Positions 1 to 64,000 of a stretch of DNA of 64,000 nt are shown here, in pieces. Source of the stretch: Cystobacter ferrugineus. GTDB lineage: Bacteria > Myxococcota > Myxococcia > Myxococcales > Myxococcaceae. Both the position numbers and the translations under genes were made by a program. Numbering within the stretch: position 1 is the stretch's first letter; each line of letters opens with the position of its first letter. The stretch is from contig NZ_MPIN01000009.1 in NCBI RefSeq assembly GCF_001887355.1, positions 248,001 through 312,000 on the forward strand, written 5' to 3'. The notes under the pieces are model-generated. The model was given only the letters and a program-made list of their open reading frames with translations. It had not been told where the DNA came from and ran no database searches.

Positions 1-128
1 TGGAGCGGGGGCGTGAGCGGACCACGGGGAATCGGATCGTCCACCGTGGGCCCGGACGCGTCAAGGAAGGGGGACGGGGTCGCTGAATTTTTGCCGGTCC
101 GTCGGGTGCGTGCGAGTGGTGACCGCCC

Positions 129-1679
129 ATGCGCGCGTCGCTCGCCCTCCACCTCGCCCTGTTCCGCCGCCAGAAGGCCCAGATTGCCCGGGTCGTCGAA
201 GGACAGTCGGCGGCCTTTCGCGCCTACGAGGCCCGCTACCGCCGGCGGACCTCCGACTACCGCCAGATCCTCTCCGCCCACGCCGTCTCCCAGCAGGTGC
301 GCGCCGCGGACGTCGTCTACGTGGGCGACTACCACACGCTGCCGCTCGCGCAGGAGACCTACCTGAACCTCGTGGAGGGCGTCCGGGAGGCGGGCCGCCG
401 GGTGGCGCTCGCGCTCGAGTGCGTGGAGGGCCGGCACCAGGCGTCCGTCGACGCGTACCTGGCTGGACGGCTCACCGAACGCGCCCTGCTCTCCCGCCTG
501 GGACTCGGCGCGGGACAAGGTGCCTGGTCCGGGGCGCGCTCGCTGCTCGCCTACGCCCGGCGCCACCGCCTGCGCGTGGTGGGCATCGATCGCCGCGCCC
601 AGGGCGAGCGCTCCCTGGAACTCCGGGACGCCTACGCGGCGGAGCGCATCGCCCGGGCACTTCGGGCCGAGGACTCCCCCCGGGTGGTGGTGCTCGTGGG
701 CCAGTACCACGTGGCGCCCTGCCACCTCCCCGCCCAGGTGGAGCGGGCACTCGGCGAGGCACACGGCCTCAAGGGGCTCGTGGTGTACCAGAACGCCGAG
801 GGCGTCTACTGGCGGCTCGCCCGCGAGGGCAAGGTGGGCGCGGCCCAGGCGGTGGAGCTGGCGGACGGAGCGCTGTGTCTGCTCAACGCCTCACCGGTGG
901 TGTGCCAGCAGAGCTTCCTGGACTACCTCGAGGCCGAGTCCGGGGATGCTCCGCTGCGGGAGCGCGGCGCCGCCGAGCGCTTCCGGGAGATGGCGGGCCT
1001 CATCGGACGGCTCGCGGGCGTGCCGGTGGGCCGCTGGCTGGACGAGGCCGAGGTGGTGACGGCGGCGGACGGTGACGCGCTCGAGCGCATCCAGCAGCGG
1101 GGGCGCTTCACGCAGGGTGAACTCGTACAACTGCGCCGGTACATCCTCTCGCGCGAGAGCTACTACATCCCCCGGGCGCGCACGGCCTACCTGGCGTCAC
1201 TCTCCCTCAACCACGCGGCCGAGGAGGCGGCGCACTTCGTGCGGCACTGCGCCGTGGGCGACGCCATGGAGGCGCCGCGCCGGGCCTCGGATGCCTTCTA
1301 CGCGCGCTGCCTGGAAGAGGCGCTGGGCTTCTTCGGCTCGAAGCTGGTGAACCCGCGGCGTGTCTGTGTGGGGGCCGGCGAGTGGGCCTTGCGCTTTGGC
1401 CAGGCCCGGGGCGTGGAGCGGCAGATCGCCGCGTTCGTGCTCGCGCACAAGGCGGCCGAGGTGGAGGTGCCGGACGAGGCGGTGAAGCTCTTGCCCCTGC
1501 GCAAGGACCGGCTCTTCCATGGCGTCAGCCACGCGCTGGGCTACCTGCTGGGCGATGCGCTCTACCAGGGCTTCGACGCGGGCCGGGTCGAGCGCGCCGA
1601 GGTGCGTGCCCTGTTCCGGGATCCCCTCGAGGACCCGCGCGCCACCTACTTCCAGTGGGTGCGCCGCCTCTCCGCCTGA
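129..1679 (+). CDS. ChaN-like (Tiki/haem-uptake superfamily) protein
   Basis: The 516-residue product carries the three landmarks of ChaN/Tiki-type proteins in its first half: VVYVGDYHTLPLAQE near residue 63, LALECVEGRHQ near residue 96, and VVVLVGQYHVAPC near residue 186. The family includes ChaN haem-binding lipoproteins and Tiki-type metal-dependent peptidases. Here no signal peptide or lipobox precedes the domain, so a cytoplasmic location is likely. Residues after about 240 form a long helical extension rich in Ala, Arg and Glu that I cannot assign. The ATG at 129 is the first plausible start and has only a weak ribosome-binding site. The DUF188 gene follows after 24 bp on the same strand, so the two may be cotranscribed. 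The enzymatic or binding role is unknown. Confidence 0.8.
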   Translation: MRASLALHLALFRRQKAQIARVVEGQSAAFRAYEARYRRRTSDYRQILSAHAVSQQVRAADVVYVGDYHTLPLAQETYLNLVEGVREAGRRVALALECVEGRHQASVDAYLAGRLTERALLSRLGLGAGQGAWSGARSLLAYARRHRLRVVGIDRRAQGERSLELRDAYAAERIARALRAEDSPRVVVLVGQYHVAPCHLPAQVERALGEAHGLKGLVVYQNAEGVYWRLAREGKVGAAQAVELADGALCLLNASPVVCQQSFLDYLEAESGDAPLRERGAAERFREMAGLIGRLAGVPVGRWLDEAEVVTAADGDALERIQQRGRFTQGELVQLRRYILSRESYYIPRARTAYLASLSLNHAAEEAAHFVRHCAVGDAMEAPRRASDAFYARCLEEALGFFGSKLVNPRRVCVGAGEWALRFGQARGVERQIAAFVLAHKAAEVEVPDEAVKLLPLRKDRLFHGVSHALGYLLGDALYQGFDAGRVERAEVRALFRDPLEDPRATYFQWVRRLSA

Positions 1680-1703
1680 AGACGTGAGAGGATGGGCGGC
1701 GAC

Positions 1704-2162
1704 ATGAAACTCTGGGTGGATGCCGATGCCTGTCCCGGTCCCGTGCGGGACATCCTCCTGCGCGCCTCGCAGCGCTTGCGGATACCCATCGTCTTCGTGG
1801 CCAACAAGTCGCTCTCCCTGCCCCGCTCGGAGCTCGTCTCCTCGGTGCGCGTGGGCGCCGGGCTCGACGCCGCGGACAACTACATCGCGCAGCAGGCCCG
1901 GTCCGGAGATCTCGCCGTCACCCAGGACATCCCGCTCGCGGCCCTGCTCGTGCCCAAGGGCGTCGTCGTGCTCGATCCCCGTGGCGAGCTGTTCACCGAG
2001 GACAACATTTCCGAGCGCCTGTCCGTGCGCAACTTCATGCAGGAGCTGCGCGAGAGCGGCGTGATGACGGGGGGCCCCAGCGGCTTCTCCTCGCAGGACC
2101 GCCAGCAGTTCGCCGCCGCCCTGGACCGCGAGCTCGCGCGACTGCACAAGCCGCGACCATAG
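1704..2162 (+). CDS. YaiI/YqxD family (DUF188) protein
   Basis: This 152-residue protein matches the whole length of the YaiI/YqxD family. It opens with the signature WVDADACPGPVRD, then has FVANKSL, a GLDAADNYI segment, and AVTQDIPLAALLV. The acidic residues in DADACP and in the D-A-AD segment are arranged as in PIN/NYN-like nuclease folds, so a metal-dependent nuclease role is often suggested, but no activity is established for the family. An in-frame ATG 12 bp upstream (1692) is possible, but a GAGAGG sits almost directly against it. The ATG at 1704 starts exactly where the family starts. It is probably in one transcript with the ChaN-like gene. Confidence 0.88.
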   Translation: MKLWVDADACPGPVRDILLRASQRLRIPIVFVANKSLSLPRSELVSSVRVGAGLDAADNYIAQQARSGDLAVTQDIPLAALLVPKGVVVLDPRGELFTEDNISERLSVRNFMQELRESGVMTGGPSGFSSQDRQQFAAALDRELARLHKPRP

Positions 2163-2236
2163 ACGCCCCTCCCCTCTTCCGGCACGGCGCGCCGCTCTGG
2201 CAAGGTAGCCGCCAGTCCTGTCGGGGAGGCCACACC

Positions 2237-3820
2237 ATGAAGATGAAGGAGCGGGTGGAGAAGCTCGAGGAGCAGCGCCGCCGCAACGAGGGCCTGGGCG
2301 GACCCGAGCGCATCGAGCGCCAGCACGCCAAGGGCAAGCTCACCGCCCGCGAGCGCCTCCAGCGGCTCTTCGACGAGAACACCTTCGAGGAAATGGGCCT
2401 GCTCGCTGGAGCCGAGGGCCACCTGCCCGAGGAGGAGGACCCCTCGCGCCCCTCGCCCGCGGACGGCGTCATCACCGGCGTGGGGGACATCGACGGACGG
2501 CCCGTGGCGGCGGCGCTCTACGACTTCACGGTGTTCGGCGGCTCCATCGGCACGGTGGGCGAGCGCAAGGTGGCGCGCATGCGCGACCTGGCCCTCAAGC
2601 ACCGCATCCCCATGGTGTGGCTGGTCGACTCGGCGGGCGCGCGCCTGGAGGCGGGCGGCGACGTGGATCCCCGGCGCCTCGCGGGCTTCGCGGACACCGG
2701 CTACCTCTTCCGCGAGCAGGTGGTGATGAGCGGCGTGGTGCCCCAGGTCGCCGCCATGGTGGGCCCCGGCGCCGCCGGCACCGCCTACATCCCGGCGCTC
2801 GCGGACTTCGTCCCCATGGTGAAGGGCACCAGCTCGCTTGCCCTCGGCGGCCCCTACCTCGTCGAGTCCGTGGTGGGTGAAAAGGTGACGGAGGAGGAGC
2901 TGGGCGGCTCGAAGGTGCACACCGAGGTGTCCGGCGTGGCCGATGCCGAGTACCCCGACGACGCCACGTGCCTGTCCGCCATCCGCGAGTACCTGTCCTT
3001 CTTCCCCTCGCACTGCGAGGAGCGGCCCCCGCGCCGGCCCACGACGGATCCATTCGACCGGCGTGACGAGGCCCTGCTCACCGTGGTGCCCGACAGCCCG
3101 CGCCAGGCGTTCGACATGCACAAGGTCATCCTGTCGCTGGTGGATGACCGCAAGTTCTTCCCGCTCAAGCCCCGCTTCGCGCGCAACCTCATCACCGGCC
3201 TGGCGCGCATCGACGGCTGGCCCGTGGGCATCGTGGCCAACAACTCCATGTTCCTGGGCGGCATCCTGGACGTGAACGCGGCGGACAAGGCGGCGCGTTT
3301 CATCAACCTGTGTGATGCCTTCCAGGTGCCGCTGCTCTTCCTCCAGGATGTGCCGGGCTTCATGGTGGGCACCAAGGTGGAGCAGCAGGGCATCATCCGC
3401 CACGGGGCGAAGATGATGTACGCGGCGGCCAGCGCCACCGTGCCCAAGTTCACCGTGGTGGTGCGCAAGGGCTACGGCGCGGGCTACTACGTCATGAATG
3501 GCCGGGCGTTCGAACCGGATCTGTTCATCGCCTGGCCCGGCGCGGAGATCGGCGTCATGGGCGCCGAGGGCATGGTGGCCATCGCCGCGCGCAAGCTCCT
3601 GCAGGGCGCCGAAAGCCCCGAGGCCGCCGAGGCCATGAAGAAGGAGCTCGCCGAGGGCCTGCGCCAGCACATCCGCATCGAGCGCACCGCCGCGCTCGCC
3701 ATGGTGGACGACGTGGTGGATCCCCGCGACACGCGGCGCCTGCTCGCGCGCGCCCTCAAGCGCTCGGCGAACAAGAAGGTGGAGCGCCCCTTCCGCCGCC
3801 GGGAGATCTCCCCCGTCTAG
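2237..3820 (+). CDS. acyl-CoA carboxylase carboxyltransferase (beta) subunit, PccB/MccB type
   Basis: The 527-residue product is a full-length biotin-dependent carboxyltransferase of the propionyl-/methylcrotonyl-/acetyl-CoA carboxylase beta family. It transfers the carboxyl group from carboxybiotin to an acyl-CoA. The N-half has the ARERLQRLFDENTFEE entry motif, GGSIGTVGERK and WLVDSAGARLE. The C-half has GGILDVNAADKAARFI, LFLQDVPGFMVG and the RKGYGAGYYVMNG region that forms oxyanion holes. A GGGGAGG ribosome-binding site precedes the ATG. No biotin carboxylase or biotin carrier gene is adjacent, so the partner must lie elsewhere. Which acyl-CoA is used cannot be settled by eye. The stop codon overlaps that of the convergent kinase gene by three bases within a CTAG. 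Confidence 0.93.
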   Translation: MKMKERVEKLEEQRRRNEGLGGPERIERQHAKGKLTARERLQRLFDENTFEEMGLLAGAEGHLPEEEDPSRPSPADGVITGVGDIDGRPVAAALYDFTVFGGSIGTVGERKVARMRDLALKHRIPMVWLVDSAGARLEAGGDVDPRRLAGFADTGYLFREQVVMSGVVPQVAAMVGPGAAGTAYIPALADFVPMVKGTSSLALGGPYLVESVVGEKVTEEELGGSKVHTEVSGVADAEYPDDATCLSAIREYLSFFPSHCEERPPRRPTTDPFDRRDEALLTVVPDSPRQAFDMHKVILSLVDDRKFFPLKPRFARNLITGLARIDGWPVGIVANNSMFLGGILDVNAADKAARFINLCDAFQVPLLFLQDVPGFMVGTKVEQQGIIRHGAKMMYAAASATVPKFTVVVRKGYGAGYYVMNGRAFEPDLFIAWPGAEIGVMGAEGMVAIAARKLLQGAESPEAAEAMKKELAEGLRQHIRIERTAALAMVDDVVDPRDTRRLLARALKRSANKKVERPFRRREISPV

Positions 3821-6408
3821 CGCCCCTCGCCCACCTGATCCAGCGCGCGCTCGATCTGCGGCAGCGCGTAGGGCTTGGGCAACACCACGGCGCTCAGGCC
3901 CTTGTCCAGGCCCTCGGTCGCGCTCCCATACCCCGAGGCAACGATGACGCGCAGGCCGGGAACGCGCCGCACCGCCTCGCGCGCCAGCTCCACGCCGGAC
4001 ATTCCCGGCAGGCTCACGTCGGTGAACAGCACGTCGAAGCTGCTCACGGACAGCGCCGTGCGGGCCTCCTCCGCGCTCGAGACCGCCAACACGTCGTGCC
4101 CGAGGATGCCCAACAACTCGTACGCGGACGTGCGGATGTCCTCGTCGTCCTCCACGAGCAGCACGCGCAGGCGCGTCTTCTTCGAGGGCTCGACGGGGGC
4201 TCGCGCGACCCGGAGCCGCTCGCGCCGCAGCGCCTGCATGTCCCGCGCGCTCTGCCGCTGCTGCCGGTTGCGCAGCATCATGCGGATCTTCCGCGCCAGA
4301 TCCTCGCGCCGGTAGGGCTTGACCAGCAGCGCGACGCCCGCATCCAGCCGCCCGCCATGGACGATGGCGTTCTCCGTGTAGCCCGAGGTGAACAGCACCT
4401 CGAGCTCCGGCAGGGCCTGCCGGGCCATCCGCGCCAGCTCCGGACTGCGCACCGGGCCGGGCATCACCACGTCGGTGAACAGCAGATCCACCGGCACGCC
4501 GCTCTGGATGATGGCCAGCGCGCCCTGGGCATCCCCGGCCTTGAGCACCCGGTAGCCCAGCTCCGAGAGCATCTCCACCGCCGTGGTGCGCACCTCGACG
4601 TCGTCCTCCACCACCAGGATGGTCTCGTTGCCGCCCTCGACGGGCCCCTCGAGCACCTCGGCCGGCGCCGTCTCCACCTGGAAGGCGCGGGGCAGGTAGA
4701 TCTTCAGCGTCGTGCCGTGGCCCACCTCGCTGTAGATCTTCACGTGGCCCCCCGTCTGCTTGACGAAGCCGTACACCATGCTCAGCCCCAGCCCCGTGCC
4801 GCGGCCCTCGGGCTTGGTGGTGAAGAAGGGCTCGAACGCCCGTTCCATCACCTCGGGGGGCATGCCGCAGCCCGTGTCGGAGATGGCCAGCAGCACGTAC
4901 TGGCCGGGCACCACATCCTGATGAAGATGGGCGTAGTGATCGTCGAGCATGGCGTTGCTCGCCTCGATCGTCAGCCGGCCGTGGGCCGCCATCGCGTCCC
5001 GGGCGTTGATCGCCAGGTTGAGGATGACGTTCTCCAGTTGGTTGGGATCGGCGAACGTGTTCCACAACCCACCGGAGATGACCGTCTCGATCTCGATGTC
5101 CTCGCCCAGCGCGCGGCGCAGCAGCTCATCCATGCCGCGCACCAGGCGGCCCAGGTTGATGACCACGGGCTCGAGCGGCTGGCGCCGGGCGAACGCGAGG
5201 AGCTGCGAGGCGAGCTTGGCGCCCCGATCCACCGCGCCGATCGCGGTCTGCAGGCGCCGCTGGCCCCGCTCATTGCCGGCCACCTCGCGCTGCAAGAGCT
5301 GGAGGTTGCCCCCGATGACCTGCAGCAGGTTGTTGAAGTCGTGCGCCACCCCACCCGTCAGCTTGCCCACCGCCTCCATCTTCTGGGCCTGCCGCAGCAC
5401 GGCCTCGGTCTCGCGCCGCTCGGCCTCGCTCTGCTCGAGCGCCTGGGTGCGCTCGCGCACCAGCTCCTCCAGGTGCTCCTGGTAGCGGCGCAGCTCTTCC
5501 TGGGCGCGCTTCTGCTCGGTGACGTCCTGTCCCTGGGCGAAGACGCCCGAGATGGTCCCATCCGGCTCGACGATGGGCTGGTACACGAAGTCGACGTACA
5601 CGTCGGTGAGCGGCGCGCCCGGTGTGCGCTGCAGGCGCACCAGCATGCCCCGGCCGACGAACGTCTCCCCCGTCGTGAACACCTTCTCCAAGAGCGACGG
5701 GAAGCCCTGCTCCACCGTCTCCGGGAGCGCCTCGCGCACCGGCTTGCCGAGGATGTCCCGGTGGCCCACGAGCTGGTAGTAGGCGGGGTTGCTCATCTCG
5801 AAGACGAGGTTGGGTCCGCGCAGGACCGACACGAAACCCGGCGCCTGCTCGAACAGCCGGCGCAGCCGGTTGCGCTCCTCATCCAGCGTCCGGTTGGCAT
5901 CCTGGACACTGCGCGCACGGTGGAGGACGCCGGCCTCGAGCTGAGCCCTGGAGGGCTCGTCGTCCCGGGCCATCTGGGCGGCGCGCACCGTGCGCTTGAG
6001 GTCCTGCAACTCCGTCACGTCCACGGTGTGCTGGAGGATGAAGGCCACCTCGCCCCGCTCGTCGAGCAGCGGCGTGTGGGTGGCGCTCCAGAACCGCTCC
6101 TGGATGACGATGCCCTCGGGCGTATGCAGGGGCACCCGGTAGGGGATGAGCGCCAGCGTGTCCGGGGTCTTCCGCGTCAACACCCGCTCGAACGACTCGC
6201 GCAGCAGGCGCGCCGGGAGGTTGTTCGGATCGCTCGGATCGTTGGGGAACGCCGCCAGGATGTGACGGCCCACGATGTCCTCGAGCCGGCTCGCCGTGAC
6301 GCGCAGGTAGGCCTCGTTGGCCGCCACGTAGCGGAGTTCGCGGTCCAGGAGCATGTAGGGGTTGGGCGAGAGGTTGAAGAGCCTCTGATAGTCAATAGTC
6401 ACGGACAT
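3817..6408 (-). CDS. PAS-containing hybrid histidine kinase with two receiver domains
   Basis: The 863-residue protein has no membrane segment, so it is a cytoplasmic sensor. In order it has a PAS domain (about residues 8-130), a second PAS domain (about 185-298), a coiled coil (300-345), a HisKA dimerisation domain with phospho-acceptor H356 in GGVAHDFNN, and a HATPase with the N-box around residue 465 and the DTGCGMPP and GRGTGLGLS boxes near 511 and 535. Two receiver domains follow with acceptors D646 and D797. Kinase-receiver-receiver order suggests an internal phosphorelay or sink. No output domain is present and no regulator gene adjoins it, so the target is unknown. I chose the ATG at 6408 because the PAS domain starts there; a longer open frame to 6486 codes for unlikely protein. 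Confidence 0.92.
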   Translation of the reverse strand: MSVTIDYQRLFNLSPNPYMLLDRELRYVAANEAYLRVTASRLEDIVGRHILAAFPNDPSDPNNLPARLLRESFERVLTRKTPDTLALIPYRVPLHTPEGIVIQERFWSATHTPLLDERGEVAFILQHTVDVTELQDLKRTVRAAQMARDDEPSRAQLEAGVLHRARSVQDANRTLDEERNRLRRLFEQAPGFVSVLRGPNLVFEMSNPAYYQLVGHRDILGKPVREALPETVEQGFPSLLEKVFTTGETFVGRGMLVRLQRTPGAPLTDVYVDFVYQPIVEPDGTISGVFAQGQDVTEQKRAQEELRRYQEHLEELVRERTQALEQSEAERRETEAVLRQAQKMEAVGKLTGGVAHDFNNLLQVIGGNLQLLQREVAGNERGQRRLQTAIGAVDRGAKLASQLLAFARRQPLEPVVINLGRLVRGMDELLRRALGEDIEIETVISGGLWNTFADPNQLENVILNLAINARDAMAAHGRLTIEASNAMLDDHYAHLHQDVVPGQYVLLAISDTGCGMPPEVMERAFEPFFTTKPEGRGTGLGLSMVYGFVKQTGGHVKIYSEVGHGTTLKIYLPRAFQVETAPAEVLEGPVEGGNETILVVEDDVEVRTTAVEMLSELGYRVLKAGDAQGALAIIQSGVPVDLLFTDVVMPGPVRSPELARMARQALPELEVLFTSGYTENAIVHGGRLDAGVALLVKPYRREDLARKIRMMLRNRQQRQSARDMQALRRERLRVARAPVEPSKKTRLRVLLVEDDEDIRTSAYELLGILGHDVLAVSSAEEARTALSVSSFDVLFTDVSLPGMSGVELAREAVRRVPGLRVIVASGYGSATEGLDKGLSAVVLPKPYALPQIERALDQVGEGR

Positions 6409-6762
6409 ATTCCCACGAGGGCCCGCGCCCCCCTCTCCCGTCCTTGGGTGCTGCAACTGCTCCAGCCCGGTGGCGCTTTTACACAAACGTGTCGTTCTCC
6501 TTCCAGACCCGGCTGGCCCCGACTAGCAGTAAACGGATCGTCCAATCGTTCATGAGTACACAAAGAGCAAACGAACCCACCGCGCGGAAAAAGCCTTCCG
6601 GCCACCGCTCGGTTCATGCACGAGGGGGGAGGGACATTTCAGGCTTGACGGCTTCCGGCACCGACCGCTTCCCCGCCCACCTGGGGAGCAGGTGGAACGA
6701 ACCCATGCGGCTCGGAATTGGTAGGGTTATTTCCGCCTTCCGCCCCCTCAAGGAGCAACGCG
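6409..6762. other. intergenic region, divergent promoters expected
   Basis: These 354 bases separate the kinase start (minus strand) from the small membrane-protein start (plus strand). No open frame here has credible protein composition, and I see no convincing palindrome or RNA gene. Promoters for both flanking genes should lie here. The segment is a little less G+C-rich between 6480 and 6600 than the genes around it. Confidence 0.5.
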
Positions 6763-6978
6763 GTGAACGCCCTTCTCGTTCGGCTGGTGTGTGGTGTGCT
6801 CTTCGCCGCGATGGCTCTCGGCGCCGTGGTCCATCCGCCGAAGGATCTCACCCAGGGGCTGGGCATGCTGCTGCCGCTGTCCATGCTGCTGGGCTACGCC
6901 ATCAAGGGGTCGCCGCGCCGCTCGTTGATTCCCAAGCGCAAGGCGGCCCCGCCCCCTCCGGACGTCTCGGGCACGTGA
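6763..6978 (+). CDS. small two-segment membrane protein, unknown function
   Basis: A 71-residue product begins at GTG 6763, eight bases after an AAGGAG ribosome-binding site; the longer frame from 6718 lacks one. It has two hydrophobic stretches, LVCGVLFAAMALGAVV and GLGMLLPLSMLLGYAI, joined by a short HPPKDLTQ loop. It ends in a basic, proline-rich tail (RRSLIPKRKAAPPPP). Two transmembrane helices with the tail in the cytoplasm are likely. I do not recognise the family. Its last codons lie in the first copy of a 71-bp direct repeat whose second copy is at 9013-9083. Before the TetR/MFS block arrived, this gene was probably convergent with the SGNH hydrolase gene now at 9058-9882. Confidence 0.6.
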   Translation: MNALLVRLVCGVLFAAMALGAVVHPPKDLTQGLGMLLPLSMLLGYAIKGSPRRSLIPKRKAAPPPPDVSGT

Positions 6979-7020
6979 GACACTCCGCCCCGCGTCACGG
7001 GGTGCCGCGCACCCGGGGAG
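6950..7020. repeat. 71-bp direct repeat, copy 1
   Basis: This segment matches 9013-9083 without gaps at 65 of 71 positions. The first 30 bases are identical. It holds the final codons and stop of the small membrane-protein gene and then a decayed copy of the 3' end of the SGNH hydrolase gene, which on the minus strand still reads V-R-G-T-P-stop. It marks the left edge of the TetR/MFS insertion. Confidence 0.85.
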
Positions 7021-7059
7021 CGCTCGGGAGGATGTCACCGCGGGGAACGAACGGGTCCT

Positions 7060-7614
7060 TCAGCGCACGAGCAGCTTGCCATTGAGAAGGGCGAGCAGAT
7101 CCTCGTTCAGGCCGCGCCATTCCTCCTCGCTGGGCCGGATGAAGCCGAAGGCGCGCAACATGAAGGCGCCCTCGGTCGCCAGAAACGCGAGGCGAGCACG
7201 GCGTCCTTCCTCGGACTGAAGATCAAGCCCGCCGAAACGGTCTCGATACCAGGCCCGGGTGCTGGCGATGTGCTCGCTCGCCTCGATCAGCGCCGCCATC
7301 ATCCCCGCGGCCCGCGCGTTGCTCTCCTCGTCCATCTCCATCGTGGCATGGACGTGGCCTCGCACCGCCTCGACGGGGCCGGGAGAGGGTCCCACCGCCG
7401 CCATCACCTGGGCGTCGTACTCCCGCGCCCAGCGCTCCATCATGGCCGCGATCAACTCGTTCTTGGTCCCGAAGCAGGACTGCACCCCACCCTTCGAAAT
7501 GCCCGCCGCCTTGGCGACGGCATCAATCGTCAGGCTCGCCGTCCCGGCCGTGAGCAGGATGGATTCGGCGATATCGAGGACTTTGTCGCGGTCGATCGCT
7601 GGACGGCGCCCCAC
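7060..7614 (-). CDS. TetR/AcrR family repressor, divergent from an MFS transporter
   Basis: The 184-residue protein has the TetR helix-turn-helix at residues 10-55, including TIDAVAKAAGISKGGVQSCF. The ligand-binding helical C-terminal domain ends in a segment resembling YfiR/TetR_C-type repressors of efflux pumps. The gene is divergent from the MFS gene, and a 16-bp palindrome lies in the shared promoter region. It most likely represses the transporter gene and itself until an effector binds. The inducer cannot be told from sequence. The gene lies in the segment bounded by the 71-bp repeats and seems to have arrived with the transporter gene as one unit. Confidence 0.88.
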   Translation of the reverse strand: MGRRPAIDRDKVLDIAESILLTAGTASLTIDAVAKAAGISKGGVQSCFGTKNELIAAMMERWAREYDAQVMAAVGPSPGPVEAVRGHVHATMEMDEESNARAAGMMAALIEASEHIASTRAWYRDRFGGLDLQSEEGRRARLAFLATEGAFMLRAFGFIRPSEEEWRGLNEDLLALLNGKLLVR

Positions 7615-7624
7615 TGGCAGCTCC

Positions 7625-7653
7625 TTGACCTTATTCGAATACGTTCGTATTCA
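7625..7653. promoter_or_regulatory. MFS promoter with overlapping palindromic TetR operator
   Basis: A perfect inverted repeat GAATACG-TT-CGTATTC lies at 7637-7652, and a second palindrome TATTCGAATA at 7632-7641 overlaps it. TTGACC at 7625-7630 could be a -35 box, with a weak TATTCA -10 at 7648-7653 after a 17-base spacer. The palindromes fill the spacer, the usual place for repression by a TetR dimer. Transcription from here would begin near 7660, too late for an ATG at 7657, which supports the TTG start at 7717. Confidence 0.6.
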
Positions 7654-7716
7654 TTTATGCTCCGAGGGGCCGCGTCGTGCAAGGGCCCCACCCCATGGGC
7701 CCAGAGGGAACGCGTC

Positions 7717-8997
7717 TTGAGAAACCCTGACTTCATCGAGCTCGACGAAGCGCCCGCGGCCGCCCATTGGGATCCAGGGCCCGGATGGCAGTGGCGGTTC
7801 TGGGCCATCTTCACCGGCCAGGCGCTTTCGCTGATCGGCTCCGCCCTGACCCAGTTCGTCCTGCTCTGGTGGATCACGGACACCACCGGCAGCGTCTCGA
7901 CGTTGGCGACGGCGGGCATGGCGGCGCTTCTGCCGCAGGCCCTGCTTGGCTCTCTCGGAGGCACCCTGGCCGACCGCTACAGCCGCCGCCTCTTGATGAT
8001 CGCCGCGGACGGCGTCAGCGCGCTCTGCATGCTGGTGCTGATCACGCTCTTCCTGACCGGGCGGGTGGAACTCTGGCACGTCTACGCCATGATGTTCATC
8101 CGCAGCGCCATGCAGGCCTTCCAGTCACCGGCCGCCGCGGCGAGCACGGCCATGCTGGTGCCTCGCGGCTTCCTGTCGCGCGTGGCCGGGCTCAACCAGA
8201 CCCTGCTGGGCCTGATGACGGTCGCGGCCGCGCCGCTCGGAGCCATCGCGATCAGCATCTTGCCCATCGGGCTGGCGCTGGGCATCGACGTGCTCACGGC
8301 GCTGCTCGGAATCGCGCCGCTGCTCGTCTTCCGCATTCCGCAACCCGTCGCGCCAGAAGGTGGGAGGACCGGCCTCTGGACGGAGTTCCGGGAGGGAGTA
8401 CGGCTGGTCTGGAGCCATCCCGGCCTGAGACCCCTGTACGCGCTCCTGGGGGTCGTCGTGCTCGTCATCATGCCGTCCTACACGCTGGTTCAACTGCTGG
8501 TGAAGCAGCACTTCGCGGGCGGAGCCAAAGAGGTGGCGCTGATGGAGGGGCTCGCGGGCATCGCCATGATCGCGAGCGGCCTGGCCGTCACTGCTCTCGC
8601 GCCGCGGCGGCACGTCCGGTGGGTGCTCTGGGGGTTCGCCGTCTCCTGCTTCGCGCTCGCCCTGACAGCCCTGGCGCCTGGCCACTTCTTCTGGCTCGCA
8701 GTGGCGGGGTGGGGAGCGAGCGCTGCCACCTACATCCTTGGAAACGCTCCGCTCGCGGCCCTGCTCCAGACAACCATCCCCAACCACCTGCAGGGCCGCG
8801 TCCTCTCGCTGCTCAGCACCGTCACGGGGCTGGCGGCGCCCGTGGGTCTGGCTGTCGCCACCCCGATCGGCGAGCTGATTGGCGTTCGCTGGCTCTTCGT
8901 GCTGCAGGGCGTGCTCGGCGGATGTCTCAGTCTCATGGGCTTCTGGTCGCCCGGCCTGCTGAGCCTGGACCGGCAGGCCTCGCCGGGCAGAGGATGA
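7717..8997 (+). CDS. MFS transporter (DHA3/MFS_3 type efflux protein)
   Basis: The product is about 426 residues with roughly twelve hydrophobic segments and no signal peptide, as expected of an inner-membrane major facilitator. The loop after the second helix reads LADRYSRRLLMIAAD, the MFS signature seen in macrolide-efflux and MFS_3 proteins. These export small molecules by proton antiport. I prefer the TTG at 7717 because it follows an AGAGGGA ribosome-binding site and yields the usual short cytoplasmic lead (RNPDFIELDE). The ATG at 7657 is an alternative; the open frame runs back to 7270 but overlaps the tetR gene. It is paired with the divergent TetR gene and flanked by a 71-bp duplication. 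The substrate is unknown. Confidence 0.87.
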   Translation: MRNPDFIELDEAPAAAHWDPGPGWQWRFWAIFTGQALSLIGSALTQFVLLWWITDTTGSVSTLATAGMAALLPQALLGSLGGTLADRYSRRLLMIAADGVSALCMLVLITLFLTGRVELWHVYAMMFIRSAMQAFQSPAAAASTAMLVPRGFLSRVAGLNQTLLGLMTVAAAPLGAIAISILPIGLALGIDVLTALLGIAPLLVFRIPQPVAPEGGRTGLWTEFREGVRLVWSHPGLRPLYALLGVVVLVIMPSYTLVQLLVKQHFAGGAKEVALMEGLAGIAMIASGLAVTALAPRRHVRWVLWGFAVSCFALALTALAPGHFFWLAVAGWGASAATYILGNAPLAALLQTTIPNHLQGRVLSLLSTVTGLAAPVGLAVATPIGELIGVRWLFVLQGVLGGCLSLMGFWSPGLLSLDRQASPGRG

Positions 8998-9012
8998 GGT
9001 GCATATCGGCCT

Positions 9013-9083
9013 CGCCCCCTCCGGACGTCTCGGGCACGTGAGGCCCACGGCCCCGCGTCACGGCGTGCCGCGCACCAGGGGAG
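9013..9083. repeat. 71-bp direct repeat, copy 2
   Basis: This is the right-hand copy of the repeat at 6950-7020. It begins with 30 bases identical to the tail of the small membrane-protein gene (here a remnant, starting 16 bases after the MFS stop) and continues into the intact 3' end of the SGNH hydrolase gene. All six mismatches fall in the second half. Each copy keeps one neighbour gene intact and only a stub of the other. Confidence 0.85.
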
Positions 9084-9882
9084 AGGGAACGAGCGCGCTA
9101 CTCCCGGCTTCGCGCGAGCCCGTGCCGATCGGCGCGGCGGCCTGCTCGCGGGGGGCCTCCAGCAACGCCATCACCGCCGGGTGCACCTTGCTCGCGAAGT
9201 AGCGGCCCCCGGCCACGGTGAAGTGCACCCCATCCGCCATCCGCAGCCGCATGGGCTTGCGGAAGCCCTCGACGGGGGCCTCGCGCAACAGGCGGCCCCT
9301 GGCATCGACGAAGAAGGGCCGTGTCTCCAGGTGCGTCGACGCGCTCTCGCTCCGCACCGCCTCGCGCAGCACCCGGCGGATGATATCCAGCTTGCGCTCG
9401 AAGCGGGGCAGGCCGGTGAAGGGCAGCTCCACCCAGAGCACCTTGCGCCCCGGGGCCGACAGCATGCGCAGGAACTCCGTGGCCCGCTGCTGATAGGCGG
9501 CCTCCCACCCGGACGCGCCCCACTGCACTTGCGCCCGGCCCTGCTCATCCGTGAGCCCCTGCCCGTCGTTGCCGCCCAGGATGACGACGACGACGTCGGG
9601 TTGATGGCGCTCCACTTCCTCCCGCCCGACCTTCATCCAGTCGAAGAAGTCGGGACGGGCCAGCCCCGTGGAGGACTTCGCCCTGCGCACCGCGCGCAAT
9701 CCCGGCTGGGCGTTCAGCAGTTGTTCGAGAGACTCTCCGAAGCTGGTGACGATCAGGCTGTCACCCAGCAGGAGCACGGTGCGAGGGCGAGCGGCGGCGG
9801 CGGGGCTCCCCTCCTCCGCCCGCACCGTCACGGACCATAGGAGAGCAAGACACACGAGCGCGCGAATCAGGGCGTTGTCCAT
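9058..9882 (-). CDS. exported SGNH/GDSL-family hydrolase (DUF459-like)
   Basis: The 274-residue protein starts with a signal peptide (MDNALIRALVCLALLWSVTVRA). The SGNH blocks follow in order: VLLLGDSLIVTSF with the nucleophile serine near residue 42, a VVVVILGGNDGQG block near residue 100 supplying the Gly and Asn oxyanion residues, and DGVHFTVAGG near residue 218 with the catalytic Asp and His. This pattern matches periplasmic DUF459-type hydrolases thought to deacylate envelope glycans. The substrate is not known. Its last eight codons lie in the second 71-bp repeat, and a decayed copy of this tail remains 2 kb away near 7000. Confidence 0.85.
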   Translation of the reverse strand: MDNALIRALVCLALLWSVTVRAEEGSPAAAARPRTVLLLGDSLIVTSFGESLEQLLNAQPGLRAVRRAKSSTGLARPDFFDWMKVGREEVERHQPDVVVVILGGNDGQGLTDEQGRAQVQWGASGWEAAYQQRATEFLRMLSAPGRKVLWVELPFTGLPRFERKLDIIRRVLREAVRSESASTHLETRPFFVDARGRLLREAPVEGFRKPMRLRMADGVHFTVAGGRYFASKVHPAVMALLEAPREQAAAPIGTGSREAGSSALVPSPLVRGTP

Positions 9883-9957
9883 CCGGCCCGCACGCTACCG
9901 CGCCCTCGCCCGGGGGAGAAATGTACTGCCTTCCCTGGTGGGCAGGGAGCCAGGCAC

Positions 9958-10149
9958 TCAGGGCACGGTTGCCTGGAGTTGTCCGATGGACGTCACCTTC
10001 GCCCCCGGCTCCAGTGCCTGGACGGCCTTGATGGCGGCCAGACGCTCCGCCTCGGGCAGGGCCCAGGTGAGCCCGTCCCCACCAGGAGGCTGGGGCGGAT
10101 TGGGCTTCTTGTAGCCCTCGGGCGTCAGGACGATCCTGCCCGAGCCCAC
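9958..10149 (-). CDS. possible small hypothetical protein
   Basis: An open frame of 63 codons starts at GTG 10149 and is bounded upstream by an in-frame TAA about 25 bp before. The peptide is proline-rich at first (GYKKPNPPQPPGG) and then has the composition of a soluble helix (LPEAERLAAIKAVQALEPGA). It has no signal peptide, no strong ribosome-binding site and no family I recognise. It could be a real small gene or the 3' remnant of a larger lost one. It lies between two confident minus-strand genes, and the plus strand offers nothing better. Confidence 0.35.
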   Translation of the reverse strand: MGSGRIVLTPEGYKKPNPPQPPGGDGLTWALPEAERLAAIKAVQALEPGAKVTSIGQLQATVP

Positions 10150-10207
10150 CGCTGGTACGACGCGGGGAGGGATTATTCCCGGAGGATTGGGCGAGACATT
10201 TTCCCCG

Positions 10208-11011
10208 CTACCGGGTGGCGGGCTTGAGCGCCCGGGTGGCGCAGAACCCCGACAGGTACTCAGACAGCCGGTCCCCCTCGGTGTGTTTGTCCTCGTAGAA
10301 GCCGGTGAGCAGGAAGCCCGCGTCGAGCTGCCCGCCGATCTGATCCTCCAGCGAGTGCGCCACGCACAGGGGCTCGCCCGCGTCGGTGTAGCGGCGCCGC
10401 TCCTCCTCGGTGAGGCTCTCCACGTCCGAGTACGGCATGCGGTACTTCAGCCGCGGCCCTCCCTGCGTCTCCAGCTCCGGGTCGAACAGGAAGACGACGG
10501 GGTTGGAGAAGCCCGAGAGCAGCACGCCTCCTGGACGCAGCACCCGGAAGGCCTCGCGCCACACGGGGCGGATCTCCGGCGCGAAGCAGTTGGAGCAGGG
10601 GTGGAAGATGAGATCGAAGCTCTCGTCCGCGAAGGCGGACAGGTCGCGCATGTCGCCTTCCACGCGGCGGATGTTGAGACCCTCGCGCTCGGCCACCTCG
10701 GCATCGCGCGCGAGCTGGGCGGGCGAGTTGTCGAACACCGTGACCCGGGCCCCGGCGGCGGCGAACACCGGACACTGCTGTCCACCCGCGCTCGCCAGCC
10801 CCAGCACGTCCTTGCCCGCCAGCGCGCCGAACCACTCGCGCGGCACGGGCTTGCACGGGGTGAGCACCACGCTCCACTCCCCCCGGCGTGCCGCGGCGAT
10901 CACCTCGGGTCCCACGGGAATCGTCCACCGATCCCCCTTGGCCACCTGCCGGTCCCAGGCCTCACTGTTGTAGGCACGCAGATCCATACCGCTCTTCCAC
11001 TCCGTCCCCAT
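10208..11011 (-). CDS. class I SAM-dependent methyltransferase
   Basis: The 267-residue protein has a Rossmann methyltransferase core: motif [20 protein letters not shown] near residue 80, an acidic end of strand 2 ([11 protein letters not shown]), motif II ([11 protein letters not shown]), and motif IV ([13 protein letters not shown]). Motif I is a divergent form in which the GxGxG glycines read as LASAGGQQ, common in Methyltransf_11/25 proteins of this kind. The substrate is unknown; the C-terminal third contains YEDKHTEGD typical of small-molecule methyltransferases. ATG 11011 is preceded by AAGGAG and fits better than the GTG/ATG codons upstream. It stands divergent from the alpha/beta hydrolase gene 90 bp away. 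Confidence 0.88.
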
Positions 11012-11100
11012 GACGGCTCCTTGTTGAACACTGAAGACCGGATCCACGCGATATCACGCTTCCCCGCTCGAAGAGCCCACCAAGGCGGTATTCCTCGGGC

Positions 11101-12105
11101 ATGACCTCCGCGATCCGCTCCGTGTTCACCCTCGCGTTGCTGCTGTGCGCCCTGCCCACCCTCGCCCAGGAGAAGAAAGCCCCCGAGCCGCTCGGCATCG
11201 CGCTCGAGGGCTACGCCTACCCCGCCCCCGTCCAGTTCCTCCCGCTGACCATTCAGGGCCAGGACGTCCGCATGGCCTACATGGACGTGCCCGCCAGCGG
11301 CAAGGCCAACGGGCGCACCGTCGTGCTGTTCCACGGCAAGAACTTCTTCGGCGCCTACTGGCGCGACACCGTCCGCGCGCTCAGCCAGGCGGGCTACCGC
11401 GTCGTGGTGCCGGACCAGATCGGCTTCGGCAAGTCCTCCAAGCCGGCCATCGACTACAGCTTCCACCTGCTCGCCACCCAGACGAAGCGGGTGCTGGAGA
11501 AGCTTGGCATCTCCAAGGCCGCCATCGTGGGACACTCCATGGGCGGCATGCTCGCCACGCGCTTCGCGCTCCTGTTCCCGGAGACCACCACGCACCTCAT
11601 CCTGGAGAACCCCATCGGCCTGGAGGACTACCGCGTCCTCGTGCCCTGGCGCTCCACCGAGGAGCTGTACCGGGGCCAGCTCGACACCACCGAGGAGTCC
11701 GTGCGCAAGTACCAGAAGACGTACTACGTCACGTGGCGTCCCGAGTACGAGGAGTATGTCCAGGTCATCTACCGCCAGACGCTCGGTGGCGAGTACCCAC
11801 GGCTGGCCTGGGTGTCCGCCGCCACCGAGCAGATGATCTACCAGCAGCCGGTGGTGCATGAGTTCCCGCAGGTGACGGCGCCGGTGCTGCTCGTCATCGG
11901 GCAGGCGGATCGCACCACGATCGGCCGGGCGCGCGTGTCGCCCGAGGCCCTGACGAAGCTCGGCCGGTACCCGGAGCTGGGCCGGCGCGCCGCGAAGGCC
12001 TTCCCCCGCGCCACGCTCGTGGAGCTGCCCAACGTGGGGCACATCCCCCACTTCGAGGCCCCCGAGAAGTGGCACGAGGCGCTGCTCGGGTTCCTCGGCA
12101 AGTGA
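11101..12105 (+). CDS. exported alpha/beta hydrolase
   Basis: The 334-residue protein begins with a clear signal peptide (cleavage after ALPTLA) and then an alpha/beta hydrolase domain. The oxyanion segment is VVLFHGKNFFG near residue 74, the nucleophile elbow GHSMGG places Ser146, the acid is Asp270 in VIGQADRT, and the base is His314 in NVGHIPHFEAP. The complete triad argues for an active periplasmic or secreted hydrolase. The closest functional group by eye is the haloalkane dehalogenase/epoxide hydrolase-like esterase set, but the substrate cannot be assigned. The gene is convergent with the SDR gene, with only 18 bp between stops. Confidence 0.88.
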   Translation: MTSAIRSVFTLALLLCALPTLAQEKKAPEPLGIALEGYAYPAPVQFLPLTIQGQDVRMAYMDVPASGKANGRTVVLFHGKNFFGAYWRDTVRALSQAGYRVVVPDQIGFGKSSKPAIDYSFHLLATQTKRVLEKLGISKAAIVGHSMGGMLATRFALLFPETTTHLILENPIGLEDYRVLVPWRSTEELYRGQLDTTEESVRKYQKTYYVTWRPEYEEYVQVIYRQTLGGEYPRLAWVSAATEQMIYQQPVVHEFPQVTAPVLLVIGQADRTTIGRARVSPEALTKLGRYPELGRRAAKAFPRATLVELPNVGHIPHFEAPEKWHEALLGFLGK

Positions 12106-12123
12106 GGGGATGGTGGTGGGGCC

Positions 12124-12900
12124 TCAGGCCTCGTGCAGGACGCGGCCTTCCATGCCTCCGGCCACGGTGATGACCTCGCCGGTGACATGGCCGGAGATGC
12201 GATCGGACGCGAGCGTCACCACCACCCGGGCCACGTCCTCCGGACGGCCCAGCTTGCGCAGGGGCATGGTGCGCGTCACCCGCTCGACGAACGCCGGATC
12301 CGCGAGCTTGTGCTGGTTGCGCTCCACCCCCGTCCAACCGGGGCACACGGTGTTCACCCGGCCAAGCGGAGCGATGCGCGTGAGCTCGTTCTTCAGGCTC
12401 TTGAGGAAACCACTGGCCAGCGCGCCCTTGGCGGCCGCGTAGTCCGAGTGACCCGCCTCGCCGAAGAGGCCCGCCGTCGAGGCGATGAGGATGATGTTGC
12501 CCGAGCCCGTCGTCTCCACGTGGCGCAGGAAGGCGCGGCAGCTCAGGAAGACGCTGTCCAGGTTCTCCGCCAGCGTGCGGCGCCAGCGCGCGAGCGGCAT
12601 CTTCCACACGGGCTCGTCCGCGGGGGGCCACACGCCCGCGTTGGCCACCAGCACGTCCAGCCGGCCCAGGGCCTTCACCGCCGCGGGCACCAGCGCGTCC
12701 ACGTCGGCTTCCGAGGTGAGGTCCGCCCGGAGCGCCACGCCTCCCAGCTCCCGCGCCAGGGCCTCCGCCTTGTCCGCGCTCTGGTGGTAGTGCACCGCCA
12801 CCTTCGCCTTCTCCTCCGCGAAGGCGCGCACCACCGCGCCGCCGATTCCGCCCGCGCCCCCGGTCACGAGGACGCCCTTGCCCTGAAGCTCCGTGTCCAT
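12124..12900 (-). CDS. SDR-family NAD(P)-dependent oxidoreductase
   Basis: The 258-residue product is a classical short-chain dehydrogenase. The cofactor loop is TGGAGGIGGAV, the NNAG-equivalent is VANAGVW, and the active site has a serine in LIASTAG and the YxxxK pair in DYAAAKGA. The C-terminal ISGHVTGEVITVAGG is typical of FabG-like reductases. ATG 12900 is preceded by a purine-rich GGCGGAGC; longer upstream frames are not protein-like. It is the last gene of a minus-strand run (UDG, esterase, hypothetical, SDR) with gaps of 25-39 bp, so it is probably cotranscribed. The substrate is unknown. Confidence 0.88.
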   Translation of the reverse strand: MDTELQGKGVLVTGGAGGIGGAVVRAFAEEKAKVAVHYHQSADKAEALARELGGVALRADLTSEADVDALVPAAVKALGRLDVLVANAGVWPPADEPVWKMPLARWRRTLAENLDSVFLSCRAFLRHVETTGSGNIILIASTAGLFGEAGHSDYAAAKGALASGFLKSLKNELTRIAPLGRVNTVCPGWTGVERNQHKLADPAFVERVTRTMPLRKLGRPEDVARVVVTLASDRISGHVTGEVITVAGGMEGRVLHEA

Positions 12901-12925
12901 GCTCCGCCCCGCTCCCGCGTGAGGC

Positions 12926-13417
12926 CTACTTGCCCTTCTTCGTGGGCGCGGCCTTGGCGTACGCGACGCTGCCCGCGATCTTCTCCACGAGCGGATCGAA
13001 CTGCTCCCGCTTCCTCGTATCCATGTGGAAGACGAGCGACCAGGTGGTCTTCCCGTCACAGCCCACGTACGTCACCGTGCGCACCGACTCCGCCCCATCC
13101 GGGGTGGTGTCCGAGTCCACGCGCCGCGCCGCCGGGGCCTTGCCCAGCTTGAGCGGCTTCCAGCCCTCGCTCTCGCCCATGGCCGTGAGGATCTTCTCCA
13201 GGCACACCTGCGGCTTCATGCCCGCGGTCTGCACGGCGCCCACGTCCACCAGCACGTACGCATCCCCCGTGGGATCGGCGAAGCGCTGGGTGCCATCCGC
13301 CTCGGACTGGTTCCAGTCGGAGGGCAGTTGCAGCGTGAGCGTCTTCACCTCGTGCTTCGTGAGCTCCGCCGGCTCCCCGGCCATGAGCACCGCCATCAAC
13401 AACGAGCCAAACATCAC
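12926..13417 (-). CDS. hypothetical exported protein
   Basis: The 163-residue protein has a short hydrophobic start (MMFGSLLMAVLMAGEPA) that could be a weak signal peptide. The body is beta-rich: HEVKTLTLQLPSDW, FADPTGDAYVLVDVGAV, then VRTVTYVGCDGKTTWSLVFH, and a Lys-rich end. The LPSDW...DPTGDAYVLVD pattern is like small PsbP/DUF1795-type lipid- or ligand-binding folds found in many myxobacterial secreted proteins, but that is only a fold impression. Two cysteines could form one disulfide in the periplasm. It sits between the esterase and SDR genes in a likely operon. Confidence 0.7.
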   Translation of the reverse strand: MMFGSLLMAVLMAGEPAELTKHEVKTLTLQLPSDWNQSEADGTQRFADPTGDAYVLVDVGAVQTAGMKPQVCLEKILTAMGESEGWKPLKLGKAPAARRVDSDTTPDGAESVRTVTYVGCDGKTTWSLVFHMDTRKREQFDPLVEKIAGSVAYAKAAPTKKGK

Positions 13418-13456
13418 CGTGCCTCCCGCCTGTGCTGCGATGGATTGAGCGCGCCG

Positions 13457-14464
13457 CTAGTCGAGTACGAGCCGCTGGCCGATCACCGCCAGCGAGCGCT
13501 CGAAGCGGTAGTTGACGCCCGTGTGACCGTCCTCGAACTCCTCGTGGGTCACCTCGACGCCACCGTTCTTGAAGTCCTCGGCGATCATCCGCACGCCCCA
13601 GCGCAGGTTGAACTCGTCGCGCGTGCCACAGTCGATGAAGACGGTCTTCATCTTGCGGAACGCGTCGATGAACTTGGGCACGAAGCGCACCGGATCGTGC
13701 ACGAGCCAGCGGTTCCACACCTCCGGCCGCAGCCGGCCCGTCTGCGTATCGAAGGGCAGCTCCAGGTTGAGCGGCTCCCCCTTCTTGGGGGAGTAGGCGG
13801 CGGCCATGGCCAGCGCGCTGATGATGGAGAAGTCCTCGCCGCGCGCCTTCGTCTCCCGGGAGCGCTGGACGAAGGCCGAGTACCAGGCATCCACTCCGCC
13901 CGCCTTGAGCAGCGCCGAGGCGGTCTTGGGCAGATCCGGCAGGTAGCAGTACTCGAAATAGGCGTCGGGCGACTGGGCGCTCAGGTGCGAGAAGAGATCC
14001 GGGTGGTAGCGGCCCATCACCAGCGCGCCGTAGCCGCCCGAGCTGTGGCCCACCACCGCGCGAGACAGCGCCTTGGGCAGCGTGCGGTACGTGCGGTCCA
14101 CGAAGCCCAGCACGTCCTTGGCCAGGAAGTCACGGTAGCGGCCGATGGCGTCGCTGTTCACCCACTGGCTGCCGCCCAGCGACGTCCACCCGTCCGGGAA
14201 CACGCCGATGAAGGGCGGAACGGAGCCCGCCGCGATGAGCGCGTCCAGCCGCTCGGGCACGCTCAGCGAGAACGGCGAGAAGTTCGTCCACGTCCTGCCG
14301 CTGCCGCTGTAGGCGTTGAGGAAGTACACCGCCGGGTAGCGGCGGGTGCCCGCGGCGTAACCGGGTGGCAGATACACCGTCAGTGCCCGCCGCGCCGGAT
14401 CTCCCAGCGGGTTGCCCTCCAGCGCCGGCGAGTGCATCTCCTGGGTCTCGAGTACTCCCATCAT
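13457..14464 (-). CDS. esterase of the D/enterochelin-esterase-like alpha/beta hydrolase family
   Basis: The 335-residue cytoplasmic protein matches the putative-esterase (Esterase_D) fold: VYLPPGYAAGTRRYPAVYFL near residues 30-50, IGVFPDGW, the nucleophile elbow VVGHSSGGYGAL with Ser141, an aspartate in IDCGTRDEFN, and the histidine in FEDGHTGVNYR. It is longer than S-formylglutathione hydrolases and lacks a signal peptide. The natural ester is unknown. Two adjacent ATG codons (14464 and 14461) are equivalent starts. It lies 33 bp downstream of the uracil-DNA glycosylase gene on the same strand and probably shares its transcript, though no functional link is obvious. Confidence 0.87.
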   Translation of the reverse strand: MMGVLETQEMHSPALEGNPLGDPARRALTVYLPPGYAAGTRRYPAVYFLNAYSGSGRTWTNFSPFSLSVPERLDALIAAGSVPPFIGVFPDGWTSLGGSQWVNSDAIGRYRDFLAKDVLGFVDRTYRTLPKALSRAVVGHSSGGYGALVMGRYHPDLFSHLSAQSPDAYFEYCYLPDLPKTASALLKAGGVDAWYSAFVQRSRETKARGEDFSIISALAMAAAYSPKKGEPLNLELPFDTQTGRLRPEVWNRWLVHDPVRFVPKFIDAFRKMKTVFIDCGTRDEFNLRWGVRMIAEDFKNGGVEVTHEEFEDGHTGVNYRFERSLAVIGQRLVLD

Positions 14465-14497
14465 GTGCGATCCCTCCCGGACAAGCCCATCCTGGGT

Positions 14498-15433
14498 TCA
14501 GCCACGCTGCCCGGATGTCTTGCCGAAGAACTTCATGACCTGTTGGAGATCCTCCCAGGCCTTGCGCTTCTCCGCCGGTTGGCGCAGCAGGTAGGCCGGG
14601 TGGAAGGTGGGCATGAGCTGGATGCCCTCGTATTGACGCCAGTTGCCACGCAGCCGGGTGATGGGCGTGGAGTCGCGCAGCAGCGTCTGCGCCGCGAACT
14701 TGCCCAGCGCCACGATGGCCTTGGGCTGGATGGCCTTGAGCTGAGCGCGCAGGAACGGCTCACACGCCGCCACCTCGTCCGGCTCGGGGTTGCGGTTGTT
14801 CGGCGGCCGGCACTTCACCACGTTGCAGATGTAGATGTCGTCGCGGCGGTAGCCCATCGCCTCGATCATCTTCGTGAGGAGCTGGCCCGCGGCGCCCACG
14901 AACGGCACGCCCTGCTGATCCTCGGTCTCGCCGGGACCCTCGCCCACGAACACCAACTCCGCGCGGGGGTTGCCCGAGCCGAAGACGATGTTCTTGCGGC
15001 CCGTGCACAGCTTGCACCGGCGGCAGTCCCCCAGCTCGCGCCGGATGTCGTCCAGGCGGGGCCGCTCGCCGTCCACCACGCCCGGCAGCGCGCCCGTGGA
15101 GGGCCGCATCTGGGCCGGCACCTCGATGAGCGCGGGCGGCGCGGGGGTGAGGACCCGCGGAGCCTGGGGACGCTCGATCTGGGGGGCCGCCGCGCGAGGA
15201 GGCGGCGGAGGGGCCGCCGGAGGAGGAACCGGGGGCGCGGGGGCGGGCTTGCTGGCCACCGGGGGGCGCGCCAGGGCCGCTGGCCGGGGGAGACCCGCGG
15301 CACGCGCTTCCGCGGCCACACGTGCGTCCACCTGGAGGAACCGGCCACCCTCCTCCTGCTGCCAGAGGAGGTGACGGCGCAGATCCTCGAGGACTTCACT
15401 CAACGCCTGCGAGGGATGGGGGGCTTCGCTCAC
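14498..15433 (-). CDS. family 4 uracil-DNA glycosylase (iron-sulfur type)
   Basis: The 311-residue protein ends in a complete family 4 UDG domain (about residues 125-300), which removes uracil from DNA arising from cytosine deamination. The four iron-sulfur cysteines are visible: C137 and C140 (CRRC), C208 (KCRPP) and C224 (AACEPFL). The catalytic motif is GEGPGETEDQQGVPFVG, and the DNA-binding loop is MPTFHPAYLLR. The first 120 residues are an unusual low-complexity linker rich in Pro and Ala (APPVPPPAAPPPPP) after a short helical head. Typical family 4 enzymes are about 200 residues, so this is an N-terminally extended form. It heads the minus-strand run down to 12124. Confidence 0.93.
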   Translation of the reverse strand: MSEAPHPSQALSEVLEDLRRHLLWQQEEGGRFLQVDARVAAEARAAGLPRPAALARPPVASKPAPAPPVPPPAAPPPPPRAAAPQIERPQAPRVLTPAPPALIEVPAQMRPSTGALPGVVDGERPRLDDIRRELGDCRRCKLCTGRKNIVFGSGNPRAELVFVGEGPGETEDQQGVPFVGAAGQLLTKMIEAMGYRRDDIYICNVVKCRPPNNRNPEPDEVAACEPFLRAQLKAIQPKAIVALGKFAAQTLLRDSTPITRLRGNWRQYEGIQLMPTFHPAYLLRQPAEKRKAWEDLQQVMKFFGKTSGQRG

Positions 15434-15709
15434 GAGGGTGGTTTACGGGTCCGGGTGCCTGGATTCAACCGCCTACCGGGTAGGGTGCCCGTACGCTTAC
15501 CCCATGACCGGGGGCCGCGCCACCTTCAAGGACTCCGTCCGGGTGACACGGCGGCCTTGTCCCGCAGGAGGAGCGTGCCCGAGAGGTTCAACAGCCACGG
15601 GCCGGTTTCTCTCCGGGCGAGTGCGCCGCGCCCCCCGCTCCCGCCACCCCTCCAGGACGCCCAGGGAGGCCGACGCCAGGAAGCGGCACTGGACGGCGAC
15701 CGGCTCCGG

Positions 15710-17153
15710 TCAGTGGAGGTTGATCGCCGCCACCTTCCCCTCGGGCCTGAGGCTGATGCTCAGGTCCCTGGAGTATCTGACGATGTAGAGGATTCCCGAA
15801 GCCGAGATCGACAGCCGCCCAGGCGCCGGATAGGACCAGACAATGGAGCGTTTCTCGACATCGAGCGCGTAGACCTGCTCGTCCGTGCTGAAGAACACGA
15901 GGTTGTTGGTCGCCACGATGTCCGAGAGGGCGTACGCGGAGTTGAAGGATTCCCTGATGCCTTGGGACGGTGACCAGGACCAGAGCAGGTGCCCATCCGC
16001 CACGCCGCGTGCTTCCAGTTGGGTGTCGTTGATGATGTAGAAGACGTCGCCGACGACCGTGGGGACTCCATGAAAACGTCCCTCGATCTCCCATGCCAAT
16101 GTCTGGCTTTCGAGATCGATGCACTCGAGAGAGGACCCGAAGTCCGAGTTGCGGTTCACCAGCGCCCGTCCGTTGCCCGTGAGCACCGGTGAGCTCCCGC
16201 TGAACCTGATGTCGCCTTCCGTTGGCGGAGTGGGCGGCTTGACGATCGTGAACACCGTGCGGCCGGTGGAGAGGTCCAGCGCCGTGAACCCGGCGCCCTG
16301 GCCAGGCCCCGGCGTATAGCGCGACCAATAGGGCCGGAAGAAATAGAGGCGCTGATTGTCAACGGCGGGTGGGTCCCCGCTATCGCCGCCCGACGCCACC
16401 GACCACAGAACCGTACCCGAGGCGGCATCGAGCACCTTGGTCTCCGCGGACGAACCCCCATAGCTGATGTACACCTTCTGCCCCACGATGATCGGTTGAG
16501 CCGAACCATTGGGAGAGCCTTGCGTCAATGGCACGGGCGCCTGAAAGGTGGTGCTACCCGTGCGCGCCTGGATGGACCAGATGCGGCCACTCGAGGTGTC
16601 TCCCGTCAGGGCATAGACCTGTCCTGCCGCGACAGCTGGTGCGGAAGCCCAGGTGTCTCCCAGGTTCGAGCGCCAACGCTGGCTGCCGTCGGATTGGAAG
16701 AGCGGTCTGGGTGTACTGCTGCTGGCAGGATGCATCTGCACAGAGGTGGATCTCGAAAGTCCCCTGGTGCTGGCCAACGCGCAAGCTCGACTGGGTGTTG
16801 AGCGATGCTTGATAGACACTGCTCGATATCTGCTGGATTTTCACGTCGGGGAGCAGCACGCCGGAGCTGTCGACGATGACAACCCGCACCAAGCCCGAGA
16901 CGCTTCCCCGAACTGTCGCCTACACGAGCAGCGCCTTCGTCTGCCCCTTGAACTGACGGATGGATAGACTGCTGGGTGACAAGGTGAGCGTGAGCCTGGA
17001 ACCCGCGTCCGGCTCACTCCCACCACCATCACCGACGCCAACGCCAACGCCAACGCCGCTGACGCCGCCATCGCTGACGCTATTGTGACCGCCGCCACAT
17101 GCCGATGACAAAAGCAGACAGAGGCCGAACAGGCATCCACGCAACGCACTCAT
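15710..17153 (-). pseudogene. PQQ-like beta-propeller lipoprotein, broken by a stop and a frameshift
   Basis: Three open segments join into one gene. The first (start ATG 17153 after GAGGGA) is a lipoprotein leader with lipobox LLSSAC, a Gly-Val-Asp linker and an LTLSPSSLSI strand. It is cut by TAG at 16920-16922. The same frame then continues as ATVRGSVSGLVRVVIVDSSG to about 16700, where a +1 shift leads into the third segment. That segment is a PQQ-type propeller (SQRWRSNLGDTWASAPAVAA, VLWSVASGGDSGDPPAVDNQ, IVWSYPAPG repeats) ending at 15710. Repaired length would be about 480 residues. The propeller part reads intact, so the lesions look recent or could be sequencing errors. Original function was probably an outer-membrane-anchored propeller of unknown role. 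Confidence 0.8.
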
Positions 17154-17439
17154 GATTTCCATTCCCTCAAAAGGAGTGGAGAGCGCGGTCCACTTCGAAT
17201 CGGAGCCCCCCACTCCATGCAGACAGCGTGTACACAACTATCAGGTCCCAGGTCAAAGCGTAAGAAGGGCCCTCCTGCGCGATGCCGTGAGCCGATGAAC
17301 CTCCAACTCCAGATCCGCACCAGACCTTCCTTCTGGAGGACCGTGGTAGGACTACCGTGCCCTGGAGTCCTCCCCGTTCGCTTGGGTAGCTTGAGGGCCG
17401 TCCGCACCAACGCGGGCCCCCAACCAGCAGGTCTCTCCC

Positions 17440-18474
17440 ATGGAATTCAGACAACTCGGCGCTTCGGGCTTCAAGGTTCCCGTCCTCAGTCTCGGCACGG
17501 GGACGTTCGGAGGCGGCAACGAGTTCTTCAAGGGCTTTGGCAGCAGCGACGTGAAGGAGGCCACCCGGCTCGTCGACATCTCACTCGACTGCGGGCTGAA
17601 CATGTTCGACTCGGCCGACGTGTACTCGGGCGGAATGGCCGAGGAGATCCTTGGCCAGGCGATCAAGGACCGCCGTGAGCGGGTGCTCATCTCCACCAAG
17701 GCCACCCTCCGCGCGGGCCCTGGTCCCAACGATGTGGGCTCGTCGCGCCACCACCTGATCCGCGCGGTCGAGGGGAGCCTGCGCCGCCTGGGCACCGACT
17801 ACATCGACCTCTTCCATCTCCACGGCTTCGACCCCATCACACCCGTCGAGGAGACACTCAACACGCTCGACGATCTCGTGCGCGCCGGGAAGATCCGCTA
17901 CATCGGCTGCTCGAACTTCCCGGGCTGGCACCTCATGAAGTCGCTGGCCGTGTCGGAGCGCCACAACCTCGCGCGCTACGTGGCCCACCAGGCGTACTAC
18001 TCACTCGTCGGGCGCGACTACGAGTGGGAGCTGATGCCTCTGGGGCTCGACCAGAAGGTCAGCGCGGTCGCCTGGAGCCCGCTGGGTTGGGGCCGGTTGA
18101 CGGGCAGGATCCGCCGCGGCCAGCCCCTGCCCGAGGGCACCCGGCTCCAGAACTCCCAGACGGCCGCGGGCGGCCCCCAGATCCCCGAGGAGTACCTCTA
18201 CCGGGTCGTGGACGCGCTCGACGAGGTGGCGGCGGAGACAGGCAAGACGGTGCCGCAGGTGGCCATCAACTGGCTGCTGCAGCGGCCGACGGTCGCCAAC
18301 GTCATCATCGGCGCACGCAACGAGGAGCAACTGCGCCAGAACCTGGGCGCGATCGGCTGGAACCTCACCCCGAAGCAGGTGGCGAAGCTCGACGCGGCGA
18401 GCGCCACGCCCCCCGCCTACCCCTACTGGCACCATCAGCGGTTCAGCGAGAACAATACCTTCCTGAATTCTTGA
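17440..18474 (+). CDS. aldo/keto reductase
   Basis: The 344-residue protein covers the full aldo/keto reductase barrel. The tetrad residues are visible: Asp and Tyr in MFDSADVYSGGMAEE near residues 55-65, Lys in LISTKATL near 86, and His in LFHLHGFD near 126. The cofactor-binding end reads ANVIIGARNEEQLRQNLGA, typical of NADPH-dependent AKR7/12-like proteins of the YghZ/Tas group. It would reduce aldehydes or ketones in the cytoplasm. It is a single gene, convergent with the cyclase-family gene, with a strongly structured spacer between the two stops. Confidence 0.92.
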   Translation: MEFRQLGASGFKVPVLSLGTGTFGGGNEFFKGFGSSDVKEATRLVDISLDCGLNMFDSADVYSGGMAEEILGQAIKDRRERVLISTKATLRAGPGPNDVGSSRHHLIRAVEGSLRRLGTDYIDLFHLHGFDPITPVEETLNTLDDLVRAGKIRYIGCSNFPGWHLMKSLAVSERHNLARYVAHQAYYSLVGRDYEWELMPLGLDQKVSAVAWSPLGWGRLTGRIRRGQPLPEGTRLQNSQTAAGGPQIPEEYLYRVVDALDEVAAETGKTVPQVAINWLLQRPTVANVIIGARNEEQLRQNLGAIGWNLTPKQVAKLDAASATPPAYPYWHHQRFSENNTFLNS

Positions 18475-18482
18475 TTCCAAAA

Positions 18483-18548
18483 AGCAGCAACTCCGCACGC
18501 TCGACATGGCGATGGCGGCGCCTCCGCCGAGGCGCCGGAGCTGCTGCT
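18483..18548. terminator. nested hairpins in a convergent spacer, probable two-way terminator
   Basis: Between the aldo/keto reductase stop and the cyclase-family stop, outer arms at 18483-18495 and 18536-18548 (13 bases, one G-U-type mismatch) enclose an inner perfect 7-bp stem, 18517-18523 with 18530-18536, around a six-base loop. No T-run follows on either strand, so an intrinsic terminator of the classical kind is not shown. The position between two converging genes makes a termination or transcript-end-protecting role the likely one. Confidence 0.5.
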
Positions 18549-18594
18549 CTGGGACGTGCGTGCGATCTTCCGCACGCCCCCAACGCCTGGAACC

Positions 18595-19587
18595 TCAGAA
18601 GACCGCGATGGGGTTGACGGGAGAGCCCGTGCCGCCTTCCACGTTCAGGGGGGCGATGCCGAGGAAGAAGTCATGGCGCTTGCGCTCGGCGGCGGCCTTG
18701 CTCAGTGCCTCGGGGTCGGCGTTGTCGATGACGTGGATGCCCAGGGCGTTGATCAGCATCACATGCACCGGAAGAAATGCGCCCTCCACGCCGGAGGGAA
18801 TCACGTCCAGACCGACATCCGTGGCGACGACGGCGACTCCCCGCTTCTTGAACCAGTCAGCGGTGGAGGCGTGCAGTCCCGCGGATTGCTTCGACACATC
18901 CCAGGGTCCCACGGCGGCGCGGCGGGCCCAGCGGCCCGTGCGGATGATGACGGCGTCACCACTGGACACGCGGACCTTCGTCTTCTTCTCCCAGGCCTCG
19001 AGATCCTTCGCGTGGATGGCGGTGCCTGGCTCCAGGTAGGGGACGCCCTGGAAGGCTGGCAGATCGATGAGCACTCCGCGCGTCAGGATCCCGTCCTTGA
19101 GCGCGCTCACGGCGAGCGTGGAGCAACCTTTCGCGGTGACGAGCTTCTGGTCGTACCCGTTGAACATCTTGCCATGATCGAAGACGTGGCAGAGCGCATC
19201 GAGGTGTGTGTGCGAGAAGCCATGAAACCCGATGGACAGGGAGTCGGCGCTGTACATGGAGTCCGGGGACTCACCCGTGATGAGCATGTCGTGGCCGAGC
19301 GGATATGGGACATCCTCGGCCTTCTGGGTCTCCAGCGGATGTGCGAGGGAGACGGAGACGCCTTCCCGGACGAGCCGTGCGGCGTCCTTGCGCTTGGCGG
19401 CGGTGATCAGATTCGCGGCGCCGAGCTGATCCTCGGGACCCCAGCGCTGCCAGTTCCGGTTCTTCTCCATCCAGGTGTCGATGTCCTTCGCGGTCGCGAA
19501 GGGCGTGGCGACGGCGCTGTTCTGGGCCGCGCTCGGCAGCGTCCACAGCAGTGCGCCCGTGATGACAACGGTCTTGAGCAGGTTCAT
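18595..19587 (-). CDS. exported cyclase-family (kynurenine formamidase-like) protein
   Basis: The 330-residue protein begins MNLLKTVVITGALLWTLPSAAQ, a clear signal peptide; ATG 19587 gives exactly this start. The metal-binding signature of the cyclase/KynB family (HxGTHxDxPxH) appears as HGFSHTHLDALCHVF near residue 133. A later GDAVIIRTGRW and DVGLDVIPSGVE complete the fold. Family members hydrolyse formamides or cyclic amides using a divalent metal. Here the proline of the signature is Leu/Cys, as in many uncharacterised secreted members. With the signal peptide, kynurenine formamidase itself (cytoplasmic) is unlikely. No tryptophan-degradation genes adjoin it. Confidence 0.85.
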   Translation of the reverse strand: MNLLKTVVITGALLWTLPSAAQNSAVATPFATAKDIDTWMEKNRNWQRWGPEDQLGAANLITAAKRKDAARLVREGVSVSLAHPLETQKAEDVPYPLGHDMLITGESPDSMYSADSLSIGFHGFSHTHLDALCHVFDHGKMFNGYDQKLVTAKGCSTLAVSALKDGILTRGVLIDLPAFQGVPYLEPGTAIHAKDLEAWEKKTKVRVSSGDAVIIRTGRWARRAAVGPWDVSKQSAGLHASTADWFKKRGVAVVATDVGLDVIPSGVEGAFLPVHVMLINALGIHVIDNADPEALSKAAAERKRHDFFLGIAPLNVEGGTGSPVNPIAVF

Positions 19588-19712
19588 GGCGCCCTCATAA
19601 CGCCCGGAGGGACCGTCGCCCACCGAGATTGGCTCGCCCATGACGTTCGCTCTCCACGACCTCTACTGGTATCCGGCGCGAAGCGCCAGAGCGTGCCCAA
19701 CTGGGCGTCGCA

Positions 19713-22028
19713 TCAGGAACCCGTACCCGGGTCGTACACCTCCGCGGCTCTCAGGTAGTAGGTAAAGCCATTGTACCCCCCCGAGATGAGCACCTTGCCA
19801 TTGGGCAGCAGCGTCGCCGTATGTCCGCCGCGCGAGGTGGCCATGGCACTGGTGATGCGCCAGGTGCCCGTGGCCGGATCGTACACCTCAGCCATCGTCA
19901 GGAAGCTGCCTCTCGCAGAGGTGCCCCCCGAGACGAGCACCTTGCCATTGGGCAGCAGCGTCGCCGTATATTCCGTGCGCGGTGTGGCCATGGTGCTGGT
20001 GATGTGCCAGGAGCCCGCGACCGGGTCGTATAGCTCCGCTGTCGCCGAGTATTGGCCTCCCGCGACGAGCACCTGGCCATTGGAGAGCAGCACCGCCCCA
20101 TGCCGGTACCGCGAGAAGAGCGGGCTGCCGATGACGACCGCTGCGTCCGCGGCTGGGTCGTACACCTCTGTCGGCCCCACGATACCCAAGGTGTTATATC
20201 CCCCGACGATGAGCACCTTGCCGTTGGGCAGCAGCGTCGCCGTATGCTCGAAGCGCCGCATGGCCAGGTTGCCGGCGCGACGCCAGGTGCCCGTGGCCGG
20301 GTCGTACACCTCCGCTGGTACCAGGGCGCTACCGCCGTTGTCATACCCGCCCGCGACGAGCACCTGGCCGTTGGGCAGCAGCGTCGCCGTATGCGAATAG
20401 CGCGTCAGGCTCATGGAGCCGGTGGGGTTCCAGGTGCCCGTGGCCGGATCGTACACCTCCGCCGTCGCCAGAAAGCCACTGCCGATTCCGCCCACCACGA
20501 GCACCTTGCCGTTGGGCAGCAGCGTCGCCGTATGCGAATAGCGCGGTGTGGTCATGGAGCCGGTGGGGCTCCAGGTGCCCGTGGCCGGATCGTATACCTC
20601 CACCGTCGCCAGGGTGGCATCGACGTTCTTTCCCCCCACGACGAGCACCTTGCCGTTGGGCAACAGCGTCGCCGTGTGCAGATAGCGTGGCGTGACCATG
20701 GCGCTCGTCGGGGCCCAACTCGCGCTGGTACACGCGAGCAGTCCCGTCACCGTGAAGCTTCGGCTGACTTTCAGGCCGAAGGCGTTGGTCACCGTGGCGG
20801 TGAGTCTCGGCGTGGTGCCCGGACTGACACAGGTGGGCGCCGTCCAGGTGATGCTGCTGCTGGATGCACCCGAGGCCGCCGTGCCGAGCGTCCCCAGGCT
20901 GGCCGTCCAGGCGAAGCCGAGCGCGGAGCCCGACGGATCTATCGCTTCCACCTCGAAGGTGAGCACCTGGCTGGCCTTGGCTGTCGGGCTCGACTGGTAG
21001 GAGCGCGCAATCATCGGCGGCGCATGCCGGGCCGCGTCCTTGGAGACGCATACCGCCAGACTGCCCGTGTTCTGTCCGCCCCGGCCATCCGTCACCGTCA
21101 CGCTCACCTGGCAGTTGTTGCAGGCCGTCGTGGGCAGTGCCGAGGGGGTGAATGTGGCACTGGAGGAACTGGCCCCGGTGAAGCTGCCCACGCACGTGGC
21201 GCTCCACTGATAGCTCAGGTCATCGCCGTCCACGTCGGTGGCCGAGACGGACAGGGCCGTCTGCTGCCCCACGTCCAGTGAGGATTGGGAGGAGGTGAGG
21301 GACACCACCGTGGGCGCGGTGTTGAGGCTCACCTTCACCTCCGCTCCCCCGCTGCCCGCCGAAACCATTACCGTGACGCTCACCGTGAGGCTCGCCCCAT
21401 GCGAGTCGCTCACCGTGAGCGATAGGTTCACCGGGCCCTGGGTGGTGGGGGCCGTCCAGGTGGTGCTCGCCTGCGTGGCGGCCGCGAAGCTGCCCGAGGG
21501 GGCCGTCCAGGTGAAGCTCAGCGTGTCACCCACGTTGGGATCATGGGCACTGGCCGCCAGGGAGACACTGCCGCCCGGGGTCACGCTGGTGGAGTTGGCC
21601 ACCAGGGAGTCGACGAGAGGCGCCTCATTGGTGAAGGGCGGAGGGAAGGAGACATCCTGGAGGGTGAGGGACACCAGGCCCGGGGTTCCAGCCGTGACGG
21701 TGACGTCTTCGGCACGCCCCTCGTAGCGCAGGGTGTTGGCGGAGGTGAAGGCCCGGGCGAGAAAGGTGCGGTGCTCTCCCGCGGGAATGTCGCCGAGGAC
21801 GCCACCCCAGGTACCGTCGGTCAGCACCAGCTCGGTGGACAGCGAGGCCATGTCGGGGGCGGAGACGGTGACGGTGACGCGCGCGACATCGCCTGGCAAG
21901 GCCGAGGGCGTGGAGATGAACAGCCGCATCGCTCCGGTGGCGGACACTCCCGGGCGGGGCGAGGTGTCACAGCCGGTGAGCACCGCCAGCAGGAGTGGAA
22001 GGAACGCGCAGAGACGCAGCAGGAACAC
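19713..22028 (-). CDS. kelch-repeat lipoprotein with Ig/PKD-like domains
   Basis: The 771-residue product starts at GTG 22028, six bases after AAGGAG. Its leader FLLRLCAFLPLLLAVLTGC is a lipoprotein signal with the lipidated Cys in LTGC. Three or four Ig/PKD-like beta domains follow (for example VTPGGSVSLAASAHDPNVGD and LDVGQQTALSVSATDVDGDD). Residues about 430-771 are seven kelch-type repeats built on HTATLLPNGKVLVVGG...AEVYDPATGTW. Seven repeats make one closed propeller; the last repeat lacks its final strand, and the ASWAPTSAM strand before repeat 1 can supply it. The protein is likely surface-exposed on the outer membrane and may bind partners or glycans. The repeats are nearly identical at DNA level, so recombination could change their number. 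Confidence 0.9.
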   Translation of the reverse strand: MFLLRLCAFLPLLLAVLTGCDTSPRPGVSATGAMRLFISTPSALPGDVARVTVTVSAPDMASLSTELVLTDGTWGGVLGDIPAGEHRTFLARAFTSANTLRYEGRAEDVTVTAGTPGLVSLTLQDVSFPPPFTNEAPLVDSLVANSTSVTPGGSVSLAASAHDPNVGDTLSFTWTAPSGSFAAATQASTTWTAPTTQGPVNLSLTVSDSHGASLTVSVTVMVSAGSGGAEVKVSLNTAPTVVSLTSSQSSLDVGQQTALSVSATDVDGDDLSYQWSATCVGSFTGASSSSATFTPSALPTTACNNCQVSVTVTDGRGGQNTGSLAVCVSKDAARHAPPMIARSYQSSPTAKASQVLTFEVEAIDPSGSALGFAWTASLGTLGTAASGASSSSITWTAPTCVSPGTTPRLTATVTNAFGLKVSRSFTVTGLLACTSASWAPTSAMVTPRYLHTATLLPNGKVLVVGGKNVDATLATVEVYDPATGTWSPTGSMTTPRYSHTATLLPNGKVLVVGGIGSGFLATAEVYDPATGTWNPTGSMSLTRYSHTATLLPNGQVLVAGGYDNGGSALVPAEVYDPATGTWRRAGNLAMRRFEHTATLLPNGKVLIVGGYNTLGIVGPTEVYDPAADAAVVIGSPLFSRYRHGAVLLSNGQVLVAGGQYSATAELYDPVAGSWHITSTMATPRTEYTATLLPNGKVLVSGGTSARGSFLTMAEVYDPATGTWRITSAMATSRGGHTATLLPNGKVLISGGYNGFTYYLRAAEVYDPGTGS

Positions 22029-22284
22029 GGAATCTCCTTGTCTTGAAACAGGGCCACACGTGGGTGGAGTGGTGCCCACTGTAGAGCAGCGTGGAGCGTC
22101 ATCCATCGCCCGGGATGTGTCAAAGGACTCCGGGATGGTGTCGAAGAATTCGGGCGCCTACGAATCGTCTGATACCTCCACTGGCTCCTCGACTCATGGT
22201 TTCGCTGCGAGTCGGTAGACCCATCTCGCACCCCGAGGAGCAGCCTGGCAGGGCTGTCTCACTTCCAAGTAGAGTGACCGGACC

Positions 22285-23562
22285 ATGCCGACCTACACCG
22301 CCTGGGGCGCCCCCATCACCTTCAGCTGGGAACTCGAAGGGAATACAGCCAGGATCCTCCAGTGGTTCGCTCCTCCGAATGCGCCTGCCACCTGGTTGCA
22401 GATGAGCCAGGAGGAGCGCACGGCCTTTTTCGTCAAGAACGTGGGTCCACAGTGGCGCAAGAAGAAGTCCGACCCAGGCATCTGTTACGACGACTTCGTG
22501 AATGTGTCGCCGGTCCCCTGGGTGAAGTTGACGCAGGAGGTGTGGTTCGAAACGTGGGAGATGCAATGCACCGCTCCGTTTCCAGACACGCTCGAGGGCC
22601 TCTTCCACCAACTCGATACCGTCCGGGAGGCCTTCCCAAGCGACCGGAATGACTTCCAGGTGCACATCGTCTTCGCACTCCCCGAAGAAGAGGGCCCCAG
22701 GAAGTTGTACAGCGCACTGTTGACAGCGCTGTTCAGCCAGCTCAACGACTACGCCATGGCCAAGCTGTACGGCAAGCAGGCGGATATCATCCAGGATCGC
22801 TTCTACGGAGCTTCCACCGTGAACTGCATGGCCCTGTTCAACTCGCTCATGACGGGAGACGAGCTTGAGGTCAACAAGGCCAGCGGCTACAAGTTCAACT
22901 TCGTCGGCATGCGCAAGAACTACGACACGCCCAACAAGATCGGACTGGAGATCCGTGAGGGCTGGAGCACCCAATACGACAAGTTCAAATCCCTGATGAC
23001 CAGGGTCGTCGGGATGCTCGGTGCAATGGAGAAGGAAACGACCTATGCCGTCAAGGCATCGCCGCCCAGTGATGCCAGGCCCTTCACGCTCTTCCAGCAT
23101 CTGGAGTTCATCCGGACCCGTCAGCCGGAGAGCATCGGCGGCCCCGAGGCGGAGAGCCTCGGAGCACTCCTCCCGGGCGCGCAATACACGGATTGCGATG
23201 GGCTCCTGTACAGGGAGGCCATTCGCCTGGTCGAGGTCGCTCTGGACAACGACCGCGTCAAGAAGGTGCCGTTCCCGCAGACGAAGGTGAATGCGCAGAG
23301 GAAGCTGGAGCGGCTCGTGGAGCCCCCGGGCGTGTTGTACGAGCGCTGGCGAAAGGCCTTGCTGCCCTGGGAGCTGCATCCGGCATTCGATGGGAACATG
23401 TTCGCGCAGCAGGGCATCCTCGTGGCCCGAATGAAATTGAAGGGCGCGCTGGCCAGATACCTGCTTGGAATGGAGCAAGGGCGCGTCGCGCCCGATGATG
23501 GCTTCGTGCACGGGCAGGTGAAGTCCTTCTTCGAGAGCACGCGGCTGTTCAGGTACCTCTAA
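22285..23562 (+). CDS. unassigned protein, possibly amidoligase/glutamine-synthetase-like fold
   Basis: This 425-residue protein has no signal peptide or membrane segment. Its codon use fits the host, but the composition (many Phe, Trp, Lys) is less Ala/Arg-rich than its neighbours. An early SWELEG (residues 14-19), a central CTAPFPDTLEGLFHQLDTVR followed by DFQVHIVFAL, and a later KIGLEIREG occur in the order of landmarks of amidoligase-type ATP-grasp-unrelated GS folds (E-x-E strand, EIVSP-like strand, HVHV strand, EFR strand). I cannot confirm this by eye. Residues 320-425 are helical. It is divergent from the kelch lipoprotein gene and 86 bp before another lipoprotein gene. An effector or ligase role is speculation. 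Confidence 0.6.
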   Translation: MPTYTAWGAPITFSWELEGNTARILQWFAPPNAPATWLQMSQEERTAFFVKNVGPQWRKKKSDPGICYDDFVNVSPVPWVKLTQEVWFETWEMQCTAPFPDTLEGLFHQLDTVREAFPSDRNDFQVHIVFALPEEEGPRKLYSALLTALFSQLNDYAMAKLYGKQADIIQDRFYGASTVNCMALFNSLMTGDELEVNKASGYKFNFVGMRKNYDTPNKIGLEIREGWSTQYDKFKSLMTRVVGMLGAMEKETTYAVKASPPSDARPFTLFQHLEFIRTRQPESIGGPEAESLGALLPGAQYTDCDGLLYREAIRLVEVALDNDRVKKVPFPQTKVNAQRKLERLVEPPGVLYERWRKALLPWELHPAFDGNMFAQQGILVARMKLKGALARYLLGMEQGRVAPDDGFVHGQVKSFFESTRLFRYL

Positions 23563-23648
23563 GCCTCAATCCGCCGATCCTTGGATGGCCGCCGTGGGGC
23601 GTGTTATGAAATTCATGCCTTCACGGTAAAACACGCGAAGGACGACCA

Positions 23649-25331
23649 ATGCGCATGGCCTCACAACGCGTCAAGACATCCGCACGAATCGCCACCGTGC
23701 CCGTGCTGCTCTCGCTGCTCACCTCCGGAACCGGCTGTGGCGACGCGGGGCCGGGTGACACGGCAGAAGGGCCTGGCACCCCACTGGTGTCCGTCACGGC
23801 CGCGGCCTCGGACGCCAACCTGTATGACTCCTTCACCCGGGCGAACAGCGCCAACCTGGGCAGCCTCGAGCAGGGTGGACAGGCCTGGAAGTTCATCCCG
23901 TCGGGGGTGACCTGGGGCGTCACCGTCGGCCGCGCGTACCTCCTCACGGACGACGGAACCTGGTACGACCACTATGCCACCGTGAGCGCCACCGCCGACG
24001 TGCGCGTGCTCGTCACCCTGTCGACGCTCGGCCAGTACTCCGGCCTCACCTTCCGCTTCGTCGACCGTGCCAACTGCTGGAAGCTCGCGACGGACACGGC
24101 GGCCGGGAAGTACTACCTCACGAAGTACGTGGGCGGCACCCAGACGTTCCCGCTGCAGATCAACCAGGCCCCCGTGGCCGGCGACGTCCTCGAGGTCCGG
24201 ACCTCCGGGAACCGCATCGACGTCTACATCAACGGCGTGTTCAAGGGCGGCGTCAACGACGCGACCCACCAGACCGCCGTCCGGGTGGGCCTGCTCGGCA
24301 GCCAGGACAACCTCGCGCGCTTCGACGAGTTCCGTGTCTACACCACGCCCGGCACCCGCGACGCCACGCTGCAGCCCTTCCGCTCGGACTCCGTCTGGAA
24401 CCTGCCCATTGGCAAGAGCGCGACGTACGCGGACACGACCGACCCCGCGACGCGCGACTTCATCGGCACCAGCGTCAACGGCGTGAACATCACCACCTGG
24501 GCCAACTGGGACACCTACTCGCATCCCATCACCCTCGCCTCCTCCAGCGATCCGTGGGCCACGGTGACGGACTACAACGACTCGTGGCGCAGCGGCACCT
24601 ATTACGTCCCCGCCACGGCCGCCATCGCCGCGGGCAGCGACAAGCACATGCACGTCATCAACCCGGAGCGCACGTTCATCGACGAGGCCTGGAGCACCAC
24701 CCGGCAGTCCACCACGGCCTACCGCGTGGGCCGTCACCACAAGATCGACCTGTATGGCAATGGCACCGGGCCGCAGAACGGTGTCCGCGCCTACGGGGGC
24801 TCCGCCATTGGCGGCCTCATCCGCGCCTGGGAAACCACCCCCACCCATCCGAAGTACACGGGGAGGATCCAGCACCCGCTGGCGGTGGCCGTGGACCGCG
24901 CGCAGCTCTATTACAGCAGCGGCGCGAGCGGCTACGACGCCAATGGTTATGGCACCGCGAAGGGCTACGTCTGGCCCGCCACCGAGCAGGACTGGGGCAG
25001 CGAGACGACCTACAAGGGCCAGGTCCCCATGGGCGCATACTTCGCCATCCCGCCCTCCGTGGACATCACCGCGCTGGGCCTCACGGCCGAGGGAAGGATG
25101 GTGGCCCAGGCGCTCCAGGACTACGGGGCCTACGTCACGGACGCCACCGGCGGCTGCGTCGCCTTCTACGTGGAGCCCACCGCCCCATCCTCGTTCGTGA
25201 ACAACCTGCGCCGTGACCTGCCACTCATCCGCTCCAAGATGCGGCGCGTGACGAACAACAGCTCGTCCACCCCGAATGCCCCGGGCGAGCGCCGGGTGCC
25301 CATGGTGCCCTCGCTGGCGCCGTCTCCGTGA
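23649..25331 (+). CDS. lipoprotein with LamG/concanavalin-like domain and unassigned C-domain
   Basis: The 560-residue product starts six bases after a GAAGGA site. Its leader ends in a lipobox-like LTSGTGC. Residues about 55-235 form a concanavalin-like jelly-roll domain (DSFTRANSANLGSL, GLTFRFVDRANCWKLATDT, NRIDVYINGVFKGG, FDEFRVYTTPG). From about 240 a second domain opens with FRSDSVWNLPIG, and has HMHVINPERTFIDEAW, a VGRHHKIDLYGNG block and GCVAFYVEPTAP near the end. I do not know an enzymatic role for this SVWN-type domain; conserved His, Asp and Glu residues would allow a polysaccharide-acting function. It likely faces the cell surface or periplasm and may bind carbohydrate through the first domain. 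Confidence 0.75.
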   Translation: MRMASQRVKTSARIATVPVLLSLLTSGTGCGDAGPGDTAEGPGTPLVSVTAAASDANLYDSFTRANSANLGSLEQGGQAWKFIPSGVTWGVTVGRAYLLTDDGTWYDHYATVSATADVRVLVTLSTLGQYSGLTFRFVDRANCWKLATDTAAGKYYLTKYVGGTQTFPLQINQAPVAGDVLEVRTSGNRIDVYINGVFKGGVNDATHQTAVRVGLLGSQDNLARFDEFRVYTTPGTRDATLQPFRSDSVWNLPIGKSATYADTTDPATRDFIGTSVNGVNITTWANWDTYSHPITLASSSDPWATVTDYNDSWRSGTYYVPATAAIAAGSDKHMHVINPERTFIDEAWSTTRQSTTAYRVGRHHKIDLYGNGTGPQNGVRAYGGSAIGGLIRAWETTPTHPKYTGRIQHPLAVAVDRAQLYYSSGASGYDANGYGTAKGYVWPATEQDWGSETTYKGQVPMGAYFAIPPSVDITALGLTAEGRMVAQALQDYGAYVTDATGGCVAFYVEPTAPSSFVNNLRRDLPLIRSKMRRVTNNSSSTPNAPGERRVPMVPSLAPSP

Positions 25332-25369
25332 CGCGCGGTGGGGGACGCCCGCTGTCCAGGCAGCTCCAG

Positions 25370-26083
25370 CTACGCGTCGGCGATTCGATCGAGTAACTCC
25401 GTCAGGAGTTGGCGCTCGCCCTTGGTGAGGACAGTGGTCTGGTCCAACGAGGCACGGAGCGCCATCGCAGTCCCCTGAATCCCCGCGTCCGCGGCGACGG
25501 CCGCCTCACCCGTGATCGCGGCCACGACGGCCTCGCGCGCCGCCTCGGCCAGCCCGGGGTCGCGTTCTCCCTCGGGCTGCTGCAGGAGTGTGAGCACCAC
25601 CCCGGTTCCCATTGCCCGAATGATGCCGATGGCCCGGTCTTCCGTGACGCGCAGCCGCCCCGCCCGTGCGAGGTTCTGGATGCGTCGACGCAAAATGTCG
25701 TTGCCGTCCGCGGCAGTCGCCTGCCAGGCAGGCTGGGGGTCACTACTCATGATGGCGAAGAGCCCGGGATGGCTGAGACCGAACGCGACGTGCATGTCCC
25801 AGCCGTCGCGCAAGTCCTGAAGTGGGTCGGGGTGCGGCACGCGCTTGGACTTCGCGGCGAGGTAGCGCGTCAAGCTCTCCTCGACGACCGCCGCCAACAG
25901 CCCTCGCTTGTCACCGAAGAGGCGATAGATGGTCGGCGCTTGGACCCCGGCAGCGGCGGCCACGGCACGTGTGGTCGCTGCCTCCGGGCCACCGGTCGAG
26001 ATGAGTTTGGCCGCCGCTGCGATGATGCGCTCGCGAACATCGGGGCCTTCGGCCTGGTCGGCGGCCTTCTTGCTGTGCTCCAT
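25370..26083 (-). CDS. TetR/AcrR family regulator
   Basis: The 237-residue protein has a TetR DNA-binding domain at residues 18-65, with helix-turn-helix [19 protein letters not shown]. The C-terminal domain is long and helical, like TetR_C proteins that sense hydrophobic or aromatic compounds. It is divergent from the NmrA-like reductase gene across a 122-bp spacer that is far richer in A+T than the genes and holds repeated GTTATCAA-type sites. It most likely represses that reductase gene and itself. The ligand is unknown; reductases under TetR control of this sort often answer quinones or other electrophiles. Confidence 0.88.
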
Positions 26084-26110
26084 GCGGCTCAGGTAACACG
26101 CACCGCGGAA

Positions 26111-26194
26111 ATCAACGATAACAATTTATTGAAACCAACGATACCGGGCACTACGTTATCAACGGAAACAAAAATCGCTTCCATTGATAACAAC
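26111..26194. promoter_or_regulatory. A+T-rich divergent promoter with repeated operator-like sites
   Basis: The spacer between the TetR gene and the NmrA-like gene holds CAACGATAAC at 26113-26122, CAACGATAC at 26136-26144, GTTATCAACG at 26155-26164 and TTGATAAC at 26184-26191. GTTATCAA (26155-26162) and TTGATAAC (26184-26191) form a perfect inverted pair, and CGTTATCAACG is itself nearly symmetrical. Repeated half-sites in a divergent tetR promoter region are the normal arrangement for autoregulated repressors. Confidence 0.55.
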
Positions 26195-26205
26195 AGGGGA
26201 TACCC

Positions 26206-27090
26206 ATGATCGTCATCACCGGTGCCACCGGTCAGCTCGGCCATCTCATCGTGGAAAAACTCCTCGCCCGCGTCCCGGTCGAGCAGGTGGGTGTGAGTGT
26301 TCGTGACCCGGAGAAGGCCCAGGATCTCGCCGCTCGGGGTGTCCGGGTTCGGCGAGGCGACTTCACTGATCCGAAAAGCCTCACGCAGGCCTTTGAAGGT
26401 GCCTCACAGGTGCTGCTCGTCTCATCGAACGCGGCAGCGTATGGCGGCGACACCCTCGCTCAGCACCGCTCGGCCATCGACGCCGCTCGGGCTTCCGGTG
26501 CACGGCGCGTCGTTTACACCAGCCACATGGCCGCGAGTCCGTCATCCGCTTTCCCACCGGCGATCCACCACGCGGTGACCGAGCAGATGCTTCGAGGATC
26601 GGGTCTCGCCTGGACCGCGCTCCGAAACGGCTTCTACGCCTCGAGCGCGCGCCTCGTACTGGAACAGGCCGTCAAGACCGGCGTCCTCGAGACGTCGCCC
26701 GACGGCAAGATCGCTTGGACCACCCACGCCGATCTCGCGGAGGCGGCCGCGGTGATCCTGGCGAACGAGGGTCAGTACGATGGCCCGACGCCGCCGCTCA
26801 CGGCCGCGGAGGCGCTCGACTTCGGCGAGCTGTGTGCCGTGGCGTCAGACCTCCTCGGGCGCCCGATCCGCCGAGGCATCGTGCCGGAGGAGCAGTTGAG
26901 GGCGAACTTCGCGGCACTCGGGATGCCCGCGATGGCGATCGAGAGATCACTCGGTCTCTACCGTGCCAGCCACAACGGCGAGTTCGCCACGATCGATCCC
27001 ACTCTCCAGAAGCTGCTAGGGCGAGTGCCAACACGCGTGCACGCGGTGCTGGCCGACACTCGTGGCCGAACGGCTGCCACGGGCCCATGA
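26206..27090 (+). CDS. NmrA/QorB-like NAD(P)H-binding reductase
   Basis: The 294-residue protein is an atypical SDR of the NmrA/QOR2 group. It has the Rossmann start MIVITGATGQLGHLIVEKL, VGVSVRDPEKAQDLAARGV with a strand-2 arginine that favours NADPH, and GDFTDPKSLTQAF. The active site differs from classical SDRs: no YxxxK pair is seen in the usual place, as in QorB-type quinone reductases and NmrA redox sensors. AGGGGA five bases before ATG 26206 supports the start. It is probably regulated by the divergent TetR protein. Quinone or aldehyde reduction is the best guess. Confidence 0.88.
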   Translation: MIVITGATGQLGHLIVEKLLARVPVEQVGVSVRDPEKAQDLAARGVRVRRGDFTDPKSLTQAFEGASQVLLVSSNAAAYGGDTLAQHRSAIDAARASGARRVVYTSHMAASPSSAFPPAIHHAVTEQMLRGSGLAWTALRNGFYASSARLVLEQAVKTGVLETSPDGKIAWTTHADLAEAAAVILANEGQYDGPTPPLTAAEALDFGELCAVASDLLGRPIRRGIVPEEQLRANFAALGMPAMAIERSLGLYRASHNGEFATIDPTLQKLLGRVPTRVHAVLADTRGRTAATGP

Positions 27091-27238
27091 GCTCCTCGAG
27101 GCCCATGCGGCGGCTGTACTTACAGAGCTTCGACCAGTAAACCTCCCGGAACTTCTCCACGGCCTTGGCGCCTTCGATGCGAAGCTGAACCCGGCGAGGG
27201 GAGGATGGGTGCCCTTCTCCTCGAAGCAAAAGGACCAT

Positions 27239-30200
27239 ATGCACGCATCCCGTCTTCGTTCCTCGCGAACCACACTCGCGGCTGTCCTCTTCCTCTTCCT
27301 GTCCTGTGCACGGGAGAAGACGCCCGAGTCACCCCCGGCTGGGCCCTCGTCCGGAAACGTGAGCGCCCCCTTCGACCTCGGAGCCGTCATCCGGCAGGTG
27401 CGCCTGGCCTACCGGCAGGAGGGAGAGGGTTGGCGCGGCGGACGCTCGACCTATGACGTGCGGGCGGACGGGGACGGACTCACGCTGACGCCCGTCCGCC
27501 CCGAGGCGGAGCCCGTGCGAGGCGGGTCGCTGAAGCTGGGAACGGCGCGGCTCACGCGGGGAGACGTCCCCGTGGGCACGGAGCTGGCCCGAGCGCACGT
27601 CGAACAGGATGGGCACCTCTCCTTCACGCATGACGGCTACGTCGAGCACCTGCGCAACGGCGAGCAGGACGTCGAGCAGTCCTGGCGTTTCGAGCAGGCA
27701 CCCGCCGGCGAGGGAGACCTCCTCCTGCGCATCCCGGTGGAGGGCCTGACCTTCAACGGAGTCACCGGCAGTGGCTTGCACTTCGCGGATGGGAAGACGG
27801 GCCTCGGCGTCCGATACGGTCACGTCTCCTGGGTGGAGGAAGCCTCGGGGCGACGCACGCTGCTGGAGGCGGAGCATGTCCAGGGACAGCTCCAGGTCCG
27901 CGTCCCCACCGGGCTCCTCGCGAGCTCGGCCTATCCGGCGGCGTTGACCACGAGCATCTCTCCGGAGATGGGACTGGATGAGCCGGTGCCCACCTGGGAG
28001 CCGTCCCACCAGACATTTCCGCGCGTGGCCTCCAACGGCACGGACTACCTCGTCGTCTGGGCGGACGAGCGCAACGCTTCCGGCTCCGACATCTACGGCG
28101 CGCGGGTGAGCGGCACAGGCGAGGTGAGGGATATCGCGGGGCTGGCGATCTCCACCGCGCCCGAGCGGCAATACTCTCCGGCCGTGGCCTTCGACGGCAC
28201 GGACTACCTCGTCGTCTGGGCGGACGAGCGCAACCTCCCCACCGCCACCTCCCAGCTCGACATCTATGGCACGCGGGTGACGAGCGCGGGCGAGGTGGTG
28301 ACGCCCTCCGGCCTGGCGATCTCCACCGCCGCCGGCGACCAGAGCTACCCCAGGGTGGCCTCCAACGGCACGGACTTCTTCGTCGTCTGGACGGATGAGC
28401 GCAACCTCGCGACCACCAAGGCCGACCTCTACGGCACGCGGGTGACGAGCGCGGGAGTGGTGGTGACGCCCTCCGGCCTGGCGATCTCCACCGCGACCGG
28501 CGACCAGTACGGTCCGGCCGTGGCCTCCAACGGCACGGACTACTTCGTCGTCTGGGCGGACCAGCGCACCGGAGTCGATCAGGACCTCTATGGCACGCGG
28601 GTGACGAACACGGACACGGTGATATCCCCCTCCGGCCTGGCGCTCACCACCGCCACCGGCGGCCAGTACAGCCCTTCCGTGGCCTCCAATGGCACGGACT
28701 ACCTCGTCGTCTGGGAGTCGGCGGAGGATGACATCGAGGCCCTGCGGGTGACGGGGAGCGGTGTGGTGGAGGGCCCCCCGCGAATCATCCTCGACTCGAG
28801 CGAGAGCCGGTTCTCGCCAGAGGTGACCTCCAACGGCACGGACTACCTCGTCGTCTGGGGTTACGGCAGCAACAGCATTCCGGTGAATTGGGGCGTCGGG
28901 GGCGCGCGGGTGACGAGCACGGGCGAGGCGGTGGGCCTCAGGTCCCTGGGCATCTACGACCACGGGCGCAACAACCAACTCCATCCCACCGTCGCGTCCG
29001 ATGGGACGAGCTACTTCGTCGTCTGGATGGATCCCCCCAGCACGGCGGACAATCGCTTCAACGTCTACGGCAGCCGGGTGGTGGACGGAGATGTGGGCAT
29101 GTCCCTGGTGAAGATCTCCACCAGCGCCAATGCACAGGAACAGCCGGCGGTGGCCTCCAACGGCACGGACTTCCTCGTCGTCTGGGAGGACCAGCGCGGC
29201 TCGGACTTCGACATCTACGGCACGCGAGTGAGTGGCACCGGCACGGTGCTGGACCCTTCGGGCCTGATCCTCTCCAATCGTTCCAGCAACCAGCTCTATC
29301 CGTCGGTGGCCTCCAACGGCACGGACTACCTCGTGGTGTGGCAGGACTTCGAGGGCAGCGCCCTGGACATCCGGGGCAGGCGCGTGACGAGCACGGGAGT
29401 GATGCCGGATGGCTCGGACCTGCTCATCTCCACCTCATCCGGCAACCAGCGCATCCCGAAGGTGGCCTCCAATGGCACGGACTACCTCGTCGTCTGGAAC
29501 GATGATCGCGCCGGAAGCACGAACACGGACGTCTACGGGACGCGGGTGAAGAGCACGGGTGAGATCCTGAACCCCTCGGGGATACCCATCGGCACGAGCC
29601 CCCTCGACCAGGAAGACACCACCGTCGCCTCCAATGGCACGGACTACTTCGTCGTCTGGATGCTGTCGTTGGCCGGCACCAACAGAGACCTCCAGGGCGC
29701 GCGAGTGACGAGCACGGGCGCGGTCCTGGACGCCTCGGGTCTGGTCCTCTCCGCGACACCCACCAACAAGAGCAACCCGGCCGTGGCCTCCCATGGCACG
29801 GACTATCTCGTCGTCTGGGCGGATCGGAGCGACGGAACGACATCCGACATCCACGGCACTCGGGTGAAGAGCACGGGCGAGGTGTTGGATCCGTCGGGCC
29901 TGGCCGTGTGCAAGGCAGCGAACGAGCAGGCCTTCCCCGCGCTGGCCTTCAATGGTGAGGAGTATCTGGTCACCTGGTCGGACAAGCGCGACGACACCGA
30001 TTGGAACCTCCAGGGAACCCGGGTGCTCACGACGGGCGAGGTGCTGGAGCCCACCGGACTGCTGATCTCCGGGGAGCCCGGGGCGGAAATGTCCGCCGCG
30101 CTCGCGGTCAATCCCCAACGGAAGTTCTTCGTCGTGTACTCGCGCTTCGATGCCTCGCCGGGCTTTGGCAGCGAGCGCATCCGCGCCCGGTTCGTTTCCT

Positions 30201-31135
30201 TCAGCCACCCGCCCCGGGCCACGCCGCGGCGCCTCACCACGTCCGAGGATCAGGCACTGGCCCTCACGCTCTCGGGATTCGATCCGGATGGGGACACGCT
30301 CACCTTCGCCGTGGTGTCTTCGCCCTCGCACGGCACGCTCTCCGGCACTCCGCCCCGCCTCACGTACACGCCGGCGGCCGACTTCCACGGTACGGACGCC
30401 TTCACCTTCACCGTGAGCGATGGAGAGACCACCTCCAGTCCCGTCCCCCTCGACCTCGACGTCATGCCCGTCCCGGACGCCCCCAGGGCGAACGCGCTGT
30501 CGCTCTCGCTCCATGCGGGAGAGACGGTGCCCGTGACCCTCACCGGCTCGGATGCGGATGGGGATTCCCTGACGTTCGCACTGACCTCCCACCCGGAAGG
30601 CGGCGTCCTGGCGGGCACGCCTCCCTCACTCACCTTCACACCCGCCCAGAGCTTCCGGGGCCAGACGTCCTTCACCTTCACGGCGAGCGATGGCAGTGCC
30701 ACGTCGGCGCCCGCGACCGTCACCCTCGACGTCGTCAACCGCGCGCCCCGATCGACGTTCTCGGTGAACAATCCCTTCCCCTACCCAGGGCAGCTCGTGG
30801 GCTTCACCGCCTCGGCGTCGGATCCGGACGGAGATGCGCTCACCTACCGTTGGGACTTCGGCGATGCCTCCCCGCAGGCGAGCGGCGCGTCCGCCTCGCA
30901 CACCTACGCGGCCCCGGGGCGCTACACCGTGACCCTGACCGTGACGGATGCCTTCTCCACTTCGGTCTCGGAGACCTCGACCGTCGAGATCCTCAACCAT
31001 GGCAACGGCTCCGATGGCCCAGAGGAGCCCGCCAGCGGTTGCGGATGCATGGCGGGAACCGGAAGCGGAGCCGAGGCCTTCTTGGGTCTCGCCCTGCTCA
31101 CCGGCCTGACCCTGCGACGCCGTCGCCTGGTGTGA
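27239..31135 (+). CDS. giant repeat surface protein with cadherin-like, PKD and MYXO-CTERM domains
   Basis: ATG 27239 follows AAAGGA and opens a lipoprotein-like leader (AAVLFLFLSC). The 1,298-residue protein then has a beta-rich region (about 35-245). Fourteen repeats of about 50 residues follow (about 255-975), each built on VASNGTDYLVVW, then xxIYGTRVTSTGEV, then a (D/T)PSGLxIST segment. Two cadherin-like domains (each with a SGFDPDGDTLTF-type calcium site), a PKD domain (SDPDGDALTYRWDFGD) and the C-terminal tail complete it. The tail is SGCGCMAGTGSG, a hydrophobic helix and RRRR, the MYXO-CTERM sorting signal used for surface anchoring in Cystobacterineae. Fourteen repeats could fold as two seven-bladed propellers. 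Its role is probably adhesion or ligand binding at the cell surface. Confidence 0.92.
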   Translation: MHASRLRSSRTTLAAVLFLFLSCAREKTPESPPAGPSSGNVSAPFDLGAVIRQVRLAYRQEGEGWRGGRSTYDVRADGDGLTLTPVRPEAEPVRGGSLKLGTARLTRGDVPVGTELARAHVEQDGHLSFTHDGYVEHLRNGEQDVEQSWRFEQAPAGEGDLLLRIPVEGLTFNGVTGSGLHFADGKTGLGVRYGHVSWVEEASGRRTLLEAEHVQGQLQVRVPTGLLASSAYPAALTTSISPEMGLDEPVPTWEPSHQTFPRVASNGTDYLVVWADERNASGSDIYGARVSGTGEVRDIAGLAISTAPERQYSPAVAFDGTDYLVVWADERNLPTATSQLDIYGTRVTSAGEVVTPSGLAISTAAGDQSYPRVASNGTDFFVVWTDERNLATTKADLYGTRVTSAGVVVTPSGLAISTATGDQYGPAVASNGTDYFVVWADQRTGVDQDLYGTRVTNTDTVISPSGLALTTATGGQYSPSVASNGTDYLVVWESAEDDIEALRVTGSGVVEGPPRIILDSSESRFSPEVTSNGTDYLVVWGYGSNSIPVNWGVGGARVTSTGEAVGLRSLGIYDHGRNNQLHPTVASDGTSYFVVWMDPPSTADNRFNVYGSRVVDGDVGMSLVKISTSANAQEQPAVASNGTDFLVVWEDQRGSDFDIYGTRVSGTGTVLDPSGLILSNRSSNQLYPSVASNGTDYLVVWQDFEGSALDIRGRRVTSTGVMPDGSDLLISTSSGNQRIPKVASNGTDYLVVWNDDRAGSTNTDVYGTRVKSTGEILNPSGIPIGTSPLDQEDTTVASNGTDYFVVWMLSLAGTNRDLQGARVTSTGAVLDASGLVLSATPTNKSNPAVASHGTDYLVVWADRSDGTTSDIHGTRVKSTGEVLDPSGLAVCKAANEQAFPALAFNGEEYLVTWSDKRDDTDWNLQGTRVLTTGEVLEPTGLLISGEPGAEMSAALAVNPQRKFFVVYSRFDASPGFGSERIRARFVSFSHPPRATPRRLTTSEDQALALTLSGFDPDGDTLTFAVVSSPSHGTLSGTPPRLTYTPAADFHGTDAFTFTVSDGETTSSPVPLDLDVMPVPDAPRANALSLSLHAGETVPVTLTGSDADGDSLTFALTSHPEGGVLAGTPPSLTFTPAQSFRGQTSFTFTASDGSATSAPATVTLDVVNRAPRSTFSVNNPFPYPGQLVGFTASASDPDGDALTYRWDFGDASPQASGASASHTYAAPGRYTVTLTVTDAFSTSVSETSTVEILNHGNGSDGPEEPASGCGCMAGTGSGAEAFLGLALLTGLTLRRRRLV

Positions 31136-31170
31136 CTCCACCCTGGCCCGCCGCCACAATGCCTCCAGGA

Positions 31171-31917
31171 ATGACCAAGAACGTCCTCATCACGGGTGCC
31201 AGCCGCGGTATCGGCAGGGCGACAGCGCTCCTCGCCGGTAGAGCCGGGTGGAACGTAGCCATCAACTACATCGGCAATACCGCGGCCGCCGAGAGCGCCG
31301 TGGCCGAAGTGATCGCGGCTGGAGGACGCGCGATCGCCATCCAAGGGGATGTGTCCCAGGAGGCCGACGTCCTGAGGATGTTCGACGAGGCCGAAGCGGC
31401 GTTCGGCCCCCTCACCAGCTTCGTCAACAACGCGGGCGTGCTGGGGCCGAGCATGCCTTTGGCCGAGATGGACTCCAGCCGGCTGCGGCGCATCCTCGAG
31501 GTGAATGTCCTCGGTGCCCTGCTGGCGGCGCGCGAGGCGGCAAGGCGCATGGCCAGGCTGGGCCCCGGCTCGGGCGCGGCCATCGTCAACGTCTCTTCCC
31601 TCGCCTCCCGTACCGGCTCTCCGAACGAGTATGTGGACTATGCGGCGGCCAAGGGGGCGATGGACGCTCTGACCCTCGGCCTGTCCAAGGAACTGGGCCG
31701 CCATGGCATCAGGGTCAACGCCGTCCGCCCGGCCTTCATCGAAACCGACATCCACGCCAGCGGCGGCCGGCCAGACCGGGCCCAGGTGCTGGGCGCCCAA
31801 ACGCCACTCGGCCGCTCGGGAAGACCCGATGAGGTGGCCGAGGCGATCCTCTGGCTGCTGAGCGATGCCTCCTCCTACGTGACCGGAAGCTTCATCGACC
31901 TGGCCGGCGGCCGTTGA
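31171..31917 (+). CDS. SDR-family oxidoreductase (FabG-like)
   Basis: The 248-residue product is a classical SDR: LITGASRGIGRAT at the cofactor loop, SFVNNAGVLG near residue 88, catalytic Ser in NVSSLASR, and the YxxxK pair in DYAAAKGAMDAL. The C-terminal ASSYVTGSFIDLAGGR is typical of glucose/ribitol dehydrogenase-like proteins. It would oxidise or reduce a small alcohol or ketone with NAD(P)H. ATG 31171 gives the family start; ATG 31159, four codons upstream, is an alternative, and neither has a strong ribosome-binding site. It lies only 35 bp after the giant surface-protein gene, but a functional link is not apparent. Confidence 0.88.
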   Translation: MTKNVLITGASRGIGRATALLAGRAGWNVAINYIGNTAAAESAVAEVIAAGGRAIAIQGDVSQEADVLRMFDEAEAAFGPLTSFVNNAGVLGPSMPLAEMDSSRLRRILEVNVLGALLAAREAARRMARLGPGSGAAIVNVSSLASRTGSPNEYVDYAAAKGAMDALTLGLSKELGRHGIRVNAVRPAFIETDIHASGGRPDRAQVLGAQTPLGRSGRPDEVAEAILWLLSDASSYVTGSFIDLAGGR

Positions 31918-32422
31918 GAGCACCAGTGAAGGGGCACTGGCCCGGGCTGGCGAGCGTGGACGAGCGGTCGGGCGGCAACTCCTCCCAATCCCCGCCCGGT
32001 GGTGCCCTGGAGCAGCCGCGCGGCACCTGTGTAGAAGAGAGAGGCGAGTGACGAAGCTCCCGCTTGAACTCCGACTCGCGATTCTGAGCGCAGGTGGATG
32101 ATCCGTGCTGCCTCGAGCCTGGGCGAGTCACCCATCATCTCCTGGGCTGAGTTCTACTCGTCATTCGAGGCCGCGGAGCCACAGCCCACATGGGACTCCA
32201 CGGTCGAGATCGAGACATGAGGCAAGGCCCTCACGGCTTCGAGCGAGCGTTCAACGCCCCGGTGGGCTATCTCCTCTTGTTCCACGTGGGCGCATTCGAG
32301 CCGCGTGACCTGGGACATGTCGCGCTCGCGGGGCTGCCGGCGGTGGCCGGGTCCGTGTGGCAAGCGATAGCGCGTCCCCGATGGCCGCGGGTGGCACCCG
32401 CTGCGCCGAGACCCGTCCTGGC
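31918..32422. other. 505-bp region without a confident gene; possible remnants
   Basis: No open frame here can be assigned. The best are a 40-codon frame at 32098-32220 (MIRAASSLGESPIISWAEF onwards, ending in STVEIET), a plus-strand frame beginning ATGA-overlapped at 32217 that runs into antisense of the LysR gene, and a minus-strand frame near 32154-32318 with plausible composition (VERSLEAVRALPHVS). Both strands having weakly protein-like text suggests the remains of a lost gene rather than a working one. No clear promoter or terminator stands out. Confidence 0.35.
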
Positions 32423-33352
32423 TCAGCCAGCCAGGAGCCCACGAGGCGCCGTGGTCTCGAGCGCGGCCAGGAGGCGGAGCGCGGCATCACCCACCTCCCG
32501 CCGCCACGCGAGGCGCCAAGGACGGAGGAGCGGGCCCGAGGCGAGCCGCTTCGCGACGAGATCCCCCTTGCCCAGGTGCGGACCGGCAACCCACTCGGAG
32601 AGCACCGCGATGCCCAGGCCCGCGCGTGCCACGTCGATGATCGCCTCCGTGAGCGGTATCTTCTCGAAGCGAAGCCGCGGCCGCGCCCGGCCGAACACGC
32701 GTGTCAGGAACCAGTGCCCCTCGGATGAGGGGACCTGGGACGTCAAGAGCGTGTGCTGGCGGAGGTCGGCGGGCGTGAGCGTCTTGCGCGCCGCGAGCGG
32801 GTGCGATGCAGACACGACGAACACCACCTCGTCCGAGAAGAGCTGTCGCTCCTCGAGCCTCGCGCGTGGGACGGACGCCGACGTGATGAGCGCCACGTCG
32901 ATCTCACCGGCCTCGAGCGCCGGGACGGGCGCCTGGGTGTGCTCCAGCGCCAGGGATACGTCGAGCGAGGGCAGGCTCTTGCGCAGGTTCATCAGGGTAG
33001 ACGGGAGCCAGTGGTACGCGGTGTAGCACTCGCAGACGAGCCGGATGCGCATGGGCGAGACCACCGGCGCGCGCACGCGCTGCTCGAGATCGCCCAACTC
33101 CACGAGGAGGTGCGCCGCGCCGGAGATGAGACACTCTCCCGCCTCGGTGGGCACGAGCCCTCGCGGCGTACGGTCGAACAGGCGCGCTCCGAGTTTGTCC
33201 TCCACGGCGAGCAGCGCGCGGCTCACCGCCGGCTGGGTGAGGTGCAGCACGGACGCGGCCTGCGCCGTGGTGCGGGCGGAGGCCAGGGCCAGCACGACGC
33301 GAAGGTCCCGGATGTCGAGGCGAGGGCTGGGCAACGAGGCAATGTCATCCAT
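32423..33352 (-). CDS. LysR-type transcriptional regulator
   Basis: The 309-residue protein has a winged helix-turn-helix at residues 12-72 (TTAQAASVLHLTQPAVSRAL is the recognition part) and a periplasmic-binding-like effector domain from about 95 (PMRIRLVCECYTAYHWLPS onward). The VRLVCECYTxYHWLP start resembles MetR-like LysR proteins. It is divergent from a glutathione S-transferase gene, with a T-N11-A box between them, so it likely controls that gene and itself in response to a small metabolite. Whether homocysteine is the effector, as in true MetR, is not supported by neighbours here. Confidence 0.9.
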   Translation of the reverse strand: MDDIASLPSPRLDIRDLRVVLALASARTTAQAASVLHLTQPAVSRALLAVEDKLGARLFDRTPRGLVPTEAGECLISGAAHLLVELGDLEQRVRAPVVSPMRIRLVCECYTAYHWLPSTLMNLRKSLPSLDVSLALEHTQAPVPALEAGEIDVALITSASVPRARLEERQLFSDEVVFVVSASHPLAARKTLTPADLRQHTLLTSQVPSSEGHWFLTRVFGRARPRLRFEKIPLTEAIIDVARAGLGIAVLSEWVAGPHLGKGDLVAKRLASGPLLRPWRLAWRREVGDAALRLLAALETTAPRGLLAG

Positions 33353-33372
33353 GCATTGAGTCTATTCCAAAC

Positions 33373-33387
33373 ATGCGTTGGACGCAT
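33373..33387. promoter_or_regulatory. LysR-box ATGCG-N5-CGCAT in the divergent promoter
   Basis: A perfect inverted repeat ATGCG-TTGGA-CGCAT sits 20 bp upstream of the LysR start and 70 bp upstream of the GST start. It contains the T-N11-A core (T33374, A33386) expected of LysR-family recognition sites. Location in the divergent 105-bp spacer supports a role as operator. Confidence 0.6.
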
Positions 33388-33457
33388 CGCTCCGGACCGC
33401 GCAGATTACCGCCCGTTCCCGCGAACGGAACGAGACCGCTCCCCTGGAGGAAGTCCC

Positions 33458-34093
33458 ATGCAGCTCTATTTCTCTCCCCTGGCCTGCTCGTTGGCGACCC
33501 GCATCTCCCTGTACGAGGCGGGCGCGGAGGCGACGTACACCGAGATCGACCCGAAGACGAAGCTCACGCGCGACGGCAAGGACTTCCGGGAGGTCCATCC
33601 GCTCGGGCTCGTCCCGACGGCCCGCACGGACGACGGCGAGCTCCTCATGGAGAACGCCGCGATCCTGCAGTACGTGGCCGGCCGCCATTCCCACGCGAAC
33701 CTCGCGCCGACGGACGAGTTGGGCCGCGCGCGGCTCCAGCAGTGGCTGTGCTTCATCGGGACCGAGTTGCACAAGGGGCTCTTCGCGCCCCTCCTCGACC
33801 CGAAGGCCCCCGAGGCCGTGAAGACCTACGCACTGGAGAAGGGGGCGTCGCGCCTCTCCTTCGTGGACGAGCACCTGACCGGGCGCGAGTTCCTCCTGGA
33901 GCGCTTCAGCGTGGCGGATGCCTACCTGTTCACGGTGCTGAACTGGTGCATGGCGACGCCGGTGGACCTGAAGAAGTGGCCGGCGCTCGCCGCCTACTCC
34001 GCGCGTCTGCGCGAGCGCCCGAGCGTCGCGAAGGCGTTCGCGGAGGAGAGGGTGCTCTACATGGAGGAACTGGCGAGGCACAAGGCCGCCTGA
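33458..34093 (+). CDS. glutathione S-transferase family protein
   Basis: The 211-residue protein has the GST N-terminal thioredoxin fold (MQLYFSPLACSLATRISLYE) with the typical beta-class Cys10 in SPLACSLA, NPLGLVPT-equivalent HPLGLVPTARTDDG, and ENAAILQYVA for glutathione gamma-glutamyl binding. The helical C-domain (FSVADAYLFTVLNW) has the conserved N-capping box Ser-x-x-Asp. This matches bacterial beta-class GstA. A GGAGG seven bases before ATG 33458 sets the start. It is divergent from the LysR gene and probably under its control, serving detoxification or thiol-disulfide chemistry. Confidence 0.92.
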   Translation: MQLYFSPLACSLATRISLYEAGAEATYTEIDPKTKLTRDGKDFREVHPLGLVPTARTDDGELLMENAAILQYVAGRHSHANLAPTDELGRARLQQWLCFIGTELHKGLFAPLLDPKAPEAVKTYALEKGASRLSFVDEHLTGREFLLERFSVADAYLFTVLNWCMATPVDLKKWPALAAYSARLRERPSVAKAFAEERVLYMEELARHKAA

Positions 34094-34234
34094 TCCCCTT
34101 CGGGGAAGTGCACCGAAGGAGCTCTCCCTCTCCCCCCGGTGACGACGTTGATGAAGATGCTCGACAGCGAACGCCAACTTGGGCAGGGCGTGGATGGGAG
34201 CGCCCAGCCGCGCCAGGTTGTGAGAATCGCCGGG

Positions 34235-34366
34235 AACCCATCGCGCTCCGCGTTGTCCCAGGTGTGCGTGGCGGGCCGGATGCGCACCTGGACGTTCCCC
34301 CAGCCCAAGAACGGTGGCTCGGTGGTCGCCACCTACCCGTTCATCTTCAAGGCGTCCGGAGAGTAA
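34235..34366 (+). pseudogene. C-terminal remnant of an AgmX/PglI or TonB-like protein
   Basis: The last 40 or so codons of this open frame read ALSQVCVAGRMRTWTFPQ, then PKNGGSVVATYPFIFKASG, and stop. That is the closing strand of the AgmX/PglI C-terminal domain (CxxxxxRxWxFPxPxGGGxVxxxYPFxFK) common in myxobacterial gliding and TonB-like proteins. Upstream the frame (from about 34139) loses similarity and has no leader or domain body, so only the tail of a gene remains. It is followed within 35 bp by a small hairpin, GGGAGC-GAGGA-GCTCCC at 34381-34397, perhaps its old terminator. Confidence 0.55.
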
Positions 34367-34440
34367 CGCGTCCATGAACGGGGAGCGAGGAGCTCCCGCT
34401 CTGCAAGCTCAAGCGTCTCGGGCCTTGGGGGGTCGTGCAG

Positions 34441-34472
34441 TTGACGCGTCACCGCCCCGCTTGACACGTCAA
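34441..34472. promoter_or_regulatory. tandem palindromic sites upstream of small lipoprotein gene
   Basis: TTGACGCGTCA at 34441-34451, containing a perfect 10-bp palindrome, is followed by the near-palindrome TTGACACGTCAA at 34461-34472. Their centres are about 20 bp apart, two turns of the helix, as expected of paired dimer-binding sites. They lie 136 bp upstream of the small lipoprotein start at 34608. No regulator gene is next to them, so the binding protein is unknown. Confidence 0.45.
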
Positions 34473-34607
34473 TGACACGCCCCTCCCTGACCGCCGCTGT
34501 TTCCTCCGCCAGCCTTCGCTGGGACGACGGCCGTTTCGGGCGGCATGCTGCGTGCACATGCATCCCCGCGGCACTTCAGGTGCACACGATGACGGGAGAA
34601 ACACCGC

Positions 34608-34760
34608 ATGCGTTTCATGTTTGGAATGGTCGTCGCGATGGGTCTGCTGGGTTGCGGCGGGGCGGACACAGACAACGTCAGCGGGCTCGAGGGTGTTGGA
34701 AGCGAGGGTGGGGAAATCGTCGGTGGACTGGCTTCGGGGTGGGGAGTGATCTCGTTTTGA
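34608..34760 (+). CDS. small lipoprotein (50 residues)
   Basis: A GGGAG nine bases upstream precedes an ATG that opens a compact lipoprotein leader, MRFMFGMVVAMGLLGC, with the lipidated cysteine at residue 16. The mature part would be only 35 residues, acidic and Gly-rich (GGADTDNVSGLEGVGSEGG), with an Asp at +5 after the Cys. It has no match I know. It belongs to the very small lipoproteins common in myxobacteria. Two palindromic sites lie upstream. A second such gene is at 38861-39067. Confidence 0.6.
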   Translation: MRFMFGMVVAMGLLGCGGADTDNVSGLEGVGSEGGEIVGGLASGWGVISF

Positions 34761-34834
34761 AATGGATAGGGAAGGTTTGCATATTGACTCAGGCCCACCG
34801 AGCAAGGGGCCTCTTGCCGGAGATGAACCACGAA

Positions 34835-35281
34835 ATGCGCAAATTCTTGACTGTCTTCTCGTTGGGTAGCTGTCTGTTGATGACTGGCGCTGGGGCGCAG
34901 ACGCCGCCCGCCGCGCAACCTGAAAAGGCACCGAAGGTGGAACAAGCGAAGAAGTCGAGCACGGCCGCTCAGACCTCCTCGACTCAGGCGCCCTCGAATG
35001 CGTGCTACCTGTGGAAGGGGCGTGGAGGTGCGCCCACGGCGAGCTACATGGCTACCCATGCGAGCTGCCGTCCGTGGAATAGCAATTACGGGTGGAGCTT
35101 CTTCAAGCCCGACAATGGGGTGGACTACTATCGCGGAACATTCAAGGACGCCGTGGTCACCCCCTCCACTTGGGCGGTCTACGCCGACTTCGGCTCAGCG
35201 GTTGTCTCCTCGAAGGCGGACTACGATTCCTTCGTCGCCAATACCAAGTTGTCCGGCTCATGCGGCGAATGCCTGCACTGA
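34835..35281 (+). CDS. small secreted protein, unknown function
   Basis: The 148-residue product has a signal peptide (MRKFLTVFSLGSCLLMTGAGAQ) and then a Pro/Lys/Ser/Thr linker of about 35 residues. A compact aromatic-rich domain follows (CYLWKGRGGAPTASYMATHAS, then NSNYGWSFFKPDNG). It has four mature cysteines, two of them in the final GSCGECLH, so disulfides are likely. ATG 34835 starts the leader directly; ATG 34823 is in frame but has GGAG directly against it. The mature domain is unassigned. The base composition is lower in G+C than neighbours (A+T-rich start near 34760-34860), which could mean transfer or a toxin-like secreted peptide. Confidence 0.65.
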   Translation: MRKFLTVFSLGSCLLMTGAGAQTPPAAQPEKAPKVEQAKKSSTAAQTSSTQAPSNACYLWKGRGGAPTASYMATHASCRPWNSNYGWSFFKPDNGVDYYRGTFKDAVVTPSTWAVYADFGSAVVSSKADYDSFVANTKLSGSCGECLH

Positions 35282-35507
35282 GTCGTCCTGCGCTGGCCGG
35301 TGCCTGTGCGCGCCGGCGCGGTCGCTCCGAGGAATGGGCAGAGGATTTTAGAACCGCTGCCTGACCACGCTTCCCCCGACGGAGAAACAGAGGAGGGCCG
35401 TCGGCGGGTGCGGGCGTGGGCGTCTGGGCACCGCTACCTGGGGGAGCACCCTGCCCCATCGTGCCCGGCGCGGGCTCCTCCGGCCATTCATCTGGCACGG
35501 CAAGGAC

Positions 35508-35529
35508 ATTGACAAAAAAAGTTGTCAAT
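35508..35529. promoter_or_regulatory. ArsR operator: perfect ATTGACAA-N6-TTGTCAAT palindrome
   Basis: An 8-bp inverted repeat with a six-base A-rich spacer sits 14 bp before the ArsR start codon. TTGACA inside the left arm (35509-35514) is a perfect -35 sequence, so binding here would block the promoter. This is the standard arrangement for an autoregulated ArsR-family repressor, and it controls the two-gene ArsR/SRPBCC operon. Confidence 0.7.
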
Positions 35530-35543
35530 GGCTTCATGGGCCC

Positions 35544-36140
35544 ATGCTCGACGTGGAAGTCATCGAGGAGCCAGCGGCCGCGGCGGTGGCGCTCGACGCC
35601 GTCAAGAGCCAGCTGTTGGCGCAGCTGGTCACCCCCGCCTCCGCCGCGACGCTCGCCGCGCGCGTGGGGATGGCCCGGCAGAAGGTGAACTACCACCTGC
35701 GGGCGCTCGAGGAGCACAAGCTGGTGCGCCTCGCCGAGGAGCGGCAGTGGGGCGGGCTGACGGAGCGCCTGCTCGTGGCGACCGCGTCCTCCTACGTCGT
35801 GTCCCCGGGCGCGCTGGGCCCGATCGCCGTGGATCCGGAGCGCACCGCGGACCGCCTGTCCGCGAGCTACCTCATCGCGCTGGGGGCCCGCCTCGTGCGC
35901 GAGGTCGGCTCGCTCTGGCACCGGGCCCGGGAGGCGAACAAGGCCCTGGCCACCCTGGCCATCGACACGGAGATCCGCTTCCGCTCGCCCGCCGAGCGCG
36001 CCGCCTTCACCCACGAGCTCACCCAGGCCGTCACGGCGCTGGCCGCGCGCTACCACGACGCCTCGGCGCCCGGGGGCCGCCCCCACCGCGTGGTGCTCGC
36101 CGCCCACCCCCTCCCCACTCCCACGAAGGAAACCACATGA
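35544..36140 (+). CDS. ArsR-like winged-helix regulator
   Basis: The 198-residue protein has a helix-turn-helix in residues 15-70: LLAQLVTPASAATLAARVGM, recognition helix ARQKVNYHLRALE, and the wing HKLVRLAEERQWGG. No metal-binding cysteine pair is present, so it is not a classical metal-sensing ArsR but one of the group paired with SRPBCC proteins. The C-half (about 100-180) is helical. It overlaps the SRPBCC gene by ATGA (36137-36140), so the two are translationally coupled. It most likely represses its own operon through the palindrome just upstream. Confidence 0.85.
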   Translation: MLDVEVIEEPAAAAVALDAVKSQLLAQLVTPASAATLAARVGMARQKVNYHLRALEEHKLVRLAEERQWGGLTERLLVATASSYVVSPGALGPIAVDPERTADRLSASYLIALGARLVREVGSLWHRAREANKALATLAIDTEIRFRSPAERAAFTHELTQAVTALAARYHDASAPGGRPHRVVLAAHPLPTPTKETT

Positions 36141-36949
36141 CCGTGAAGAAGGACGCATCCGGACACCGCTCCGTCCAGGCCGAGGTCGAGGTCCCCGGCA
36201 CCCCCGAGGCCGTCTGGCGGGCCATCGCCACGGGCCCTGGCATCTCCGCCTGGTTCGTTCCCACCGAGCTCGAGGAGCGCGCGGGCGGCACGACCGTCTC
36301 CCACTTCGCCGAGGACTCCAGCATGGACTCGGTGGCGAAGATCACCACGTGGGAGCCGCCCCACCGCTTCGTCGCCGAGGCCCCCCAGGAGGGTCCCGGC
36401 CCGGTGGCCACCGAATGGAGCGTGGAGACGCGCTCGGGGGACACCTGTGTCGTGCGCGTGGTGCACCGCTGGTTCGCGAGCACCGATGACTGGGATGGCC
36501 AGTTCGAGGGCCACGCGCACGGCTGGCGCTCCTTCTTCCGGCTCCTGCGCGCCTACCTCGCCCACTTCCCGGGCCAGCACGCCGTTTCGTTCCAACTCAT
36601 GGGCATCACCTCCGGGCCCAAGGCCGCGGCGTGGGAGGCCCTCACCCGTCCGCTCGGCCTCGCGGGGGCCACCGTCGGCACCCGGGTGCGCGCTCCCGAG
36701 GGCGTGCCCTCCCTGGGGGGCATCGTGGAGTCGTCCGGCCCGTCCGAATGGCCCGAGTTGATCCTCCGGCTCGACACGCCGGCCCCTGGCCTGGCCCACC
36801 TCTTCCCGCTCGAGATGGGCGGTCAGGTCTTCGTGACCGTCCGCTACTTCCTGTTCGGGGAGCAGGCGCCCGGGGCCAAGGCCCACGTGGAGGCGTCGTG
36901 GCGCGCGTGGATGGCCCGGCTCTTCCCGCCCGCCGCCCCCCCGGCCTGA
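36137..36949 (+). CDS. SRPBCC (AHSA1-like) domain protein
   Basis: The 270-residue protein has an N-terminal START/AHSA1-type domain, about residues 10-150: VEVPGTPEAVWRAIATGPGISAWF, then VAKITTWEPPHRFVAE, then HRWFASTDDWDGQFEGHAHGW. Such domains bind hydrophobic ligands in a deep pocket. Residues about 160-260 repeat a shorter, similar beta pattern (LGLAGATVGTRVRAPEG...), perhaps a second degenerate copy. ArsR-SRPBCC pairs are widespread and usually uncharacterised; a role in lipid or toxic-compound response is guessed. The start overlaps the ArsR stop. Confidence 0.85.
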   Translation: MTVKKDASGHRSVQAEVEVPGTPEAVWRAIATGPGISAWFVPTELEERAGGTTVSHFAEDSSMDSVAKITTWEPPHRFVAEAPQEGPGPVATEWSVETRSGDTCVVRVVHRWFASTDDWDGQFEGHAHGWRSFFRLLRAYLAHFPGQHAVSFQLMGITSGPKAAAWEALTRPLGLAGATVGTRVRAPEGVPSLGGIVESSGPSEWPELILRLDTPAPGLAHLFPLEMGGQVFVTVRYFLFGEQAPGAKAHVEASWRAWMARLFPPAAPPA

Positions 36950-36955
36950 AGGAAC

Positions 36956-38668
36956 CTACAACTTGCACGCCACGTCGGAGACTCCGGGCTTGCGCGTCCA
37001 ACGCCAGCCCGGCACGGGCGCGCCGCGCGGCGAGTAGCTGAGGCGGAGCCGCCGGCCGCCGCGCTCGACGGTGAGTTCCATCTTCTGCTTGGAATGGGAC
37101 CGAGCCTGTTGAAGTGGCGTCATCGACAAGATCTTGTCGCCTTCCTTCACGCCCGCCTGCTCCGCGGCGGAGCCGGGCCTGAGGTCGCGGACGACGGCGA
37201 GGCGCATCTCGTCGAAGCCCAGGTCGAACGGCCGCTCGGTGACCGCGACCGGGCGCCAGCACGGCCCGAAGCTGTTCGGCAGCGGCACGATCGTCTTGCC
37301 AGCCACCATGTCCTCGAACTCGGCGCGCGCGCTGGCGCCCAGCTCCCGGGTGACGAGCGCGATCCACTCGCGCACCCCCACCTTCTCGCCTTGCCGCTGG
37401 CGAGCGAGAATCTCCAGGACCAGCGTGTCCAGGCTCCGCTTGCCACCGGACTTCTCGCGCATCTGGGCATCGACGCGTGCGAGGTACATGAAGCCGCGTC
37501 CGTAAGGCACCCTTTGCGCGCGAGCATCGCTCCAGAATCGGGCCGCGACCTGCTCATTGCCGAGCGACCGGAATGGATTGGTGTAGTAGTCCGACGCGTA
37601 ACCGTTGATGATGGAGAGGAACCTGGCCTGGTCGATCACTCCGGAGCGCAACGCGAGCAGCGCCGCGTAATAATCGGCCGTCCCCTCGGTGTACCAGGCG
37701 TAGTCGCCATGCCCTTCGCCGTGGAGTGTCGGCCAGTTGTGCGCCATCTCGTGCGCGATCAGCATCAAGGTTCCCCTGCCGATCGTTTCGCCTCCGGGTC
37801 CGTAGCCAAACATGAAGGACCTGGGAAACGCGGTGCCGCCGCCGCTGGGATAGGGATTCGCACGGACGAAGACGCGATAGGGCGCCCCCGCGTCCTGGAA
37901 GAACTCCGACATGTGGCCGTAAAGCTCGCGGATTTGATTGCTCAACGCTCCGGCATCGAAGGGCGGCGGGCTCAGCCAGTAGAGCGAGAAGTTGCCCTCG
38001 CCCTCGGCCGGTGCGCTCTTCACCGGACCAGCGGCGTAGAAGGAGTGGGCGAGCGTGTCGGCTGGGGCCACCGTCGATTGCGAGCCCTCACCCAGGCTCC
38101 AGATACCGCGGGAACCCGCGGGCATGCCGGAAAGATCCCACTCGAGCGTGATGCGATAGGATTGCTCCGTGTGGGGCAGCGCGAAGAAATAGACACCCGC
38201 TCCCATGATGCCGCCCGCTTCCCCGCGAAGATCGAACAGCGGACCGTTGCGCGTCTCGGATGAGACGACGCGGGGTGGAGTTCCATACCGGACCCTGACG
38301 TCGCCGACGGTCCCGCGACCGAGCTTCCAGTGGCGATACACCTCGTCCTCGATGGACGTCTCATCGACCGCCACGAGCTCGAGCGGACCCTTCGCGTCGC
38401 TCGCCTGGATGGCCGCGGCGTCGTAGCGGGCGGTGGGAATCGAGGCCCACGTCAACGGCATCCTGAGCAACGTCTGCCCGGCCGCGAGGTCGGGATGGCC
38501 GATCCGCATCCGCACCTCCAGGCGGTCGACCGCGCCACCTTTGGTGTGTGGAGCGAGGACGACGTCGAGCGCGGGTGGCGCCGACGGTGGGGTCGAAGCG
38601 AGTGCGACCGGGGTCGCCAGGAGCAGCGTGAGGATCCACACACGAACGAGAACGATGTCGGGGGCCAT
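36956..38668 (-). CDS. exported M61/M1-like zinc metallopeptidase with PDZ domain
   Basis: The 570-residue protein begins with a signal peptide (LVRVWILTLLLATPVALA). A beta-sandwich N-domain is followed by a gluzincin catalytic domain: the zinc motif is H306-E-M-A-H310 in LIAHEMAHNW, and the third ligand is Glu328 in WYTEGTADYYA, 18 residues on as in M1/M61 peptidases. A C-terminal PDZ-like domain (about 495-560) has VRDLRPGSAAEQAGVKEGDKI. M61 glycyl-aminopeptidases have this order of beta domain, catalytic domain and PDZ. ATG 38668 starts the leader; the longer frame upstream to 38962 is not protein-like. It is convergent with the SRPBCC gene. Confidence 0.88.
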   Translation of the reverse strand: MAPDIVLVRVWILTLLLATPVALASTPPSAPPALDVVLAPHTKGGAVDRLEVRMRIGHPDLAAGQTLLRMPLTWASIPTARYDAAAIQASDAKGPLELVAVDETSIEDEVYRHWKLGRGTVGDVRVRYGTPPRVVSSETRNGPLFDLRGEAGGIMGAGVYFFALPHTEQSYRITLEWDLSGMPAGSRGIWSLGEGSQSTVAPADTLAHSFYAAGPVKSAPAEGEGNFSLYWLSPPPFDAGALSNQIRELYGHMSEFFQDAGAPYRVFVRANPYPSGGGTAFPRSFMFGYGPGGETIGRGTLMLIAHEMAHNWPTLHGEGHGDYAWYTEGTADYYAALLALRSGVIDQARFLSIINGYASDYYTNPFRSLGNEQVAARFWSDARAQRVPYGRGFMYLARVDAQMREKSGGKRSLDTLVLEILARQRQGEKVGVREWIALVTRELGASARAEFEDMVAGKTIVPLPNSFGPCWRPVAVTERPFDLGFDEMRLAVVRDLRPGSAAEQAGVKEGDKILSMTPLQQARSHSKQKMELTVERGGRRLRLSYSPRGAPVPGWRWTRKPGVSDVACKL

Positions 38669-38860
38669 GGCCCCAGGCCCTACGGCTCGCGCCGCTTTTG
38701 ATTTCGTGGCGCTTGCTCCCGGGTCAATCCCCGCGCGTCCAGCGCGGCCCCCTCGCCTCCGTCTTGGAGCTCCCTGCCCACCCTTTGAAATCTCATTGAT
38801 AATACATTGACGTTTCCTTCGGGAATGGAGGATCCTCGGGACCTCAACCGGAGGAATGCA

Positions 38861-39067
38861 ATGCTGCGAGACATGTTGTTGAAGAGGCTGGGGTTCGTTG
38901 CGGTCATCGCGCTGGTGGGCTGTGGCGGCCCGGTGGACGAGACCACGGACACGGAGTCCCACCTGGCCAGCCAGGAGCAGCTGCTGCCCATGTGCAAGGT
39001 GGATGTCCCCCAGCCCTGCCCGGATGGGTACTACTGTGACGGCAAGACGTGCCGTCCGCTCCCCTGA
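38861..39067 (+). CDS. small Cys-containing lipoprotein (68 residues)
   Basis: ATG 38861 lies six bases after GGAGG. The leader RLGFVAVIALVGC carries a lipobox with the lipidated Cys at residue 21. The mature 48 residues are acidic at first (DETTDTESHLASQEQ) and then hold four cysteines in MCKVDVPQPCPDGYYCDGKTC, a knot-like spacing. This resembles short myxobacterial secreted peptides with a Dickkopf/EB-like C-x-C-PDGYYC pattern. The function is unknown. An 8-bp-stem hairpin follows it by 48 bp. It is divergent from the M61-like peptidase gene. Confidence 0.7.
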   Translation: MLRDMLLKRLGFVAVIALVGCGGPVDETTDTESHLASQEQLLPMCKVDVPQPCPDGYYCDGKTCRPLP

Positions 39068-39114
39068 GCTGAACCCCGGCCGCCCTCCCAGCCGTCGCAG
39101 TCGCGAGACATCAA

Positions 39115-39137
39115 CCCGGCGGCGCGCGACCGCCGGG
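39115..39137 (+). terminator. hairpin after the small lipoprotein gene
   Basis: A perfect inverted repeat CCCGGCGG-N7-CCGCCGGG begins 48 bp after the lipoprotein stop and 128 bp before the GH43 gene. There is no T-run after it, so intrinsic termination is only probable. The position between two same-strand genes with separate roles supports a terminator. Confidence 0.45.
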
Positions 39138-39264
39138 ACAAATCTGGGCGGAGGCGTTCACGAAAGAACTCGCACGGCGGTTCGTCTCGCTCAATTCCCG
39201 CACAGCGCGCCGCGGTCTTCTGCGCGTCTCGGCTGCAGCGTCCTCTCCCAATCAGGAGCCATCC

Positions 39265-40671
39265 ATGACCAAGCGTTGCATGCTGTCGCTGACGATCGCC
39301 GGCGTGTCGCTCGCCGTGTCCCCGGCGGTCGCGCAGACCGTCGGCGACCCCCAGAACCCGATCTTCCGCAACATGTACACCGCTGATCCCTCGGCGCATG
39401 TCTGGGCCGACGGACGGCTCTATGTCTATCCATCGCACGACATCGCCCCACCGCGCGGTGCCGACCTCATGGACGAGTACCATGTCTACTCGACCAACGA
39501 CATGGTCAACTGGGTCGATCACGGCGAGATCCTGCGCGCCGCCAACGTGCCCTGGGGTAGGCCGGAGGGCGGGTTCATGTGGGCGCCCGACGTGGCCTAC
39601 AAGAACGGCATCTATTACTTCTACTTCCCCCATCCCAGCGGAACGGACTGGAACAACACCTGGAAGATCGGCGTGGCGACGAGCACGCAGCCGGCCGCGA
39701 ACTTCACCGTGCAGGGATACATCCAGGGACTCGAATCGCTGATCGATCCCGCGGTGTTCGTCGATGACGATGGCCAGGCGTATCTGTATTACGGCGGGGG
39801 CGGCATCGCCAAGGGGGGCAAGCTCAAGGCCAACATGATGGAGATCGACGGCCAGATGCAGACCATGCAGGGCCTGGTCGACTTCCACGAGGCCTCGTGG
39901 GTGCACAAGCGCAACGGGCTCTACTACCTGTCGTACTCGGACAACCACGACCAGAATGGCGACCACAACCGCATGCGCTACGCCACGAGCACGAGCCCAC
40001 TCGGTCCGTGGACGTATCGTGGCATCTACATCGACTCCACCGACAGCTATACGAACCACGGCTCGATCGTGGAGTACAAGGGTCAGTGGTATGCCTTCTA
40101 CCACACGAGCATGCTGTCGGGGAATGATTGGCTTCGCTCGGTCAGCGTCGACAAGCTGTATTACAACAGCGACGGCACGATCCAGATGGTCAAGCAGACG
40201 AAGCAGCACGGCACGCCACACTTCGCCACGCCGCTGGCGATTCCGGGAACGATCCAGGCGGAGGACTACGACAACGGTGCACAAGGCGTCGCGTACAGCG
40301 ATGGCAGTCCGCAGAACGAAGGCGGCGCGTACCGGCCGAACGAAGGCGTCGATGTCGGCGCGATTCCCAGCGGAGGCTTCCACGTCGGTTGGGTGAGCAC
40401 CTCGGAGTGGGCGGAGTACACGGTGAACGTGGCGACGAGCGGCACGTATACCGTGTCCGCCCGGGTCGCGACGCAGACGGCCAATGGCAGTTCGTTGCGC
40501 ATCCTGTTCGACGGAAAGAAGGTGGGCACCCTCGCCGTGCCGAACACCGGAGAGTGGCAGACCTATACGACGGTGAGCACGCAGGTGAACCTGGAGGCTG
40601 GCAAGCACATCATCCAGCTGCGTTTTGGTGACGCGTTCAATCTCGATTCCTTGACGTTCACGAAGCAGTAA
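39265..40671 (+). CDS. secreted GH43 glycosidase with CBM6
   Basis: The 468-residue protein has a signal peptide (AGVSLAVSPAVAQ), then a five-bladed GH43 propeller (about 28-330) and a C-terminal CBM6 beta-sandwich (about 335-468). The three acidic residues of GH43 are visible: general base D41 in YTADPSAHVW, pKa modulator D161 in LIDPAVFVDDDG, and general acid E209 in FHEASWV. GH43 enzymes remove arabinose or xylose from plant arabinoxylan or arabinan. CBM6 (IQAEDYDNGAQGVAY, FHVGWVSTSEWAEY) binds xylan or beta-glucan. An AGGAG seven bases upstream fixes the start. No sugar-transport genes adjoin it, so it probably acts alone outside the cell. Confidence 0.93.
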   Translation: MTKRCMLSLTIAGVSLAVSPAVAQTVGDPQNPIFRNMYTADPSAHVWADGRLYVYPSHDIAPPRGADLMDEYHVYSTNDMVNWVDHGEILRAANVPWGRPEGGFMWAPDVAYKNGIYYFYFPHPSGTDWNNTWKIGVATSTQPAANFTVQGYIQGLESLIDPAVFVDDDGQAYLYYGGGGIAKGGKLKANMMEIDGQMQTMQGLVDFHEASWVHKRNGLYYLSYSDNHDQNGDHNRMRYATSTSPLGPWTYRGIYIDSTDSYTNHGSIVEYKGQWYAFYHTSMLSGNDWLRSVSVDKLYYNSDGTIQMVKQTKQHGTPHFATPLAIPGTIQAEDYDNGAQGVAYSDGSPQNEGGAYRPNEGVDVGAIPSGGFHVGWVSTSEWAEYTVNVATSGTYTVSARVATQTANGSSLRILFDGKKVGTLAVPNTGEWQTYTTVSTQVNLEAGKHIIQLRFGDAFNLDSLTFTKQ

Positions 40672-40770
40672 CGAGGGGTGGAGGACCCCGGGCTTCCCTC
40701 CTCAAGGGGCTGGCCCGGGCCCCTTGCGTCGGGTGCGGCCGGGAATGCCTCCTCGCTCCTCATGACGATT

Positions 40771-40808
40771 TTAAGTCAATTGACTTTATCAGTCGTTCGA
40801 CTTAATCA
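40771..40808 (+). promoter_or_regulatory. P450-operon promoter with two tandem palindromic operators
   Basis: AAGTCAATTGACTT at 40773-40786 is a perfect 14-bp palindrome. AGTCG-TT-CGACT at 40791-40802 is a second one with the same half-site AGTC. Their centres are 17 bp apart. TTGACT at 40780-40785 is a good -35, and TAATCA at 40803-40808 follows at 17 bases as a weak -10, so the second palindrome sits between them. This is the pattern expected for repression by the TetR protein encoded just downstream. Confidence 0.65.
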
Positions 40809-40851
40809 TCCTCGCAGGGGCTCGAGGACGGGCCACCTCCAGGAGGTCATG

Positions 40852-41001
40852 ATGAGTGCCGACAACACCGCGCCGCGGACCGTGCTGGACGTTCCGCCGA
40901 GCCGACTGCCCCCCCTGGAGCGCGCCATCCCGGCCGAGGAGCCACCCCGCCGCGAAGGATCCATCATCGAGGGTCTGGGAAAGGTCCGGGTGCGCGGGTG
41001 A
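40852..41001 (+). CDS. 49-residue leader protein overlapping the TetR gene
   Basis: AGGAGG (40841-40846) is five bases before ATG 40852. The product, beginning MSADNTAPRTVLDVPPSRL, is rich in Pro, Arg and Glu, has no cysteine and no hydrophobic segment, and so is neither a ferredoxin nor an exported protein. Its stop overlaps the TetR start as GTGA. It may act only as a translated leader that couples ribosomes onto the TetR gene, or be a small functional protein of the P450 operon. It is the first gene after the two operators. Confidence 0.6.
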   Translation: MSADNTAPRTVLDVPPSRLPPLERAIPAEEPPRREGSIIEGLGKVRVRG

Positions 41002-41642
41002 GTCCGAGCAAATCCGACCGGGGCAGCGAGACACGCGAACAGATCCTCATCACCGCCGAGCGGCTGTTCGCCGAGCACGGCGTGGAGGCCGTCTCCAACC
41101 GCCAGGTGAGCGAGGCGGCGGGCCAGTCCAACAACTTCGCCGTCGGCTACCACTTCGGCTCCAAGGAAGAGCTCGTGGTGGCGATCGTGCGCCGGCACTC
41201 CGAGCCGGTCGAGCGGCGGCGTACCGAGATGCTCGCGGAGATCTCCGGCTCGCCCGACCTGCGTGACTGGGCATCCTGCCTCGTGCGGCCGACCACCGAG
41301 CACCTCGCCTCGCTGGGCATCCCCTCCTGGTACGCGCGGTTCATCGCCCAGGTGACGGCCCATCCCTCCTACCGGGAGCTCGTCACCAACGAGGCGCTCT
41401 CCTCGCGCTCGATGCAGCAGACCGCCGAGGGCCTGTTCCGGCTGGTCCCGCGTCTGCCCGAAGAGGTGCGGCAGGAGCGTGGCTTCATGAGCCGGTTGAT
41501 GATCGTGCACATGTGCGCCGAGCGGGAACGCGCGCTGCACCAGGGCACCGCCCCACCCCGCTCGACGTGGGAGTCCACCGCGGCCGGACTGGTCGACGCG
41601 CTCGTCGGAGTGTGGCTGGCCCCCGTCACCGCCCGGCGGTGA
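40998..41642 (+). CDS. TetR family regulator of the P450 operon
   Basis: The 214-residue protein has a TetR DNA-binding domain, residues 8-58 (VEAVSNRQVSEAAGQSNNFA is the helix-turn-helix; HFGSKEELVVAIV follows). Its C-terminal domain is longer than TetR_N alone and has the helical ligand domain typical of regulators of terpene or aromatic catabolism such as CamR. GTG 40998 overlaps the previous stop, and it has no ribosome-binding site of its own. The gene lies inside the operon it presumably controls, through the palindromes at 40773-40802. The inducer is probably the substrate of the P450, by analogy with CamR and camphor. Confidence 0.87.
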   Translation: MSPSKSDRGSETREQILITAERLFAEHGVEAVSNRQVSEAAGQSNNFAVGYHFGSKEELVVAIVRRHSEPVERRRTEMLAEISGSPDLRDWASCLVRPTTEHLASLGIPSWYARFIAQVTAHPSYRELVTNEALSSRSMQQTAEGLFRLVPRLPEEVRQERGFMSRLMIVHMCAERERALHQGTAPPRSTWESTAAGLVDALVGVWLAPVTARR

Positions 41643-41754
41643 CCCGGGTCACTCGCCGGTGAGTCGTCGGAAACAACCGAAGTGACAGAGGGCTGAGCCT
41701 GCGTGAGCCCCGCCGTGACGAACACGGCGGATGGCGCACGGAGAGAGGAACGTC

Positions 41755-43005
41755 ATGACAACGCAAGAGCGCATCATCATCGTGGGAGCGGGCCAGGCCG
41801 GTGGCGAGCTGGCGGCCGGCTTGCGGAAGCAGGGCTACCCGGGGCGCGTTGTCCTGCTCGGAGACGAGGCGCATCCGCCCTACCAGCGGCCTCCCCTCTC
41901 CAAGGGGTTCCTGCAGGGAAAGGTGGCGCTGGCGGACCTCTACCTCAAGCCGCTGGCGACCTATGAGCGCTTCGACATCGAGTTCAAGCCCGGCACGCGC
42001 GTCGAGGCCATCGACCGCTCCACGCGGGAGATCTCCCTGAGGGATGGGAGCCGGCTCGGCTACGACAAGCTCGTTCTGGCCACCGGAGGCCGGGCACGTC
42101 CCTTGAGTCTTCCCGGGCTCGACACCGCCCGGCCCGAGAACCTGTTCGCCATGCGCTCGATCCTCGACGTCGAGGCGATGCGCGGCAGGTTCGTCCCCGG
42201 CAACCGCCTGGTCATCATCGGGGGAGGCTACGTGGGACTGGAGGTCGCGGCCGTGGCCGTGCAGCTCGGGCTGCGGGTGACGCTGCTCGAGGCGGCGCCT
42301 CGTCTGCTCTCCCGGGTGACGGGTCCGGAGGTGTCCTCGTTCATCGAGCAACTCCACCGCGAGCGGGGCGTGGAGTTCCGGCTCTCGTGCGAGGTGCGGG
42401 GCCTGGAGCTCGACGAGGCGCGGCGCCAGGTGCGCGGGGTGGACGTGGCGTGTCACGGCGTGCCCGAGCGGCTCGAGGCCGACCTGGTGCTGGTGGGAAT
42501 CGGCCTCATCCCCAACACGGAGCTGGCCTCCGCGGCGGGCCTGGCCGTCGACAATGGCATCCTCGTGGACGAGTACGCCTGCACGGCCGACCCGGCGATC
42601 CTCGCCATCGGGGACTGCGCGAATCAGCCCAGTGCCTACACGGGCGGACGCATCCGGCTCGAGTCCGTGCCCAACGCCATCGAGCATGCGCGCGTGGCGG
42701 CGGCCACCCTGATGGGCAAGCGGGAGCCCTCCACCGCCATTCCCTGGTTCTGGTCGGACCAGTACGGCTTGAAGCTGCAGATGGTGGGGCTCTCCACCGG
42801 CTACGAGCAGTGCGTCACGCGGGGCTCCGCCGAGCGCAAGGAGTTCTCGGCCTTCTATCTCAAGGGCGGACGGGTCATCGCCGCGGATGTGATGGGCCGC
42901 CCCGCGGAGTTCATGGCCGCCAAGAAGCTGGTCTCGAGCCGGGCGGAGGTGGACGTCACCCGCCTGGGCGACGCGGCCGTCCCGCTCACCAGCCTGGCCG
43001 CTTGA
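41755..43005 (+). CDS. FAD-dependent ferredoxin reductase (putidaredoxin-reductase type)
   Basis: The 416-residue protein has both dinucleotide-binding motifs: FAD at IIIVGAGQAGGELAA and NAD(P)H at LVIIGGGYVGLEVAA (about residue 150). The second FAD block reads ILAIGDCANQPSAY. The C-domain has WFWSDQYGLKLQMVG, characteristic of reductases that serve class I P450s (CamA, RhFRed-like). It passes electrons from NAD(P)H to a [2Fe-2S] ferredoxin. ATG 41755 follows GAGAGGAA. It lies 112 bp after the TetR gene and 40 bp before the P450 gene. No ferredoxin gene is in the cluster. Confidence 0.92.
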   Translation: MTTQERIIIVGAGQAGGELAAGLRKQGYPGRVVLLGDEAHPPYQRPPLSKGFLQGKVALADLYLKPLATYERFDIEFKPGTRVEAIDRSTREISLRDGSRLGYDKLVLATGGRARPLSLPGLDTARPENLFAMRSILDVEAMRGRFVPGNRLVIIGGGYVGLEVAAVAVQLGLRVTLLEAAPRLLSRVTGPEVSSFIEQLHRERGVEFRLSCEVRGLELDEARRQVRGVDVACHGVPERLEADLVLVGIGLIPNTELASAAGLAVDNGILVDEYACTADPAILAIGDCANQPSAYTGGRIRLESVPNAIEHARVAAATLMGKREPSTAIPWFWSDQYGLKLQMVGLSTGYEQCVTRGSAERKEFSAFYLKGGRVIAADVMGRPAEFMAAKKLVSSRAEVDVTRLGDAAVPLTSLAA

Positions 43006-43045
43006 AGACAGTCCACTTTCATCCAACACCCAGGGAGGTTCGAAC

Positions 43046-44263
43046 ATGAGTGCCTTTAGCGGACAGAGGTTGGACAAGATTCCCGCGCACGTCCCGCCGG
43101 AGCTGGTCTACGAATACGACATCGCCAGGGATGCGCGGATGCTCGAGGATCCGCACGCCCGGATGCACTCGCTCATCCGCGAGGCCCCGCCCATCTTCTT
43201 CTCCCCGTGCAATGGGGGGCAGTGGCTGGTGACCGGGAAGAAGGCCGTCGTGGACATCACGACGAACCCGGCGCTCTTCAGCAACAGCAACCCGGGGGGA
43301 CAAAAGGAAGCGACGGCGGGGTTGTCGCTGCTGCCCATCTCGGTGGATCCGCCGCAGCACTCGATGTACCGGGCGCCGCTCAACCAGATGCTGTCGGCCA
43401 AATCCGTGGCCGGGCTCGAGACGGCGATCCGGGCCATGACGAACGAGCTCATCGACAAGGTGCTCGCCGCGGGACGCTGCGACTTCCTCCCGGACATCGC
43501 CGAGCCGCTGCCCGTCACGTTGTTCCTGAAGCTGGCCGGCATGCCGACCAACCGCCTGGCCGAGTTCCGTGAGCTGGCCTTGCAGGCGGCGTCCGCCACG
43601 GTGGATCCCGAGACCCGCGCGGGGACCTTCAAACGCATCGCGGGAATCCTGGCGGAGACCATCCAGGCCCGGCAGGAGAAGCGCGAGGATGACCTGGTCA
43701 GCCGGCTGCTCGACGCGAACCTCGACGGCCGCAACCCCACGTTCCAGGAGATGATGGGCTACAGCATCCTGCTGTTCCTCGGGGGGCTGGACACCGTGGT
43801 GAATGCCCTGTGCTTCGGCGTCCGGCACCTGGCGCGCGATCAGGAGTTGCAGGCGAAGCTCCGGGCCGACCCCAGCCTCCTGCCCGGCGCCATCGAGGAG
43901 CTGCTGCGGCTCTATGGCGTCGCGTCCCTGCCCCGGCGGGTGACGCGCGACGAGGTCTTCCATGGCGTCCAGTTCAAGCAGGGTGACGCGTTGTTGTTGC
44001 TCCTGCCCGCGGCCAACTACGACGACGCGGCGTTCCCCAACCCCGAGCAGTTCACCCTGGGCCGCACGGAGCAGCACATGACGTTCAACACGGGTCCGCA
44101 CCGGTGCGTCGGGCTGAACCTGGCCCGCCTGGAGATGAAGGTGTTCTACCAGGAGTGGTTGAAGCGCGTGCCGCCGTTCCGGCTGGACCCCGAGAAGAAG
44201 CCCCGGTTCGCGGGTGGCTTCACCCTGGCGCTCACCAGCCTGCCGCTCGTCTGGGGCGAGTAA
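43046..44263 (+). CDS. cytochrome P450
   Basis: The 405-residue protein is a soluble bacterial P450. The I-helix has LFLGGLDTV (Gly247, Asp249, Thr250), the ExxR pair is E285/R288 in AIEELLRLYG, and the haem loop is TFNTGPHRCVGLNLAR with the axial Cys354. Length and the NPALFSNSNPGG and PISVDPPQHSMYR blocks match class I enzymes of the camphor/cineole type, so hydroxylation of a terpenoid or other small hydrophobic substrate is likely. Electrons should come from the reductase encoded just upstream via a ferredoxin. A GGGAGG about eight bases before the ATG sets the start. Confidence 0.93.
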   Translation: MSAFSGQRLDKIPAHVPPELVYEYDIARDARMLEDPHARMHSLIREAPPIFFSPCNGGQWLVTGKKAVVDITTNPALFSNSNPGGQKEATAGLSLLPISVDPPQHSMYRAPLNQMLSAKSVAGLETAIRAMTNELIDKVLAAGRCDFLPDIAEPLPVTLFLKLAGMPTNRLAEFRELALQAASATVDPETRAGTFKRIAGILAETIQARQEKREDDLVSRLLDANLDGRNPTFQEMMGYSILLFLGGLDTVVNALCFGVRHLARDQELQAKLRADPSLLPGAIEELLRLYGVASLPRRVTRDEVFHGVQFKQGDALLLLLPAANYDDAAFPNPEQFTLGRTEQHMTFNTGPHRCVGLNLARLEMKVFYQEWLKRVPPFRLDPEKKPRFAGGFTLALTSLPLVWGE

Positions 44264-44314
44264 CACGTCCGTATCAAGTCGCTGTTTTGCTCCCTCCTCC
44301 TCTGGAACTCCTCC

Positions 44315-45082
44315 ATGAAGAAACTAGAAGGCAAGGTCTCCATCGTCACGGGCGCGGCCTCGGGCCTGGGCCGCTCCATCGCCCAGCTCTTCGCCGCCGA
44401 AGGCAGCCGCGTGGTCGCCACCGACATCAACCCGGCGGGGCTCGAGTCCCTGGCCGGAGAAATCCGGGCCGCGGGCGGCGCCGTGACACCGCTGCGCGTG
44501 GACATCTCCCAGCAGGGCGACCTCGACAAGATGTTCGAGGTGACCCTGAGCACCTACGGCACCCTGGACATCCTGGTGAACAACGCGGGCGTCATGGATG
44601 ACTTCAGCCCGGTGGGCGACGTGACGGACGTGATGTGGGAGCGCCTCATGAGCATCAACCTGACGGCGCCCTTCCGCGCCATGAGGAGCGCCCTGCGCAT
44701 CATGCTCGAGAAGAAGGCGGGCAACATCATCAACATCGCGTCCGTGGGCGGCCTGCAGGGCGCGCGCGCCGGAGCGGCCTACACCGCGAGCAAGCACGCG
44801 GTGATTGGCCTCACCAAGAACACCGGGTTCTTCTACGCCAAGGCCGGCATCCGCTGTAACGCCATCGCCCCCGGAGGCATGATGACCAACATCGCCGCCG
44901 GCCTGGACATGAGCAAGGTGCCCGCGCCGGTGATGGAGCGGATGGGGCCCGGCCTGGCGCTCAATGTCCGCAACTCGCACCCGGACGAGGTGGCGCGGGT
45001 CGCCTTGTTCCTCGCCTCGGAGGAGTCGTCCTTCGTCAACGGCACGGTGGTGACGGCGGACGGAGGCTGGAGCGCCTACTGA
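44315..45082 (+). CDS. SDR dehydrogenase of the P450 operon
   Basis: The 255-residue SDR has VTGAASGLGRSI, LDILVNNAGVMDD, the catalytic Ser in NIASVGG and the YxxxK pair in AYTASKHAV. VVATDINPAG with Asp after strand 2 points to NAD. In camphor-type clusters a dehydrogenase (CamD) oxidises the alcohol made by the P450 to a ketone. Position and type make that role likely here. It follows the P450 gene by 51 bp. Its stop overlaps that of the convergent coaBC gene by seven bases (45076-45082). Confidence 0.9.
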   Translation: MKKLEGKVSIVTGAASGLGRSIAQLFAAEGSRVVATDINPAGLESLAGEIRAAGGAVTPLRVDISQQGDLDKMFEVTLSTYGTLDILVNNAGVMDDFSPVGDVTDVMWERLMSINLTAPFRAMRSALRIMLEKKAGNIINIASVGGLQGARAGAAYTASKHAVIGLTKNTGFFYAKAGIRCNAIAPGGMMTNIAAGLDMSKVPAPVMERMGPGLALNVRNSHPDEVARVALFLASEESSFVNGTVVTADGGWSAY

Positions 45083-46302
45083 GGTTGCGCGGGGAGGTAG
45101 CCCCGCACCAGGTCCAGCAGGGCGCGAGCCACCTCGCGCTTGGTGCCGGACAGCGCGTGCTCGCCCCCGTCCCGGGTGAGCACCGTCACCTGGTTGGTGT
45201 CCACGCCGAAGCCCGCGCCCGGGGCGGTGACGTCATTGGCCACGATGGCGTCCAGCCCCTTGCGCTGGAGCTTCTCGCGCGCGTACTCCACCACCCGCTG
45301 CGTCTCCGCCGCGAAGCCCACCAGCGCGGGCCTGCGCTCGCGCCCCGCCACCCGCCGCGAGGCCTCGGCGAGCACGTCCGGCGTGCGCACCAGCGTCAGC
45401 GTCTCCGGCCCCTCGGTCTTCTTCACCTTGTGCGCCGCGCGCGTCTGGGGCTTCCAGTCGCTCACCGCCGCGGACGCGATGAAGAGGTCCACGTCCTCCA
45501 CCCGGGCGAGCACCTCGCGCGCCATGTCCTCCGCGCCCACCACGTCCACGACGTCCAGGCCCGCCCGCTCCACCGTTCCCACCGGACCGAGCACCACCGT
45601 GACGTGCGCCCCGAGGCTGCGCGCCGCCTGCGCCACCGCCAGCCCCATCTTCCCCGTCGAGGGGTTGGAGATGAAGCGCACCGGATCCAGGTACTCGCGC
45701 GTGGGCCCCGCGGTGAGGAGCACCCGCCGGCCCGCGAGCGGCCCCGGAGCGAAGAGGCCCTTGGCCGCCGCGACGATGTCGCCCACGTCCGCGAGCCGGC
45801 CCGCGCCCACGTCTCCGCACGCGAGCATTCCCGCCCCTGGCCCCACGAAGTGGAAGCGGGGCGAGGCGCGCAGCGCGGCGAGGTTCTCCTGGGTCCGCTC
45901 GTTGTCCCACATGGCCACGTTCATCGCCGGCGCGATCAGCACCGGTCCCCGGAAGGCGAGCAGCGACGTGGTCACCGCGTCGCCGCCGAGTCCCGCGCGG
46001 ATGCGCGCCATCAGGTCCGCCGTCGCCGGGGCCACCACGTACAGGTCCGCCCAGCGCGCCAGGTCCAGGTGCCCGAAGTTGCCCTCCTGCGAGGGATCGA
46101 AATAGTCCGTGAGCACCGGGTGGCCGCTGAGCGCCTGGAAGGTGAGCGGCGTGACGAACTGCTGGGCCGCCTCCGTCATGGCCACGCGCACCTGGGCCCC
46201 GGCGCGACCCAGCTCGCGCACCAGCTCGCACGCCTTGTAAGCCGCGATGCCGCCGCCCACTCCGACGATCACCCGGCGCCCCTGCAATGCCGACGCGTTC
46301 AT
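45076..46302 (-). CDS. coaBC: bifunctional phosphopantothenoylcysteine decarboxylase / phosphopantothenate-cysteine ligase
   Basis: The 408-residue protein is CoaBC, which makes 4'-phosphopantetheine from 4'-phosphopantothenate and cysteine in two steps on the way to coenzyme A. The CoaC part (1-190) binds [18 protein letters not shown], the histidine in [19 protein letters not shown], and the catalytic cysteine in [13 protein letters not shown]. The CoaB part (195-408) has [25 protein letters not shown] and [11 protein letters not shown] 46302 fits the family start. It is a housekeeping gene. The next gene on this strand ends 89 bp upstream; it may still be part of the long minus-strand run. 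Confidence 0.95.
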
Positions 46303-46390
46303 GCCGCGTTCCTTACGCGTCACGGCCCGGGCTCGCAACCTTCTCGCGGGCCGGGCAACCCGGGAAGCGCCCTCCCCGCCCCGTGCGTGC

Positions 46391-47437
46391 TCAGCGCGTG
46401 GCGGTGGGAGTCCGCCGGTTCAGCAGCTCATCCCGGAGGGGCACCACCTTCGTGGCGGACAGATCCACGGGCGTCTCGAAGTCCGATGAGGCCTGGTTCT
46501 GTTGGCGCAACTGCTCCAGGTGCTTGAGCAGCCGGACCTGCCGCTCCGTCTTCGCCGGATGGGGTGTGGACAGCCCTCCCCGCTCCGGCAGCTTCGCCAG
46601 GAAGGACACGTACTCGTCGGGCGCGTAGCCGGCCGTCGCCATGAGCTCCACCGCCTCGAGATCCGCGGCGAACTCGTCCTCCTGACGGAAGCCCTTGCGG
46701 TTCATGCGCTCGATGAAGCCCCGGGTGACGGCGCGGATGAACTCCCGGCCCGACTGGTCGAAGTCGAAACCCTGGACCTTGCTGCCCGCCCGCGCGAAGG
46801 CCTCTCGCAGGGTACTCGCCGGAAGCGCCTGGGACAGGTTCTGGAACCCCTGTCCCAACCGCTGCCCGGCCGAGGAGACCACCTGCGCCGTCGCCTCCTG
46901 GTACGCGCTCCCCTCCTCGACCTGCGCCGAGTTCTCGCACTGGCCCACCAGATAGTCCTGGTACTCGTTCAGGGCGTGCTTGCCCGTGATGTGGGCGATC
47001 TCGTGCGCCAGCACGCCCGCGAGCTGGGCCTCGTTGTCCAGCCGCGCGAGCAGCCCCTCGGACACGAAGACGTAGCCACCCGGACCACTCACCGCGTTGA
47101 CGCCCTCGGACTGGAGCACGCCGAACACCCAGGGCAGGTGCGGCCGGCTGGATTGGGCCGCGAGGTTCCGGCCAATCTTGTTGAGCTGCACGTGCAGCGC
47201 CTCGGCATCACCCCGGGTGGTCAGGCCCCCACCCTCGCTCACCCACTGGGCGCTCACCGCGTCTCCGAACGAGCGCTCCTCCTCGAAGGTGATGACCCGC
47301 TCGCGCAGGGCCACGCACTCCTGGCGCATCTCGCTCGCGCGGAGTCTGGCCTGCTGGTCCGCCTGGATGAAGCGGGTGCAGGATCCAAAGCCGCACAGCG
47401 GCAGACAGATGGCGACGAGCATCAGGTGGCGGCGCAT
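46391..47437 (-). CDS. M48-family metallopeptidase lipoprotein
   Basis: The 348-residue protein has a lipoprotein leader (MLVAICLPLCGFGSC) and an M48 peptidase domain (about 75-250) with the zinc motif HEIAH near residue 146 in GVLAHEIAHITGKHALNEY. The third ligand is Glu in the later EDEFAADLEAVELM helix, as in BepA/LoiP. These periplasmic enzymes, often outer-membrane anchored, degrade misfolded outer-membrane proteins. The ATG at 47437 overlaps the SH3-protein stop as TGATG; a GTG one codon earlier is also possible. Tight coupling places it in the cyclase/SH3/M48 operon. Confidence 0.9.
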   Translation of the reverse strand: MRRHLMLVAICLPLCGFGSCTRFIQADQQARLRASEMRQECVALRERVITFEEERSFGDAVSAQWVSEGGGLTTRGDAEALHVQLNKIGRNLAAQSSRPHLPWVFGVLQSEGVNAVSGPGGYVFVSEGLLARLDNEAQLAGVLAHEIAHITGKHALNEYQDYLVGQCENSAQVEEGSAYQEATAQVVSSAGQRLGQGFQNLSQALPASTLREAFARAGSKVQGFDFDQSGREFIRAVTRGFIERMNRKGFRQEDEFAADLEAVELMATAGYAPDEYVSFLAKLPERGGLSTPHPAKTERQVRLLKHLEQLRQQNQASSDFETPVDLSATKVVPLRDELLNRRTPTATR

Positions 47438-48024
47438 CACTTCTTCCCCTTGCGCTTCTTGGTCTGGGTCTTGGCCGGGCGCGGCGGAGTCACCTGGCCC
47501 GAGCCCACCACCTCGGGCAGCCCCCCCGCGCGGGCATACGCGGCCACGTCGGCGTCCTGTATCTGGCTGGCCAGTTCCGACAGGTGGATGAGCTGTTGGA
47601 CGCTCTCGGAGTGCTCCAGCGTCTGGCCGAACTCGATGGTGCCGGGACCGATCGCCTTGATGGCCGCGCCCGAGGAGGCGAAGGCCTCGGGGGACAGGGG
47701 CTTTTGTGGATCCTTGCTGAGGACTTCCAGCGCGGGGGGCGAGGAGGAGAGGTTGGCCTGATAGATGAAGCCCTGAAGCGGGCCCTTGTCGTCCGCCACC
47801 GACACGCGGTGCCAGGAGGTAGTGCCCTCGCGTCCGAGGTAGCTCACCGGTTGGCCCGGTTGCAGCACCCGGAGGGTGTCCGCGGTGGGACTGCCCGAGT
47901 CCTTCAGGTGGGTGTTCTTCGCCTTGACGTACAGCGTGCGTACGGGCTGCTCGGCGGCCAGGGCCGGGCCGCCGAGGGACAGGCCCACCAGGGCCAGCCA
48001 GAAGGAGAGTCGTTGGGGCCTCAC
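47437..48024 (-). CDS. exported SH3-like domain protein
   Basis: The 195-residue protein has a signal peptide (LSFWLALVGLSLGGPALAA) and then a bacterial SH3 domain, residues 28-95: RTLYVKAKNTHLKDSGSPTA, VLQPGQPVSYLGREGTTSWH, GFIYQANLSSS. Such domains bind peptidoglycan or proteins in the periplasm. Residues 100-165 are helical (EHSESVQQLIHLSELASQIQ), and the tail is Lys-rich (TQTKKRKGKK). Starting at GTG 48024 one base after the cyclase stop, and sharing a base with the M48 gene, it is the middle of a tightly coupled trio and may guide the M48 peptidase. Confidence 0.82.
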   Translation of the reverse strand: MRPQRLSFWLALVGLSLGGPALAAEQPVRTLYVKAKNTHLKDSGSPTADTLRVLQPGQPVSYLGREGTTSWHRVSVADDKGPLQGFIYQANLSSSPPALEVLSKDPQKPLSPEAFASSGAAIKAIGPGTIEFGQTLEHSESVQQLIHLSELASQIQDADVAAYARAGGLPEVVGSGQVTPPRPAKTQTKKRKGKK

Positions 48025-48025
48025 G

Positions 48026-50389
48026 TCACTTCTCCAGGTTCGTCACGCCCTCGAAGGGCATGGCAGGGGGATGGGACACATGGTGCGAGCAGCGCGCGAG
48101 GAGCGCCCGGCTGGGACCGTCCTCCGGATCCGCCGCGAGCGCCGCCTCCAGCACGCGCACCGCCAGCTCGAAACAGGCGGCGCGGTAGAGCGCGAGCGCC
48201 TCGGCGTAGCGTTCCACGGTGGCGCGCCGGACCGCGGACAGCGCGCCCTTGCGCGCGAGCAGCTCGTAGAGGGTGACGACCTCCGCCTTGCCCGCCACCC
48301 GCACCCGATCCAGCTCCCGCGCCTCGATGTGCTCGCGCGCCAGGGCGTAGGTGCGCGGACCGATGAGGATGACCGTGTCGTACGCCTTGTTGGCGCCCTC
48401 CAGCCGGGCGGCCAGGTTCATCCCATCGCCGATGGCGGTGTAGTCCAGCAGGTGCTCGCTGCCGAAGTTGCCCACGAACATCTCCGCGGAGTTGAGGCCC
48501 ATGCGGGTGTAGACGTCGGGCAGGCCTTCCGCGCGCAGCTCGGCGCGCAGGGCGTCCACCTCGTCGCGCACGGCGAGCGCCGCGTGGCAGGCGCGCACCG
48601 CGTGGTCGGGCATGTCCAGGGGCGCGCCGAAGAGGCACACCACCGCGTCGCCAATGTACTTGTCCAGGCAGGCCCCGTGCGCCATGAGCACCGAGCTCAC
48701 GCGGGTGAGGTAGCGGTTGAGCAGCGCCACCAGGGCCCGGGGATCGTCCTTGAAGCGCTCGCTGAAGGTGGAGAAGCCGCGGATGTCGGAGAAGAAGGCG
48801 GTGATCTCCCGCGTCTCGCCTTCCAGCGAGGGCAGCCGCTGCTGCTCGACGAGCTGATCCACCAGCGTCTTGTCCAGGAAGCGGTTGAAGGCCTGGCGCA
48901 GCCGCTCGCGCTCGCGGTTGGCGAACATGTGGTTGAAGGCCACCGACGCCAGCGAGGCGAACACGCCCGCGTAGATGGGCATGGCGCTGAGCACGTGCAC
49001 CCGTCCGTGCTCGAGGAACACGCCGGTGAAGAGGAAGAAGCCGAAGTAGAGCGCCGGTGGCCAGGCGATCTCCAAGAGGGGCGAGCGCGCGAGGGTGAGC
49101 AGCGCCACGGACAGGAGCGCCACGGCGCAGGTGAGCAGCAGCGACAGCGCGAAGGGCGCCTGGGTGATGAAGCCCCCGGACAGCAGCGCATCGAGCACCA
49201 CCGCCTGCTTGACGAGCCCGGGCGCCTCGCTCTGGAAGGGGGTGGCCTTCACGTCGCTGGTGCCCACCGACAGGCCGCCCACGACGATCACCTTGTCGCG
49301 GAACGTGCCCTCGGGGAGCACGGGGACGAAGGGCGTGCCCCGCTCGCGATGCTCCCGGCGGCGAGCCCAGTCCTCCAGCACCGCGTAGACGCTGATCGCC
49401 TGGAAACGCTCCTGCCACGGGCCGCCGAAGTCCAGCTCCGCCGTGCCGTCCAGGTTGATGGGCAGCTCCCGGGCACCGAGGCGCAACCGGCCCGGAGTGA
49501 GTTCCACCCGCTCGGCGCCGAGGAGATCCGCCGCAGCGGCCAGCGGCAGCGTGGCGTACGTGTTCGCCTCATCCGAGTACGCGAAGCGCGTGCGGCGCAG
49601 CTTCCCATCCGCGTCCTCCTCCATCATCACGAGCCCGAAGCCCGGCACGGTGGGCACCAGCATGGGCAGGGGCGGCACGGGGTGCAGGGGGAGTCGGGGG
49701 CCGGTGCCGCCCGGCTTCTGGACCAGCGCGGGCAGCACGAGGCCGGGATGCTCCACGGGAAGCGCGAGCGCCCGCGCCACGTCCTCGGGGGCGAGCGGTG
49801 GAGGCTCCTGCGGCTCGGCGAAGGGATCCGCGGCCAGATCGGCCACGGGGAGTGAGGGAGACGGGCCCTCGCGGGCGGGGGACCGGGGGAAGCGGTTGAC
49901 GGGCTCCACCCGGGGCAGGGGCGGCTGGCCCGCGTTGACGCTGAAGCCCAGGGAGAGCGGAATGCCGCGCTCCTCCAGGACCTGGACCAGCGCCAGGTCA
50001 TTGCTCTCGTCGGTGCCCCGCTCGTCCATCACTCCGTCGAAGACGATGGCGCGGGCACCCTCGTCCATGAGGTGCTCGAAGACGCGGGCCCACAGGTTGC
50101 GCGAGTACGGGTAGACGCCGTAGTTGCGCACGTAGCGCGCGTTGTCGCGGATGCCCTGCAGCGTCCGATCATCGATGCCGACGATGAGCACGTCCCGCGA
50201 GCGCGCATGACCACGGGTGAAGAAGGTGAGCCCCTGATCATAGGCGGCGAGCTCGGCGTCATGAATCCGCAGCCAGCCGTGGCGTTGGCAGAGCGCCGCG
50301 CCCGCGGTGGCGAGCGCCGTCACCAGCAGGATGAACTTCCAGCGGTTGCGCAGCCGCAGGGCATGGACGCGTGAGAAGGGCGGGCGCAT
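48026..50389 (-). CDS. CHASE2-domain adenylate cyclase
   Basis: The 787-residue protein has one N-terminal membrane helix (about 18-34), a periplasmic CHASE2 sensor (about 45-395), three membrane helices (about 412-480) and a class III nucleotide cyclase domain (about 528-690). The two metal-binding aspartates are D535 (AFFSDIRGFS) and D581 (KYIGDAVVCLFG). K577 and T651 are the ATP-selecting pair, and N658/R662 the transition-state pair in GDGMNLAARL, so it should make cAMP. A C-terminal helical extension of about 80 residues follows. CHASE2 senses an unknown periplasmic signal. The downstream genes are translationally coupled. A phosphatase with a cyclic-nucleotide domain lies 3 kb upstream on the same strand. 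Confidence 0.92.
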   Translation of the reverse strand: MRPPFSRVHALRLRNRWKFILLVTALATAGAALCQRHGWLRIHDAELAAYDQGLTFFTRGHARSRDVLIVGIDDRTLQGIRDNARYVRNYGVYPYSRNLWARVFEHLMDEGARAIVFDGVMDERGTDESNDLALVQVLEERGIPLSLGFSVNAGQPPLPRVEPVNRFPRSPAREGPSPSLPVADLAADPFAEPQEPPPLAPEDVARALALPVEHPGLVLPALVQKPGGTGPRLPLHPVPPLPMLVPTVPGFGLVMMEEDADGKLRRTRFAYSDEANTYATLPLAAAADLLGAERVELTPGRLRLGARELPINLDGTAELDFGGPWQERFQAISVYAVLEDWARRREHRERGTPFVPVLPEGTFRDKVIVVGGLSVGTSDVKATPFQSEAPGLVKQAVVLDALLSGGFITQAPFALSLLLTCAVALLSVALLTLARSPLLEIAWPPALYFGFFLFTGVFLEHGRVHVLSAMPIYAGVFASLASVAFNHMFANRERERLRQAFNRFLDKTLVDQLVEQQRLPSLEGETREITAFFSDIRGFSTFSERFKDDPRALVALLNRYLTRVSSVLMAHGACLDKYIGDAVVCLFGAPLDMPDHAVRACHAALAVRDEVDALRAELRAEGLPDVYTRMGLNSAEMFVGNFGSEHLLDYTAIGDGMNLAARLEGANKAYDTVILIGPRTYALAREHIEARELDRVRVAGKAEVVTLYELLARKGALSAVRRATVERYAEALALYRAACFELAVRVLEAALAADPEDGPSRALLARCSHHVSHPPAMPFEGVTNLEK

Positions 50390-50411
50390 GCCGCGGACGC
50401 TAGCACTTCAC

Positions 50412-53381
50412 TCAGGGAGTGAGGACAACCTCCGCCGAGGAGGGCAGATCCACCGTGCGCACCACGGGGGGCTCCTCTTCGGTGTGCAGGCTCGCCCAGA
50501 TGACGGTGTAGCGCCCCGGGGCGAGGCCCTGCAGGAGGACGCGCTCGCCCGTCGGCTGGAACATGACCTGTCCGTAGGCCACCCGGGCCAGTTCCTGCTG
50601 GGGACGGGTCACCCCGCGCATGTCCCCGGCGACGACCCAGAGCACCCGGGCCCGTCCGGGCTGCAACACCACCGTCAACGCGTGCGTGCCGGGCGCGGGC
50701 CCGAGATTGAGCTGCTGCTCCCCCTCCCCCACCTGGATGAGCAACACGGTCTGGCCGGAGAACTCGCGCCCCGAGCCCATCATGAAGCGGTAGGTGCCCG
50801 GAGCCACGTCCACGGAGTAGCGCCCGTCCGGCCCGGTGACGATGCTCAGCGGCTCCGAGCGCTCCGTGTTGATGGCCTCCACCTGGATGCCCGCGGCGGG
50901 CGTGCCGTTGGCCTGGTACACCGTGCCGGACAGCCGCGTGGCGCGCTTGAGCACCAGCTCCAGTGGGCGGCGCTCCTCGGCCGAGAACGGCGCCGAGGCG
51001 CTCAAGCGCCCCTTGCGCGCGGAGACGTTGAACTTCCTCACGAAGGAGGGACTGGCCAGGGTGAAGCCGCCATCCGGCCCCGTCATCACCGAGTCATCGC
51101 ACGCGTCACACCCCACCACCGCGTCCGCCACGGGCCCTCCGCCCTCATCGAGCACCCGGCCCGTCACCTGGGCCGCTCGCTGCAGCACCAGATCGCCCAG
51201 ATCATTGGGCTGCGCCGGCTTGTCCACCGTCAGCGGCACGAAGCCCGGCGCCTCCAGGGACACGATGACGCGCTCCTCCACGACGGACAGCGCCACCTCG
51301 AAGCGTCCGTCCGCGCTCGTCACCTCGTGATCTTCCAGTTGGAAGTGGCGCACGGGCTCGCCGTCCTCGGCCACCACGCGGCCGCGGAACAGGGAGCGCG
51401 CCTTCATCACCACCCGCACCGGCTCGCCCCCGGCCGAGCCCTGCACGCGCTCGCGCTGGTCGTACGCCGAGTGCCGTGCCTCCACGAGGTAGGGGCGTCC
51501 GGGGTTGAGGGCACGCATCTCGAACTGGCCCTGGGCATCGGTCGTCACCGCCTCGGACGCGCGGGGCAGCACCGACACCGTCGCGCCCGCGATGGGAGCG
51601 CCCTGGGTGTCCACCACCTCGCCGCGCAGCACCGCCCCGGGCTCGAGCGACACCGTCACGCGCTGTGTCTCCCCGTCCGCCACCACCACGTTCTGCCGGG
51701 GCGAGGGCAGGTAGTCCGGGTGCGTGGCCACCAGCGCGTAGGTACCCGCGGGCAGGCCGCGCATGGGCACCATGCCATCGGAGCCCGAGGTGGAGTCACT
51801 GCGGAAGATGCCCTCGCTCTCCACCCACAACATCACGTCCGCGCCCTCCACCCGGCGCCCCTCGGACGTCACCGTCACCTCCAGCGACGCCCGCGGCTCC
51901 AGCTCCAGCTTCACGCCCTCCGCCGGAGCCGTCGCCTTCACCTGGCCGCCGCCCCACTCGGAGTGGTGCGCGTGCAGCTCGTAGAGGCCCGGCGTGGGCA
52001 CGGGCGCCGAGAAGTGGCCCTCCTCGTCCGCCAGCACCGCGTCCCCGGTGGGCTGCACCAGCACCGACACGTTGGGCGCGGGCCGGCCGTACTGATCCAA
52101 CACCTGGCCGGAGATGAGCGTGGCGCGCGACATCTCCAGCTCCAGCGTCGTCTCGCCCGGCTTGACGCGGGCGGGGAGCTGCGCGTCCTGGTAGCCCGGG
52201 GCCTTGCCCTCCAGCACGTAGTCCCCCACGGCCAGGGGGCCGAACTGCACCAGCGCGCCCGTCTGGGGCTTCTGCGTGTGGATGGGCAGGGGGCCGCGGG
52301 AAGTGCGCAACACCAGGGTCGGCGAGGGCACCGGCTGCCCGGCCTCGTCCACCACGGTGACGAGCAGCGTGCCGGCCTCCTCCAGTTCGAGCGTCACCCG
52401 CGTGAGGCGCTCGCTGAGCGTCAGGGTACGCGGCTCGGCTCCGAGCGCCCCCGCCTCGGCGGACACCACGAGCGAGTCCGGGTACAGGTCCTCGAAGCGC
52501 ACCACGCCGCGCTCGGCGCGCGCCTCGCGGGCGAGGTGATCCGCCTGCAGCCGCACCGTGGCCTCCACGGGCCGGCCCTGATGGGTGACGTGCACCTCCA
52601 GGGTGCGCGAGGGCTCCAGGCGCAACCGCACGGGGCGCGGGCCCGCCTCCACCTGGTGTTCCACCGAGGGCAGGAAGCCCTGGGCCGAGGCCACGACATA
52701 GAAGGGCCCCTCGCCGAGCCCCGACAGGGTGAAGGAGCCATCCGGACCCGTCACGGCATCGAACGGCACGGGCACCTTGCGCGACACCGCGTACACCCGC
52801 GCGCCCGGCATGCCCCGGCCCGCGTCGTCCACCACCTGCCCGCTGATGCTCCGGGTCGAGGACAGGTACAGCTCCACCGGCTCCCCCGGGGCCGCGCGCT
52901 CACGCAGGGCGGCACCGAAGCCCCCGGCCCGGGCCCACACGGAGAAGGACACTCCGGCGAGGTGCTCGAAGCGGAAGCGGCCCTGCGCGTCCGTGCGCGT
53001 GCTGGCCCTGGACTGGAGGAATCCCCGGGCCTGCTCGAAGAAGGCCCACGCGTGCATCCCGCTCTCGCGCGCCTGACAGGCCAGCAGCGCCTGTCCACAC
53101 TCGTCACAGCGCACCGAGGTGAGCGTCTTCTGCGCGCTCGCGGCGAGCGACACCTCCGCGTCCGGTACGGGCCGGCCGGAGGGATCCAACACCCGCCCGG
53201 TGAGGGTGAGCCCCTCGGACGCACCGGAGGACACCTCCACCGTTTCGAACTCGGGCAGCGCGCGGACCGCGGGAGCCGCCGCGCCCCCGGTGGACGCCGG
53301 GACGCCGGAGCGGGGCCACAACACCGCCACCGCCACGAACAGCATGGCGAAGGCCAGACCTATGACGAGCCATTTGCGCAT
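50412..53381 (-). CDS. carboxypeptidase-regulatory-repeat protein, membrane anchored
   Basis: The 989-residue protein has an N-terminal anchor (LVIGLAFAMLFVAVAVLW) and about ten tandem carboxypeptidase-regulatory-like beta-sandwich domains from residue 58 to 930. Each follows a GxVxDxxGxPVxxAxVxL...TxxDGxFxxxxLxxGxYxLxAxxxGF pattern, for example RVLDPSGRPVPDAEVSL and QVLDQYGRPAPNVSV; one more, degenerate, repeat closes the protein. A CDECGQALLAC insertion in the first domain has three cysteines and may bind metal or form disulfides. No catalytic peptidase residues are present. Proteins of this kind line the periplasm or cell surface as scaffolds; the function is unknown. It is 22 bp upstream of the cyclase gene and may be cotranscribed. 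Confidence 0.87.
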   Translation of the reverse strand: MRKWLVIGLAFAMLFVAVAVLWPRSGVPASTGGAAAPAVRALPEFETVEVSSGASEGLTLTGRVLDPSGRPVPDAEVSLAASAQKTLTSVRCDECGQALLACQARESGMHAWAFFEQARGFLQSRASTRTDAQGRFRFEHLAGVSFSVWARAGGFGAALRERAAPGEPVELYLSSTRSISGQVVDDAGRGMPGARVYAVSRKVPVPFDAVTGPDGSFTLSGLGEGPFYVVASAQGFLPSVEHQVEAGPRPVRLRLEPSRTLEVHVTHQGRPVEATVRLQADHLAREARAERGVVRFEDLYPDSLVVSAEAGALGAEPRTLTLSERLTRVTLELEEAGTLLVTVVDEAGQPVPSPTLVLRTSRGPLPIHTQKPQTGALVQFGPLAVGDYVLEGKAPGYQDAQLPARVKPGETTLELEMSRATLISGQVLDQYGRPAPNVSVLVQPTGDAVLADEEGHFSAPVPTPGLYELHAHHSEWGGGQVKATAPAEGVKLELEPRASLEVTVTSEGRRVEGADVMLWVESEGIFRSDSTSGSDGMVPMRGLPAGTYALVATHPDYLPSPRQNVVVADGETQRVTVSLEPGAVLRGEVVDTQGAPIAGATVSVLPRASEAVTTDAQGQFEMRALNPGRPYLVEARHSAYDQRERVQGSAGGEPVRVVMKARSLFRGRVVAEDGEPVRHFQLEDHEVTSADGRFEVALSVVEERVIVSLEAPGFVPLTVDKPAQPNDLGDLVLQRAAQVTGRVLDEGGGPVADAVVGCDACDDSVMTGPDGGFTLASPSFVRKFNVSARKGRLSASAPFSAEERRPLELVLKRATRLSGTVYQANGTPAAGIQVEAINTERSEPLSIVTGPDGRYSVDVAPGTYRFMMGSGREFSGQTVLLIQVGEGEQQLNLGPAPGTHALTVVLQPGRARVLWVVAGDMRGVTRPQQELARVAYGQVMFQPTGERVLLQGLAPGRYTVIWASLHTEEEPPVVRTVDLPSSAEVVLTP

Positions 53382-53477
53382 GGTGTGGGCGGACGGCGTG
53401 GGAGCGTTCCCCCCGCGGCCGGCCTGCCAACGGACATTCCGGGCCTTTCATTCCGGCCCGGAAATGCCCCAGGGGCC

Positions 53478-54749
53478 CTATTCCTCGGCGAAGGGCTGGA
53501 TGGCCTGGGCCACCGCCAGTTCCTGCCGGGCCTCGCTCAGCTCCGAGTTGGTGGCCCGCAGGCGATCCGACAGCACCTGCACGAAGCTCCAGAGCATCTT
53601 CACCGCCAGGATGGACTCGCGCTTCATCAGCCCCATGAGGTCCGAACGGGAGATGACCATGGTGCGGGTGGGCTCGACCGCTCGCACGGTGGCCGAGCGG
53701 GGGGCGTTGTCGATGAGGCCCATCTCCCCGAAGTGCCCACCCGGGCGCAGCTCGGCGATCTCCACCCCGCTCTTCTCGATGACCACCCGGCCGCGGATGA
53801 CGACGAAGAGCTCCTCGCCCGGCTGGCCCTCCACGACGATCTCCCGGCCAGCGGGGAAGGTGCGCGTGGTGGCGATGGACAGCACCGCCGTCTGCTCCTT
53901 GTAGGTGAGGTGACGGAAGAGCGGAATCTTGCGCAGCGCCTCCATGCGGCTCTGCGCCTCGCTCGTCTCCGCCTCCAGGGTGCCCTCGCCGGACACCTTC
54001 ACCACCACGGCGGTGATGTTGTCCTTGCCCCCGCGCTCGTTGGCCAGATCCACGAAGCGCTTGGGCAGGTCCACCGGGGTGGAGCCCTGCACGAGCGGCA
54101 ACACCTCGTCATCATCCAGGTAGCCGTGCAGGCCGTCCGAGCACAACAGGAAGAGATCGCCCGGGAAGAGATCGACGATGAGGGTGTCGACCTGGACGGA
54201 CTCCTGGATGCCCACCGCGCGGGTGATGACGTTGCGGTACTGGGAGGTGGCGGCCTGTTCCTTGGTGATGGTGCCGGCCTTGAGCTGGGCGGCCACCAGG
54301 GTGTGATCCTCGGTGAGCCGGTGGCACTGGCCATGGCGCACCAGGTAGATGCGCGAGTCGCCCACGTGGCCGATGACGCCCTTGTTGCCGCTCACCGCGA
54401 GGCACACGAAGGTGGTGCCCATGCCGCGCTTGGAGGGGTCGGACAGGGCCATGCGGAAGATGTCCGCGCACGCGCGCTGGATGGCCACCTCCATCAGCGC
54501 CTGGGCCGCGTTGCGTGCGTCCTGGCTCGTGTTGGTGCTCAGGTCCTTGAGCAGATGGCGGTTGGACACCATGTGCTGGCGCACCACCTCGGTGGCGCGC
54601 GAGCTGGCCACCTCGCCCGCCGCGTGGCCGCCCATGCCATCGGCCACGATGAACAGGCCAAGCGGGGCGTCCACGAGCATCGCATCTTCATTGTGCTGCC
54701 GCTTCCGGCCCACATCCGTCAGGCCGAACGCCTCTGTCGTCAATGGCAC
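53478..54749 (-). CDS. PP2C phosphatase fused to a cyclic-nucleotide-binding domain
   Basis: The 423-residue protein is a fusion of two enzymes or sensors. Residues 1-255 are a PP2C (PPM) serine/threonine phosphatase with all metal-binding aspartates: FIVADGMGGHAAGE (D37), GHVGDSRIYL (D131), LLCSDGLHGYL (D205) and GGKDNITAVVV (D243). Residues 272-385 are a cNMP-binding domain with the phosphate-binding cassette HFGEMGLIDNAPRSATV, keeping E342 and R351. cAMP binding could switch the phosphatase on or off. The C-terminus is a helix (ATNSELSEARQELAVAQ). It is between the FHA gene and the repeat-protein gene on one strand, and a cAMP-making enzyme is nearby. Confidence 0.93.
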   Translation of the reverse strand: MPLTTEAFGLTDVGRKRQHNEDAMLVDAPLGLFIVADGMGGHAAGEVASSRATEVVRQHMVSNRHLLKDLSTNTSQDARNAAQALMEVAIQRACADIFRMALSDPSKRGMGTTFVCLAVSGNKGVIGHVGDSRIYLVRHGQCHRLTEDHTLVAAQLKAGTITKEQAATSQYRNVITRAVGIQESVQVDTLIVDLFPGDLFLLCSDGLHGYLDDDEVLPLVQGSTPVDLPKRFVDLANERGGKDNITAVVVKVSGEGTLEAETSEAQSRMEALRKIPLFRHLTYKEQTAVLSIATTRTFPAGREIVVEGQPGEELFVVIRGRVVIEKSGVEIAELRPGGHFGEMGLIDNAPRSATVRAVEPTRTMVISRSDLMGLMKRESILAVKMLWSFVQVLSDRLRATNSELSEARQELAVAQAIQPFAEE

Positions 54750-54821
54750 CGCGAACGCTCCCTGCTCCCTCGTCGAGGGGTCCCATCTTACGTTACGAAG
54801 CCCTCGCGAGGGCTGACAAGC

Positions 54822-55337
54822 TCACGGACCCAGCCGCCGCGCGAGCACCTTCGTGAAGCCACTGGCCAGATAGAACGTCAGCTCCACATGACCGAAGCGC
54901 ACGCGCGCCCCGTCGTTCAGGGCACACGCGCGCCGTGGCAGCAGGCGCACCCCGTCCACGAACGTGCCGTTCTTCGAGCCCGCGTCGGTGAGCAGATAGC
55001 CCCCCTGGCTCTCACGCTGGAACCACGCGTGGAAGCGCGACACCGTACCATCTTCGAGCACCACGTCGTTGTTGCCCGTTCGTCCCACGGTGATGCCGCG
55101 GCCGAACGCATTCTCCCGCGTCTTGAGCACCGGGAACACCACCGGCTCGCCTACCCCCACCATCGGCGTGGTCACGTGGCTGAGGGTGCGGAAGTGACGG
55201 TCCGAGTCGGGATCGTCCGGCACCCGCGCCCCCACGATCGGCGGCGTGAACACCAGCAGCGCGGGGGGCAGCGTCCGCTCGTACTCCGTCCGCTCCCGAT
55301 GGAACCGGCCGATATGCAGGCTGAGAGGCTCGAGCAT
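54822..55337 (-). CDS. FHA-domain protein
   Basis: The 171-residue cytoplasmic protein ends in an FHA phosphothreonine-binding domain (about 80-150): ENAFGRGITVGRTGNNDVVL with the conserved Gly-Arg, TVSRFHAWF with Ser-x-x-His, and AGSKNGTFVDG with Asn-Gly. FHA domains bind phosphothreonine on Ser/Thr-kinase substrates. The first 75 residues are unassigned and end in a Ser/Pro-rich linker. I chose ATG 55337; GTG codons up to 55370 are in frame. Next to a PP2C phosphatase gene, it probably reads phosphothreonines that the phosphatase removes. Confidence 0.88.
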   Translation of the reverse strand: MLEPLSLHIGRFHRERTEYERTLPPALLVFTPPIVGARVPDDPDSDRHFRTLSHVTTPMVGVGEPVVFPVLKTRENAFGRGITVGRTGNNDVVLEDGTVSRFHAWFQRESQGGYLLTDAGSKNGTFVDGVRLLPRRACALNDGARVRFGHVELTFYLASGFTKVLARRLGP

Positions 55338-55385
55338 CTTCAGTACACACTTCACCCCGCCAGGGGGCACAGGATCCAGTGGGGC

Positions 55386-55988
55386 CTAGCGCCAGTCCGC
55401 GTACAGACCCAGTTGCAGGCCCCCGATGAACGGCCGGGAGCGGCTCGAACGTTTGTAGTTGTAGGGATCACCATACCCTACCGTAATCCCCGAGCCAACG
55501 GTGCCGAAGCGGTAGCCGATCCGCCCGCGGCCTTCCAACAGGCCCATCCAGGCAGACTCCCGGGCAGGCGAGGTGGTGAAGCGCCCCTGGGTCCAGGTAG
55601 GACCGGTGCTCACCTGGAAGCCCCACTCCAGGCCGGACTCGGTGCGGTTGGTGTACCCCACGCCGAACAGGAGCGAGTAGAGCTGGAGCGAGGCGAGCGC
55701 GCCGCTGGCGTCCGGGATGGAGGCGGGCCTGGCGGCGGCGAAGGCCACCGAGGGCTCGATGAGCAGCCCGAGCGAGTCCTTGCGGCTGCGGAAGAACAGC
55801 AACTGCCACTGCACGCGGGCCTCGGGCAGCACCGCGCCCTCGCGCAGGGACACGCTCAGCGAGGCGGCCCGGGGAAACCAGGGCGGAGTGGTCGATGCCG
55901 ACAGCTCGGCGGGACGGGAGCTCTGGGCGCTCGCCGTCGTGCAGAGACAGAGAGTGAACACCAGGACGGTGATGACACGGCGATCCAT
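55386..55988 (-). CDS. hypothetical exported protein, probable outer-membrane beta-barrel
   Basis: The 200-residue protein has a signal peptide (VITVLVFTLCLCTTASA) and then mostly alternating hydrophobic/polar strands with Gly and aromatics (for example LYSLLFGVGYTNRTESGLEW, GRGRIGYRFGTVGSGITVGYG, and a final GGLQLGLYADWR). It ends in W-R near the C-terminus rather than the usual F/W. This pattern suggests a small eight-stranded outer-membrane barrel, but the assignment is by composition only. It lies 48 bp upstream of the FHA gene on the same strand. Confidence 0.65.
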   Translation of the reverse strand: MDRRVITVLVFTLCLCTTASAQSSRPAELSASTTPPWFPRAASLSVSLREGAVLPEARVQWQLLFFRSRKDSLGLLIEPSVAFAAARPASIPDASGALASLQLYSLLFGVGYTNRTESGLEWGFQVSTGPTWTQGRFTTSPARESAWMGLLEGRGRIGYRFGTVGSGITVGYGDPYNYKRSSRSRPFIGGLQLGLYADWR

Positions 55989-56110
55989 GACGCTTCCTTA
56001 CCTCGTTTCCAGGCAGGGCATGTCAAGCGCTTGTCAACGAAGTCCTCCGTTGGCTATAGCACGGGACCCCCCCCTCCCTTGCGGGTGGGTTCAAGGAGTC
56101 ACCAACCCCC

Positions 56111-56323
56111 ATGCCCAGTGCGTCGGTACGTACAGGCAACACCAAGAAGCGCCCCCTGAGAGCCGATCCGCTGGTCCGCAAGGCGGCCGCGGCGGCCACC
56201 GGACTGCTGGACCACAGCGAGCGCGTGCTGGTCGTCTACGACGAAGGAGGGGCGACCCTCTATTACGAGTCGGACGACGCGGAGGATGGAATAGCCCGCC
56301 GTACGCTGCCCCGCGCTTCCTGA
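56111..56323 (+). CDS. small hypothetical protein (70 residues)
   Basis: An ATG after AAGGAG (about 56093-56098) opens a 70-residue product, basic at first (NTKKRPLRADPLVRKAAA), then LLDHSERVLVVYDEGGATLY and an acidic stretch (ESDDAEDG). It has no signal peptide or membrane segment. It could fold as a small beta-alpha domain; I recognise no family. It precedes the ketoreductase-carrier gene by 19 bp on the same strand and may belong to its operon. Confidence 0.6.
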   Translation: MPSASVRTGNTKKRPLRADPLVRKAAAAATGLLDHSERVLVVYDEGGATLYYESDDAEDGIARRTLPRAS

Positions 56324-56342
56324 AGCGCCTCCCCCCACCACC

Positions 56343-58289
56343 ATGGATGCCGAGCAGGACATGCCGGGGGGTTTCTCGCTTCCCTCGTGGCGGCCCACCC
56401 TCCCCCCCTCGGCGGCGTGGGACACCCACCGAGCATGCTGGTGGTTGATGTTGCCCGAGCCCCCCGGGCAGGAGGGAATCGGGGCCCGTCTGAAGCAGCG
56501 CCTCCAGGAGGCCGGTCAGCGCGTCATCCTGCTCACCCCCGGCCCCCGCCTCGCCCAGTTCGGTGAACACCACTGGTCGCTCCAGCCCGCGGAGGCGACG
56601 GACTACGATCTGCTGCTGCGGTTGCTGCTCCCCCAGGGGCTCGCGCCCGATCGGGTGCTACACCTCTGGAGCCTCCTTCCCCCACCCCCCCCCGGAGAGC
56701 TGGAGGCATCCTTCGAGCCGGCCCACGAAAGGGGCTTCCAGTCCCTCCTGTTCCTGCTCCAGGCCCTCGGACGCCAGGAGCCCCGGCCCGTGTCGCTCGT
56801 GGTGCTCACCCACCGCATGCAGGCCCTGGGCGAGGAGACGCCCTGCCCCGAACGGGCCACGGTGCTCGGACCGGTGCGCGCCGCGTCCCACGAATCCCCG
56901 CACCTCGCCTGCCGCGCGGTGGATGTGAATCTCCCGGCGCCCGGGAGCTGGCAGGAGGCCCGGCTCGTCGACTGGCTCCTGTCCGAGTGCGCCGAGGCCT
57001 CGTCCGGCGAGGACGTCGTGTACCGCGGCCAGCAGCGCCACGTGCGCGCCTTCTCGCCCATCGAGCTTCCCCCGGCCTCCGCGCGCGTGCCCGGCCCGTT
57101 GTCCCCGCGCGAGCGGGGGGTCTACCTCGTGCTCGGAGGCTTCGGCACCCTCGGCTCCAGCCACGCCGAGGCCCTCGCGCGGCACGTCCGGGCGCGGCTC
57201 GTGCTCGTCAGCCGCTCCTTGATGCCCGAGCGCGTCCACTGGGATGACTGGCTGGCGAACCATGACGCGAGCGATCCCCTCTCGCGGCGGATCCGCCAGG
57301 TGCGAGCACTCGAGGCCCTGGGCTCCGAGGTGCGGGTGATCAGCGCGGACGTGGGGGATCGGGATCAGCTCCGGACCGCCATCGAGGAGACGCTCGCCCA
57401 CTTCGGCGCGCTCCATGGGGTGGTGTTCTGCGTGGGCTCGGTGAACCCCTCGCTCTCGCGCTCCCTCGCGGACCTGACGCCCGAGGACGTGCGCGTCCTC
57501 TTCCAGAGCCGGGTGCACGGCCTGTACGCGCTCGAGGAGGTGCTGAGGGACCGGCCGCTCGACTTCTGCCTGCTGGCCTCGTCGCTCGTGGCGGTGCGCG
57601 GGCGGGGGGCGAGCGCCGCCTATAGCGCGGCCATGAACTTCATGGATGCGTTCGTCCTGCGCCAGGCGCAGCGCTCGCCGGTGCCGTGGGTGAGCGTGGA
57701 CTGGGACGGCTGGACCAGCGACGCGGACGTGCTCCCGTCGACCGTGGCCCCCCTGGGCTCGCGGCCCATCACGGCGGCCGAGGGCGCCGAGCTGTTCACC
57801 GACGTGCTGTCGCTCGGTGGTGTGAACCGGGTGGCCGTCACCCCGCGAGACCCATTCTCCCCCGCCACGCCCCAGCCCCCGCCACGCCCCCCGGAGCACA
57901 ACACGCCCAGGGCCGAGCCCGCCGCCTCCGACCCGAGTGCCGCGCGCAGAGCATCCCGTCCCCCCTTGGAGACCGCCTATGTGGCCCCGCGCGACGCGGT
58001 GGAGGAGTCCATCGCGAAGGTGTGGGAGTCGATGCTGGGCATCACCGGGGTAGGCATCTACGACAACTTCTTCGAGCTGGGGGGCGACTGGCGGACCGGG
58101 ATGACGGTGATGACCCAGGTGCGTGAGAAGACCGGGGTCCCCCTGCCACCCGTGAGCCTCCAGGAAGGGCCGACGGTGGAGTTGCTGGCCCGGCGGCTCC
58201 GGGCCGCCTCCGAGGGGCTTCCAGACACGTCCTTCGATCGACCCCTCGTGCCCTCCTCCGCCGTGAAGCCCTCCGGCGAGGATGACTGA
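56343..58289 (+). CDS. orphan ketoreductase-carrier protein (PKS-derived) with altered active sites
   Basis: The 648-residue protein is a polyketide-synthase fragment without KS or AT. Residues about 20-245 are the structural half of a KR domain (ends VVYRGQQRHVRAF), about 255-500 the catalytic half, and about 548-622 an acyl-carrier domain. NADPH binding is kept (VLGGFGTLGSSHAE, then VLVSRS). Catalytic Ser414 and Tyr427 are present, but the Asn four residues after Tyr is Met431, with Asn at 432. The carrier loop reads FFELGGDWRTG: Trp583 replaces the serine that carries phosphopantetheine, so the carrier cannot be loaded by the normal route. A scaffold or regulatory role is possible. A CysQ-type phosphatase gene follows 10 bp after its stop. 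Confidence 0.82.
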   Translation: MDAEQDMPGGFSLPSWRPTLPPSAAWDTHRACWWLMLPEPPGQEGIGARLKQRLQEAGQRVILLTPGPRLAQFGEHHWSLQPAEATDYDLLLRLLLPQGLAPDRVLHLWSLLPPPPPGELEASFEPAHERGFQSLLFLLQALGRQEPRPVSLVVLTHRMQALGEETPCPERATVLGPVRAASHESPHLACRAVDVNLPAPGSWQEARLVDWLLSECAEASSGEDVVYRGQQRHVRAFSPIELPPASARVPGPLSPRERGVYLVLGGFGTLGSSHAEALARHVRARLVLVSRSLMPERVHWDDWLANHDASDPLSRRIRQVRALEALGSEVRVISADVGDRDQLRTAIEETLAHFGALHGVVFCVGSVNPSLSRSLADLTPEDVRVLFQSRVHGLYALEEVLRDRPLDFCLLASSLVAVRGRGASAAYSAAMNFMDAFVLRQAQRSPVPWVSVDWDGWTSDADVLPSTVAPLGSRPITAAEGAELFTDVLSLGGVNRVAVTPRDPFSPATPQPPPRPPEHNTPRAEPAASDPSAARRASRPPLETAYVAPRDAVEESIAKVWESMLGITGVGIYDNFFELGGDWRTGMTVMTQVREKTGVPLPPVSLQEGPTVELLARRLRAASEGLPDTSFDRPLVPSSAVKPSGEDD

Positions 58290-58299
58290 GGGAATGCGC

Positions 58300-59112
58300 A
58301 TGAGCCGGACAGAGGAAGCGTTGGTGGCCGCGGTGTGCGACGTGGCCCGTGAGGCGGGACGCGCCACGCTGCGGTTTCATGGAGGGCCGCTGGACGTCGA
58401 GCGCAAGGCGGACGACTCTCCACTCACGGCGGCGGACAAGGCCGCTCACACCCTCATCGTCGGAGCCCTGCGGCGGCTGACACCCGAGCTGCCGGTGCTG
58501 TCCGAGGAATCCGACGAGCGGGAGCTGACCGAGCGGCGCCAGTGGAGCAACTACTGGTTGGTGGATCCGCTCGATGGAACCAAGGAGTTCATCAAGGGCA
58601 GCGGCGAGTTCACCGTCAACATCGCCCTCATCTCCGGGACTCAGCCCGTGCTGGGCGTGGTGCATGTGCCGGTCACGGGCGTGACGTACTGGGGACGGCA
58701 GGGCCGGGGCGCCTTCCGGGCGGACGCGGGCCAGGCACCAGTGGAGCTGCACACGCGGCCGGCGGATCCCGAGCGGCTGGTCATCGTGGCGAGCCGGGAT
58801 CACGCGGGGCCACGCGTGGAGGCGCTGCTCGCGCGGCTGCCCACCGCGAAGACGGCCAACATGGGCAGCTCGCTCAAGTTCTGCCTCATCGCGGAGGGCA
58901 AGGCGGACTTCTACCCCCGGTTCCAACCCACCAGCGAGTGGGACACGGCGGCGGCGCAGTGCGTGCTGGAGGCCGCGGGGGGCGCGGTGACGGACACCGG
59001 AGGCCGCCGGCTGGCCTACAACAAGGAACAGCTCATCAACCCGTCCTTCCTCGCCTTCGGGGACGCGCGCCAGGACTGGCGGGCGCTGCTGGAGGAACGA
59101 GGCGACGGGTAG
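58300..59112 (+). CDS. cysQ: CysQ-type 3'(2'),5'-bisphosphate nucleotidase
   Basis: The 270-residue protein is an inositol-monophosphatase-fold enzyme of the CysQ branch. It has ESDERE, the metal site WLVDPLDGTKEFIKGSGEFT near residue 88, and TSEWDTAAAQCVLEAAGG near 205. CysQ hydrolyses PAP (3'-phosphoadenosine 5'-phosphate) to AMP. PAP is made by sulfate reduction, sulfotransferases and by loading of carrier proteins with phosphopantetheine. GAGGGA six bases before ATG 58300 gives the start; ATG 58282 overlaps the previous gene. It follows the ketoreductase-carrier gene directly, so the two may be linked by PAP turnover. Confidence 0.9.
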   Translation: MSRTEEALVAAVCDVAREAGRATLRFHGGPLDVERKADDSPLTAADKAAHTLIVGALRRLTPELPVLSEESDERELTERRQWSNYWLVDPLDGTKEFIKGSGEFTVNIALISGTQPVLGVVHVPVTGVTYWGRQGRGAFRADAGQAPVELHTRPADPERLVIVASRDHAGPRVEALLARLPTAKTANMGSSLKFCLIAEGKADFYPRFQPTSEWDTAAAQCVLEAAGGAVTDTGGRRLAYNKEQLINPSFLAFGDARQDWRALLEERGDG

Positions 59113-59124
59113 TCGCCCGGTGCA

Positions 59125-59427
59125 TCACGGGCACTGCGCCATCCCAGTGTCGAGCCGCCCCGCCCTCACGAGCAAACCGAGCGCGATCGCGCGGCCATGG
59201 ACGAGGCCTTGCGACTCGAGTCTGTCCACCATGGCATCGAATGACGCATCCTTGTCGAGCTCCACACAGGACGGCCCACTTCCCCCATCCGTCCTCCCGC
59301 CTCCGCCACCCGTCGGATACTCGGAACCGTCCTCGACCTTGGTGCCAGTCTGCCTCACGGCATGATCAGCACACGCGGACAGGCAGACACCAAGGGCCAA
59401 CACCAGGAGAGTCCAGCTTCCCGTCAT
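59125..59427 (-). CDS. small lipoprotein, last gene of the unknown secreted cluster
   Basis: The 100-residue product has a lipoprotein leader (LLVLALGVCLSAC, lipidated Cys in LSAC). The mature part starts with a Gly/Thr-rich linker (EYPTGGGGGRTDGGSGPSC), then a short helix-like domain (ELDKDASFDAMVDRLESQG) and a second cysteine near the end, so one disulfide is possible. ATG 59427 has GGGAG upstream. It lies 48 bp after the 455-residue secreted protein gene on the same strand. It ends 12 bp from the convergent cysQ gene. Confidence 0.6.
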   Translation of the reverse strand: MTGSWTLLVLALGVCLSACADHAVRQTGTKVEDGSEYPTGGGGGRTDGGSGPSCVELDKDASFDAMVDRLESQGLVHGRAIALGLLVRAGRLDTGMAQCP

Positions 59428-59475
59428 TTCTCCCACTCCTTGTGGGTTCTTCACTTGGGGTCGCGGTTCTCCAGC

Positions 59476-60843
59476 TCATGGATTCAGGAAAGGATCGAGC
59501 CCGGTGTGTTCGTTCTGAAGCCGTGTCAGGAAAACCTCGATACTCCTGGTAATCTTTGCCTTCTCCTGCGCGGATGTGAAGTAACCGTTGATGAAAATTT
59601 CCACATCGCTCCGATATCGGACGACCGGGTTGTAACCTGGCACATCCTTTCCAAGGAGTTTCAGGTTCTCGACGTGGACATCGTCGAGAGTCACCTTCCG
59701 CGCCAATGGGTCATACGTGAAACCCAGGTGGACGTTGTAGCTCACGGGGACACGGTACTTGCGCCCGCGCGTCGAGAGCAGGAACTGGGTCTCCCCCCGC
59801 ATGTGAGAACCTGACGCGAGCGCGATCTTCCGTCCCCTCCAGGACAGGGCATTTCCCTGGATGTCGAAGCGCCAGCGATGCAGGGCCTCCGCCGGATTGA
59901 CGAGCGGAAGAGCGGACCGGATGTTCCGCACGGAGTTCTCGAGCACGAACTCCTGCTCCAGCTTCTGGCGAAGCCTGTCGAAGTCGAACGTCGAGTTGAG
60001 CTGACGGAGACCGAAATGCGCTCCCTCCACCAGGAAACCCTCTCCGTCCTCAAAGGACGCTTCCGAGTAGAGCCGCGGCCCCAACCCCATGATCGCCTCA
60101 CCCAGGGAAGCGTGCGAGGTGCTGGAGTATCGGCGGGCGATGAGACAGGCGTCCCGATGCCACTCGATTCCCACCTGCTCGCAATTTCCACCTGCCCAGT
60201 ACCGTGCCCTGACCGTGTTGGAGAAGGCCTCCGAGAGATACGGCGTCGACGTCATCATGAGCTGCGTGGCATAGGCACGGAGGTAGACGTAGTGCGCCCT
60301 GGGCAGATTCTCCCCAGGATTCATCCGTGCGGCCCGCGGGTTGATGAGCGGAATGCGCTTGATGTCCGTGTCACACTGCGGGCTCACCGCGGACCCAAGA
60401 CAGAGCACCCGGGCGTCCACTGTACCCAGCGAGACCGGGAAGATCAGTGCCTCACGGATTTGACCGACGTCATAGTCCCTGTTGAAGCGAAGCCTGACTG
60501 TCACCCTGTTCACGCCGTATTCGAACCGGATGTCCACCAGCGCCGGATTCGCCTGGGTGAAGAAAGACGACGAAAGCTCAACACGGGTGGGAAGCACATC
60601 CACCTTCACCACTTCCAGGTCATAGAATCCCTCCCCATGGCGCGCCCGGAGTAGACCGACGGACTCGCTCCAATTGGTGACGAACTGAATACTTGCCTCG
60701 ATCCGCGAGCCGTTCTCCCTCACTGAAATGAACTGCCGGCCGTCCTCCTCCGCCACGACCAGGGTGTTGGGGAGGACGACCAGGGGATCCGCGAGGGCAC
60801 TCGGCGGAAGGCTCAGCAACAATGCAACCATGAGGCTGCGCAT
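59476..60843 (-). CDS. secreted protein of unknown family (455 residues)
   Basis: AAGGAG precedes ATG 60843, which opens a signal peptide (MRSLMVALLLSLPPSALA). The mature protein is mostly beta strands in the first 200 residues (FISVRENGSRIEASIQFVTN, VDIRFEYGVNRVTVRLRF), has four cysteines in two close pairs (RVLCLGSAVSPQC and GGNCEQVGIEWHRDAC) consistent with periplasmic disulfides, and helical parts near residue 300 (FDFDRLRQKLEQEFVLE). A second beta region ends in VEIFINGYFTSAQEKAKI. I know no family. It begins 10 bp after the 132-residue gene upstream, so it is in a tight operon. Confidence 0.8.
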   Translation of the reverse strand: MRSLMVALLLSLPPSALADPLVVLPNTLVVAEEDGRQFISVRENGSRIEASIQFVTNWSESVGLLRARHGEGFYDLEVVKVDVLPTRVELSSSFFTQANPALVDIRFEYGVNRVTVRLRFNRDYDVGQIREALIFPVSLGTVDARVLCLGSAVSPQCDTDIKRIPLINPRAARMNPGENLPRAHYVYLRAYATQLMMTSTPYLSEAFSNTVRARYWAGGNCEQVGIEWHRDACLIARRYSSTSHASLGEAIMGLGPRLYSEASFEDGEGFLVEGAHFGLRQLNSTFDFDRLRQKLEQEFVLENSVRNIRSALPLVNPAEALHRWRFDIQGNALSWRGRKIALASGSHMRGETQFLLSTRGRKYRVPVSYNVHLGFTYDPLARKVTLDDVHVENLKLLGKDVPGYNPVVRYRSDVEIFINGYFTSAQEKAKITRSIEVFLTRLQNEHTGLDPFLNP

Positions 60844-60853
60844 CAAGGGCTCC

Positions 60854-61252
60854 TTATATCTCCTCCGGAAGCAGGAGGACTTCCCCGTCGGGAAGGATGG
60901 TGACAAGGGTCCCTCCCTCGTAGGTGTATTGCGTGGTGCCATCGTCGAAGACACGATGGAGTTGAAGCTTGTCGAGTTCGAGCTTGAGCTGCCGCTTCTT
61001 TCCCAACACCAGGAATCGGTCCGTCTCGCTCGAGGGCCCCTCCCGCCTGACCACGGCCTCCTCCGCACGGGGAGGAGGCAGGCGCTGCGCCTGCCCCGCC
61101 TTGGGCGTCCTCGCCTGTCGCGACGAACGCGACTCCTCCACCCTCCCGGCGGGCGCGTTTCCGTCAGACACCCACGCATCCCTCCAGGACATTCCGACGA
61201 GCACGAGGATTCCCAATGGCCCGACGATGAGCCCCAAGCGCTTCTTCATCAT
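60854..61252 (-). CDS. small membrane-anchored protein of unknown family (132 residues)
   Basis: GGAG six bases upstream supports ATG 61252 (a second ATG follows at once). A single N-terminal helix (LGLIVGPLGILVLVGMSW) anchors the protein. A linker rich in Arg, Ser and Glu follows (residues 25-80, with VEESRSSRQARTPKAG). The C-terminal 50 residues form a compact beta-like domain (LKLELDKLQLHRVFDDG, then TLVTILPDGEVLLLPEEI). No match known. It lies 22 bp after the 348-residue gene and 10 bp before the 455-residue gene. Confidence 0.7.
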   Translation of the reverse strand: MMKKRLGLIVGPLGILVLVGMSWRDAWVSDGNAPAGRVEESRSSRQARTPKAGQAQRLPPPRAEEAVVRREGPSSETDRFLVLGKKRQLKLELDKLQLHRVFDDGTTQYTYEGGTLVTILPDGEVLLLPEEI

Positions 61253-61274
61253 GACTGGCTCCTTCCTCGACACT

Positions 61275-62321
61275 TCACGGCCTCACGAGGAACCCGAACG
61301 ATCCCACCGCGTCGTTGGCCAGCGTGAATCTCACGAGGCGCGAGCCCACATCCTCTCCGGCTCCGCAACGGTATACCTGCTGCCCATCGACGAGCTGGAA
61401 GCACGCTTCCAGAATGACGTTCACGTGACGCAACCCGGTCGCGAGTTCATTCGTGAGCACACCTCGATCGAGATAGTCCGCCACGTCGTCGCTCTCCGCC
61501 CAGTGACGAAGCGCGCTCAGCGCCAGGAATGCCGGCTTCGCGTTCTCCGCCTCCACACCCGTCACGAGCGGAAAGCTCTCGAAATAATCCCGCGGGGTGG
61601 CCATCGCCTTGACTCCGCTCAGCCAGGCGATGATGTACTCCTGCCGGGGAACCTGGACGAGCACGCTGCCTCGCGCGGCATTGAAGCCGGACCTGCTCGG
61701 ATCGAGCAATGTCGCGAAATTCGCATAGCTCGGGGGGAGGGTCCCATTGAGCCAGCGTGTGACGCCCGTATAGAGAAACGTACTGTTGTCGTCCGGGATC
61801 TCGAACTGCTCGAAACGCGGAGCGCACTGGACGTACTCCTGCCGGACGTATTGAGCGAAAAGCGGAGCGTAGACGGTCGCGAGCTCCTGCCGGGCTTCAG
61901 CCGTTCCCGCACTCAAGTTTCCGGCGAGGACCGTCCGGTTCGGGACATCGACGTCCGCTGGCGGAAGGGACAGGTACCAGGCCTGGAAGCAGGACAGGTA
62001 GGCCCGCTGCGGCGACAGGACATGACGGAATTCAATGGCGAGCTGAAGCCCATCGAGCACTTCCACGTTCATGTTCACGAGGGGACTCGATGGAACGGAG
62101 ACACCACCCGCCGCGAACGTATTCAACTGCTTCTGCAAGGAGCGCTTCAGCTCCGGAGAGAGACTGTCCGTCACCTCGGCTCCAGCATGCGAGACATGCA
62201 ACCGGTAGACGTTCTCCGAACTCGCTGTACGCCGGAGCTTTCCGATGTACTCGGGGAGTTCAGCGGCCAATGCAGCCGCCGGAAACGCGATCACGGCGAT
62301 CATCACCCAATGCAAGCGCAT
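61275..62321 (-). CDS. secreted protein of unknown family (348 residues)
   Basis: ATG 62321 is preceded by GGAG and begins a signal peptide (MIAVIAFPAAALA). The mature protein has helix-rich segments (VTDSLSPELKRSLQKQLNTF and RQEYIIAWLSGVKAMATP) and strands (PLVNMNVEVLDGLQLAIEF). Four cysteines (LSCF, VQCA, EACF, YRCG) would allow two disulfides. It has no catalytic motif or membrane segment that I recognise. A strong intergenic hairpin lies between it and the partial gene upstream. It continues the tight minus-strand operon. Confidence 0.75.
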   Translation of the reverse strand: MRLHWVMIAVIAFPAAALAAELPEYIGKLRRTASSENVYRLHVSHAGAEVTDSLSPELKRSLQKQLNTFAAGGVSVPSSPLVNMNVEVLDGLQLAIEFRHVLSPQRAYLSCFQAWYLSLPPADVDVPNRTVLAGNLSAGTAEARQELATVYAPLFAQYVRQEYVQCAPRFEQFEIPDDNSTFLYTGVTRWLNGTLPPSYANFATLLDPSRSGFNAARGSVLVQVPRQEYIIAWLSGVKAMATPRDYFESFPLVTGVEAENAKPAFLALSALRHWAESDDVADYLDRGVLTNELATGLRHVNVILEACFQLVDGQQVYRCGAGEDVGSRLVRFTLANDAVGSFGFLVRP

Positions 62322-62359
62322 GTTCTTCTCCAAGAAGGTTGAGCCCGACACAAAGCACT

Positions 62360-62385
62360 TGGCCAGCCCTCGAAAGGGCTGGCCA
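62360..62385 (-). terminator. perfect 11-bp hairpin with CGAA-type loop between two secreted-protein genes
   Basis: TGGCCAGCCCT at 62360-62370 pairs with AGGGCTGGCCA at 62375-62385 around a four-base loop (CGAA on the plus strand, TTCG on the transcript). An 11-bp perfect stem with a UUCG-like loop is very stable. It lies 33-58 bp after the upstream stop and 39 bp before the next start. There is no T-run after it, so it may be a partial terminator or an mRNA-stability element that sets the ratio of the two proteins. Confidence 0.6.
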
Positions 62386-62417
62386 CCAGACGGCATTCGA
62401 TTCTCAATGGCCGTGGG

Positions 62418-64000
62418 TCAGATTTCGTCCGGGAGCGAGACCTCGGGAGGCGGCGGCGGGGGGTCCTCCGACTCGATGTTTCCCTGGTCGTTCACGGGGG
62501 CTTCCTGGTTGCGGTGCTCCGCGCACTCTGGCGTCGTATCGTTCTCGTCGCACAGATAGGAATCCCTTGCTTCCGAATAGGCATCCTCGACAGGCTGGCT
62601 CGTGGCCCACTCCGATGCGGTGCAGGCAAGGTACCGCTTCAGCCCAGGGTTCCAGGCCAGACACATGTCGGCCGTCCCCAGCTCGACGTTGATCTGCTTG
62701 TTCTGATCGATGATGATCTCCTGCTCGAACTTCACCGTGTTCAAGTGCTGGATGTTCTGGGTGTTGGTGTGCCAGTAGAAGCGCGCCGCATTGGAGAAGG
62801 CTCCGACGATCGTCCCGATGTACCCGAGGGTGCGCGCGCCCTCGAAGACACTGGACCATCCGCTGTTGGCACCCTGGTGACGGTGTGCCGCGATGTCCGC
62901 CTGCACCTTGTCCCAATAGGTCAGCTTCTCGCTATAGGACAGGGAGACGCGCTCGAAGTACAGGTTCGTGAAGCGCTCTTGCAGCGCCACCAGGGCCTGC
63001 GCGTAGGCGAGCTGCGCCGCGCTGCCATCACCCCCCTCGACATGGACCAGGCACGGTTTGTTCGTCTCCGCCACCGACTTCGCCACCATGGAGGAATAGA
63101 TGTCATCGTTGAAGATGACCAATCCATCCTTGATGTCCGTGCGCCCCTGGACGGACCAGCCCGTGGTGAAATCACACGAGAGCCTTGCCCTCAACGCGGG
63201 CGGGCGAACCGTCAGTTGGGCCTTGAGCCCCACGGGCACGACGATGGGGGGTGGAGCGGAGCTGAGCTTCTCGGCACCGTCGAGCGTCAGGTCGAAGTTG
63301 TACGTCCCCGAGGAGCCATCCCCGCTCCCCTTCATGGAACGGAACAGCGGTACGCCGATGCGCTGTTGATCATTGCTGCCGGTCATGGTCTCCGCGAGCG
63401 AGAAGTACGAGATGCTCTGGATGGGGAGCTTGACCAGGCTCACCTGGTACAGCCCCAGCTCGGCCCGGACCTGCTTGTAGAACTTCAGGTATTCGATCTC
63501 CTCCGGTGTGAAGCCCGAATAGACGTTGCCGGAGAAGATGCCACCATTGGACTGGCTGAGATCTCCAAGCTGCTTCGTGCGCACCGACACGTCCTTGACG
63601 TCAGAGGACGAGAGAGGAAACCCGGACAAGCCGAAGAGATCCGCCATGCGGCCGTACTTGGCGTCCAGCACGTAGGCGGGCAGTTCGCTCTCGTTGTTCT
63701 GGGCGCGGGTCTTGAGTGCCTCCAACTCCGCCTGGAGCTTGGCCCGGGCGGCGTTGATGGTATCGCGCTCCTGTTGGGTCAACTTCGGATCCTGGAGCTT
63801 GGCCGTGAGGACCGAGTAGGCCCTCCGGATCGTCATGAACTCCTCGGTGGACAGCAGGCTGATTTCCTTGCTGATGGTGTCGATCTCGCTGCGGCGGGCG
63901 ATGGCCGCGCTGTTCGCGACCACGGTCGCCGCTCCCGCGGGGTTGGGTGACACCCGGAACGTGGGCGAGTAATAGAACTTCGTCGTATCCGCGTGATCCT
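62418..64000 (-). CDS. large unknown exported-cluster protein, partial (start beyond window)
   Basis: The frame is open to the window edge, so the start lies beyond 64000; about 527 codons are visible. The N-terminal visible part reads FYYSPTFRVSPNPAGAAT. A helical, coiled-coil-like region follows (TQQERDTINAARAKLQAELE), then alpha/beta segments, a possible membrane or amphipathic helix (LGYIGTIVGAFSNAARFYW), and a C-terminal tail of Asn, Gln, Pro and acidic residues with a run of six prolines. At least six cysteines are present, two of them in an MCLAWNPGLKRYLAC segment. No family known. It heads the visible part of the operon running to 59125. Confidence 0.75.
   Translation of the reverse strand, partial: DHADTTKFYYSPTFRVSPNPAGAATVVANSAAIARRSEIDTISKEISLLSTEEFMTIRRAYSVLTAKLQDPKLTQQERDTINAARAKLQAELEALKTRAQNNESELPAYVLDAKYGRMADLFGLSGFPLSSSDVKDVSVRTKQLGDLSQSNGGIFSGNVYSGFTPEEIEYLKFYKQVRAELGLYQVSLVKLPIQSISYFSLAETMTGSNDQQRIGVPLFRSMKGSGDGSSGTYNFDLTLDGAEKLSSAPPPIVVPVGLKAQLTVRPPALRARLSCDFTTGWSVQGRTDIKDGLVIFNDDIYSSMVAKSVAETNKPCLVHVEGGDGSAAQLAYAQALVALQERFTNLYFERVSLSYSEKLTYWDKVQADIAAHRHQGANSGWSSVFEGARTLGYIGTIVGAFSNAARFYWHTNTQNIQHLNTVKFEQEIIIDQNKQINVELGTADMCLAWNPGLKRYLACTASEWATSQPVEDAYSEARDSYLCDENDTTPECAEHRNQEAPVNDQGNIESEDPPPPPPEVSLPDEI

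Follow-up and report, generated by a model that had tools for sequence, protein, structure and literature searches.

A genus-restricted operon for five apparently exported proteins lies in a variable chromosomal slot of Cystobacter ferrugineus

Myxobacteria are predators, and the SitBAI modules found in these bacteria encode lipoprotein toxins that are moved by outer-membrane exchange. Variable regions next to tRNA genes, such as genomic islands and hot spots, are a general phenomenon, and operons for exported proteins that are confined to one lineage and lie in variable slots are common in large bacterial genomes. In the description of these modules, sitA loci frequently lie close to mobile elements, their likely origin is horizontal transfer, and SitB is exported and has no relatives (PMC5562445). 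Here, we describe a five-gene operon from a 64,000-nucleotide stretch of the Cystobacter ferrugineus genome (G000; 12.05 Mb in 42 contigs), referred to below as the window (G000:C9:248001-312000). The operon resembles SitBAI in that both appear to be accessory cargo and encode exported proteins that include a lipoprotein. Moreover, a SitA5-type gene occupies the operon's slot in a related genome, G092. Unlike SitBAI, which has two or three genes, the operon has five, and it shows no SitA or toxin match, variable C-terminal domain, or immunity-like gene. NCBIfam models, including those for SitA5 and SitA6, gave no match at cutoff for the five proteins, whose C termini are conserved in the three genomes that carry them, and toxin and immunity matches were absent from searches against Pfam, NCBIfam, and PADLOC.

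Two further kinds of locus offer a comparison. In another relative, G093, this slot, which runs from cysQ to a tRNA-Met gene, is occupied by T6SS cargo (DUF2169, PAAR-like, AHH nuclease, and Imm11 proteins). The domains of this cargo are absent from the operon, all five products of which carry export or anchor signals, and PAAR-like, VgrG, and DUF2169 matches were not found in the five proteins with Pfam or NCBIfam. The operon shares with tRNA-linked islands a narrow distribution, an unusual base composition, a tRNA edge, and the presence of other cargo in a relative; its tRNA end is a slot border and at most a putative attachment site. Nor does it belong with anti-phage defense systems, since none of the five proteins was matched by PADLOC, which holds models of such systems. 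The locus is best described as an orphan accessory operon: the same borders enclose different content in relatives, and no convincing relatives of its proteins appeared outside the clade among 195 Myxococcota genomes.

We recomputed the gene calls and intergenic gaps from the sequence and obtained five minus-strand genes spanning 64178 to 59125 in window numbering (Table 1). The gaps between consecutive genes, from gene 1 to gene 5, are 96, 22, 10, and 48 nt; these values and the gene coordinates reproduce exactly those of a preliminary description made from the window. That description also had the operon running out of the window, and this proved correct: the window edge cuts gene 1, the first gene of the operon, and 178 nt further in the host contig (L002) complete it and supply its signal sequence. 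Upstream of gene 1, the plus strand carries the next ORFs whose codon-position GC resembles that of genes, starting with one at L002:6779. Overlapping minus-strand ORFs in the same region, such as one of 103 aa at L002:6649-6960, are without gene-like codon-position GC and fall outside the stretch conserved in other genomes, and five genes are therefore the supported extent of the operon. ORF lists filtered on codon-position GC missed the lipoprotein gene, gene 5, which was recovered in the relatives from plain ORF lists.

Table 1. Positions of the operon genes, the intercistronic hairpin, and the slot borders (window numbering unless prefixed L002)
Feature	Position (strand)	Product or remark
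Gene 1	62418..64000 (-), running on to window-equivalent 64178 in the contig	586 aa
Gene 2	61275..62321 (-)	348 aa
Gene 3	60854..61252 (-)	132 aa
Gene 4	59476..60843 (-)	455 aa
Gene 5	59125..59427 (-)	100 aa, lipoprotein
Intercistronic hairpin, genes 1/2	62360..62385 (-)	Perfect 11-bp stem
cysQ	58282..59112 (+)	3'(2'),5'-bisphosphate nucleotidase; fixed slot edge
tRNA-Met(CAT)	L002:8484-8559, beyond the window	Other slot edge

Inspection by eye revealed purine-rich, ribosome-binding-like sequences ahead of the chosen starts. An alternative start for gene 2 at 62396, which would yield a protein of 373 aa, is open in all three genomes that carry the operon. We preferred the later start, which coincides with the beginning of the signal sequence; translation from 62396 would bury that sequence inside the protein. 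A scan of the operon region for sigma-70-type promoters found none. The tight spacing and the common gene order in three genomes support the conclusion that the five genes form one operon.

Export signals were judged by eye and with a hydropathy script. Each of the products of genes 1, 2, and 4 has an N-terminal type I signal sequence ending in A-L-A. The gene 3 product has a single N-terminal hydrophobic segment after a positively charged start, with no cleavage-like site, and its architecture is that of an N-terminal membrane anchor followed by a proline-rich linker and a short C-terminal domain. The gene 5 product carries a lipobox with Cys19. The preliminary description's account of five exported proteins is thus matched by type I signals in three products, an anchor in the fourth, and a lipobox in the fifth, and all five products apparently leave the cytoplasm. 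In addition, the gene 1 product has a coiled-coil-like N-terminal part and a proline-rich tail, and the gene 4 product contains a second, fairly hydrophobic stretch (residues 132 to 150; mean hydropathy, 1.54) that could be a membrane segment. Six cysteines are present in the gene 1 product and four each in the products of genes 2 and 4, and all 14 are invariant across the three genomes.

These features point, if tentatively, to an accessory, genus-restricted operon encoding one disulfide-bonded complex of the envelope or cell surface, which is the reading that we favor. The products of genes 1, 2, and 4 would be delivered through their type I signals to an oxidizing compartment, where the conserved cysteines would form disulfides. 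The N terminus of the gene 3 product would hold that protein in the inner membrane, and lipid would tether the gene 5 product to a membrane, probably the outer membrane. The five products would act together, with the gene 1 product as the main and most constrained part of the complex and the products of genes 3 and 5 as its membrane attachments.

Searches for protein families returned no assignment. None of the five proteins reached a family cutoff in Pfam or NCBIfam, and PHROGs yielded nothing convincing for any of them (best E value, 0.096). The preliminary description had placed four of the five proteins outside known families; the unfamiliar character of the set is upheld, but the count is not, as none of the five matches at cutoff. 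Its statement that the set shows no known secretion, pilus, or toxin motif agrees with the Pfam, NCBIfam, and PADLOC searches, which named none in the five proteins, and the outcome that it had counted against its own reading, the assignment of all members to known families by profile searches, did not occur. Among PDB sequences, there was no match for genes 2 and 4 and none better than an E value of 0.021 for gene 1. No match was obtained by tblastn against plasmids with genes 1, 2, and 4 or against phages with gene 1. Pattern scans with genes 1 and 4 of both genome contigs and viral contigs likewise revealed no relative, in a method that detects mainly close relatives and with a collection that may omit records close to the genome of the window. 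The products of genes 1, 2, and 4 are not recognizable as paralogs of each other (hhalign probability, <1%). AlphaFold predictions for two of the proteins, each modeled singly on a three-row alignment, had mean pLDDT values of 35.4 and 33.4 and were unusable as models, weighing neither for nor against the delivery device that the preliminary description had named beside an envelope complex. Judged by these sequence comparisons, the five proteins are new as families.

Several sub-threshold likenesses were treated as chance. Gene 1 gave five such matches in Pfam, including coiled-coil models, and matches to three PHROGs at E values of 0.096 to 0.74. A likeness of gene 1 to sulfatase-maturases (E values of 0.0051 in NCBIfam and 0.021 in PDB) was confined to one 83-residue stretch, and gene 3 matched Tcp10_C with an E value of 0.0034 and 17.4 bits, against a cutoff of 36. 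We also considered whether the gene 1 product, in its FYYSP motif and in residues about 290 to 410, resembles a widespread family, and we dropped this idea because no relative appeared in the fragment, plasmid, or pattern searches. Six loci read from a fragment search of gene 1 at E values up to 3 contained no relative, and a plasmid tblastn search at E values up to 10 gave one weak match (E value, 0.5), which lay in response-regulator genes. In the four genomes of the genus, a backwards control for the FYYxP DNA pattern was commoner than FYYxP itself. Six FYYxP sites were found in the operon's own genome: one is gene 1, three were inspected in frame, and two were not located in the searched orientation.

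The operon has a narrow distribution. Searches of 195 Myxococcota genomes with the gene 4 sequence and with profiles of genes 1, 2, and 4 gave strong matches in three genomes, G000, G091, and G092, and the single sequences of genes 3 and 5 matched strongly in the same three only. The gene 1 sequence gave strong matches in 3 of 96 genomes of the family. The three genomes belong to one genus, and all five genes are collinear in each. The fourth genome of the genus, G093, had no match to any of the five proteins, and no convincing match to any of them was obtained in the other 192 of the 195 Myxococcota genomes. Weak matches outside the genus, all with E values of 0.0006 or weaker, were taken as chance after a partial reading. 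They comprise 17 matches to the profiles of genes 1, 2, and 4 among the 195 genomes (E values, 0.0055 to 0.094) and matches to genes 3 and 5 (0.0006 to 0.1). Four of the 17 were read (L014, L016, L026, and L020) and, by eye, are surrounded by unrelated, ordinary proteins; the match at L020 is in a frame opposite a helicase-like ORF. Presence in two further genomes, together with the lack of a convincing match in 192 others, means that the operon is neither strain specific nor widespread. The conserved order in other myxobacteria that the preliminary description had proposed to look for thus extends to two other genomes of the genus but not to myxobacteria at large (3 of 195), and a gene order unique to the strain, which it had taken as grounds for rejection, was not what we found.

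Comparison of the three genomes revealed coding sequences under constraint. The proteins of the two relatives are 94 to 95% (gene 1), 85 to 88% (gene 2), 84% (gene 3), 85 to 86% (gene 4), and 77 to 84% (gene 5) identical to those of the window. Reading frames are open in all 15 gene copies, and substitutions are most frequent at third codon positions. Ratios of dN to dS, calculated by the Nei-Gojobori method with our own script, are 0.12 to 0.14 for gene 1, 0.26 to 0.40 for gene 2, 0.24 to 0.37 for gene 3, 0.25 to 0.29 for gene 4, and 0.30 to 0.49 for gene 5, remaining below 0.5 in all 15 gene-pair comparisons; the neighboring cysQ, for which a later start was taken (270 codons), has values of 0.16 to 0.33. 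The excess of third-position changes and dN/dS ratios of 0.12 to 0.49 support the coding nature of the genes, and purifying selection has kept all five in three of the genus's four genomes. It is accordingly very improbable that they are neutral passengers or chance ORFs, as an accessory slot, low GC, and a lack of relatives might otherwise have hinted, given that 15 of 15 frames are unbroken and dN/dS is well below 1 in each of the 15 comparisons.

In all four genomes of the genus, cysQ and tRNA-Met(CAT) bound a slot, which holds the operon in three and a T6SS-style cluster in one. The remaining content varies. In G000, the operon is accompanied by two plus-strand ORFs of 174 and 189 aa without a family match, and in G091, by about 0.6 kb. 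In G092, the operon shares the slot with an ORF whose FtsH match is below threshold and with the SitA5-type toxin gene (364.7 bits against a cutoff of 160), and in this genome only, a 115-bp direct repeat (85%) brackets the extra cargo. In G093, where the operon is absent, DUF2169, PAAR-like, ketoacyl-synthase, AHH nuclease, and Imm11 proteins score above cutoff and Imm49 and HEAT matches fall below it; this genome is also without the 648-aa gene that precedes cysQ. G000 can be aligned with G092 and G091 up to about L002:6578, which lies 400 bp before gene 1; the alignment picks up again close to the tRNA gene, at about 8272. In a genome of another genus, G095, cysQ has other neighbors, and no tRNA gene was found within the stretch examined. 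The operon has a GC content of 62.0%, versus 68.9% for window positions 1 to 59000, in which the values for 5-kb stretches lie between 65.3 and 72.3% (mean, 68.6; standard deviation, 1.8). The swapped content of the slot, the narrow distribution, and the low GC mark the operon as accessory cargo, for which an outside origin is the simplest account, and it was probably acquired horizontally.

The company kept in this slot raises the possibility that the operon itself belongs to an undescribed family of toxin-immunity or effector cargo modules, comparable to the cluster found in its place in G093. Such a module would fit a slot held in common with the DUF2169/PAAR-like/AHH/Imm11 cluster and, in G092, adjoining a SitA5-type gene. 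We consider this improbable, as PADLOC, Pfam, and NCBIfam gave no toxin or immunity match, the C termini, the part in which polymorphic toxins vary, are conserved in the three genomes, and all five products are exported, leaving no protein that resembles a cytoplasmic immunity protein. The same toxin-rich alternative cargo, the predatory habit of myxobacteria, and the presence of three large exported proteins that are soluble and carry paired cysteines would also suit factors that are secreted into the medium or in vesicles and act separately against prey or rivals, with the lipoprotein and the anchored protein as escorts and without a stable complex. This account is somewhat unlikely in our judgment: the proteins match no enzyme or toxin family, and gene 1 is nearly invariant (dN/dS of 0.12 to 0.14), which is atypical of fast-diversifying attack factors. 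Conversely, the slow evolution of gene 1, the retention of all five genes in three genomes, and the lack of anything polymorphic in the operon are what might be expected if it served envelope maintenance or development in this lineage, unrelated to toxin cargo, and the slot were simply permissive. Its absence from G093 and other Myxococcota indicates that it is not needed for the common lifestyle, and we regard such a role as doubtful.

The 96-nt gap behind gene 1 contains a hairpin with a 4-nt loop in G000 (Table 1). In G091 and G092, the hairpin departs from this sequence only in two bases at the loop end, which leaves a perfect 10-bp stem; the eleventh pair has therefore been lost and not compensated. 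Compared with 200 shuffles, the folding of the gap had z scores of -2.0, -2.6, and -2.9 in the three genomes, with 7, 0, and 2 shuffles as good. A scan of 6 kb for terminators found 5 sites versus 3.5 expected, so that the class as a whole is not enriched; the hairpin between genes 1 and 2 stands out among these terminator-like sites in its stem length and conservation. Its T-run is poor. Such a hairpin would act as an attenuator or mRNA stabilizer favoring gene 1 over genes 2 to 5. By stabilizing the gene 1 mRNA or thinning read-through, it would provide the gene 1 product in excess over the other four.

A complex of this kind may be used in contact with prey or rival cells. This is the weakest step of the model, and we infer it solely from the other occupants of the slot, namely, the toxin/immunity cluster of G093 and the SitA5-type gene of G092. 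Genes that sit side by side in a variable slot can have unrelated roles, which counts against a contact function. More speculatively, and with a distinctly low likelihood, the operon might encode a new trans-envelope machine, composed of an inner-membrane anchor, three disulfide-bonded subunits, and an outer-membrane lipoprotein, that is built from five families without known relatives, interchanges with T6SS cargo, and serves in the attack on or recognition of other cells.

The operon adds five unclassified families of exported proteins that are demonstrably under selection, and it defines a small slot, from cysQ to tRNA-Met, in which it is swapped with recognizable toxin/immunity cargo. Should the operon and its replacement cargo serve the same role, the operon would indicate a new system for contact or predation; otherwise, it would join the many envelope operons that are specific to single lineages in the large genomes of myxobacteria.

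The region around the operon for predicted exported proteins, and the corresponding slot in related genomes, contain the features listed below.

Features in and beside the variable slot bounded by cysQ and tRNA-Met(CAT) (L002, L009 and L036 are chromosome stretches of the Cystobacter ferrugineus genome G000 and of its congeners G092 and G093, respectively)
Feature	Location	Strand	Remark
648-aa polyketide-type protein	window 56343-58289	plus	stand-alone; KR-prefix domain above cut-off
Two ORFs (174 aa, 189 aa)	L002:6779-7876	plus	divergent from operon
514-aa lipoprotein	L002:8739-10283	plus	directly beyond tRNA-Met gene
SitA5-type polymorphic toxin lipoprotein	L009:12720-14036	minus	364.7 bits (cut-off, 160)
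Alternative cargo of slot, G093	L036:7226-14351		DUF2169, PAAR-like, ketoacyl-synthase-like, AHH nuclease and Imm11 proteins, all above cut-off

Additional matches in the G093 cargo, to Imm49 and HEAT, fell below the cut-off. Alignment revealed that G093 also lacks the 648-aa protein gene at the corresponding position. The ketoreductase and carrier-domain matches of this protein were weaker than that to the KR-prefix domain, and the 3' end of its gene shares 8 nt with the beginning of cysQ as annotated.

In G092, the SitA5-type gene shares the slot with the operon and, by alignment, is flanked on both sides by a 115-bp direct repeat. The 514-aa lipoprotein matched DUF2380 marginally above the cut-off (27.9 versus 26.3 bits) and scored 25.8 bits against the SitA6 model TIGR02269, below the cut-off of 85.75; only partial pieces of it align in G091, another operon-bearing genome.

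Among the genomes compared by alignment, the 174-aa and 189-aa ORFs were found in G000 only, and a family search with both returned no matches. One end of the 174-aa ORF is cysteine-rich. The two could constitute a toxin-immunity-like pair.
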